The position numbers were made by a program, and so were the translations under genes. A stretch of 34,786 nt of DNA from a virus. The stretch covers positions 1 through 34,786 of the IMG/VR virus record IMGVR_UViG_3300027969_000252; one strand, given 5' to 3'. Under the pieces are notes generated by a model, which made no database searches, had not been told where the DNA came from, and was given only the letters and a program-made list of their open reading frames with translations. Positions 1 to 34,786 of the stretch are shown here, piece after piece. Each line of letters opens with the position of its first letter. The first letter of the stretch is position 1.

Positions 1-49
1 GATTAAAACTTATCAAATTATTGCAAATGCTTGGACATTTGTAGCATAA
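1..49 (+). CDS. C-terminal end of an upstream protein (partial)
   Basis: Frame 2 is open from the window edge to a TAA at 47-49 and encodes the last 15 residues IKTYQIIANAWTFVA. It ends 18 bases before the next start, a spacing typical of this genome. The identity cannot be told from so short a piece. By position it is probably another tail or baseplate gene, but that is inference from context only. Confidence 0.5.
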   Translation, partial: IKTYQIIANAWTFVA

Positions 50-67
50 AAGGAATTTGGAGCGAAC

Positions 68-3000
68 ATGGCCTATATAATTAACAGATTTGACGGAACA
101 CAGTTAACCATAGTAGATGACGGAGTCCTGGATAACTCCACTCCGTTGAGTCTGGTGGGTAGAAATTACACAGGCTATGGTGAATCGCAAAATGAAAATT
201 TTATTTTCTTATTAGAAAATTTTGCAAACATCAGTCCCCCAGTTCGTCCTCTAACGGGACAGGCATGGTATGATAAATCTGTAAAAGCATTGAAAGTTTA
301 CAGCGGGACTTCTTGGTTAAGTATTTCCAATGCAACTGTTAGTGAAACTGCGCCCGAGCATACCAATGGCGGGTTATGGTTAAAAACAACGACTCAACAA
401 TTGTACATCAGCAATGGCGAAGTTTGGCGACTGATAGGCCCGGAAGCTGCTGAAGGTTTTGCAGTAACCAAGATGACCAGTACTAAAGTAAAATCAATTA
501 CCGGTCAATATTATCCTATAATTTTAACTGAAATAAATGGTACTACCACTGCAATTCAATCTGACTATGAATTTACAATTTCTGCAGATGAAACAATTCC
601 TGGATTTACAGTAATATATCCTGGATTAAATTATCCTACAACAAAATATGCCGTTACAGGAAATGTAAGAGGAGTAGCAGAATCTGCCAACAGGCTTGAA
701 ACAGCAAGAACAATTAACGAAGTAAGTTTTAACGGTACAGGAAATATCACAGTAAAAGCCAGTACATCAAATCCATTAATTCCGGGAGAATATATTCTTG
801 GCCAACCGTTTGATGGCGGCTTATCACAAACCTGGAATGTTGATGCAACCTCCCTAAACCAAATAGGAAAAGTAGTAGCTAGAGATTCAATCGGAGGATT
901 TTCTGCAACCATAATTACAGCTGATTTATTTGGAAATGTATCCGGAAATATTACATCTGTATCCGGAACCAGTACCATTAACAATCTCAATGCAACTACT
1001 ATAGTAGGAAATACATTTAGTGGAGTGTCTGCTCGCGCAACAAGATTAGAAACTCCAAGACTAATAAACTCTATTCCGTTTGACGGGACAGCAGATCTTA
1101 CTTTACCAGTACCTGCAAATACACTTACTACAGATACACTAGCAGATAATGTTGTAAATTCTAGACTAGTAAATCTAGGAAAATTAGAATTTTTAGAAGT
1201 TGAAGCACCTGGTATAAAAGTTGGAGACGGTAACAATCTCAATATATTCATTGAAGGATTCACCCCAACACTAGAGTCAGACGTTAGCAATGCTATTAAA
1301 TTAAAACTTGCTACAGGTAATGCCGTACTTGGTCAAACCAGTATTACATTTATTTCTTCGTTGTCCGCTAGTCAAAATGGCGGAACAGCACCTGCACTAG
1401 TTCCAGATTATACATTGTCTACCAGTGAAGATCTAAGACCATCTCTAGGCCTACCTAATTATAGATGGAGTAATGTATACGCTAAAACAATTACTACGGA
1501 TACCTTTCGACTAACTACACTATCTGGAAAGGGTCCTGTGGACCAAGTTACAGTCACAAACAATTTAATAGTAAATGGAGCTACATACAGCGCATTGTAT
1601 GGCAACGTAACAGGTAACGTAACAGGTAACGTAACAGGTAATGTGACCGGGTCATCAAGTCTTAACTTGTTAAAAGCTGGCGATACTATGACCGGAGATC
1701 TTTCCTGGTCAACTTCAGGCCAAGGCCTAAGTTGGTCTGTGAACACAGATTCAGCAAGTATTAAATATTACAATACATTAGATGGATCTACAGACAATCG
1801 TTTAGAATTTAACACCGGCGATAACAGTGATGAATATTTTAGATGGACTCATAGTCCGTCTGGCGGCACATTGTACGAGTCTATGAGGTTAACGCCAAAC
1901 AGCAACGGTTATGCAAATTTAAATGTCACAGGTCAAATTACAGTAACTGCCGGAGTTTCAGCAGCAACATTTTTTGGAGATGCTAATCAGCTTACAAATC
2001 TAAATGCTGCACAATTATCAACTGGTACAGTTCCAGCGGCAAGATTAAGCGGATCATACAACATCAATGTCAGCGGCAATGTTACCGGCAATCTACAAGG
2101 TAACGTTACCGGCAATGTTACCGGTAATGTATCTGGCAGTTCTAATTCAACTTTAATTCACACAGTTACTGATTCTAGATCTACAGCAACAACTCCTCAA
2201 ACAATTAATCAAGGGGTTGTATTTGATTTTAAAGCAAACAGCACAGAAAGTCTAAGTGATGGTGGTACATATTTTGGAGAAATGACTTTCCGTAAATACG
2301 GTTCAGTAACGGACTGGACTGGAGGCCCATCGCATCAATTAGGTTTTACCGAAAATGCCAATATATGGCATAGAACTGGTACCAATACTTCTTGGAATAG
2401 TTGGAAGAAAATTATAGATTCATCTAACGTCAACAGCTATGCTCCAACATTTACCGGCGCAGGAGCCAACGGTACATGGGGAATCAACATTACCGGACAA
2501 TCGAATACTGTAGCAAACATTGCCAAATCTCAAGTTGTCAATGCATTAGGGTATGTTCCAGCACAATATTTTGATCCAGACGATCTGCGTTTGGTTGGTA
2601 TTAGTGCTACAATTTCTGGTCCTATTACTTCAACTTCAACATCAACCGGTGCGCTGATCGTAGCAGGTGGTGCAGGTTTTGGCCTAGATATAACAGTTGG
2701 AGGGTCAGTAACAGCTGGCGCTGGGTTTATTGGTAATTTAATAACCACTGGATCTGCAGGTATAGCAGGAACTGTAACTGGAAATTGGACTTTATCCTCA
2801 GGCAGTAGAATGCAGGCTACCTATGCTGACTTAGCAGAGGTATACACTTCTGACAAACTCTACGAAGCTGGAACGGTATTAATTTTTGCCGGAGACGCTG
2901 AGACCACTACAACAAATCTATATGGAGATAACAGATTGGCTGGAGTAGTCTCTACCAATCCAGCCTACTTATTAAATTCAGATTTAACAGGTACAGTTAG

Positions 3001-3199
3001 TGCCATAGCACTTGTAGGAAGGATACCGTGTAAAGTAATAGGACAGATCAAGAAGGGAGATATGTTAACAACTTCCTCAATCCCTGGATATGCTACAAAA
3101 ATGATAGAATTTATTCCGGGTGCATTTATAGGAAAAGCACTGCACGATAAAGAGACCAGCGGAGAAGGCATAGTTGAAATTGCACTGAACAGAGCATAA
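68..3199 (+). CDS. Large tail-fibre-like protein with GNVT repeats
   Basis: This 1043-residue protein is probably a virion fibre or adhesin. Residues 1-90 form a module (MAY-INRF-G, then GYGE--NENF-LLENFA, then GQ-WYD) shared with the proteins at 3235 and 5389, probably the attachment end. The middle is rich in Gly, Asn, Thr and Ser, with Gly-Asn-Val-Thr runs and an AGDTMTGDL motif that is common in phage tail fibres. The last 125 residues begin with YADLAEVY and contain GVVS-NPAYL, ALVGRIPCKV and KKGDML. This C-terminal domain recurs in the protein at 5389 and may be a trimerisation, chaperone or self-processing tip (Peptidase_G2-like is a tentative comparison). GGAG lies 6 bases before the ATG. 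The receptor is unknown. Confidence 0.8.
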   Translation: MAYIINRFDGTQLTIVDDGVLDNSTPLSLVGRNYTGYGESQNENFIFLLENFANISPPVRPLTGQAWYDKSVKALKVYSGTSWLSISNATVSETAPEHTNGGLWLKTTTQQLYISNGEVWRLIGPEAAEGFAVTKMTSTKVKSITGQYYPIILTEINGTTTAIQSDYEFTISADETIPGFTVIYPGLNYPTTKYAVTGNVRGVAESANRLETARTINEVSFNGTGNITVKASTSNPLIPGEYILGQPFDGGLSQTWNVDATSLNQIGKVVARDSIGGFSATIITADLFGNVSGNITSVSGTSTINNLNATTIVGNTFSGVSARATRLETPRLINSIPFDGTADLTLPVPANTLTTDTLADNVVNSRLVNLGKLEFLEVEAPGIKVGDGNNLNIFIEGFTPTLESDVSNAIKLKLATGNAVLGQTSITFISSLSASQNGGTAPALVPDYTLSTSEDLRPSLGLPNYRWSNVYAKTITTDTFRLTTLSGKGPVDQVTVTNNLIVNGATYSALYGNVTGNVTGNVTGNVTGSSSLNLLKAGDTMTGDLSWSTSGQGLSWSVNTDSASIKYYNTLDGSTDNRLEFNTGDNSDEYFRWTHSPSGGTLYESMRLTPNSNGYANLNVTGQITVTAGVSAATFFGDANQLTNLNAAQLSTGTVPAARLSGSYNINVSGNVTGNLQGNVTGNVTGNVSGSSNSTLIHTVTDSRSTATTPQTINQGVVFDFKANSTESLSDGGTYFGEMTFRKYGSVTDWTGGPSHQLGFTENANIWHRTGTNTSWNSWKKIIDSSNVNSYAPTFTGAGANGTWGINITGQSNTVANIAKSQVVNALGYVPAQYFDPDDLRLVGISATISGPITSTSTSTGALIVAGGAGFGLDITVGGSVTAGAGFIGNLITTGSAGIAGTVTGNWTLSSGSRMQATYADLAEVYTSDKLYEAGTVLIFAGDAETTTTNLYGDNRLAGVVSTNPAYLLNSDLTGTVSAIALVGRIPCKVIGQIKKGDMLTTSSIPGYATKMIEFIPGAFIGKALHDKETSGEGIVEIALNRA
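1601..1648 (+). repeat. Four 12-bp tandem repeats coding Gly-Asn-Val-Thr
   Basis: Four in-frame copies of GGTAACGTAACA, the last diverged, encode GNVT four times inside the first fibre gene. Similar runs occur at 2075-2134 and 6415-6486. They are coding repeats likely to form a regular beta-rich shaft segment, and they could allow slippage or recombination between fibre genes. Confidence 0.9.
2075..2134 (+). repeat. Five 12-bp degenerate repeats coding GNVT/GNLQ/GNVS
   Basis: Five in-frame 12-base units encode GNVT, GNLQ, GNVT, GNVT and GNVS. Codon choice differs from the run at 1601 (ACC and GTT rather than ACA and GTA). This suggests an old duplication kept at the protein level rather than a recent copy. 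Confidence 0.85.
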
Positions 3200-3209
3200 A
3201 TTAAAAACA

Positions 3210-3217
3210 CATAAATA
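3210..3217 (+). promoter_or_regulatory. T4-type late promoter box CATAAATA
   Basis: CATAAATA lies in the 35-base gap between the first two fibre genes. It fits the T4 late consensus TATAAATA and the NATAAATA form used by cyanophages, which is read by the gp55-type sigma with the sliding clamp. It ends 17 bases before the GTG start at 3235, leaving room for a short leader carrying the AAAAGGAA ribosome binding site. Confidence 0.75.
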
Positions 3218-3234
3218 TAAAAAAGGAATTTTAA

Positions 3235-4797
3235 GTGGCTTACCAAATAGACAGATTTAACGGCACTTTTTTAGTTTCAGTTGATGATCAAACACTGAAC
3301 AATACCGCTACGGATCTGCGCTTTGTCGGCCGTAATTACAGTGGTTACGGTGAAATTGAAAACGAAAACTTCCTGCATTTGCTGGAAAATTTCGCCAACA
3401 GTTCAGCCCCTCCTCGTGCTATTTCTGGACAAACATGGTTTGACACAAGCATAAAAAAATTAAAAATTTATGACGGTAACAAATTTAAGGTAACAACAGG
3501 TGCAGAATCTAGTCCATCTGCTCCTACGGGTCTAGCAATTGGTGATTTTTGGTGGGATAATCAAAACGAACAAATTAAAGTTTGGAATGGATCTACATTT
3601 ATATTAGTAGGACCAGAAAAAGCTCCGGTATACGGCTCAACTTCAACCGCTCCCGCAGTAGTTAAAGATCAGCTAGGTAGTGATCAGCAGATAATAAAAT
3701 TTCTAGTAGGCGGAGATGTAATAGCTATTGTTGCCAGCGCGACATTTACTTTAAATTCTATTATCAATCCAATTACTGGATTTGCAAATATTAGACCCGG
3801 TATAAATTTTATAAATTCTGATGTAAACGGGTTGACCTCATCAGCGCATAGATTTTGGGGAACTGCTGCAAATGCAGATAGACTAGGTGGTTTTGCTGCC
3901 ATTGATTTTTTAAGAGCTGGAAATACAGAGTTTACCACACAGGTTAATTTTAAAGACAATGGAATTACCGTAGGTGAAGCTCAAGATTTAAAAATTACAG
4001 TAGCAAATGGAGTAGTTCCTGTAATTGAAAGTTCTAAAAATTCATTTTTTGTTCTTAGAATTTCTAATAACGGTAACGATGTAAAAGATGTTGCTGTTAT
4101 AAAACCTACCGGAATAGAACCAGGAATAACAGGCGTATATGATCTAGGCTCTACGGCAGCTAAATGGAAAACAATCACCGCTGATACTATAAATGCTACA
4201 ACAGTTTATGGTAAATTGATAGGAACGGTCGAGTCAGCTCCCGGTCCAGGCGGAGTAGTTCCTCCTTTAGCAATTCAATCAGTTTCGGTAAGCGGTAGCT
4301 TTTCAATGGCAGCACCGGCACCTGGTGCACCGGCAGCTAATTTTAATATATCTTTAGCAGGCAGTACCAGTGCAGTAAATTTATCATCTGGTTCAATCGG
4401 AAGTTTAGATAATTTTAACATTGGTGGTTCTAATCCTGGATCAGCAAAATTTACAACATTAACATCTAGTGGTGCGGTTGCTTTTTCAAATACAACAGTG
4501 AGTTCAGGACCTGGGACAGGAGCATTGGTTGTTGCAGGCGGCGCCTCTATCGGCGGAAATTTATATGTATCAGGAGATGGTGGATTTTCAGGAAACGGAG
4601 CGATGTTAGTACCAACTGGAGTATCTGGACAACGACCTTCTGCTACTACAGGAATGATTAGATTTAATACCACAGAAGTCAACTGGGAAGGCTATGACGG
4701 GTCTTCTTGGAGACTAATCAGTGGAGGGACAGATGAAGATTACGGGTTAATTACGTCTGTAGCAGATTCATTTATGGATTACGGCTCAATAGCATAA
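3235..4797 (+). CDS. Tail-fibre-like protein, second paralog
   Basis: This 520-residue protein has the same N-terminal module as its neighbours (INRF/IDRF, GYGE-ENENFLHLLENFA, GQTWFD) and a second conserved block containing FWWDNQN and ILVGPE. It has Gly/Ser-rich beta-type sequence throughout. Unlike the proteins at 68 and 5389, it lacks the C-terminal YADLAE domain and ends in WRLISGG followed by a short tail. The start is GTG, set by AAGGA about 8 bases upstream, and a late promoter precedes it. It probably forms a separate fibre or an accessory part of one. The receptor-binding role is inferred. Confidence 0.75.
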   Translation: MAYQIDRFNGTFLVSVDDQTLNNTATDLRFVGRNYSGYGEIENENFLHLLENFANSSAPPRAISGQTWFDTSIKKLKIYDGNKFKVTTGAESSPSAPTGLAIGDFWWDNQNEQIKVWNGSTFILVGPEKAPVYGSTSTAPAVVKDQLGSDQQIIKFLVGGDVIAIVASATFTLNSIINPITGFANIRPGINFINSDVNGLTSSAHRFWGTAANADRLGGFAAIDFLRAGNTEFTTQVNFKDNGITVGEAQDLKITVANGVVPVIESSKNSFFVLRISNNGNDVKDVAVIKPTGIEPGITGVYDLGSTAAKWKTITADTINATTVYGKLIGTVESAPGPGGVVPPLAIQSVSVSGSFSMAAPAPGAPAANFNISLAGSTSAVNLSSGSIGSLDNFNIGGSNPGSAKFTTLTSSGAVAFSNTTVSSGPGTGALVVAGGASIGGNLYVSGDGGFSGNGAMLVPTGVSGQRPSATTGMIRFNTTEVNWEGYDGSSWRLISGGTDEDYGLITSVADSFMDYGSIA

Positions 4798-4814
4798 TCT
4801 AGGAGTTAAAAATA

Positions 4815-5387
4815 ATGGCAAAACGAGTCCAATTTAGACGAGGTACAACATCACAACACACAACGTTTGTTGGAGCACCTGGCGAACTAACAGTTGATAT
4901 AGACAAAAAAACAGTTGTTGTACACGATGGAATAACTCCAGGTGGATTTCCTGCAACTAGATTAGAATCAGTAGACGGTACTTCAACATTTAATGGTCAA
5001 GTTAGGATTCTCAACACCACTGCTAGTTCTTCTACAATCACCGGCGCACTGATAATAAGTGGCGGATTAGGTGTAGCTGGAAGAATAACAACAACACAAT
5101 TAGTTGAAACATCAAGCATTGCATTAAAAGAACACATAAACCCAATAACAAATGCTCTTGAAAGCATATTAAATTTAACCGGAGTTACCTATGATCGCAA
5201 AGATCAGTCGTCTTTTAATGAACCTGGTTTAATTGCTGAAGATGTAAATAAGATTCTTCCTAATTTAGTAGTTAAAGATGAAGAAGGTAATCCCAGCGGA
5301 ATTCAGTACACCAAGGTAGTTGCTTATCTAATCGAAGCTATTAAAGATCAACAAAAACAAATAGACGAATTAAAGAAAAAGGTTTAA
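4815..5387 (+). CDS. Short fibre protein with Mtd-N-like head and S74 chaperone domain
   Basis: This 190-residue protein has two recognisable parts. Residues 4-45 (VQFRRGTT, GAPGELTVD, VVVHDGITPGG) match the N-terminal module of major tropism determinant-type fibres. Residues 100-190 match the peptidase S74 intramolecular chaperone: SSIALKEHI, GLIAEDV, LPNLV, then VVAYLIEAIK leading into a coiled coil. Known S74 domains help trimeric fibres fold and cut themselves with a Ser-Lys pair five residues apart. Ser100 and Lys105 have that spacing. Almost nothing lies between head and chaperone, so it may act as a small tip or as a chaperone for the neighbouring fibres. An AGGAG site precedes the start, and the next gene begins right after its stop. 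Confidence 0.75.
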   Translation: MAKRVQFRRGTTSQHTTFVGAPGELTVDIDKKTVVVHDGITPGGFPATRLESVDGTSTFNGQVRILNTTASSSTITGALIISGGLGVAGRITTTQLVETSSIALKEHINPITNALESILNLTGVTYDRKDQSSFNEPGLIAEDVNKILPNLVVKDEEGNPSGIQYTKVVAYLIEAIKDQQKQIDELKKKV

Positions 5388-5388
5388 A

Positions 5389-7161
5389 ATGGCTTATCAA
5401 GTTAATAGATATAACGGTAGTTTTTTAGTATCTGTAGCAGACGGTACTATTGACAATACCACAAATATTAGATTTGTTGGTAAAAATTATGCCGGCTATG
5501 GACAAGTACAGAATGAAAACTTTTTACATCTAATGGAAAATTTTGCAGGAGCTAGTCAACCTAGCAAACCTGTATCTGGACAAATTTGGTATGACAGCAC
5601 TGACAGAAAAATCAAAGTCTATGACGGAACCCGTTTTAGAATAGTCGGCGGCTCAACAGCCAGCGCCACGGCTCCTATAGGTCTAAGTTCGGGCGAATTT
5701 TGGTTTGACAGTCTTGCACAACAATTGTATTGCTGGACCGGAACTGAATTTATTTTAGTAGGTCCTCAAAATTCTACCACACTAGGCGAAACAACTATTA
5801 CGGCAACCACCGTTAAAGACAACGGCAACGAAAATCGAACTATTGCTAGAATAAAAGCAGGCGGAACTGATATCGCTATTTTCAGTAAAGATACTTTCAC
5901 ATTAAGTGATACAGATAAGGCATTGATTCCTAATTTTGGCAGAATTAAAAAAGGTATAACCCTAATAGGAACAGATAATACCAACGGAGTTACTACCGCT
6001 GCATCATCTGCAATAATATGGGGAACAAGTTCGTCAACTAGATCCTTGATTGACCCGAATGATGAAACTTTGGTTTACACCGTTAATGATTTAGTTTTAA
6101 AATCAAACCCGGCATTTCTAACCACAGTTGATTTTAGTTCTAGCGGTATAACATTCAGTGCTGCTTCAGCAGTTAAAGGCAGTATTGCATTGGGCGATGC
6201 TTCAGATATTGCAATAACGAATCAAGCAGGCAACAATATAAAATTTAACATACGTGTTTCCTCAACTGAAACACGTACTATGGCTAATATTTCTACAACA
6301 GCAATTGTTCCTGGAGTAGATAGTGAATATTCTTTAGGTAGTAATGATCTTCGTTGGTATCAAATTTTTGCAGATAACTTAATTGTTACCAGCAATATTA
6401 CGGGAAGTTTTATAGGTAACCTAACAGGCAATGTTGTTGGAAATGTTACAGGTAATGTCGTTGGAGATGTTACAGGTAATGTTAGTGGAAGCAGTAGTAG
6501 CTGTTCAGGTAATGCTGCTACCGCAACATCAACAAATAATTTAAATGGCAAGAGTGAGAGTATTACCGCAGTAGTTAATACAATTGCTTCTAGAGATGCC
6601 AACGGTGATTTAACAGCTAACAGATTTATTGGAATAGCAGACAAAGTAGATAGATTAAAAATTGACAATGATGCTGTAGACAGCGGCGCATCATCTTATA
6701 AATCTGCAAAAACTTCAAAGACTGCTAATACTATTGCTGCTAGAGACAGCAGCGGAAATCTTTCAGCCAACATATTTAATGGTACAGCTACCGCAGTTCA
6801 AGGTGCTGACCTTGCTGAAAAATACCTAGCAGATAAAGAGTATGCGGTCGGAACAGTGGTAATTGTAGGCGGTGAATGCGAAATTACCGCCAGCGTTTGG
6901 GTAGGACAACGTGCCGTTGGGGTAGTAAGCGGTGAACCTGGCCTAATGATGAATCAAGATTTAGAAAATGGTACATATATTGCCCTTAAGGGTCGTGTGC
7001 CAGTTCAAGTAATTGGCCATGTACGCAAAGGTGACAGATTGATTGCTGCTCCTGACGGGTGTGCAATGGCCAGTGAAGATGCTAATGCCAATACCTTTGC
7101 AATAGCTTTAGAATCTAGTTTAAATACAGAAGTAAAATTAATTGAAGCAATTGTTCTTTAA
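5389..7161 (+). CDS. Tail-fibre-like protein, third paralog, with ADLAE tip domain
   Basis: This 590-residue protein carries the shared N-terminal module (VNRYNG, GYGQVQNENFLHLMENFA, GQIWYD) and the second block (FWFD, ILVGPQ). A Gly-Asn-Val-Thr-type run follows at about residues 343-366. The last 120 residues begin GADLAEKY and contain GVVSGEPGLMMN, ALKGRVPVQV and RKGDRL, matching the C-terminal domain of the protein at 68. It starts one base after the preceding stop. It is probably a virion fibre. The shared ends with a different middle suggest module exchange among the fibre genes. Confidence 0.78.
   Translation: MAYQVNRYNGSFLVSVADGTIDNTTNIRFVGKNYAGYGQVQNENFLHLMENFAGASQPSKPVSGQIWYDSTDRKIKVYDGTRFRIVGGSTASATAPIGLSSGEFWFDSLAQQLYCWTGTEFILVGPQNSTTLGETTITATTVKDNGNENRTIARIKAGGTDIAIFSKDTFTLSDTDKALIPNFGRIKKGITLIGTDNTNGVTTAASSAIIWGTSSSTRSLIDPNDETLVYTVNDLVLKSNPAFLTTVDFSSSGITFSAASAVKGSIALGDASDIAITNQAGNNIKFNIRVSSTETRTMANISTTAIVPGVDSEYSLGSNDLRWYQIFADNLIVTSNITGSFIGNLTGNVVGNVTGNVVGDVTGNVSGSSSSCSGNAATATSTNNLNGKSESITAVVNTIASRDANGDLTANRFIGIADKVDRLKIDNDAVDSGASSYKSAKTSKTANTIAARDSSGNLSANIFNGTATAVQGADLAEKYLADKEYAVGTVVIVGGECEITASVWVGQRAVGVVSGEPGLMMNQDLENGTYIALKGRVPVQVIGHVRKGDRLIAAPDGCAMASEDANANTFAIALESSLNTEVKLIEAIVL
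6415..6486 (+). repeat. Six 12-bp degenerate repeats coding GN(V/L)T-like units
   Basis: Six in-frame units encode GNLT, GNVV, GNVT, GNVV, GDVT and GNVS, followed by a Ser-rich stretch. A higher-order 24-base period is visible (alternating -VV and -VT). This is the same repeat class as in the fibre gene at 68. Confidence 0.8.
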
Positions 7162-7170
7162 GGATTAAAA

Positions 7171-8058
7171 ATGGCAGGATCAGGAACCACAGCCCTCGCA
7201 AGTGATGTCTCTAACCCGTATGGTACCGGAGTTGAAATTATGGGTACAGGATCATTAAGTAGGGGTTATGGACAAACTACTTTTGGTACTACAAAAAGCG
7301 TAGGCGATACCGTTGGAGCCAACGATTTTAATAATATTCGTTATGATTTATTAAATGCCAGCGCCCACCAAAATGGGTCAGCTGCCGCTCTTACTCTAGC
7401 AGGAAATGTTTTTGGAAACATAATTAACACTACAGATCCTAATTCGTTTGCCTCATATGCATCTACTATAGACAGTGATAGATTTAATTGTCACAGTTCT
7501 AGAAAAACAACCGCCGCTGCCGGCACCAATTCTAGAACAAGTTCTTGGGTCAGTGCCGTTTCTGCTACATATACACTTAACTTTTCTAGTGCAAATCAAG
7601 CTAGATGGTTTTGGAATGGCGGAGGCAGAATTCGAATAGCCAGCTCAAGAACTGGCGGCGCTGCCTCGGCACAAAACACTGCCTGGAGTAATCTTCTTTC
7701 ATCTGCAGGCACACAGGAATTTGGTGGTGCTGCTGTTTATGGTTGGGGAACAGGATCTACATCATTATACTCAGTTTATTCAAGTGCTCCATACGCATCA
7801 AATAATTACGCTATTTCGGTATCTTTAAATGCAGCCATAGGCTCAGCTACAGCTTTTAATTTTGTGTTAAGTTGGAATGATCCTTATGTTGATCCGGCTC
7901 CCGGAGAGCCACCAGCACCTGAAGATATTGTAGATGGTACATTAAGTTATTCAATTGAATTAACCAATCCCACAAGCGGTCATGCACTAACTCCGAGTGG
8001 AACATGGACTGGCTACAATTATTCTAGTTATTCAGCAGGTGCAATAACGGGCGGATAA
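7171..8058 (+). CDS. Structural-type protein of unknown function, Gly/Ser/Ala-rich
   Basis: This 295-residue protein has very little Lys or Glu and is dominated by Gly, Ser, Ala, Asn and Thr, like virion surface proteins. Visible landmarks are GYGQTTFG (28-39 region), DFNNIRYDLLNA, an ARWFWNGGGRIRIASS segment near residues 145-160, and a Pro-rich linker (APGEPPAPED) near residue 245 before a C-terminal SGTWTGYN segment. It has no signal peptide. It follows the third fibre gene by 9 bases with AAGGA upstream. From composition and position it is probably a minor tail or fibre protein. I do not recognise a named family. Confidence 0.65.
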   Translation: MAGSGTTALASDVSNPYGTGVEIMGTGSLSRGYGQTTFGTTKSVGDTVGANDFNNIRYDLLNASAHQNGSAAALTLAGNVFGNIINTTDPNSFASYASTIDSDRFNCHSSRKTTAAAGTNSRTSSWVSAVSATYTLNFSSANQARWFWNGGGRIRIASSRTGGAASAQNTAWSNLLSSAGTQEFGGAAVYGWGTGSTSLYSVYSSAPYASNNYAISVSLNAAIGSATAFNFVLSWNDPYVDPAPGEPPAPEDIVDGTLSYSIELTNPTSGHALTPSGTWTGYNYSSYSAGAITGG

Positions 8059-8064
8059 AATTTT

Positions 8065-8112
8065 GTCTCCGAGACATAGCTGGTAAATAAACTGCTATGT
8101 TTATTCGGAGAC
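8065..8112 (+). promoter_or_regulatory. Hairpin burying the ribosome binding site of the glycan operon
   Basis: GTCTCCGA at 8065-8072 pairs perfectly with TCGGAGAC at 8105-8112. CATAGC at 8075-8080 pairs with GCTATG at 8094-8099. A small internal loop separates the stems and the terminal loop is 13 bases (8081-8093). The 3' arm contains CGGAG (8106-8110), the ribosome binding site 5 bases before the ATG at 8116, so read-through RNA should hide this site. No U-run follows the hairpin, so it is not a typical terminator. Confidence 0.7.
8082..8089 (+). promoter_or_regulatory. Possible late promoter box (GGTAAATA) in the hairpin loop
   Basis: The loop of the 8065-8112 hairpin holds GGTAAATA, which keeps the TAAATA core of the T4 late box but not its first two bases. 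A start about 6 bases downstream would give RNA lacking the 5' arm of the hairpin and so a free ribosome binding site. The box is imperfect and the assignment is inference. Confidence 0.4.
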
Positions 8113-8115
8113 CAA

Positions 8116-8466
8116 ATGGACGACAGATTATCTAAGGCTCTAGAGTTTGCCAATTATCGACAGACTCTGGCCATTCAGAGAAAAACCCTAAAAGAAAAAA
8201 TCAACGCAAAGTTGACCTATGGCCAAGCCGGCGGCCTATTTAAAATCAATCGTGAGCTCATTGTATTTGTGCAGATGCTGATTGATCAAGGCCGTACTGA
8301 AAATGTGCCTTTTGTTGACGAAAACGGAAATCCAGTACTAGTAGCAGATCTACATGCATTTAAAGATGAAATCATAGATAGGTACTTTACCGCTACCTAT
8401 GAATACTATGAAGACTATCAAAAGATTAAATCTAGTAGAACAGTTGAAAAGTTATTGGATGTATGA
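8116..8466 (+). CDS. Small helical phage protein, first gene of the glycan operon
   Basis: This 116-residue protein is rich in charged and aromatic residues and looks mainly helical (for example LAIQRKTLKEKINAKL near residues 18-33 and YEYYEDYQKIKSS near the end). It has no signal peptide, membrane segment or catalytic motif that I can see, and its function is unknown. Its ribosome binding site CGGAG is inside the upstream hairpin. Its TGA overlaps the next ATG (ATGA), so the two genes are probably translationally coupled. Confidence 0.75.
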   Translation: MDDRLSKALEFANYRQTLAIQRKTLKEKINAKLTYGQAGGLFKINRELIVFVQMLIDQGRTENVPFVDENGNPVLVADLHAFKDEIIDRYFTATYEYYEDYQKIKSSRTVEKLLDV

Positions 8467-9323
8467 CTCGAGGCGTACTAATATTTGCCCATAACAGTCC
8501 TGATGTTGATTATGGTCTAATGGCCACAATTGCAGGCGGCTTGGCTAAAAAGAATCTAGGTGTTCCTGTGAGTCTTGTTACTGACCTAGGCACACTGGCG
8601 TGGCTAGAAGAGTCCGGCACATTGATCAAGGCACGAGAAGTCTTTGATCAAATTATAGAAGTTGACAGACCCTACACCAAGAATGTGAGAAATCTGCATG
8701 ACGGGTTTGAAAGCAAGATTATTCCATTTGTAAATTCAAATAGGTACAGCGTGTGGGAACTCAGCCCATATGACCAAACATTGCTGATAGACAGCGACTA
8801 CTTAATCTTCTCCAACAAATTAAATGAGTATTGGTCAGTAGATGCTCCTGTGATGATGGGACACAGTATGACTGATCTCACTGGAGAGCGTGGTGGCATT
8901 CTAGACGGTCGTGTAAGCGAAACTGGTGTACACATGTTCTGGGCTACAACAGTGATGTTTGACAAGAGTGCGGAAAGTGAATTTTTTTTTAAACTGGTAG
9001 ATTTTGTCAAAGACAACTATGTCTACTATGCTGATCTATTCCGTTTTAATCCCAAGCAGTTTAGAAACGACATTGCTTTTAGTGTTGCTAAACACATCAT
9101 GAATGGATTTGAAACCGAGTTTGCCTATACACTTCCTCCCATTCTAACAGTTTTTGACAAAGATATTTTACACACTGTTGACAACGATAGACTGACATTT
9201 TTAGTCAGCCAGCTACACGATGTTGCAAGTTTTTGGGCTGCTACAACTCAAGGTACTGATGTTCATATTATGAATAAACAAAGCATAATCAGAAACGCCA
9301 ACCGTCTTCTGGAGTTAATATGA
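8463..9323 (+). CDS. GT8-like glycosyltransferase (GT-A fold)
   Basis: This 286-residue protein starts with GVLIFAHNSPDVDYG, then a Rossmann-like segment (VPVSLVTDLGTL), and has the motif LLIDSDYLIF with Asp110 and Asp112 in the position of the metal-binding DXD of GT-A enzymes. A later region (HMFWATTVMFDKS and FRNDIAFSVAKHIMNG) fits the acceptor half of GT8-like proteins. The next gene encodes a related protein, so the pair probably arose by duplication. The likely role is transfer of a sugar from a nucleotide donor in the cytoplasm. Donor and acceptor are unknown. Both ends overlap neighbours by ATGA. Confidence 0.7.
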   Translation: MTRGVLIFAHNSPDVDYGLMATIAGGLAKKNLGVPVSLVTDLGTLAWLEESGTLIKAREVFDQIIEVDRPYTKNVRNLHDGFESKIIPFVNSNRYSVWELSPYDQTLLIDSDYLIFSNKLNEYWSVDAPVMMGHSMTDLTGERGGILDGRVSETGVHMFWATTVMFDKSAESEFFFKLVDFVKDNYVYYADLFRFNPKQFRNDIAFSVAKHIMNGFETEFAYTLPPILTVFDKDILHTVDNDRLTFLVSQLHDVASFWAATTQGTDVHIMNKQSIIRNANRLLELI

Positions 9324-10156
9324 ACTTTGGATATCTAATATTTGTAGCAGCCCATCCCGATATAGACTATCTTAAATTAGCCTATGCTGCCGCATTAAGT
9401 ATTAAGAACACTCAACGAGAAGGTTACGATAAAGTAGCATTGATTATCAACGATAAATCACTAGTTGACGAGTTAAAAAGCCCCTGGGTATTTGACAAAG
9501 TTATAGAATGGCCTGAACAGAAGTTTTGGGATGGTCGGTCATGGATGGACAAAGTAACACCGTGGGAACACACAGTCTGTATTGATGCTGACATGTTGTT
9601 TATACGAGATTATAGTCACTGGATTGATTATTTTATAGAAAATACAGAATTATATGTGGCCAATCGTGCCTACACATTTAGAGGCGAAGTAGTTACCAGC
9701 GATGCTTACCGTAAAGCATTTACTAAAAACGATTTACCTAATTTATATTCTATGTGGACTTTTTTTAAGAAAGGCAGCGGTGAAGAATTTTTTGAGTTAG
9801 CTCGACAAATTTTTATCAACCCACACGAGTTTAAAAATTTATATTTGAGTAATCACACACCTAAGGTAATAGGCACAGATGAAGCATTTGCTTTATCGGC
9901 CAAGTTACTAGACATTGACAGTGAGATTGCTTATTCTTTAGATTTTCCAAAAGTAGTACATTTAAAACCTAGGATTCAAAATTGGCCATGGGATGCTGAC
10001 TGTGTAACTGATCAAGCAGGATTCTATCTTAAGAATGACGGTAGTTTAAAGATTGGAAATTATCAACAAACTGACATTGTTCACTACGTTGAAAAAGACA
10101 TTATCACTGACGAGCTGATCAGTATGCTAGAGGAGATAGTATGGAAGAAAAATTAG
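9320..10156 (+). CDS. GT8-like glycosyltransferase, paralog of the preceding gene
   Basis: This 278-residue protein starts YLIFVAAHPDIDYLKLAYAAALSIK, parallel to the upstream paralog. It has the DXD-type motif VCIDADMLFIRD (Asp89, Asp91). Later NHTPKVIGTDEAFALSAKLL and VVHLKP resemble the catalytic end of GT8 enzymes, where a His and nearby residues complete metal and donor binding. Substrates are unknown. Coupling to the neighbours (ATGA at the start, a 16-base overlap at the end) argues that it works with the other glycosyltransferases in this operon. Confidence 0.7.
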   Translation: MNFGYLIFVAAHPDIDYLKLAYAAALSIKNTQREGYDKVALIINDKSLVDELKSPWVFDKVIEWPEQKFWDGRSWMDKVTPWEHTVCIDADMLFIRDYSHWIDYFIENTELYVANRAYTFRGEVVTSDAYRKAFTKNDLPNLYSMWTFFKKGSGEEFFELARQIFINPHEFKNLYLSNHTPKVIGTDEAFALSAKLLDIDSEIAYSLDFPKVVHLKPRIQNWPWDADCVTDQAGFYLKNDGSLKIGNYQQTDIVHYVEKDIITDELISMLEEIVWKKN

Positions 10157-10743
10157 ACCTAGCACCTTTTGACGAATGGATTAAAACTGTTGAAATTCCT
10201 GAGGAAACATACTTCTTTGAATTTGATGAAGTGGGAAATGTAATAGCATTACACCCTGGATTTGTAGCTGATACCATTAAACACAAAGTTCAGGTAGATT
10301 TAGACACTGCGTTAGGTATATATGAGCGCGGAGAAATGCTTGGTCATTATAAAGTAGAAATTACATCTGGTAGAATTTTAAAAGTTAATCTTGCTTCAAT
10401 AACCGGACTTAATAAAATTGATGATGTATTACATAGAGTCATTGACAAGCGTTGGAGTAATATTACAAAACCTGATATAGCTATAGAATACAATAGAGAA
10501 GAATCTGTATTGACATTTAAGATTAATCCTTTATTAAAAACTGTAGAATGGCAAGGAGATCAGGATATGGTATTTTTGGTAACAGCATATAATGATCCTA
10601 ATATATTGCAAGAAATGATCAGTTTTAATGTTAACGAGTTAGTCAAGTACCCTCACAGATTCAAATTAGAATTACCTAAAAAATTTAGCATTTATACAAG
10701 ACGGATTTTTGACAAGTATACATATGAAGACATTAGAACTTGA
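10141..10743 (+). CDS. Phage protein of unknown function
   Basis: This 200-residue acidic protein has no membrane segment or signal peptide. It begins EEKLDLAPFDEWIKTVEIPEETYFFEFDEVGNV and contains alternating hydrophobic strands (KVEITSGRILKVNL, VLTFKINPLL, DMVFLVTAY) that suggest a beta-sandwich ending in FKLELPKKFSIYTRRIF. I do not recognise the family. It overlaps the genes on both sides (16 and 20 bases) within the glycan operon, so it may be a binding or scaffold partner for the glycosyltransferases or a virion protein. Both are guesses. Confidence 0.65.
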   Translation: MEEKLDLAPFDEWIKTVEIPEETYFFEFDEVGNVIALHPGFVADTIKHKVQVDLDTALGIYERGEMLGHYKVEITSGRILKVNLASITGLNKIDDVLHRVIDKRWSNITKPDIAIEYNREESVLTFKINPLLKTVEWQGDQDMVFLVTAYNDPNILQEMISFNVNELVKYPHRFKLELPKKFSIYTRRIFDKYTYEDIRT

Positions 10744-11602
10744 TATAGTTTTTTTAAGCTATGACGAACCTAACGCAGATCAACATTATGCTGACCTATG
10801 CAACAAAGTTCCTTGGGCAAAACGTGTTCATGGAGTCAAAGGCAGTGATGCTGCCCACAAAGCCGCAGCAGAACTCAGCGAGACTGAATGGGTTATTACT
10901 GTTGATGCTGACAATATTGTTGATAATAGATTTTTTAATCTAGGATTTGATCCCGACAACAAAGACATACAGGTCTACAGTTGGTTGGCTAGAAATCGTA
11001 TCAATGGATTATTGTATGGCAACGGCGGCCTAAAGATATGGCGCAAGGATTTTATCCTTAATATGAAAACACACGAAGCCAGCGATAGTGATCGTGGACA
11101 AGTTGATTTTTGTTGGGAAGATGGTTACAAACAGTTTTCAGAATGTTATAGCGAAACAGTTATTACAGGCTCACCATTCCAAGCATGGAGAGCAGGATTT
11201 CGTGAAGGTGTTAAAATGACCTTACTCGACGGAGTTCGGGTTCCTACAGATGAAATTCGTGAACGTATATGGTGGCACAATTTACATAGATTAAAAATTT
11301 GGTCAACTGTTGGTTCCCATGAAGAAAATGGGTTATATGCTATCCACGGAGCACGACTAGGTCAATGGATGACCAATTGCACAGACTGGAATTATATTGA
11401 TGTTCGAGATTTTGAGATCTTAAAAAACATATACAACGAAAATGTTAATCACAGCACACTAGAAGACGATATACGACATTTAGGAGAACAAATTAAGCGA
11501 GGAATGGGATTTGATTATCCTTACCTAGATGCATCTCAAAGCAAGTATACTCTAGATTTATACGAAGAAACCATTAAACTTACTAACACATACTTGAGAT
11601 GA
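10724..11602 (+). CDS. Phage GT-A-like protein with DAD motif
   Basis: This 292-residue protein begins LDIVFLSYDEPNADQHYADL, followed by WAKRVHGVKGSDAAHKAAAEL and the metal-site-like motif WVITVDADNIVD (Asp61, Asp63). Later it has NGLLYGNGGLKIW and FQAWRAGFREGVKM. This family is common in aquatic T4-like phages and resembles GT-A glycosyltransferases. The reaction is not known to me. The ATG at 10724 is chosen because LDIVFLSYDEP is the conserved beginning; an in-frame start 15 bases upstream would add five residues. The C-terminal domain of the next gene is a clear paralog. Confidence 0.65.
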   Translation: MKTLELDIVFLSYDEPNADQHYADLCNKVPWAKRVHGVKGSDAAHKAAAELSETEWVITVDADNIVDNRFFNLGFDPDNKDIQVYSWLARNRINGLLYGNGGLKIWRKDFILNMKTHEASDSDRGQVDFCWEDGYKQFSECYSETVITGSPFQAWRAGFREGVKMTLLDGVRVPTDEIRERIWWHNLHRLKIWSTVGSHEENGLYAIHGARLGQWMTNCTDWNYIDVRDFEILKNIYNENVNHSTLEDDIRHLGEQIKRGMGFDYPYLDASQSKYTLDLYEETIKLTNTYLR

Positions 11603-13011
11603 TTTACGATATTTTTTATGTAAGCAAAAAAGAAATTGTTGACAATGAGTGGAAAGCATTCCGTCAACGATTTCCATCTGCGCAAAAAATTGAAAATGTA
11701 AAAACCATAAATGACATAAAGAAAAAATCATTTACAAAATTCTTTTGGTTGGTGTGGGACGATCAAGAAATCACTGAAGATTTTAACTTTGAATATCGTG
11801 TTGAAAAATGGGATGAAAAATATATTCATACTTTTAAAACTCAATACAAAGATAAAGAGTACTATAGGGCCGGAGTCTGTTTAGTTCCTAAAAGTTCATC
11901 TATATCTCAAAAAGAATTTGACTTTAGATTTTTTATCAATAAAAAAGAAATTCCTACAATTGTTAGCAAATTTAAATTTACCACATACAAGAAATATTAT
12001 ATAGACTCTTATGAAGATTATTTAAAAATTTGCAAACAGGAAACACAGTCGTTATTTTGGAGAATACCAAGTGATATAGAAATAATAGATAATTCTATAT
12101 TTGATTTACATTTTGACCCTTTAGACAGTATCTATGATTATGATCGTAGCATAAACCATATGTTTAAAAATGATAATTTCTATGACGGTCTTATGTTAGC
12201 CAGCAAAGATAAAGTTTTAATGGAAAAAGAATTTAAGTATAGATTTCCTATAGAAAAGAAAGAATGGGATATTGTTGTAAGTACTCCTAAACCTTATGAT
12301 GTCGTGTTTATAAGTTACAATGAATCTAATGCCGATGTCAATTACGAAAAATTAAAATTAAAAAAACCCGATGCTAAACGTGTACACGGAGTTAAAGGGA
12401 TTCATAATGCTCATATCGCCGCGGCAAAATTAGCAGGCACTGAGATGTTTTGGGTAGTAGATGCTGATGCTGACCTGGTAGATGATTTTAATTTTGATAT
12501 TCAATATTTTCCCTATTATGATGCTGGCAATAGATTAGAACAACAATCTACAGTTCATGTGTGGTTCAGTCAAAATCCAATTAACGATCTTGTTTACGGT
12601 TATGGCGGAGTTAAACTATTACCAACAAAACTAACGCTGGAAATGGATACAGCATCTGTAGATATGACAACAAGTATCAGTGAAAAATTTAAAGTGGTCG
12701 ATCAAATTAGCAACATCTCTGTTTTTAATGTTGATGAATTCAGTACGTGGAAAAGTGCATTTAGAGAATGTGCAAAACTAGCCAGTAAAATAATTGACAA
12801 CAATGATAACGTTGAAACTGATGACCGGTTAGAAATTTGGGTAACAACAGGCAAAGATCGAATGTACGGTGATTTTGCCATCGCTGGTGCAACAGCTGGA
12901 AAAGCATTTGCTCAGCAACATTGGTGGAACGAAGAACAGATGTCAAAAATCAACGACTTTGATTGGTTAAAAACGGAATTTGAAAAATGCCCAATAGCGT
13001 TAAAAAAATAA
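11599..13011 (+). CDS. Multi-repeat GT-A-like protein with degenerate N-terminal copy
   Basis: This 470-residue protein has an intact C-terminal GT-A-like domain from about residue 232 (YDVVFISYNESNADVNYEKL, RVHGVKGIHNAHIAAAKLA, FWVVDADADLVDDF with Asp288 and Asp290, then NDLVYGYGGVKLL), closely related to the protein at 10724. The N-terminus starts with a worn copy of the same fold (YDIFYVSKKEIVDNEW, then FFWLVWDDQEITEDFNF) in which DAD has become WDD. A block at residues 49-117 is repeated at 153-222 (FFW/LFW, DIE/DQE, KEFDFRF/KEFKYRF, KKE). Copies that have lost the metal site may bind substrate. The function is inferred as a sugar transferase with accessory domains. Confidence 0.65.
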   Translation: MIYDIFYVSKKEIVDNEWKAFRQRFPSAQKIENVKTINDIKKKSFTKFFWLVWDDQEITEDFNFEYRVEKWDEKYIHTFKTQYKDKEYYRAGVCLVPKSSSISQKEFDFRFFINKKEIPTIVSKFKFTTYKKYYIDSYEDYLKICKQETQSLFWRIPSDIEIIDNSIFDLHFDPLDSIYDYDRSINHMFKNDNFYDGLMLASKDKVLMEKEFKYRFPIEKKEWDIVVSTPKPYDVVFISYNESNADVNYEKLKLKKPDAKRVHGVKGIHNAHIAAAKLAGTEMFWVVDADADLVDDFNFDIQYFPYYDAGNRLEQQSTVHVWFSQNPINDLVYGYGGVKLLPTKLTLEMDTASVDMTTSISEKFKVVDQISNISVFNVDEFSTWKSAFRECAKLASKIIDNNDNVETDDRLEIWVTTGKDRMYGDFAIAGATAGKAFAQQHWWNEEQMSKINDFDWLKTEFEKCPIALKK

Positions 13012-14354
13012 ACACATTCATTCCTATAATGAATGAAATTTCGCCTACATTCTGCATGGCCAAGTGGCATCATACTACTATCTATTTGCAGACTGGAGAA
13101 ACCCATAGTTGTTATCATCCTCGTCCTCATAAAATTCCTTTAGAAGAATTATCTATTGATGCCAGTGCATTACATAATACTAATCAAAAAAAGTTAGAAA
13201 GATTAGAAATGCTCAACGGAGGAAAGCCCAGCGGTTGTCAGTATTGTTGGAACATTGAATCTATGGGAGATGATTATGTCAGCGATCGTAAAGAACGTAA
13301 TAGTACAATCTATACTCCTCAACGATATGAACAAATTAAAACAGGCCCCTGGGATCAAAATATAAATCCAGAGTACATTGAAATTAGCTTTGGAAATGAG
13401 TGCAATTTTAAATGCGGTTACTGTCACCCCAAGCACAGCAGCAGTTATCATAAAGAAATTAAAGATTTTGGACCATATGATATGGTTAAAAATCATCGCA
13501 ATGATATTGATTGGTTCAAAGTTTATGAAGAAGAAACTAATCCTTATGTAGAGGCTTGGTGGCGTTGGTGGCCAGAAGTTAGCAAGACTCTAAATATTCT
13601 TCGAGTAACTGGAGGCGAACCACTACTACAGCAAAGTACATGGAAGCTATTAGAAGATCTAGAAAAGAATCCTAAACCTAGTTTAGAATTAAACATCAAT
13701 AGTAACTTCGGTGTTAAGCCTATTCTAATAGACCGGTTAGTTGAGCGGGCAAATAATCTAGTGAGCGGAAAAAAGATCAAGAAATTTAAAATTTTTACCA
13801 GTATGGATACATGGGGCACACCTGCTGAATATATTCGCACAGGGTTAGATCTAGAATTGTGGGAAAGAAATTTTAATGAATATATGCAGAATACATCATT
13901 GCCCATTACCTTTATGATTACATTTAACATATTAACGGTTCCTAATTTTCAATTACTCTTGGAAAAAATGTTAGAATGGAGGAAACAATATAATATACCT
14001 AATTCCGAGGATCAAAGAATTAAATTTGATACGCCATATCTAAAAGAACCGTTACAGTATGATATGAATATTTTACCTAAGGATGAATTTATGCCTTACA
14101 TGTATAAACACCTAGAGTTTATTAAATTACATATTGAAGATAGCAGTGTAGAATGTTTTACTAATTTAGAATACGAAAAATTTCGCCGTGTTGTTGACTA
14201 TATGGAGACCACAGTATACAGTGATGATAAAATAAAAGAAGGTCGAAAAGATTTTTATAATTGGTTTACAGAATATGATCGAAGACGCAGCACTGACTTT
14301 AAAGAAACATTTCCAGAGTTAGTGGATTTTTATAATAGTTGTAAAGATGAATAA
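12987..14354 (+). CDS. Twitch-domain-type radical SAM protein
   Basis: This 455-residue protein has the radical SAM signature CNFKCGYC (Cys139, Cys143, Cys146) preceded by IEISFGNE and followed by LRVTGGEPLL. These fit [4Fe-4S] and S-adenosylmethionine binding. The N-terminal region contains SPTFCMAKW, THSCYHP and GCQYCWN (Cys23, Cys42, Cys84, Cys87), which could hold a second cluster. The layout matches the phage twitch radical SAM family, whose substrate is unknown as far as I know. Its place among glycosyltransferases suggests action on a sugar or a surface molecule. The start at 12987 overlaps the preceding gene by 25 bases; Met15 at 13029 is an alternative. Confidence 0.8.
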   Translation: MPNSVKKINTFIPIMNEISPTFCMAKWHHTTIYLQTGETHSCYHPRPHKIPLEELSIDASALHNTNQKKLERLEMLNGGKPSGCQYCWNIESMGDDYVSDRKERNSTIYTPQRYEQIKTGPWDQNINPEYIEISFGNECNFKCGYCHPKHSSSYHKEIKDFGPYDMVKNHRNDIDWFKVYEEETNPYVEAWWRWWPEVSKTLNILRVTGGEPLLQQSTWKLLEDLEKNPKPSLELNINSNFGVKPILIDRLVERANNLVSGKKIKKFKIFTSMDTWGTPAEYIRTGLDLELWERNFNEYMQNTSLPITFMITFNILTVPNFQLLLEKMLEWRKQYNIPNSEDQRIKFDTPYLKEPLQYDMNILPKDEFMPYMYKHLEFIKLHIEDSSVECFTNLEYEKFRRVVDYMETTVYSDDKIKEGRKDFYNWFTEYDRRRSTDFKETFPELVDFYNSCKDE

Positions 14355-15639
14355 AAAAATTAATCTAGCCTATGAATGGATCGGTCCAAACGGACCGTTA
14401 ACAAACAATAGAATGCCTACTATTTCTGATCTTATGACAGCATCAGTAGACTATCATTTTCCACAGTTAAAAGGCGATCTATTTCAGAAGCCGCACTTTC
14501 ATTCTAGAATCATTAATTCTAGAATTTTGCCCACATACAAACTTCCTAAAGAAGTATTCCTGTACGAATTAAATTGGACTAACTTTCACTATAGAGATAA
14601 ATTTCATAATTTTCACAGAGCAGACGGATTCTTTGATAACAATCAAATTCATCTAGAAGTATTAGAGAGAGTAAAAAACAAAACGGCTTATTTTTTAGTA
14701 ACATTATTCTACGAAGGATACATGGACGATGAGTTTTTAAATCATCTCTCTGATTATTTTATAGCTAAAGGGATTCCGTTAACACAGATCATTTACCTAA
14801 CTAATTGCTATAACGGTGTAGAAATTTACGAAGATTATTGTAGTAGAAATCATAAATTGCCAGAAATGAAAATGGAATACTTTCCTGTATTCAGAATAGA
14901 CAAAAGCAATGTTAACCAAGCAATAACAAATTCATTAATTGAAAAATATAAAACTGGTCCTCGTAGTAAAACATTCTTATGTTTTAATAGGAGATACAAT
15001 GATCATAGGCTGATGTTATTTCTAGCAATGGTACAACACGGAATAATTGATCAGTGTTATTATAGTATGGATAAGGTACAACCTGAAGCTTCTAGAACTT
15101 TTATAGAAAATTGTAAGTCTTTGTTAACTAGATTTCCAAACATGGGATTAGACAGTACCGATGCGTTGGCAGCGGATAAATTACTGCCTTTGGTATTAGA
15201 CAATCCTAATTTCAGTAGATACCCTATGGAGCACAGTGTTGACCCAGTTAAACATCTATATGATAATTCGTTGATTAATATCATAACTGAAACATTCTTC
15301 TTCAATAAAGTTATTCACATTACAGAAAAAACCTACAAACCGATTGCATTTATGCAGCCTTTTATATTGTTAGGTGCTGCTGGAAGTTTACATCATATAA
15401 AAGATATGGGATTTAAAACATTTGGTGAATTCTGGGACGAAAGTTATGATAGAGAAAAAGATGATAAATTACGCTTTAGGATGATAGTGGATATAATTAA
15501 GTCAATCTCAGAATGGCCAGAACATGTAAAGATTGATTTTACCTATGCAGTTAAGGATATTGTAGATTATAATGTAGCTCATCTAAGTACAATGCAAGAT
15601 ATTGAAATAGATAATTTGGTGGAAAAGTATGGAACTTAA
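14347..15639 (+). CDS. GT-B-like glycosyltransferase with TEK motif (copy 1)
   Basis: This 430-residue protein has a C-terminal module seen twice more in this operon: FLCFNRRYNDHR near residue 215 and IHITEKTYKPIAFMQPFILLG near residues 323-343, then GFKTFGEFWDESYD. The TEK-KP-----PFI-LG pattern resembles the donor-binding end of GT10-type fucosyltransferases (YITEK), which are GT-B enzymes using GDP-fucose. This resemblance is a motif comparison only. The N-terminal half differs between copies, as expected for an acceptor-binding half. The start overlaps the radical SAM gene by 8 bases. Confidence 0.6.
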   Translation: MNKKINLAYEWIGPNGPLTNNRMPTISDLMTASVDYHFPQLKGDLFQKPHFHSRIINSRILPTYKLPKEVFLYELNWTNFHYRDKFHNFHRADGFFDNNQIHLEVLERVKNKTAYFLVTLFYEGYMDDEFLNHLSDYFIAKGIPLTQIIYLTNCYNGVEIYEDYCSRNHKLPEMKMEYFPVFRIDKSNVNQAITNSLIEKYKTGPRSKTFLCFNRRYNDHRLMLFLAMVQHGIIDQCYYSMDKVQPEASRTFIENCKSLLTRFPNMGLDSTDALAADKLLPLVLDNPNFSRYPMEHSVDPVKHLYDNSLINIITETFFFNKVIHITEKTYKPIAFMQPFILLGAAGSLHHIKDMGFKTFGEFWDESYDREKDDKLRFRMIVDIIKSISEWPEHVKIDFTYAVKDIVDYNVAHLSTMQDIEIDNLVEKYGT

Positions 15640-16132
15640 AATAATGATGACGGACGATGAGGTGTTGTTGTTAAAAAAAATAATCGGTGGCCTAAGCAAA
15701 GATTCAATAATCCTTGAAATAGGGACAGCTTGGGGAGGTTCTGCTAAAGCTATGGCTGAATCTAATCCTCTAGTAAAAATTTTTACAATAGATCTGTTTG
15801 AAGATAATACTAAAATGTATACCGAAGTTAGCAATAATTTATCAGAGTTTAGCAATATAACAGTGATGTGTGGCAATGCCATGCGTGACTTCTCAGACTG
15901 GAATACTGATATAGACGTGTATTTTGAAGACGCCGCACACAAAGACCCGTCACTGGTAACTAATCTCATTAGATGGGCGTCTTTCTTGAAGCCCGGCGGA
16001 TTTTTATTAATGCATGATCATAACGATTTTTTCCCAGATGTTGGTAAAAATATTGATAAATTAATTAGTTCTGGAAAATTTACAATAGTTGAAACTGTTG
16101 ACTCGTTGACCGTTTTAAAACACAAGGAATAA
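15629..16132 (+). CDS. Class I SAM-dependent methyltransferase
   Basis: This 167-residue protein has the glycine-rich SAM motif ILEIGTAWGGSAKAMAE (motif I at residues 28-37), an acidic residue after the next strand (IFTIDLFEDN), and DVYFEDAAHKDPSLVTNLIRWASFLKPGGFLLMHDH. This matches the Methyltransf_24 class often found in polysaccharide clusters. It probably methylates a sugar or glycan made by the neighbouring enzymes. The target is inferred. It overlaps the previous gene by 11 bases and ends two bases before the epimerase gene, with a GGAATAAT spacer that also serves as its ribosome binding site. Confidence 0.75.
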   Translation: MELKIMMTDDEVLLLKKIIGGLSKDSIILEIGTAWGGSAKAMAESNPLVKIFTIDLFEDNTKMYTEVSNNLSEFSNITVMCGNAMRDFSDWNTDIDVYFEDAAHKDPSLVTNLIRWASFLKPGGFLLMHDHNDFFPDVGKNIDKLISSGKFTIVETVDSLTVLKHKE

Positions 16133-16134
16133 TA

Positions 16135-17100
16135 ATGAAAAAAATATTAGTATGCGGTGCCGGCGGCTTTATTGGCTACCATTTAGTCAATGATTTAAAA
16201 CGCCAAGGACACTATGTTATAGGTGCCGATATAAAGAAACCTTTGTATGCCAAGACAGATGCAGATGAATTTTATCTTTATGACTTGAGAAATCCTGCAC
16301 TAGTGGAAATTTTAATTACCAGTGACATCGACGAAATCTACCAATTGGCAGCAGACATGGGCGGTACTGGATACATTGGCACAGGAGAGCATGACAGCGA
16401 TATCATGCATAATTCTGCAATGATTAATTTGAATGTTGTACACGAAGCCTGCAAAAAAGGCATAAAGAAAATCCTCTATACATCTAGTGCCTGTGTATAC
16501 CCGGAACGCAATCAAACAGATCCCGATAATCCACTATGCAGTGAAGATACGGCCTATCCCGCAGAACCCGATACAGAGTACGGTTGGGAAAAGTTATTCA
16601 GTGAACGATTGTACTTTGCCCATAGAAAGAATCACAGCATTGATGCCAAAGTTGTTAGACTGCATAATATATTCGGCCCACAGGGATCGTGGAATGACGG
16701 CAAAGAAAAAGCTCCGGCAGCCCTTTGTCGTAAGGTTGCGGAATGTCCAGAACAAGGTTTAGTTGATATTTGGGGTCCAGGAACACAGACTCGTAGTTTT
16801 CTTTACATTGAAGAATGTCTAAAAGGTCTACAAATGATAATGTCCAGCGACATTGATCAACCTGTTAATCTTGGCAGCGAAAGAATGATCAGCATCAACG
16901 ACCTTGCATTGTTAATTGCCAGCATTGCCGGCAAACAGATATTTGTTCATAATATAGATGGTCCGATCGGAGTTATGGGTCGAACTAGCCATAACGCTCT
17001 CATCGAGCAATTGTTAGGATGGCGTCCAGATGAGAATTTAGAATACGGATTAGAGCATACATACAAATGGATTAAAGGACAGGTAAATGATTTACAGTAA
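16135..17100 (+). CDS. GDP-mannose 3,5-epimerase-like sugar nucleotide enzyme
   Basis: This 321-residue protein is an extended short-chain dehydrogenase. It has NAD-binding GAGGFIG (residues 8-14), AADMGGTGYIG, the SSACVYPE segment with Cys120, the YGWEK catalytic Tyr149/Lys153 pair, LHNIFGPQGSW and KEKAPAA with Lys192. This set is diagnostic of GDP-mannose 3,5-epimerase, where the Cys and the Lys are the acid/base pair, and which converts GDP-D-mannose to GDP-L-galactose or GDP-L-gulose. It probably supplies a donor for the operon's glycosyltransferases. Length and motifs look intact. GDP-mannose would have to come from the host or from elsewhere in the genome. Confidence 0.85.
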   Translation: MKKILVCGAGGFIGYHLVNDLKRQGHYVIGADIKKPLYAKTDADEFYLYDLRNPALVEILITSDIDEIYQLAADMGGTGYIGTGEHDSDIMHNSAMINLNVVHEACKKGIKKILYTSSACVYPERNQTDPDNPLCSEDTAYPAEPDTEYGWEKLFSERLYFAHRKNHSIDAKVVRLHNIFGPQGSWNDGKEKAPAALCRKVAECPEQGLVDIWGPGTQTRSFLYIEECLKGLQMIMSSDIDQPVNLGSERMISINDLALLIASIAGKQIFVHNIDGPIGVMGRTSHNALIEQLLGWRPDENLEYGLEHTYKWIKGQVNDLQ

Positions 17101-18268
17101 AACAGGAAGACTCTACGATCTAAAAGTACAGCCAGAAAAATTTGCATCGTTGACCAGTTGGAAGTCTGAGTCAGACACAATTTATTATTTTCATTACTAC
17201 TATGATCTACACACAGGAATTAAACTATTAGATGCAATGGATGACGTTCATTGGGAACATCTAAGAACAGATCCTACCGCTAAATTTCTTTATGAAAACT
17301 GCAACGAAACGTTTACCTGGACCTTAGCGCATCAAATTAAAACGGTAATTGAAGAAAAAAGAATTGCTCCAGAAAAAGTCTTTATTATTGTCATGGATGA
17401 AGTACATGAGAATTTTCTTAACACTGGTCTTGCTGATCTAGGAATACTGGGAGTTACGGTCGGAGTTTACAATAAACTCATGAAACAAACACAAGTGCCA
17501 GAAGCCATTCCTTCGACACACTATAAATTTAGTGCATTGAGTAGAAACTATCGTGCATGGCGCCTGCACGTCTACGCAAAACTTGCTGAAAAGAATTTGT
17601 TAAAAGATTTTAGATATAGCTTTTATAATATTTTTCCTTATGGAGAAGTACGCTACTATGATCAAGCAACAATGTTGAAAGATCTAGGCGATACAAATTT
17701 TGGTCAAGTCAACACAACAGTAGACGAATGGATCAGCAAAGTACCTTATACACTGGATGTCAATGATAATGTACTAAACAAATGGGGCGATGTAACCTAC
17801 GATGCTATATTGGCCGCAGATTTTCACTTGTTAATAGAAACACATTACGATCTATTCTATTATGTTCCCACACAAGACAGAGTGTATAAGCGAAGTCTAG
17901 CACCAAGCAGTATAACAGAAAAAACCAACAAGCCCATTGCCTGCTGTAAACCGTTTATTGTGTTTTCTACGCCATACTTTTTAGCCGATGTACGACAGCT
18001 AGGATTTGAAACATTTAGTCCTTACATCAACGAAAGCTATGATATAGAAACAGACAATCAAAAACGATTAAATATGATTGTTGATGAAATAGAAAGAATT
18101 ACAAATTTGCCTGCAGATGAATATAATACACTGGTAGAAAATTGTCATTCTATAGCAGTTAGAAATCAACAAAAGTTGCTGTTTAAAAAAGACAATTTGC
18201 AGTATAACGAAAAGTTTAATTTTCTAAGAGATTATTTTGAGCCACAGTCAAATATACAAATTCTTTAA
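17087..18268 (+). CDS. GT-B-like glycosyltransferase with TEK motif (copy 2)
   Basis: This 393-residue protein is related to the proteins at 14347 and 19525. It has FSALSRNYRAWR near residue 150 and SSITEKTNKPIACCKPFIVFS near residue 280, then LGFETFSPYINESYD and a helical end (RLNMIVDEIERI). The N-terminal half is unlike copy 1 apart from scattered positions, so it may use a different acceptor. It overlaps the epimerase gene by 14 bases, and its own end overlaps the next gene by 32. GT activity is inferred from the TEK module and context. Confidence 0.58.
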   Translation: MIYSKTGRLYDLKVQPEKFASLTSWKSESDTIYYFHYYYDLHTGIKLLDAMDDVHWEHLRTDPTAKFLYENCNETFTWTLAHQIKTVIEEKRIAPEKVFIIVMDEVHENFLNTGLADLGILGVTVGVYNKLMKQTQVPEAIPSTHYKFSALSRNYRAWRLHVYAKLAEKNLLKDFRYSFYNIFPYGEVRYYDQATMLKDLGDTNFGQVNTTVDEWISKVPYTLDVNDNVLNKWGDVTYDAILAADFHLLIETHYDLFYYVPTQDRVYKRSLAPSSITEKTNKPIACCKPFIVFSTPYFLADVRQLGFETFSPYINESYDIETDNQKRLNMIVDEIERITNLPADEYNTLVENCHSIAVRNQQKLLFKKDNLQYNEKFNFLRDYFEPQSNIQIL

Positions 18269-18941
18269 TGAATTGGATCAGCATTATGATCCTGCTAAAT
18301 TAGCAGTAAGTCATGCTGAGGGTTCTCCAGTGCCCTATACAATCATAGACAATTTCTTACCGGATGAACTTTTTAAAACTCTAAGTTTTGAAGTTGATTT
18401 CTTACAGGAAAATGATTGGACTGTGTTTAGCAATGGTACAAGTTATAGAAAAGAGTGCAGAAATTTTACCAGCACTCCTAGAATACAATCAATGGCCTAC
18501 AGTTTCCAGGGCAGTGTATTTCTCAAATGGATAGAACAGCTAACAGGGATTGAAAAACTAGTAGGCGATCCACATTATCGAGGTGGTGGCATAACTCGAA
18601 TATCTAGTGGAAATAGTCTAGGTCTGCACAATGACTTTAATTGGAATGAACAGCTTAGACTTACTCGCCGCACTAATTTGATATTGTATATGAATCCTGT
18701 TTGGGACGATAGTTGGGGTGGCGAATTAGAGTTCTGGGACTTTGATAAAACTCAGTGTCTAGTTAAAATTGCACCAAAACCCAATAGACTGGCAATATGG
18801 AATTACGACGAACGTTTAATACACGGTCACCCGCAGCCATTGGCTTGTCCCGAATCTGTAGAAAGACAAAATTTCATTCAGTTCTATTACAGCAGTAATG
18901 CTACACACGAAACACCACCTCACCGCAGTCAATTTATCTAA
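18237..18941 (+). CDS. 2-oxoglutarate/Fe(II) dioxygenase (prolyl hydroxylase type)
   Basis: This 234-residue protein is a double-stranded beta-helix oxygenase. The iron ligands are seen as LHNDF (His131, Asp133) and the distal His in LIHGHP (His196), with Arg210 in place to bind 2-oxoglutarate. YMNPVWDDSWGGELEFWD and APKPNRLAIW are typical of the prolyl 4-hydroxylase-like group found in phage and O-antigen clusters. It probably hydroxylates a protein, sugar or lipid. The substrate is unknown. The start is TTG at 18237, supported by AAGAG 6 bases upstream. There is no in-frame ATG before the conserved VPYTIIDNFLP segment. Confidence 0.78.
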   Translation: MSHSQIYKFFNELDQHYDPAKLAVSHAEGSPVPYTIIDNFLPDELFKTLSFEVDFLQENDWTVFSNGTSYRKECRNFTSTPRIQSMAYSFQGSVFLKWIEQLTGIEKLVGDPHYRGGGITRISSGNSLGLHNDFNWNEQLRLTRRTNLILYMNPVWDDSWGGELEFWDFDKTQCLVKIAPKPNRLAIWNYDERLIHGHPQPLACPESVERQNFIQFYYSSNATHETPPHRSQFI

Positions 18942-19525
18942 TGGCAAATTTTCACCTCAATTCTCAACCTTACATAGAACAGTTGTCTTACAATCAAGAC
19001 TCTGACATGATCCTAGAAATAGGTAGTGATCAAAACGAAGGATCTACTGAATTTTTCAACGGACTATCAGTTAACTGGGAAATACCGTTTTATACAGTAG
19101 ATGTTATTATCGAACCTCAACATCGATTTACACACCTAGATCATATTATCTGGCAAGTTGAAACAGGCAGTGTGTGGACTAAAAAGGTGTTACCTACACT
19201 CAACAAACAGATTAAAGTTCTTTATCTTGACAACTATGACTGGTCTAATCCCGGACCAAACGCAGATACCATTAGAACAAGTTATGCATTTAGAAACGTT
19301 GATTGGTCCAATCTAGGCAGTCAAACAGAACATCTACATCAAATGATAAATTGTATGACCTATATGGCTGATCAATCATTAGTGATCTGTGACGATACTC
19401 CGTTAGTTGCTGGATCTGAAATCTACACCGGTAAGTGCGGTGCAGTAGTTCCTTATTTGTTGTGCAACGGTTATAACATAGTTTATACAGGAAATAATGG
19501 AGTTATTCTAGCAAGAGGTCTATAA
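18941..19525 (+). CDS. Methyltransferase-like Rossmann-fold protein
   Basis: This 194-residue protein has a motif I-like segment MILEIGSDQNEGST (residues 23-36), FYTVDV after it, IKVLYLDNYDW in the position of motif IV, and a C-terminal LVICDDTPLV and KCGAVVPYLLCNGY. This fits a class I methyltransferase of the Methyltransf_24 type, though motif I is less glycine-rich than in the protein at 15629 and activity is less sure. Its start and stop are each joined to neighbours by TAATG overlaps. It is likely a glycan-modifying enzyme by context. Confidence 0.6.
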   Translation: MANFHLNSQPYIEQLSYNQDSDMILEIGSDQNEGSTEFFNGLSVNWEIPFYTVDVIIEPQHRFTHLDHIIWQVETGSVWTKKVLPTLNKQIKVLYLDNYDWSNPGPNADTIRTSYAFRNVDWSNLGSQTEHLHQMINCMTYMADQSLVICDDTPLVAGSEIYTGKCGAVVPYLLCNGYNIVYTGNNGVILARGL

Positions 19526-20724
19526 TGCTTTGTTACTTTGACAGTGACACTGAAGTTAATTTGTCTTATCTTGAACAAGTTAAAAATGTTAGGCCTCTTG
19601 AAGAATTAAAAGCTAGGATGTCTGCGTCTGATGTAACTCATGTTACATCAAAAGAATACAATCAGGTAGGCGTATACCCTATAGAAGTCAGCAAGATTCC
19701 AGAACTATGGTGCGCCAAAACTCATCTGGGCAGTGACAATATTTTATTGAACATCCCTAGCAGAGTGATCAAAGCAGCCAAACACAAAACAATTCGCATA
19801 GTAATTATTTCTACAATTGAAGGAGACAATTTTACTTCAAAAGACTTTGACGGGTTAGCACATTTACACAATACCGTTCGGTTGTTAGGACTTCCTAAAC
19901 ACAGTGTCTGTATTGTTTCTGGAAATTTAAATGCTAGTCAACAATACACTGAATGGTGTAGGCAACAATCTAAAGAAGAATACATCGAATTTCAAGAAGG
20001 CATCGAATGGGACGGAAAAACAACACACCCTCCTAGTGCCACGGTTAAGATACAAGATCATTGTTTGCCTTTTAACAGTTTAAATCGTGCTCATAGAAAT
20101 CATAGAACAGAACATCTGTATTTTCTAGCTGAAAATAAATTACAAGGATTAGTCAGTGGCGGCGCTTGGTTTGCCACACACAGTATTGATGCTCCAATAT
20201 ATCAAACAGTTGAATATAATCATTATAAATCTGTATTAACCGCTAACTATCCTAAGACAGTAGATGTTAAAGATTTAGTAAACATAGTTCCTAACTTAAT
20301 CAACAATCTTGAAATATATGAACGCAGTCAATTAACAGTTGTAACTGAAAGTCATTTTGACCAAACTGGTGGATTGTTTATTACAGAAAAAACTTTTAGG
20401 CCTTTGTTAGTTGGACATCCTTTTATAGTACTAGGTCAAAAAGGCACCCTAAAAAAGCTAAGAAGCTGGGGATTTGTAACTGACTTTGACGGTATTGATC
20501 AAAGCTATGATGACATTGATGATGATCGAGAAAGATTTTTACAGTTTCATTTATCTTTGAGAAATTGGTGTATGCAAGATCCCGAGATTCGAAGAACTGC
20601 AATTTATAAATGGGATAACATTATCCAACACAATTTTCAAAATTATAAAAAATCTAATTTTAAGAAAACTATGTTTGATAATGTTATTTTGTCTTCGGAG
20701 CAGTATTTTAAAGTAAATTCTTAG
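19525..20724 (+). CDS. GT-B-like glycosyltransferase with TEK motif (copy 3)
   Basis: This 399-residue protein closes the glycan operon. It shares FNSLNRAHRNHR near residue 186 and GLFITEKTFRPLLVGHPFIVLG near residues 288-308 with the proteins at 14347 and 17087, then a LRSWGFVTDFDGIDQSYDDIDDDRERF segment. The TEK module suggests nucleotide-sugar binding. Its stop codon lies 17 bases inside the coding end of the opposite-strand gene at 20708, so the two operons meet without a gap. Confidence 0.6.
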   Translation: MLCYFDSDTEVNLSYLEQVKNVRPLEELKARMSASDVTHVTSKEYNQVGVYPIEVSKIPELWCAKTHLGSDNILLNIPSRVIKAAKHKTIRIVIISTIEGDNFTSKDFDGLAHLHNTVRLLGLPKHSVCIVSGNLNASQQYTEWCRQQSKEEYIEFQEGIEWDGKTTHPPSATVKIQDHCLPFNSLNRAHRNHRTEHLYFLAENKLQGLVSGGAWFATHSIDAPIYQTVEYNHYKSVLTANYPKTVDVKDLVNIVPNLINNLEIYERSQLTVVTESHFDQTGGLFITEKTFRPLLVGHPFIVLGQKGTLKKLRSWGFVTDFDGIDQSYDDIDDDRERFLQFHLSLRNWCMQDPEIRRTAIYKWDNIIQHNFQNYKKSNFKKTMFDNVILSSEQYFKVNS

Positions 20725-21013
20725 AACTTTCTTGGATGTCGGTTTTTAAACGTTCTACATCCATTTGAAAGTCTATCTTTTTAATATCATTCCTATACTC
20801 TTGAAATATGTTCAAAAGTTTGGTGGCAATTTCATCAGCTTCGGCATTTGCCAATTGCTCTTGAACATTTATTTCCCATATCCGACCGTTGGTAAATTCT
20901 AACCGCAAAAGTATCAGATACGCTACAGGCATTGTATTCATGTAGAGGTCTTCAAAGACCTCTGGCCATTCTTTAACCAAATGTCTGGGCGGTTTGAACA
21001 ATGCCTTAGACAC
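20708..21013 (-). CDS. Conserved small phage protein
   Basis: This 101-residue protein begins MSKALFKPPRHLVKEWPEVFEDLYMNTMPVAYL and ends in a charged helix (IKKIDFQMDVERLKTDIQES). It has no membrane segment or enzyme motif, and I do not recognise a function. It is the last gene of the leftward cluster that follows two late promoter boxes, so it is probably expressed late and may be structural or an assembly factor. Its start overlaps the preceding gene by 8 bases and its stop overlaps the convergent gene by 17. Confidence 0.7.
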   Translation of the reverse strand: MSKALFKPPRHLVKEWPEVFEDLYMNTMPVAYLILLRLEFTNGRIWEINVQEQLANAEADEIATKLLNIFQEYRNDIKKIDFQMDVERLKTDIQESSKNLL

Positions 21014-21659
21014 CAGCCTCTTCAGATGTTTTTACAGCGGCCTTCTTCTTAGGAGGATCTAAAGCATCTGCTTCTTTACGAAGTCTTGCGGCTTCTTTGT
21101 ACATAGCATCTGCTTGACTGCGATATCCTTTAGCAATATCAAAATCAGTTAACACTTGATTAGGTGCTGCCTGTGGCATTGCTGGAATAGAAGTTGCTTC
21201 GCTATTTGGAACAATGTTTTTCTTGCCTTCTTGAACTTTCTTGGACTGTGCATTAGCCTGAGCACCGCTGACAAAATTACATAGTTCATCAACTGTGCAA
21301 TTACGTTGTTCAGCAATTAACACATTTAACTGATCTAAAGGCACAGCGGCATTAACTGTCGGTGTCATTAGAATTGAATCAGTTGCTACTTTCTGTAGGC
21401 GCCCGTCAGCCTGCATAGCAGCAAGCATAGGACGGCCGTCTTGGAAATGACGAATAAACATCATTTCTCCCAACTCAAACGCTTCTTGACATTGTTCTGT
21501 TTCCAGCATCTGCATTAAGGTGTCGTGATACGCATCGCTTAATGTGCTAACTGGTAGTACTAGTGCCGAATTTGATTCACCAGGAAGTGTTCTAAAAACA
21601 ACCAGTACCTTATTACCGGTATTTTTAGTACGTCCTATGTGTTTGAGAGATTTGGCCAT
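21006..21659 (-). CDS. Conserved late phage protein, 217 residues
   Basis: Residues 1-120 form a compact domain (HIGRTKNTGNKVLVVFRTLPGES, ALVLPVSTLSDAYHDTLMQML, FIRHFQDGRPMLAAMQADGRLQK). An Ala/Gln/Pro-rich linker and a charged helical tail follow (YRSQADAMYKEAARLRKEADAL), ending Lys-rich. AAGGA stands before the ATG. This looks like a virion or assembly protein of aquatic T4-like phages. The function is unknown to me. It sits two bases from the upstream gene, in the run served by the TATAAATA box at 22195-22202. Confidence 0.7.
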   Translation of the reverse strand: MAKSLKHIGRTKNTGNKVLVVFRTLPGESNSALVLPVSTLSDAYHDTLMQMLETEQCQEAFELGEMMFIRHFQDGRPMLAAMQADGRLQKVATDSILMTPTVNAAVPLDQLNVLIAEQRNCTVDELCNFVSGAQANAQSKKVQEGKKNIVPNSEATSIPAMPQAAPNQVLTDFDIAKGYRSQADAMYKEAARLRKEADALDPPKKKAAVKTSEEAGV

Positions 21660-21660
21660 A

Positions 21661-21909
21661 TTATTCCTTTTTTGCAGTCACTGACTCTAGGAAAGTGTTG
21701 AGTTTGTTATAAATTTTACCTACAGCTTCTAATTCAGCGGCTTTAAACGTACCACGTGAACTTGCTACATCAATGATGCTACGCAGTGCTGCAAGATCAT
21801 TGATATTGAGATCTGCTCCGCCCTGACCATTAGCTTCAGCAGCAGGTGCAGATGTTGGTGTTGGCTCTACGGGAGCTCCTGGTGATACTTTGCTTTCTTG
21901 TTGGTCCAT
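21661..21909 (-). CDS. Small acidic phage protein with helical C-terminus
   Basis: This 82-residue protein has a disordered Pro/Ala/Ser-rich N-terminus (residues 1-32) and a helical part: LNINDLAALRSIIDVASSRGTFKAAELEAVGKIYNKLNTFLESV. The latter pattern recurs in T4-like aquatic phages, but its function is not known to me. AAGGAG lies 6 bases before the ATG. The ATG shares one base with the upstream stop. It probably works with the neighbouring late genes. Confidence 0.7.
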   Translation of the reverse strand: MDQQESKVSPGAPVEPTPTSAPAAEANGQGGADLNINDLAALRSIIDVASSRGTFKAAELEAVGKIYNKLNTFLESVTAKKE

Positions 21910-22187
21910 TAGTTTCTCCTTAAATGTGGACAGGCTAACATAAAGTATGTTAGTTCTTTTTGATCTTCAAATGCCACAAATGTGGCAGTTTTTAAATGTT
22001 CGTCTTTATCAATAGTAGGCTGCTTGGCAATTGCATATCGACCTTTTAGTCGAATACGAATCCAATTTTCTAGACTGTCGCCGCCAAACCCAAACCCTTT
22101 GTCGTCAATTTTAAACTTTGCAAAATGCGGAGGAATATGTGACAACGAGCGTTTGTTTAGAACTTCTAAAGGGTTTAAATCGAACAT
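21909..22187 (-). CDS. Small phage protein expressed from a late promoter with almost no leader
   Basis: This 92-residue protein begins MFDLNPLEVLNKRSLSHIPPHFAKF and contains NWIRIRLKGRYAI, FVAFEDQKELTYFML and a final CPHLRRN. No known domain is recognised. There is no ribosome binding site before the ATG, and a perfect TATAAATA late box ends only seven bases upstream, so translation may begin on a nearly leaderless message. It is probably a late structural or assembly gene. Confidence 0.7.
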   Translation of the reverse strand: MFDLNPLEVLNKRSLSHIPPHFAKFKIDDKGFGFGGDSLENWIRIRLKGRYAIAKQPTIDKDEHLKTATFVAFEDQKELTYFMLACPHLRRN

Positions 22188-22194
22188 AGTGAAA

Positions 22195-22202
22195 TATTTA
22201 TA
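22195..22202 (-). promoter_or_regulatory. T4-type late promoter box TATAAATA
   Basis: The minus strand reads TATAAATA exactly, in the 23-base gap between the genes at 22211-22612 and 21909-22187. This is the T4 late consensus, and the late sigma starts roughly 5-7 bases downstream. It would drive the leftward genes 21909 to 20708. Confidence 0.8.
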
Positions 22203-22210
22203 TAGTGTTA

Positions 22211-22612
22211 TTATTCAGAGGTGGATTCTTGGCGCAGTCTTTTTGCCAGTGATCTTGCAGTGCCAAATTTCTTGACATCTCCTGAAAATAGATAAAGTTC
22301 AAAGGCTGCTTTTTCAGACAACACAGTTACATGTTTTTTGGTTAAATGAAATGGAGTATCTAAGTATTGGTCGAGCCAAATTAAAACTTGTGAGCTTATG
22401 GTAAGTTCTTTAGGAATATCTATTTTATAAGTTTTGATTTCTGCTTTATCATGTAAAAAATCTAAACATTGATCGGTCATCCGTAGACCACCGACATCTT
22501 TTCCTCGAGTACTGAGCCACCAGATTGGTCGAAAGTCTTTTATTAATTTTTCATTTGTATCTACACCAGCGGCTTTTAAAAAAACTTCAGTGTAGGAATC
22601 TTTGCGATCCAT
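22211..22612 (-). CDS. Conserved phage protein of unknown function
   Basis: This 133-residue protein has FRPIWWLSTRGKDVGGLRMTDQCLDFL near residues 27-53, followed by KTYKIDIPKELTISSQVLIWLDQYLDTPFHLTKKHVTVLSEKAAFELYLFSGDVKKFG. This arrangement is found in many aquatic T4-like phages without an assigned function. There is no membrane segment. It lies between two late promoter boxes, four bases after its upstream neighbour, so it is probably co-transcribed with that gene. Confidence 0.72.
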   Translation of the reverse strand: MDRKDSYTEVFLKAAGVDTNEKLIKDFRPIWWLSTRGKDVGGLRMTDQCLDFLHDKAEIKTYKIDIPKELTISSQVLIWLDQYLDTPFHLTKKHVTVLSEKAAFELYLFSGDVKKFGTARSLAKRLRQESTSE

Positions 22613-22616
22613 GACG

Positions 22617-22901
22617 TTACTTTATTTCTTCGCCTGTTGTAAGTTTATAAACAGCGAAGTCTGTAGATTTAAATAATCGATTAAGTTTTTTAGCAAGATT
22701 GTGTGCATGTCCGGGATTGCTAAAACTGACTTTCTTATATTTAGGTCCAGGATAACTTGCTACTAAACTTCCGCTCTTAAGATTGAAAGGTTGTCCTTTG
22801 TAGAATACAGCCCAAATGGCATCGCTGTTGAGAATTTGCTCAACCTTGTAAGTTTCTTTGTTTGCATATTCTAGCAATACTTGGGGCTTAGGTCTACTCA
22901 T
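22617..22901 (-). CDS. Small basic phage protein behind a late promoter
   Basis: This 94-residue basic protein begins MSRPKPQVLLEYANKETYKVEQILNSDAIWAVFYKGQPFNL and has NPGHAHNLAKKLNRLF near residue 66. The fold looks alpha/beta. The function is unknown. No clear ribosome binding site precedes the ATG. The leader can form an AT-rich hairpin overlapping a late promoter box at 22931-22938. It is probably a late gene. Confidence 0.68.
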   Translation of the reverse strand: MSRPKPQVLLEYANKETYKVEQILNSDAIWAVFYKGQPFNLKSGSLVASYPGPKYKKVSFSNPGHAHNLAKKLNRLFKSTDFAVYKLTTGEEIK

Positions 22902-22905
22902 AACT

Positions 22906-22938
22906 ATATATGTTCAATTAAGTACACATATATTTATG
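22906..22938 (-). promoter_or_regulatory. Late promoter box CATAAATA with overlapping AT hairpin
   Basis: The minus strand carries CATAAATA at 22931-22938. An inverted repeat (ACATATAT at 22926-22933 against ATATATGT at 22906-22913, 12-base loop) overlaps the box and ends 4 bases before the ATG at 22901. RNA starting from the late box would lose most of the 5' arm, whereas read-through RNA could fold over the start region. The promoter call is firm. The hairpin role is inference, since the stem is only A-T rich. Confidence 0.7.
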
Positions 22939-22939
22939 T

Positions 22940-23191
22940 TTATTTGAAACCTCCGCCATCGACCTGAACTTCTATTTCGGTAGTGTTTTGGCGAATTTCA
23001 TTAAGCATAGCGTGTATTTCCTGCATGGTTTTTGCCATTTTGGAAGTCATGATAGCTAATTCGCTGGTCAAGTCTCTTGCTTCTTGGATACTTAACCTAA
23101 TATCCTTTTGTTGACTGCGTTCAGCTGTATTCAGTCTTTGAATAAGACGTTCTACAGTGGGCATTGTCACTGGTTGATTATTTAGAGACAT
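22940..23191 (-). CDS. Small coiled-coil phage protein
   Basis: This 83-residue protein is mostly one long helix with heptad-like spacing (VERLIQRLNTAERSQQKDIRLSIQEARDLTSELAIMTSKMAKTMQEIHAMLNEI), ending in a short VQVDGGGFK tail. It could be an oligomerisation or adaptor protein. No specific function is recognised. Its start overlaps the end of the gene at 23178 by 14 bases, so it belongs to the same message as the exonuclease block. Confidence 0.68.
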   Translation of the reverse strand: MSLNNQPVTMPTVERLIQRLNTAERSQQKDIRLSIQEARDLTSELAIMTSKMAKTMQEIHAMLNEIRQNTTEIEVQVDGGGFK

Positions 23192-23717
23192 TACTTAATA
23201 CCTGTTTCATTTCGAGTTCGGTTTTAAACGGCCCTTGATATTCGTATCGTTGTAAGGTAATGAGTTTAGGACAGAAACTTTTGACCCATCCTTTGTCAAA
23301 GCGTATGACATAGTATCCTGCACAGTAAAGGCTTTTACTATCTCCGCTCTTAGTAAAGAGTGGTAGTTTTCTTTTAACATCAAACATTGCGTTATGGGGT
23401 GTGGTCGAAGTTGCATAGCCGTGTACCTCATTTGGTTCTGCATCGTCTGCTTCTTTAATAATTTTTGCAACAAAAAAGTTCTTACCAAACTCTCTAGTTA
23501 GATCAACTTTGGTCTGATAAATTTTAACACCAGCCTCGTTGCTCATAACAAATCGATCATCTTCGTTCTTTCTCAGAGTAGCAAATTTTGCTCCATCTTT
23601 TTCAACGATCCAAAATTTATTTTCAATTATCGGTTTAGCGTGTAGTTCTTCCATAGCTTCCTCCAGACATGTCTTAGTTTTATGTGGACATGTTTCAGTG
23701 TACTGACATATTTTCAT
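23178..23717 (-). CDS. Conserved phage protein with Cys-rich N-terminus
   Basis: This 179-residue protein starts MKICQYTETCPHKTKTCLEEAMEE, where three Cys and a His could form a small metal site. It continues with an alpha/beta region (NKFWIVEKDGAKFATLRKNEDDRF, VDLTREFGKNFFVAKI, CAGYYVIRFDKGWVKSFCPKLITLQRY). The ATG at 23717 is chosen because the Cys-rich segment follows it directly; a longer form starting at 23747 would run further into the exonuclease gene. The chosen start overlaps that gene by 23 bases. The function is unknown, and a DNA-metabolism role is suggested only by position. Confidence 0.68.
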   Translation of the reverse strand: MKICQYTETCPHKTKTCLEEAMEELHAKPIIENKFWIVEKDGAKFATLRKNEDDRFVMSNEAGVKIYQTKVDLTREFGKNFFVAKIIKEADDAEPNEVHGYATSTTPHNAMFDVKRKLPLFTKSGDSKSLYCAGYYVIRFDKGWVKSFCPKLITLQRYEYQGPFKTELEMKQVLSNVSK

Positions 23718-24699
23718 TTGTATACCTTGCATTAAGCGGTTCAGCATAGGCCTGTGCCTGATCAGAAATTTTCTTTAGATCATAAAGTCCACAGAACTTC
23801 ATCAATCGAAGTCCGACTTGTGATACATTTTTGTTTGCTGATGTTGCTGTGGCAATTGTTTCAGCGATAATAGATTTAATCTCATCGGGTTGTGCAGAAA
23901 GATCGATTAGAACACGATTGCGTTCATAGTCTTCTTTAACACGATGTTCTTTGCCTTCGTGGTCAGTCCAACGCTGAAGCATCATATTGTTCCAATTATA
24001 CCCTTGGGTCAATCGATCTGCAAAGGCTTCACGGAGACCAATCTTATTCTTTGTGCCTTTTTCACGTACTCCCGGATATGCAGAGAACACGTTGTCCGAG
24101 GTATCGCCTCGCATACACTTCTCAAAGAGTAACCACTGGGGGTCCGGAATGGCTTTTGGCTCTTGAGTCTTTTTATCAATAACTCTCTTACCTTTTGCAT
24201 CAAAGATACCTTCGTGTGTGATTGTAGTTTCCATTACACCGTTATATTGTTTCACATTTGGAGCAATTAATTGCACAAAATCTGTATCGGTCGAGATGAT
24301 AACATGATTGTCGTTAGGATGACTCTGTATCCAGCCAGCAATAAGATCATCAGCTTCTAGCTGAGGATGTTGCATAACTGTGCAATTAGTTTTATCTGTG
24401 ATAAACTCTTTGAATGTGTCAAAGGCTTCCCAAAAGACTTTTTCTTCTTCTGCTTCTTTCTCTGTATGTGCGGCACGAGCATCACTGCGATTACGCTTGT
24501 AAGGAGCATAGTGATCCTTGCGCCAGCTACGACCTTCTAAACAGAAGACTACGTGGGCACCGTTAAAGTCTTGCCAAGCCTTTTTAATACTGTTAAGTGT
24601 GATGTGAAAAGCCATGCCAAGTTTAATGTCAGCATCTCCATTGATTACATGCCTAGCACGGAAAAACGTATTAGCAGTATCAACTAAAATATAGGTCAT
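23695..24699 (-). CDS. rnh: T4 RNase H-type 5'-3' exonuclease (flap nuclease family)
   Basis: This 334-residue protein has the acidic residues of the FEN/5'-nuclease family: Asp7 in ILVDTAN, the FCLEGRSWRKDHYAPYKRNR segment, LEADDLI (Glu115, Asp117, Asp118), STDTDF (Asp138, Asp140) and RGDTSDN (Asp199, Asp202), followed by the helix-hairpin-helix type AYPGV. In T4 this enzyme removes RNA primers and flaps from lagging-strand fragments with gp32 and the clamp. Position 55 is Glu where many relatives have Asp. Its start overlaps the upstream stop (ATGA). The length is slightly greater than T4 RNase H. Confidence 0.88.
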   Translation of the reverse strand: MTYILVDTANTFFRARHVINGDADIKLGMAFHITLNSIKKAWQDFNGAHVVFCLEGRSWRKDHYAPYKRNRSDARAAHTEKEAEEEKVFWEAFDTFKEFITDKTNCTVMQHPQLEADDLIAGWIQSHPNDNHVIISTDTDFVQLIAPNVKQYNGVMETTITHEGIFDAKGKRVIDKKTQEPKAIPDPQWLLFEKCMRGDTSDNVFSAYPGVREKGTKNKIGLREAFADRLTQGYNWNNMMLQRWTDHEGKEHRVKEDYERNRVLIDLSAQPDEIKSIIAETIATATSANKNVSQVGLRLMKFCGLYDLKKISDQAQAYAEPLNARYTNENMSVH

Positions 24700-25136
24700 T
24701 TGTTATTCTTTTTAACAGTTTTAATATCAATAACGCCGGTGTTAACAGCGCCTCCATAATCTCCGTCGATTACTACGTTAGCACATAGTTCACGGAACCA
24801 GCGATCTACAATTTCTTCGTCTAAATCACCGTCGAAACCATAGCCCTCTTGCTTTAATTTTAACACAAAGTCGTCATTCCAGTCAAGCTCAAAAAAGCCG
24901 TTGCGGATATTATCTTTGTTAATGTGAGTGTTAAGTACACCTACCCAGGGTTCTTTTAGTTTGGTTGCACGATCTTTTGGACTTAGTTTAGCAGTTTCTT
25001 CTGCGTCTTTAGCACGTTCTGCGGCAGTGGTAGCATCCTCTGCAACTTTTTTAGCAGCTTCGGCTTGTCTAAGACTTTCTTCAGTTTGGCTTCTAAGTTT
25101 ATCAATGCCGAATAACTTTTCTATAAATTTACGCAT
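24696..25136 (-). CDS. Conserved phage protein with N-terminal coiled coil
   Basis: This 146-residue protein begins MRKFIEKLFGIDKLRSQTEESLRQAEAAKKVAEDATTAAERAKDAEE, an Ala/Glu/Lys-rich coiled coil. A conserved-looking domain follows (EPWVGVLNTHIN, GFFELDWNDDFVLKLKQEGYGFDGDLDEEIVDRWFRELCANVV). The domain occurs in aquatic T4-like phages with no assigned role. The start at 25136 shares one base with the QueE stop (TAATG), while the longer form would add four residues. Confidence 0.72.
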   Translation of the reverse strand: MRKFIEKLFGIDKLRSQTEESLRQAEAAKKVAEDATTAAERAKDAEETAKLSPKDRATKLKEPWVGVLNTHINKDNIRNGFFELDWNDDFVLKLKQEGYGFDGDLDEEIVDRWFRELCANVVIDGDYGGAVNTGVIDIKTVKKNNK

Positions 25137-25999
25137 TAGGTTCCCCACTCGTTTTTAAACAATGGCACCTGAAGACGATCACTGTATCTTAGTCCGTGCT
25201 TCATAGCAATATCTGCTACTGCTCTGTTATTAAGAGAATATACACTTTCTACACCGCCTACTGGCATTAGAAATATATGTCCTTCAAAATCTGCTTTTCG
25301 AAAAGCAGCAATGGCACATTCTGCATCAGCAAAGTCTTGTTCTGTAGCAATTACAAATTTTAAATATGCATATCCGACGTCTTCGTACTCTCGAACAATG
25401 CTAGGACAAATAGCATCCTCCCACTTCTCTCCGCTACATGGAAGTTTAGCACTTATACTAAATGTTATAGATTCGCACCAAGACTTGTTATCTTTTAATT
25501 TCCAGTTTTCTAGATACTGTTTAAATTCTGGAGTAAGTTTTTGAGTACCATTTGTTTCAAATGTAATCTCTTTTAAACCCTGCATCTTAGGATGATCTAG
25601 TAAGTCTGGATAAGCACGTTGCCAACCTAGCAAAGGCTCCCCACCTGTAATAACCAAGTGTTCATCACGCCATTCGCCATGCGGAAGTATTTCCATAATG
25701 CGTTCTACAATAGCATCAGTAGTTAACATTGGACTTAGATCTTTAAAGCGTGGATCCCAACTAGCATAGCTGTCACAGCCTGTGCTAACAAGTGGCAAAT
25801 CTTTATAATCCTTATAAGGAGTATTGTCGTGAGCAAAAGCGATAGTTTCGACTTCTGTACTCAGTTCTCCCCGCGGCATTCCAAATCCCGCACATTTAAA
25901 GTTACAACCGAATGTACGGAGGAACACACTAGGCACACCCATGTAGCGGCCTTCACCTTGTATGCTGTAGAACAGCTCTGCTATTTTTAATTTACTCAT
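25136..25999 (-). CDS. queE: QueE-like radical SAM 7-carboxy-7-deazaguanine synthase
   Basis: This 287-residue protein has IAELFYSIQGEGRYMGVPSVFLRTFGCNFKC near its start, ITGGEPLL and TFETNGTQ, all typical of QueE, which converts 6-carboxy-tetrahydropterin to 7-carboxy-7-deazaguanine with S-adenosylmethionine and Mg2+. The cluster cysteines are Cys32, Cys36 and Cys75. The third Cys is in CDSYASWD, which matches the C-D-S----WD of bacterial QueE but is displaced by a 38-residue insertion. The pathway is shared with FolE (28208) and the QueD-like protein (30714). The ATG at 25999 is favoured over a GTG at 26014 that overlaps the previous gene. Confidence 0.85.
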   Translation of the reverse strand: MSKLKIAELFYSIQGEGRYMGVPSVFLRTFGCNFKCAGFGMPRGELSTEVETIAFAHDNTPYKDYKDLPLVSTGCDSYASWDPRFKDLSPMLTTDAIVERIMEILPHGEWRDEHLVITGGEPLLGWQRAYPDLLDHPKMQGLKEITFETNGTQKLTPEFKQYLENWKLKDNKSWCESITFSISAKLPCSGEKWEDAICPSIVREYEDVGYAYLKFVIATEQDFADAECAIAAFRKADFEGHIFLMPVGGVESVYSLNNRAVADIAMKHGLRYSDRLQVPLFKNEWGT

Positions 26000-26006
26000 A
26001 TTACTA

Positions 26007-26198
26007 TTATACACTCTTTTTCTCTAAAGACCAAGAACCGTCTCCCCGATCTTGCCATTCCAACGTGTCGCCTTCTTTCCAACCTGCTGCCTCTAGTAGG
26101 TCAGGTGGAAATTGGAGAATGGCATCTCCAGTTTCTGGATCTTCTTCAACGGTCAAGGTCCAGGAGTTGCGATCCTGTCGCTCAGTAACATCTTGCAT
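26007..26198 (-). CDS. AbrB/SpoVT-type small regulator or antitoxin-like protein
   Basis: This 63-residue protein matches the swapped-hairpin AbrB fold: SWTLTVEEDPETGDAILQFPPDLLEAAGWKEGDTLEWQDRGDGSWSLEKK. Such domains bind DNA as dimers in transition-state regulators and MazE-type antitoxins. No toxin gene is adjacent, so it may regulate phage or host genes. The first 11 residues are extra to the usual domain and overlap the previous gene by 46 bases. An internal start is possible. Confidence 0.75.
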   Translation of the reverse strand: MQDVTERQDRNSWTLTVEEDPETGDAILQFPPDLLEAAGWKEGDTLEWQDRGDGSWSLEKKSV

Positions 26199-26368
26199 AT
26201 AAATGCGTCCTCTTCTGTGTTAAAATAAAAAGTCATTTTGTCCATTTGTGGGCTGTATCGAAATCGATCCCCCGGTAATCCAAATACTTCAATTACCATA
26301 GCGCAGGTTTCGTTCCACCAAAATCCGCTTTGACCTGCATGCCACGGAACAACTATCTCTGTACTCAT
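26153..26368 (-). CDS. Small phage protein, 71 residues
   Basis: The protein begins MSTEIVVPWHAGQSGFWWNETCAMVIEVFGLPGDRFRYSPQMDKMTFYFNTEEDAFICKMLLSDRI. It looks like a compact alpha/beta domain (strand, helix, strand with FYFNTEEDAF). No family is recognised. Its ATG overlaps the upstream stop by ATGA and its end runs 46 bases into the AbrB-like gene, so it is in the same tightly coupled set. Confidence 0.7.
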   Translation of the reverse strand: MSTEIVVPWHAGQSGFWWNETCAMVIEVFGLPGDRFRYSPQMDKMTFYFNTEEDAFICKMLLSDRIATPGP

Positions 26369-26550
26369 TCTGGTAAAGGTGTAAATCTTGATAAGAAACT
26401 GTCTCTATAACAGCTATATTCTCGAGGAGGATCTCCGGCCTCGTCTCGATAATGAATCCAGATGCCGTCATCTAGATGTACCTCAGACAAAACTATAAAC
26501 ATTTGTCTATAACCACTGCCAACCCAACGACTGCCTTCTTTTATTTTCAT
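26365..26550 (-). CDS. Small phage protein, 61 residues
   Basis: The protein begins MKIKEGSRWVGSGYRQMFIVLSEVHLDDGIWIHYRDEAGDPPREYSCYRDSFLSRF and looks like a small beta-barrel of the kind that recurs as phage and plasmid accessory proteins. The function is unknown. ATG at 26550 is chosen because it overlaps the stop of a 45-codon gene by ATGA; an upstream start would only add residues overlapping that gene. Confidence 0.68.
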   Translation of the reverse strand: MKIKEGSRWVGSGYRQMFIVLSEVHLDDGIWIHYRDEAGDPPREYSCYRDSFLSRFTPLPE

Positions 26551-26684
26551 AATTCGTCTCCAAAGCATTTATCAACCCAACCTGCTGCCGCACAGATCCA
26601 TCCATAGCTCATCGGATCATCCCAATATAGTAATGCAAGAACTGATGACAATGCAGTTATTACAATTGCCAAATATCGTTTCAT
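26547..26684 (-). CDS. Small membrane protein, 45 residues
   Basis: A short open frame fills the gap between its neighbours. It encodes MKRYLAIVITALSSVLALLY, then WDDPMSYGW and a C-terminal CFGDEL. Residues 5-20 form one hydrophobic helix, so it could be a single-pass inner-membrane protein. Its ATG shares one base with the upstream TAA and its TGA overlaps the next ATG by ATGA. This double coupling supports it as a real gene. The function is unknown. Confidence 0.65.
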   Translation of the reverse strand: MKRYLAIVITALSSVLALLYWDDPMSYGWICAAAGWVDKCFGDEL

Positions 26685-26950
26685 TAGTTTTTATCTTGTG
26701 TATTTGTAAACTGATTAACAGTTTTATAAGTATGAAGCTCTGCCTGATATTGCTCTTCAGTTAAGCCGTGCCAACCAATACACTTACCTGTTGGGCTACG
26801 ACCACAGCCGCATTGTCCAATTTTACTTTCATCTTCTTTAACTCTTACTTGCATAGTTTTTTCCTTCTTACCAAATATTTTTTCAAAACTATTAGCGAAT
26901 TCATCTTGACTTACACTAAATGGTCTTGGTTTAGATCCTTTGCCACTCAT
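26684..26950 (-). CDS. Small protein with CDGSH-like metal motif
   Basis: This 88-residue protein begins MSGKGSKPRPFSVSQDEFANSFEKIFGKK. It then has QCGCGRSPTGKCIGWH, in which Cys47, Cys49, Cys57 and His61 recall the C-X-C-X2-S-X3-P-X-C-D-G-S-H motif of CDGSH iron-sulfur proteins, although the second spacer is one residue shorter and Asp is Ile. It may bind a [2Fe-2S] cluster or zinc. The start at 26950 overlaps the upstream stop (ATGA). Functional partners are unknown. Confidence 0.65.
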   Translation of the reverse strand: MSGKGSKPRPFSVSQDEFANSFEKIFGKKEKTMQVRVKEDESKIGQCGCGRSPTGKCIGWHGLTEEQYQAELHTYKTVNQFTNTQDKN

Positions 26951-27441
26951 TTCCACCAATCCTCGTAGGGAAATTCGACCCATACATCTTCTTCTGCCTT
27001 ATTTACTTCCGTGCCCCAATAGTTCATTCCAACGCTACATTGGCTAGATAGATTGTCAACAACTACAGCAAATCTAACATTGCCACTCCAAACGTGTTCC
27101 CAACGTTCATCATAGGGAAAGCAACCACTAGGCCAGTCCTGCATAATCCAATTCAATGTAGTTCCTTGATCGTTGATGTCGTCAACTACAAGAATATTTT
27201 TACCATCGAATGCATCTTCGGCCATCCCTAGGTCACTGACAGTTTCGATGTTATCTCGAAGACTGACCTGTAGTGGTTTCATCGGAATATTAAAATAGTG
27301 ACTGATCATTACGGCAGGCAGCAGCCCGCCTCGACTGATGCCTACAATATAATCTGGTCGCCAATTGTCTTTTGAAATTTGTCTGCAAATTTCTCTGACT
27401 AAACTTTTAAATTCTGTGTAATCAATTATGCGCTTGTTCAT
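26947..27441 (-). CDS. Phosphoribosyltransferase-family protein
   Basis: This 164-residue protein has the PRPP-binding loop ILVVDDINDQGTT (residues 83-95) and an upstream YIVGISRGGLLPAVMISHYF, the two landmarks of type I purine phosphoribosyltransferases such as hypoxanthine or xanthine enzymes. It would join a purine base to PRPP. A link to the 7-deazaguanine genes nearby is possible (salvage of a modified base) but not shown. It starts MNKRIIDYTEF and overlaps the upstream cupin gene by 20 bases. Confidence 0.8.
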   Translation of the reverse strand: MNKRIIDYTEFKSLVREICRQISKDNWRPDYIVGISRGGLLPAVMISHYFNIPMKPLQVSLRDNIETVSDLGMAEDAFDGKNILVVDDINDQGTTLNWIMQDWPSGCFPYDERWEHVWSGNVRFAVVVDNLSSQCSVGMNYWGTEVNKAEEDVWVEFPYEDWWK

Positions 27442-27889
27442 ATCTTTCTTTCAAATACTGCTCGTGTTGTACCCATTTGTTATTAACTAAAAATCCCCAA
27501 TCTCTTTTCTTAGGACCGGGCATAAACAATGTCCAGGCAGTTACGCTAGGATCAAGCTCAATACGATGATAAGAGTTAGCCCTGCATACACGAAAACTGC
27601 CGGGTCCTCTCCATACACACATTTCAGCGATCTTGTTACCCTTGCTGTCAAACTGTGGAAGCCATTCATAATATCCGCCTTTTAAAATCAATGTTGCATA
27701 AGGCCACGGATGATCATGAACATCATCCGGATCGCCTTTTAAAAATTTATGTAGAAATACATTAAAGGGAAAACGGTCTCTATCTTTTAGAAACAGATAA
27801 TAGCGTTCAAGATAAGGTTCGTCACTTTGACGATCCATAACAATACGCTTACGACCTATACGATCTAAAAAATTTAGAAACCATTTCAT
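27422..27889 (-). CDS. Cupin-fold phage protein
   Basis: This 155-residue protein shows the two cupin motifs: DDVHDHPWPYATLILKGGYYEWLP (motif 1, with His in H-H/D-H arrangement) and GPGSFRVCRANSYHRIEL (motif 2 His), ending WTLFMPGPKKRDWGF. Cupins bind a metal with these His residues and serve as dioxygenases, isomerases or binding proteins. The substrate is unknown. It starts with ATGA overlap to the gene upstream and lies between FolE and the phosphoribosyltransferase. Confidence 0.75.
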   Translation of the reverse strand: MKWFLNFLDRIGRKRIVMDRQSDEPYLERYYLFLKDRDRFPFNVFLHKFLKGDPDDVHDHPWPYATLILKGGYYEWLPQFDSKGNKIAEMCVWRGPGSFRVCRANSYHRIELDPSVTAWTLFMPGPKKRDWGFLVNNKWVQHEQYLKERYEQAHN

Positions 27890-28101
27890 TTACATGTCTC
27901 CAAAAATTCATTAAGTCGTGTTACTGCCTCATTGAAATCTACAGCCCAAACTTTTGCTTCAATTTGATTATCAACAATATTCATATCAAAAGGAATAACG
28001 CCATTAAATCTAAAATCTTCTGGTACCTCTGTTGTAACAACAAATTCTTCTAGATGCTTTGCTCTAAAAATAAGGTTATTAGCCATGTCTACTGAATTCA
28101 T
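27886..28101 (-). CDS. Small phage protein, 71 residues
   Basis: The protein begins MNSVDMANNLIFRAKHLEEFVVTTEVPEDFRFNGVIPFDMNIVDNQIEAKVWAVDFNEAVTRLNEFL. The C-terminal part (strand IEAKVWAVDFNEAVTRLNEFL) resembles small alpha/beta phage proteins. AAGAGG lies about 7 bases before the ATG at 28101, which decides that start over the Met at residue 6. The function is unknown. The stop overlaps the cupin start by ATGA. Confidence 0.7.
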   Translation of the reverse strand: MNSVDMANNLIFRAKHLEEFVVTTEVPEDFRFNGVIPFDMNIVDNQIEAKVWAVDFNEAVTRLNEFLETCK

Positions 28102-28211
28102 AATGTTACCTCTTGATATTTAGATGCAGGATATCGTTCTTGCAACCATTCTAACAAACCGGGTTCCCAAGGAAGCTGTATGTCACCAGTTCGATTTGTA
28201 ATTATTCTCAT
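28098..28211 (-). CDS. Small gene of 37 codons
   Basis: A short frame between folE and the 71-residue gene encodes MRIITNRTGDIQLPWEPG and then LLEWLQERYPASKYQEVTL. Its ATG overlaps the folE stop by ATGA (28208-28211) and its TGA overlaps the next start by ATGA (28098-28101). It has no stop in between and no other frame explains the gap. The function is unknown; it may be a partner for FolE or a neighbour. Confidence 0.6.
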   Translation of the reverse strand: MRIITNRTGDIQLPWEPGLLEWLQERYPASKYQEVTL

Positions 28212-28954
28212 CGTGGTGCAAACTCTTGTTGTAGTTTAATGTTGTCAAAGAATTCTTTCTTTGTATGAGGATCGTCTTTGAATGTGCCTTTAAGCACAGT
28301 TGTCTGTGTGAGACTAGAGTGTGCCATAATGCCGCGATTCTCACAGCATCCATGCACCGCCTGCACATAGACTGCTACATTTTCAGAATCAGTGGCTTTA
28401 CTAATTTCTCTAGCAATGTCATTACATAGTTCTTCTTGTAATGTACCACGACGAGCACACCACTGAGCAATACGAGTGTACTTGCTAAGACCAATGAGTT
28501 TGTTGGCTGCAATGATGCCAATATAAGCAACGCCAGATACAGGCTGGTGATGATGACTACACATACTTCGTAGCTCACTTCTAACCACAAGCATACCTTT
28601 GTATCGGTCTGCTGAATCATTTGGGAAAGCTGTTGCGTCTGGTGCTGGATCATATCTACCTGCCATTACTTCGTTAAAATACATTTTAGCTAATCGTTTA
28701 GCTGTGCCTTTTGAGTTAGGATCGTTCTCGCGATCAATTAATAAACAATCTAAAACTTTTTCAAATGCTTCTGTTGTTTCTTTAATTAGCTCTTCTTTCA
28801 TTTTGTCATCAATGTACTCACTGATGTTATCTCCAGCCCAGAATCTTTTACCATTGCGTTTCATTACAAAACCCAAATAGTTATGTGCTGTGCCCACTTG
28901 ATAACCACTGTCGCCGTACATAGCGTCAAGTGCTGTTTCTTTTTTATCTGTCAT
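28208..28954 (-). CDS. folE: GTP cyclohydrolase I
   Basis: This 248-residue protein has the FolE core: KGTAKRLAKMYFNEVMAGRY, the zinc site SMCSHHHQP (Cys132, His135), IGLSKYTRIAQWCARRGTLQEELCNDIA and AVHGCCENRGI with Cys203. It converts GTP to dihydroneopterin triphosphate, the first step shared by folate and 7-deazaguanine synthesis. The catalytic set is complete, with a long N-terminal extension of about 50 residues. It starts at the stop of the 129-residue gene (one base shared). Together with QueE and the QueD-like protein it points to phage production of 7-deazaguanine precursors. Confidence 0.93.
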   Translation of the reverse strand: MTDKKETALDAMYGDSGYQVGTAHNYLGFVMKRNGKRFWAGDNISEYIDDKMKEELIKETTEAFEKVLDCLLIDRENDPNSKGTAKRLAKMYFNEVMAGRYDPAPDATAFPNDSADRYKGMLVVRSELRSMCSHHHQPVSGVAYIGIIAANKLIGLSKYTRIAQWCARRGTLQEELCNDIAREISKATDSENVAVYVQAVHGCCENRGIMAHSSLTQTTVLKGTFKDDPHTKKEFFDNIKLQQEFAPR

Positions 28955-29343
28955 TATACTTCCTCAAACAGCGAACTAAAATGATTGTCTTTTAATTCTT
29001 TTTTAGTTTGAAAGAGGTCTAATTTTTCAAACCTGTAACTGTGTTTCATACTTAACATCATTGCTAGTTTTTCAAATTTAATTAAATTGTCGCATGACAC
29101 TCCAATGACATAACCATGACAATATTGATAATCGTTTTCTCGATTACTTAGCTTTGCAGGTCCTTGATCAGGACCACGAAGTTTTGCATACCATTCGTAG
29201 TATTGCACATTACCAATAACATTTATTAGATTGTTATCGTCAACATCTTTACCTTTAATGATAAACAAATGATCAGTGTTGTACAACTGATCGTATTCTT
29301 CTTTATTAGAAACGATTTCTTCTAATGATTTAAATGTTTGCAT
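28954..29343 (-). CDS. Conserved phage protein, 129 residues
   Basis: The protein begins MQTFKSLEEIVSNKEEYDQLYNTDHLFIIKGKDVDDNNLINVIGNVQYYEWYAKLRGPDQGPAKL and contains CHGYVIGVSCDNLIKFEKLAMML. It has no membrane segment or known motif, and its function is unknown. GGAG lies 7 bases before the start. A 38-base gap separates it from the upstream glycosyltransferase, the largest in this stretch, so it may have its own regulation, although I see no clear promoter. Confidence 0.68.
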   Translation of the reverse strand: MQTFKSLEEIVSNKEEYDQLYNTDHLFIIKGKDVDDNNLINVIGNVQYYEWYAKLRGPDQGPAKLSNRENDYQYCHGYVIGVSCDNLIKFEKLAMMLSMKHSYRFEKLDLFQTKKELKDNHFSSLFEEV

Positions 29344-29381
29344 TTTTTTCTCCGAGTTAATGTCGTGGATGACACAAATTA

Positions 29382-30455
29382 TTATTTTAACATCTCTAAT
29401 AGTTTGTTACAACTAAAAAAGTTTTCTTTTAATTCGTATACCTGTTTATTTAGGCTAGGTAAGAACTTTTCGTAATTTTCTATGTACTGCATGATCTTAT
29501 TACAGATTTCCGGCCTATGTGCTTCGTATGCAGTATAGCTTTCAGTCCATTCGCTAGGATATTTAAAAGTATCAAAAGCCATTTCGCTGTAGCTAAGTCT
29601 ATCCGGTACCATAGGAATAGCATCAACAACCGCGCCTTCATACCAACTAATGCCCAAGGTTTCTTGCAAGTTAGCACTGAACACTAACTTGGCTTCACCT
29701 AGCAGGTTATGATATTCGTTCTTGGTCAGCTGTTGATCCTGACAAACAACAAATTCGTATTGGGGAAGATATTGTTTTAAGTCTCTAAAAATCTCAACTT
29801 GTTTCTCAGGAGCAATACGATGTGGAAATAATATAAGATCACGCTTGGGCATATTTTTATACATCAGCAATGTATCAGTCATATACTCCATAGGCCAACC
29901 ACTGCGCACAATCTTACCTTCATTGACAAACTCCTGCACAGTATCTTCTAGTGTTTCATCTAAAAGATTTTTACAAAATAAATCAATGTGAAATTGTGAA
30001 GCAAAATAATTGTGATTAATAGCGGCAAAGAAACTTTTCTCAGCGTGTCTAACCCAAGGAGCATCTCCTATCAATCGTCCTAGGAAATCTTGAGGATCGT
30101 AACTACCAGCATGCCACAAAGCGTGAATCTTTACAGGAATCTGTAAAAGCTCACTCATGTACTTTAGGTTAATGATGCCCGGGTGCCAAGCATCAGTAAA
30201 GATAAAATGATCGCCAGCCTTGACGGATCCTGCACAAAAAAGTCTTCCAAGCTGTTCAACTTGGTTTGCCTTATAGATATTAGTGCCCCCAAAGTTAAGA
30301 AATGCACCAGGAGTAGTGGCGCTAGGAATATCATTAGGACCCGATATAATGTGAACTTCATGGCCTGCCTTTCGTAAGAGTGCAGGTACATAGGACTTCC
30401 ACTGTCCCGTGTACCTGGTCTCGACTGCTTCTAGATCAACGAGAAAAACGTTCAT
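29382..30455 (-). CDS. GT4-type glycosyltransferase in the DNA-metabolism block
   Basis: This 357-residue GT-B-fold protein has an N-terminal MNVFLVDLEAVETRYTGQWKSYVPALLRKAGHEVHIISGP, a middle HALWHAGSYD, and the C-terminal nucleotide-sugar half: LILFPHRIAPEKQ followed by ANLQETLGISWYEGAVVDAIPMVP with the EX7E motif of GT4 enzymes. Donor and acceptor are unknown. It lies apart from the glycan operon, among DNA modification-type genes, so modified bases of phage DNA are a possible target, as for T4 glucosyltransferases. A surface target is equally possible. Confidence 0.75.
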   Translation of the reverse strand: MNVFLVDLEAVETRYTGQWKSYVPALLRKAGHEVHIISGPNDIPSATTPGAFLNFGGTNIYKANQVEQLGRLFCAGSVKAGDHFIFTDAWHPGIINLKYMSELLQIPVKIHALWHAGSYDPQDFLGRLIGDAPWVRHAEKSFFAAINHNYFASQFHIDLFCKNLLDETLEDTVQEFVNEGKIVRSGWPMEYMTDTLLMYKNMPKRDLILFPHRIAPEKQVEIFRDLKQYLPQYEFVVCQDQQLTKNEYHNLLGEAKLVFSANLQETLGISWYEGAVVDAIPMVPDRLSYSEMAFDTFKYPSEWTESYTAYEAHRPEICNKIMQYIENYEKFLPSLNKQVYELKENFFSCNKLLEMLK

Positions 30456-30699
30456 TGTTGTTATATCTCGGTTTGTTACCTTGATAAGGTTTACGCTCGC
30501 CTCGATCTACCCAAGGTCTACGTGGACGTTGACTATCAAGGAAGGCCTTGTAGTTAACGTTAGCACGATCATAAAGATGTGCAGGGTTGAAATCGCATAA
30601 CTCCATACGACAAAAATCGTTGTATGCCTCTAGGTCGTCAAAGACCTTGTTAACTTCGGGCTTCATTGTAAGATACTTCTTAAGCCATTCTTGAGCCAT
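30436..30699 (-). CDS. Small basic phage protein, 87 residues
   Basis: The protein begins MAQEWLKKYLTMKPEVNKVFDDLEAYNDFCRMELCDFNPAHLYDRANVNYKAF and then has a tail rich in Arg, Pro, Asn and Tyr that looks disordered and could bind nucleic acid. AAGGA precedes the ATG. Its end overlaps the glycosyltransferase start by 20 bases. Such small proteins are common in aquatic T4-like phages. The function is unknown. Confidence 0.7.
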   Translation of the reverse strand: MAQEWLKKYLTMKPEVNKVFDDLEAYNDFCRMELCDFNPAHLYDRANVNYKAFLDSQRPRRPWVDRGERKPYQGNKPRYNNNERFSR

Positions 30700-30713
30700 T
30701 ATAGCTTTCCTTA

Positions 30714-31103
30714 TTAATACTTGATAAACGAACCATTTTCTCCGTCTTCGGAGACCTCAATCCAAATCTCACGACCTGGATACTTTGTAGAGATAGCGTC
30801 AAACAAATCGCCTGACATCATCTCACAACTCTTATAATCTAAACTTATTGTAGCATCTTTGTAAAGATTTAGCAACCATCGTTTGAACTGAATAAACTCA
30901 ATATCTCTATCATCGTGCGTAACACCAATCCAAACTTTAAAGTGGAAGATGTGACGATGCGGATAGCCTAAAAAACTTACATCGTACTCATCACCTGTAG
31001 CAAGGTTTGAGTCTGTAAGTGCGGCCGGATATTTGTGCATACCTTCTTTCTGGAAGGTGACCCAAATCATTTTATTTGGACGGATGTCTTGTTTAATTAT
31101 CAT
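30714..31103 (-). CDS. QueD-like (6-pyruvoyl-tetrahydropterin synthase fold) protein with altered active site
   Basis: This 129-residue protein resembles QueD/PTPS T-fold enzymes: a His after the first strand (His23), YPHRHIFHFKVWI with His49 and His51, DIEFIQFKRWL matching the ID/VDF--LK segment, then SCEMMSGDLFDAI and IEVSED in place of PTSE--A and V-KET. The three zinc-ligand histidines are kept, but the usual catalytic Cys before the HGH motif and the Asp-His pair are not seen. It may be a divergent QueD making 6-carboxy-tetrahydropterin, or a binding protein. It overlaps the nuclease gene by 11 bases. Confidence 0.55.
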   Translation of the reverse strand: MIIKQDIRPNKMIWVTFQKEGMHKYPAALTDSNLATGDEYDVSFLGYPHRHIFHFKVWIGVTHDDRDIEFIQFKRWLLNLYKDATISLDYKSCEMMSGDLFDAISTKYPGREIWIEVSEDGENGSFIKY

Positions 31104-31677
31104 ATTGAAAAATGTTTTGAAAGGTTGATGCTGTCATTGCTAAAAGTTTTTCCATTTGTCCGTCAGCTAGTCTAAAATCTAACTCAGGACGATCTTTTTT
31201 AGTTTTTTCAAAATATCCCCAGTAACCTTCATATGGTGTGTATGACAGATGCGGATTCTTTTTAAGAAGTGATCTTCCGTGCTCATATGCTGATTCGATT
31301 AACTCTAGTATTTGAGGTTGATCAAAATCACATAAGTCAACAGCAATTATAACATCTAAATCATTAGTTGTAAATCTTAATTGTTTGCGGATTTTTAAAT
31401 ATATCAACGATTGTTTGAATGGAGTGTCTATAATAGTTTCAGGACGCAGGGTAGCTACTGTTTGAGCACTAGTAGCTGTGCCTTTGCGAGCTTTAACTTC
31501 CCAACCAACTTCCGGAATGTCGCAACCATAGCCACGATTTATTTTAATGCCTACTTTAGTTTCGAGCAGATCTTCGCAGGCTCTTCCTGCAAACCCGTTT
31601 ATATTACTAGGTAACTGATGTCCTAAAAGATGATGTCTAATAATGTTTAGAACTAATGTTTCTGTTGAAGTAATCAT
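31093..31677 (-). CDS. MutH/Sau3AI-like PD-(D/E)XK nuclease
   Basis: In this 194-residue protein the segment from Gly28 to Arg64 reads FAGRACEDLLE, then GCDIPEVGWEVKAR. Glu39, Asp53, Glu60 and Lys62 have exactly the spacing of MutH Glu56, Asp70, Glu77 and Lys79 (14, 7 and 2 residues). The Gly before the first Glu and the downstream SLIYLKIRKQL also fit. MutH nicks hemimethylated GATC and Sau3AI cuts GATC. The phage specificity is unknown. It shares ATGA with its upstream neighbour and overlaps the QueD-like gene. Confidence 0.7.
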   Translation of the reverse strand: MITSTETLVLNIIRHHLLGHQLPSNINGFAGRACEDLLETKVGIKINRGYGCDIPEVGWEVKARKGTATSAQTVATLRPETIIDTPFKQSLIYLKIRKQLRFTTNDLDVIIAVDLCDFDQPQILELIESAYEHGRSLLKKNPHLSYTPYEGYWGYFEKTKKDRPELDFRLADGQMEKLLAMTASTFQNIFQYDN

Positions 31678-32066
31678 CTTAAACTCTCCATAGTAATAAT
31701 TTTTGCCAATTCTTCTCCAAGCTCTTTGTCGTCAGTGACCACATGTAGGCTGTGTTTATGATCGTCCTTTTGACGATCGTACTTAGTTGTTTCAACAATA
31801 GTTCCACCACTGGCACTATAGACATTCAATCTAAATCCCTGTGACTGAATGTTTGGACCGTCACTATCGACGCTGATAACATTACCATAATCGTGTTCGT
31901 CGGTGTCATCCATTAGCCATTTGCGAATTCTTTGTTTAAATGTTAATTTCATAGTTCTTTCTTCTACATATCCCACCGGCCGGACCTTTGACGAAGATTT
32001 AGTCATTGATCGTTGCAATCGATGAATAGACCTTGCAGTTGAGGCATATTGCCCAATATTACTCAT
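31674..32066 (-). CDS. Conserved small phage protein with 38-residue extension
   Basis: From Met39 the sequence MKLTFKQRIRKWLMDD, then GFRLNVYSASGGTIVETTKYDRQKD and LHVVTDDKELGEELAKIITMESLR matches a compact protein widespread in aquatic T4-like phages. Its function is unassigned. The residues before it are Ser/Arg-rich and look unstructured. The longer start at 32066 is given because it overlaps the upstream stop (ATGA), and otherwise about 110 bases would be empty. A start at 31952 remains possible. Confidence 0.65.
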   Translation of the reverse strand: MSNIGQYASTARSIHRLQRSMTKSSSKVRPVGYVEERTMKLTFKQRIRKWLMDDTDEHDYGNVISVDSDGPNIQSQGFRLNVYSASGGTIVETTKYDRQKDDHKHSLHVVTDDKELGEELAKIITMESLR

Positions 32067-32596
32067 TTGATGATCTCATCCTTGCCATATTGATCCCAAC
32101 TAGTAAACTTATTTCTATCTAGTAGGTCATGGAGGTTATGACACCACACTCCAGGATTAGTTGCTTTAAAATCTTTGTCGTCTATCTTTATTGTAGCATT
32201 ATATCCCAGTTGTTGTAAATAGGGCAGCTTAACCGAAATCTGTGGAATAAACTGACGCTTCTCTACAAGACCGCTTTCTAACAAGCCTTCTACTTGCGCT
32301 ACATCTAAATCTAGTGTACACCAAAATTCATCGTCTGCATCTAAGCAAACATAGATCATATCTTCCCATAGACGCCATTGTTCTGCATCGTTAACTTCTA
32401 ATTTAGGAAAACTTTGATTAGCACCAAAGTAGATATGAGTACAGTTGTGTTGACGAGCAAGTTCTATGATTACATAGGCATCATTTACACCTGTTACAAA
32501 CAGAGTTTTCATTCCGTATGCAGGAGTCTTTTCGATCTCAATACCTGTAAAGAATGTAATGCTGTCTGCAACACCTGATTCGTAATTTCTTTTCAT
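32063..32596 (-). CDS. Conserved phage protein, 177 residues
   Basis: The protein begins MKRNYESGVADSITFFTGIEIEKTPAYGMKTLFVTGVNDAYVIIELA and continues with HIYFGANQSFPKL, MIYVCLDADDEFWCTLDLDVAQVEGLLESGL and NATIKIDDKDFKATNPGVWCH. It looks like an alpha/beta domain. I do not know its function. It sits beside the MutH-like and QueD-like genes, coupled by ATGA overlaps at both ends, so a role in the same process is plausible. Confidence 0.7.
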   Translation of the reverse strand: MKRNYESGVADSITFFTGIEIEKTPAYGMKTLFVTGVNDAYVIIELARQHNCTHIYFGANQSFPKLEVNDAEQWRLWEDMIYVCLDADDEFWCTLDLDVAQVEGLLESGLVEKRQFIPQISVKLPYLQQLGYNATIKIDDKDFKATNPGVWCHNLHDLLDRNKFTSWDQYGKDEIIK

Positions 32597-33129
32597 TCGT
32601 TGTCTTTCGGAAATGCTTGACTAAATGGCCAAGCTGTTGATGGATCTGGTCTAGATTTTAATTCTACATTTTCTATAACGACTGTCCCGTCATCTTCACA
32701 TAGACTAATTTGGAACGGTCCATATATTATAACATACTCATCCTCGGTTTGCCAAGCATGAGTTCCGTCAAACAGCCAAGCAGCACCTCCAATATCTGGA
32801 ACATTCTCATCATCGGGGTCACCATGGTAGTAACAGTTCTTAATAGACTCCTGAGCTTCCTCATCTAGGTCATCACTAAATTCCCATTCGATGTTGACGC
32901 TGTCGTCAAACTCGCAACCCCAACCACAATCTGTTTTAGCATAGGCCACTGTGTCTTCTTTGTAAGGCAAGTTACAGTCCATATCCTCTTCAACAAAACC
33001 CTGACCCCAACGATAGGTTTCAGTCATGTTAAACCAGCTAATAGATCCGTCCTCGTTTTCACGAAACATCTCAACGACCCACTCAATACTTTTCTTATCC
33101 AGTGGTTTAATTAGATAAACTTTAGACAT
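32593..33129 (-). CDS. Acidic phage protein, 178 residues
   Basis: This very acidic protein begins MSKVYLIKPLDKKSIEWVVEMFRENEDGSISWFNMTETYRWGQGF, then MDCNLPY, CGWGCEFDDSVNIEWEFSDDLDEEAQESI, and a C-terminal YVIIYGPFQISLCEDDGTVVIENVELKSRPDPSTAWPF. Charge and length recall DNA-mimic proteins, but that is only a composition argument. The function is unknown. It shares ATGA with the downstream gene. Confidence 0.68.
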   Translation of the reverse strand: MSKVYLIKPLDKKSIEWVVEMFRENEDGSISWFNMTETYRWGQGFVEEDMDCNLPYKEDTVAYAKTDCGWGCEFDDSVNIEWEFSDDLDEEAQESIKNCYYHGDPDDENVPDIGGAAWLFDGTHAWQTEDEYVIIYGPFQISLCEDDGTVVIENVELKSRPDPSTAWPFSQAFPKDNE

Positions 33130-33131
33130 AG

Positions 33132-33305
33132 TTACTTCCTTTGAAAAAGATTTTTAATTGATTGAATTAGATTCACGAATCTAAAATGATAGTTTGTTAA
33201 CATAGGTTGATGATAAGGGCAGCGACCCTGACGATAATCACACTTAGAGTCATACTCCTTACCGCAGGTGCTGCACTTATTCTTCAAGTCCGTTTGATCT
33301 AGCAT
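33132..33305 (-). CDS. Small zinc-ribbon-like protein, 57 residues
   Basis: The protein begins MLDQTDLKNKCSTCGKEYDSKCDYRQGRCPYHQP. The CSTC, C and C-Y-H set could hold a zinc ion. A basic hydrophobic C-terminus follows (FRFVNLIQSIKNLFQRK). The ATG at 33305 is chosen so the metal motif is near the start; a longer frame would overlap the previous gene by over 120 bases. The overlap as chosen is 29 bases. The function is unknown. Confidence 0.58.
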   Translation of the reverse strand: MLDQTDLKNKCSTCGKEYDSKCDYRQGRCPYHQPMLTNYHFRFVNLIQSIKNLFQRK

Positions 33306-33771
33306 ATTGTGCCCGTTCTGTTTCTCGTTTTGTTTCACAAGGCTCGCAGTAGGTATGTACCCATCCGCCACCACGGCGTTCGCCAACATTACCACATCCT
33401 TCACAAGTTACACCACTCATGCTTTCTGCCATACGAACCATGCCGTCAATAATATCATCGCCACCTGTATAGTAGAAGCGTAGTGTGCCAAACTTTTCTT
33501 TAACCTGATCCAATGTTACCTGCGGAATAGATTCGAGAATCACTCTAGGCTCATCGGGATGTTCCTTATTCCATTCTATATTCCAATTACGCTGTTTCTC
33601 TTTCCAGTCAATGTGGTGTTGAATATTACCCATAAGTTGATTAAGGATATTATACCAACCATCACCGCAATCGAAACCCCAACACATGCAGGTTTCGGTC
33701 ATAGGCAGATTTCGATTGATCATCATCTTAGGATACTTTTCGCACAACAACTTATCTAGTTCTCGTCTCAT
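33277..33771 (-). CDS. Conserved phage protein with C-terminal zinc ribbon
   Basis: This 164-residue protein contains MCWGFDCGDGWYNILNQLMGNIQHHIDW, QVKEKFGTLRFYYTGGDDIIDGMVRMAESMS and a C-terminal CEGCGNVGERRGGGWVHTYCEPC, a Cys2-Cys2 ribbon. The KFGTLRFYY segment occurs in many phage and bacterial proteins of unknown role. The ATG at 33771 shares a base with the upstream stop. It may be a nucleic-acid binding accessory protein. Confidence 0.72.
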   Translation of the reverse strand: MRRELDKLLCEKYPKMMINRNLPMTETCMCWGFDCGDGWYNILNQLMGNIQHHIDWKEKQRNWNIEWNKEHPDEPRVILESIPQVTLDQVKEKFGTLRFYYTGGDDIIDGMVRMAESMSGVTCEGCGNVGERRGGGWVHTYCEPCETKRETERAQYARSNGLEE

Positions 33772-33959
33772 CACCAGTTACTCACGTCAGTGTTATCAAC
33801 TTTAATATCCTTGCCTAACAGCTCAAAATGAACTGTTGTGGTAGGTCCAATACCGCTAGAGTTTTCTTCAACAATTTCAAATTGAGGAATCTCTGGAAAA
33901 CGATCAGCGATGTCTGCCAATGTTTTAATTTGCGTCTGTGTTAGAATATACTTTTTCAT
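33771..33959 (-). CDS. Small phage protein, 62 residues
   Basis: The protein begins MKKYILTQTQIKTLADIADRFPEIPQFEIVEENSSGIGPTTTVHFELLGKDIKVDNTDVSNW: one helix then a beta-type domain (about 35 residues with TTTVHFELL). No known family is recognised. The ATG at 33959 lies 35 bases inside the previous gene's end. An in-frame start at 33986 would add nine residues but overlap further. Confidence 0.62.
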   Translation of the reverse strand: MKKYILTQTQIKTLADIADRFPEIPQFEIVEENSSGIGPTTTVHFELLGKDIKVDNTDVSNW

Positions 33960-34128
33960 TTGCTTGCTTTCGTTTAAGTATAGCAATTTCGTCTTTTAAA
34001 TGCAACCGTTGCTTCTTCAATTCTTCAAGTTTTAGGTCTTCAAAAAGTCCATTCTTTTCCAGCGTGTCTACTTTTTTATCTAAGGCACGATGTGCTTCTT
34101 CTAAATGTTTAATTCTCATCTCATACAT
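33925..34128 (-). CDS. YdcH/DUF465-like small coiled-coil protein
   Basis: The 67-residue protein MYEMRIKHLEEAHRALDKKV, then LEELKKQRLHLKDEIAILKRK, fits the YdcH/DUF465 pattern of a short helical hairpin. The role of these proteins is not established. A perfect AGGAGG (34135-34140 on this strand) lies 6 bases before the ATG at 34128, which decides that start. The upstream coding end overlaps its first codons. Confidence 0.72.
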   Translation of the reverse strand: MYEMRIKHLEEAHRALDKKVDTLEKNGLFEDLKLEELKKQRLHLKDEIAILKRKQANEKVYSNTDAN

Positions 34129-34786
34129 TGTTTGCCTCCTGTTCTAAGAACTCTGCTTCTAATTCTTCTAAAACATTTTCATCTAGTTCAGGCATAGCAC
34201 TTACAGTGCTTACACTCTTGTCTAACACAACATCGTCATGATCAAACAAGTTACTGAATGTGTTGTTGGCATTGCCACCACGTAGACGCATACCCATCAT
34301 GTTGTTTAACATTGGTCGAGCATCTTCGATCATTTGCATAGGAGTTTCGGATTTAAAAAGTTCTTCAACAAAACGATCAAAGTAAAGAATATTGCGTGGA
34401 ACCCACTCTGAATATTCATCGCTCTTGTCGTTCTCTTTGACTTTCTTCCATAGTCTCCAGTCTGGCTGTGCCTTGTGGCGTTCAATGTCCATTAATGTGT
34501 TAGCACGTTGAACAGCAACAATATGACAGTAGGTATTATGTGCCATCATTAAAGCATAACCAAAGCTATCCCAAGCAGTCTTGCCTTCTTTACCTATCTT
34601 GTTTAACATTCCTGGCTTGTACCAGCAGATGTCTCCAACCGTTAATCTGCGTCCAATTTCACTTTCGAAAGGGAATGGGATGTTAAAAGCCTGGCTAAGG
34701 GCTTTGTTGTCTGGGGCTTTATCCATGATAACTGACCAGCGTTTATTGGTATGCTGGGCGTTTGTATAGACGAGCCCGTGTGCTGT
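34121..34786 (-). CDS. Conserved phage protein, N-terminus outside the window
   Basis: The frame stays open to the right edge (TAHGLVYTNAQHTNKRWSVI before the internal Met at 34726), so the gene probably starts beyond the window. The visible part has MDKAPDNKALSQAFNIPFPFESEIGRRLTVGDICWYKPGMLNK, WDSFGYALMMAHNTYCHIVAVQRANTL, WVPRNILYFDRFVEELFKSETPMQMI and an acidic tail (LDENVLEELEAEFLEQEANN). Its function is unknown to me. It is coupled to the YdcH-like gene through an 8-base overlap. Confidence 0.65.
   Translation of the reverse strand, partial: TAHGLVYTNAQHTNKRWSVIMDKAPDNKALSQAFNIPFPFESEIGRRLTVGDICWYKPGMLNKIGKEGKTAWDSFGYALMMAHNTYCHIVAVQRANTLMDIERHKAQPDWRLWKKVKENDKSDEYSEWVPRNILYFDRFVEELFKSETPMQMIEDARPMLNNMMGMRLRGGNANNTFSNLFDHDDVVLDKSVSTVSAMPELDENVLEELEAEFLEQEANNV

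Follow-up and report, generated by a model that had tools for sequence, protein, structure and literature searches.

A predicted MutH-fold nuclease with an exclusive place in a phage 7-deazaguanine cassette

The window analysed here, a whole IMG/VR record of 34,786 bases and a fragment of a tailed phage, encodes a 194-aa protein that, judged by its modelled fold, appears to be a previously undescribed DNA-cutting enzyme belonging to a family of large aquatic phages. Its gene, its predicted fold, its catalytic residues, its membership of a 7-deazaguanine cassette and its occurrence only together with that cassette were all obtained by computation. Collectively, the MutH fold, the conservation of the catalytic residues, purifying selection, the cassette context and the exclusive place of the gene suggest that the nuclease is directed against unmodified DNA and that the phage's own DNA is shielded by modification, a reading to which we give about an even chance. 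The MutH fold, the setting among DNA-modification genes and the exclusive place hold; the argument from catalytic spacing, with which the original prediction had supported the MutH assignment, fails, and GATC as the target is unsupported.

The predicted open reading frame was recovered at the position originally given for it, on the minus strand and 194 aa long (Table 1). It overlaps the preceding gene, which encodes a 130-aa protein, at ATGA and shares 11 bases with the downstream QueD-like ORF. With overlaps on both sides, the nuclease ORF therefore looks translationally coupled to both neighbours. Pairwise dN/dS values among the nuclease homologues were 0.09-0.14, and the ORF is therefore a real, conserved functional gene under purifying selection. 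Searches with the nuclease sequence returned nothing usable from Pfam, PHROGs, NCBIfam, PADLOC, PDB sequences, GenBank phages or GTDB genomes. Homologues were instead sought in IMG/VR with short conserved peptides, a search that distant relatives escape. These scans yielded 16 contigs with close-to-moderate relatives (40-80% identity) and 15 contigs with a second subfamily (~23% identity), which together with the window make 32 nuclease-bearing contigs.

An AlphaFold2 model of the nuclease built from 12 relatives had a mean pLDDT of 89.5 and a pTM of 0.84. When this model was compared with the PDB using Foldseek, MutH came first (2aoq, 3.8e-6; 2aor; 2azo, TM-score 0.71), followed by Sau3AI (4pxg, 2.3e-4; 7xm0), and the next nuclease was BcnI at 1.4e-2. 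Structure prediction against MutH and Sau3AI had been suggested originally as a check of the MutH-like assignment, and these two enzymes were the top PDB matches. In a comparison by hhalign, the nuclease family profile aligned with a six-sequence MutH/Sau3AI alignment over 119 columns (P=1.3e-4). Significance was reached only with family profiles; with the E. coli MutH sequence on its own, the alignment was not significant. The profile of the MutH/Sau3AI family, PF02976, did not match the nuclease. The modelled fold and the profile alignment support a MutH-type fold for the nuclease, and the assignment stands on these grounds.

The original prediction had rested on Glu39, Asp53, Glu60 and Lys62 reproducing the MutH spacing of 14-7-2. 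Residues 39, 53, 60 and 62 are indeed E, D, E and K, and the pattern E-x13-D-x6-E-x-K occurs once in the ORFs of the window; at least one occurrence was found in 22% of ORF shuffles. By hhalign, D53, E60, K62, S90 and K95 were paired with MutH D70, E77, K79, S111 and K116, and it was E35, not E39, that was paired with MutH E56. Among 24 homologues from the two subfamilies, D53 and K62 were kept in all, and positions 35 (E/D) and 60 were acidic in all. Position 39 was E in only 11 of the 24 and M, V, T, L or another residue elsewhere, and Glu39 was rejected as a catalytic residue because of this variability, seen with the second subfamily, and the hhalign pairing. Position 35 falls in a G-x3-E/D motif, comparable to G52-x3-E56 of MutH. 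Since E35 pairs with MutH E56 and position 35 is always acidic, the homologous spacing is, on conservation and alignment, 18-7-2 (E35-D53-E60-K62), and the supposedly exact spacing of 14-7-2 is a coincidence. The predicted active site thus comprises E35, D53, E60 and K62, with S90 and K95 as the likely equivalents of MutH S111 and K116.

The genes surrounding the nuclease belong to a cassette whose order is found again, with some variation, in many viral contigs: polymerase, clamp, DpdA-like gene, 177-aa gene, the nuclease where present, QueD-like gene, small gene, glycosyltransferase-like gene, FolE, phosphoribosyltransferase, QueE and exonuclease. The FolE and QueE genes named in the original prediction are both real, as their profile matches indicate (Table 1). 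For the overlapping QueD-like gene, the overlap was found as described, and the QueD identity is weak by sequence: an HxH motif is collinear with that of E. coli QueD, and the similarity is not significant. The QueD assignment is nevertheless plausible from the motif and the place of the gene.

Table 1. Features of the nuclease locus and the surrounding cassette in the window, listed from the record end.
Feature	Coordinates	Strand	Evidence
DpdA/TGT-like transglycosylase, divergent (read as), C-terminal part cut by record end	34121..34786	-	63% identical to C-terminus of L028:6837-8495
Conserved 177-aa protein (w32063), upstream border of nuclease slot	32063..32596	-	Synteny; empty junction with QueD
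130-aa accessory protein of slot	31674..32066	-	Slot occupant in many loci
Predicted MutH-fold PD-(D/E)XK nuclease, 194 aa	31093..31677	-	AlphaFold2 + Foldseek, hhalign, conservation in 24 homologues, dN/dS ~0.1
QueD-like protein (phrog_17812, annotated unknown function)	30714..31103	-	PHROG match; homologues in cassette phages
87-aa protein, conserved in cassette	30436..30699	-	Synteny
Glycosyltransferase-like cassette protein	29382..30455	-	45% identical to Paride homologue
FolE, GTP cyclohydrolase I	28208..28954	-	PF01227 2.3e-39; phrog_2197
Phosphoribosyltransferase	26947..27441	-	PF00156 1.9e-13
QueE, 7-carboxy-7-deazaguanine synthase-like radical SAM protein	25136..26014	-	phrog_2076 6.7e-49; TIGR03365 2.2e-16
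5'-3' exonuclease, conserved at cassette end	23695..24699	-	PF02739 1.9e-19; phrog_107 3.2e-41

DpdA is the class of enzymes that inserts 7-deazaguanines into DNA (PMC6884629). Full-length relatives of the protein encoded at the window end, L028:6837-8495 among them, carry DSGG[FY]Q, a QG motif, a GG motif and SFDCxSPF, collinear with the motifs of E. coli TGT (P=0.0014). In a low-confidence model (pLDDT 50), TGT structures made up the top 12 fold matches, which were counted only together with the motif and synteny evidence. The neighbours of a DpdA-like homologue in Vibrio phage 2.275.O are annotated as 7-cyano-7-deazaguanine reductase, COG1738 (YhhQ-like) transporter, queuosine biosynthesis protein, which is a QueC match, and FolE. 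Based on the TGT motifs, the TGT fold matches and this gene context, the gene cut at the window end is therefore read as a divergent DpdA. The DpdA-like profile gave no usable match to PDB sequences, Pfam or PHROGs, and PADLOC also does not recognise the protein. The family is found at more than 500 IMG/VR loci and also in Pseudomonas jumbo phages of the PA5oct/Paride type, Sinorhizobium phage Phosso and Vibrio phage 2.275.O. The link between nuclease and guanine modification is stronger than was originally claimed, given the DpdA/TGT-like gene at the window end and the cassette place of the nuclease in 32 contigs.

Exchange of guanine in the phage genome is the probable function of the cassette. 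QueC, which is needed for preQ0, was found neither in the window nor in the complete Paride genome nor in most large contigs, with weak partial matches in three. The modified base could therefore be 7-carboxy-7-deazaguanine or one of its derivatives, perhaps a glycosylated one; alternatively, QueC of the host may be used. The glycosyltransferase-like protein (at L038:10617-11678 in another locus) always accompanies the cassette, including that of Paride, whose homologue weakly matches PF00534 (9.7e-4) and phrog_4356 (9.3e-4). A sugar on the DNA base would be in keeping with the constant presence of this protein.

We propose the following role for the nuclease. Synthesis of a 7-deazaguanine base would fall to FolE, the QueD-like protein and QueE, and its exchange for guanine in the phage DNA to the DpdA-like transglycosylase. 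The nuclease, as an accessory part of the cassette, would be a metal-dependent PD-(D/E)XK DNA endonuclease that cuts or nicks DNA with unmodified guanines, such as the host chromosome, plasmids and competing phages, and modified phage DNA would be shielded from it. T4 endonucleases II and IV likewise attack unmodified DNA. We infer the cleavage, the target and the protection by modification from the fold and the genomic setting. In a broader and more tentative form, which we judge somewhat short of an even chance, the two components would form a self/non-self system: a MutH-fold nuclease that tells 7-deazaguanine DNA from unmodified DNA, paired with the DpdA-like enzyme much as in restriction-modification but with base exchange replacing methylation, and aimed at the host and at competitors. 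The two diverged subfamilies of the nuclease, possibly joined by HNH nucleases, would replace one another in one slot. Among the papers searched, none connected a MutH-type nuclease of phages with 7-deazaguanine.

The placement of the nuclease gene is constant. In all 32 nuclease-bearing contigs, one of which ends inside the nuclease so that its downstream side is unseen, the gene is bordered by the 177-aa gene, sometimes together with the 130-aa gene, on one side and by the QueD-like gene on the other. The 130-aa gene stands between the nuclease and QueD in L027, L028 and L148, and an endonuclease III-like gene stands between the nuclease and the QueD-like gene in L036. The product of the latter (L036:10563-11207) combines HhH-GPD and iron-sulphur features and matches PF00730 (4e-23). 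No copy of the nuclease outside this slot was seen among the loci examined. In a sample of 69 loci anchored on DpdA, the nuclease was present in 5 and the cassette lacked it in 64; because the sample comprises the best matches to the DpdA query, some of them from related contigs, 5/69 is a rough frequency. The cassette is thus often found without the nuclease, and the nuclease was not seen without the cassette among the nuclease-bearing contigs. Such a one-sided dependence would be expected of a nuclease that endangers unmodified DNA and relies on the modification, with the modification not relying on it. Against the proposed shielding of modified DNA, the fixed position could stem from common descent or from the way the gene inserts and not from function, QueC is missing, HNH nucleases occur in the same slot and most cassette phages do without the nuclease.

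The slot itself raises the strongest rival, a homing-like selfish nuclease that cuts nuclease-less phages where the 177-aa and QueD-like genes meet, or close by, and is then copied into the break, the modification genes being merely its address. In many loci the slot is empty and the two bordering genes directly adjoin or overlap. The empty junctions are of the ATGA type, compared with an insert of 581 bases in an occupied locus, and the junction DNA is variable. Such a clean insertion of a single gene between the start and stop codons of neighbours that overlap elsewhere would suit homing, as would the patchy presence of the nuclease in the sample. Four of the 69 loci have an HNH nuclease in the slot instead (L075:11363-11782, L092, L093 and L094), and HNH nucleases are often homing enzymes. 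In addition, the nucleases of L016 and L017 are 86% identical and their flanking proteins only 46% and 41%, which indicates that the nuclease gene reaches the slot on its own, without the adjacent genes; this fits homing as well as the proposed accessory role. In contrast, flanking proteins that are ~40-50% identical between some occupied loci are poor material for one long recognition site, and a compact MutH/Sau3AI-type domain without an added specificity domain suits a short site. The slot HNH family is also found at other sites in related loci, whereas the nuclease is not, and the nuclease gene is, as in an operon, coupled to the genes on either side. We therefore consider homing unlikely but a serious alternative.

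A replication or repair nickase is a lesser possibility, one we regard as quite improbable. Because the modified base is inserted after replication, the new strand would briefly be unmodified, and hemi-modified DNA could be nicked to direct mismatch repair or recombination to that strand. MutH, the nearest fold, acts on hemi-modified DNA with Dam methylation, and genes for a polymerase, a clamp and an exonuclease lie nearby. However, no MutS was found in ten nuclease-bearing contigs, which are fragments and whose hosts could supply MutS, the C-terminal MutH segment has no counterpart in the nuclease, and most cassette phages lack the nuclease altogether.

The original prediction considered GATC as the target and noted that this site is not depleted, with at least ten sites in the first 3.1 kb. 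The count proved right: there are 11 sites in that stretch, and 167 in the window compared with 145 expected from trinucleotides, a slight over-representation. The mean observed/expected ratio was 1.17 in nuclease-bearing loci, and GATC was depleted neither in relatives that carry the nuclease nor in those that lack it. Avoidance of GATC or other palindromes, considered as a sign of specificity, gave no signal common to both nuclease groups: no 4-bp palindrome was depleted in both relative to nuclease-less loci. In the window, CGCG, CATG and ACGT were clearly under-represented (observed/expected 0.33, 0.55 and 0.60), a shortage that may stem from host restriction or from composition.

The residues of the nuclease do not favour GATC. 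E91 and K186 are invariant across the MutH/Sau3AI set, and we take them, together with the C-terminal GFYLKK segment of MutH, to be the GATC-reading residues of these enzymes. In the nuclease, S70 aligns with E91 by hhalign; K186 lies outside the hhalign alignment, and by eye FRLAD stands against IRPKA before the last helix; the GFYLKK segment has no counterpart. Because these elements lack counterparts, GATC specificity is, at the level of sequence, unsupported so far, and the target is probably not simply GATC. A strict GATC-specific endonuclease in the MutH/Sau3AI sense, with modified guanine guarding the phage's GATC sites, would agree with both nearest folds cutting GATC and with the over-representation of the site, which would make self-protection a requirement. 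The counts are, however, compatible with a simple absence of selection, and together with the replaced residues they make this reading very unlikely in our view. In ten nuclease-bearing contigs, no Dam-like (D12) methyltransferase that could protect GATC was found. Least probable is a modification-dependent nuclease aimed at rival phages with other 7-deazaguanine bases, or processing the phage's own modified DNA: this would explain the exclusive place in a 7-deazaguanine cassette, but the DNA of the phage itself would be at risk unless the enzyme discriminates between modified bases, and no modified-base reader domain was seen in the 194-aa single-domain protein.

If the proposed action against unmodified DNA is true, the T4 paradigm, in which modified phage DNA is combined with nucleases against unmodified DNA, would come to include modification of guanine and enzymes of the MutH fold, and it would account for the repeated placement of a nuclease gene inside a 7-deazaguanine cassette. 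Nucleases possibly blocked by modified guanine could then serve as probes for hidden DNA modifications. The DpdA-like family escapes profile libraries despite its many viral loci, and the DNA chemistry of jumbo phages of the PA5oct/Paride type becomes directly testable.

Compared with known systems, the nuclease resembles MutH of E. coli and H. influenzae (PF02976) in its predicted fold, the acid of the GxxxE helix, D-x6-E-x-K and S-x4-K. It differs in its E-to-D spacing (18 compared with 14 in MutH), in having no PF02976 match and no counterparts of the presumed GATC-reading elements, and in being phage-borne with no mutS nearby. With the N-terminal MutH-like domain of Sau3AI it shares the fold, the catalytic core and the presumed cutting of unprotected DNA. 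In contrast to Sau3AI, which has two domains, it is one domain of 194 aa, the GATC determinants are absent, and no cognate methyltransferase was found in the search of the D12 family. The pathways of phage 9g and Vibrio phage nt-1 (PMC6884629) likewise unite FolE, QueE, a QueD-like gene and a DpdA/TGT-like gene in one phage. The cassette described here differs from these pathways (PMC6884629) in a DpdA that is missed by Pfam, PHROGs and PADLOC, in the lack of QueC in the complete Paride genome, and in its glycosyltransferase-like gene and nuclease slot. The Wroclawvirus jumbo phages PA5oct and Paride share the polymerase, clamp, DpdA-like protein (43%), glycosyltransferase-like protein (45%), QueD-like protein (51%), QueE and exonuclease; in the Pseudomonas jumbo phage Paride, the closest cultured phage with the cassette, FolE lies elsewhere in the genome and the nuclease family was not detected by profile anywhere in it. 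Synechococcus phage S-CAM7 was rejected as an example of the same system, since it has no match to the nuclease family profile or PF02976 and no FolE. Other viral proteins with MutH-like predicted folds include A0A7D5JWA5 of S-CAM7 (BFVD, E 2.3e-7) and A0A8F8X6W8 (3.7e-7). T4 endonucleases II and IV have other folds, and T4 modifies cytosine rather than guanine; the likeness would lie in the principle of a nuclease active on unmodified DNA that spares the modified DNA of its own phage.
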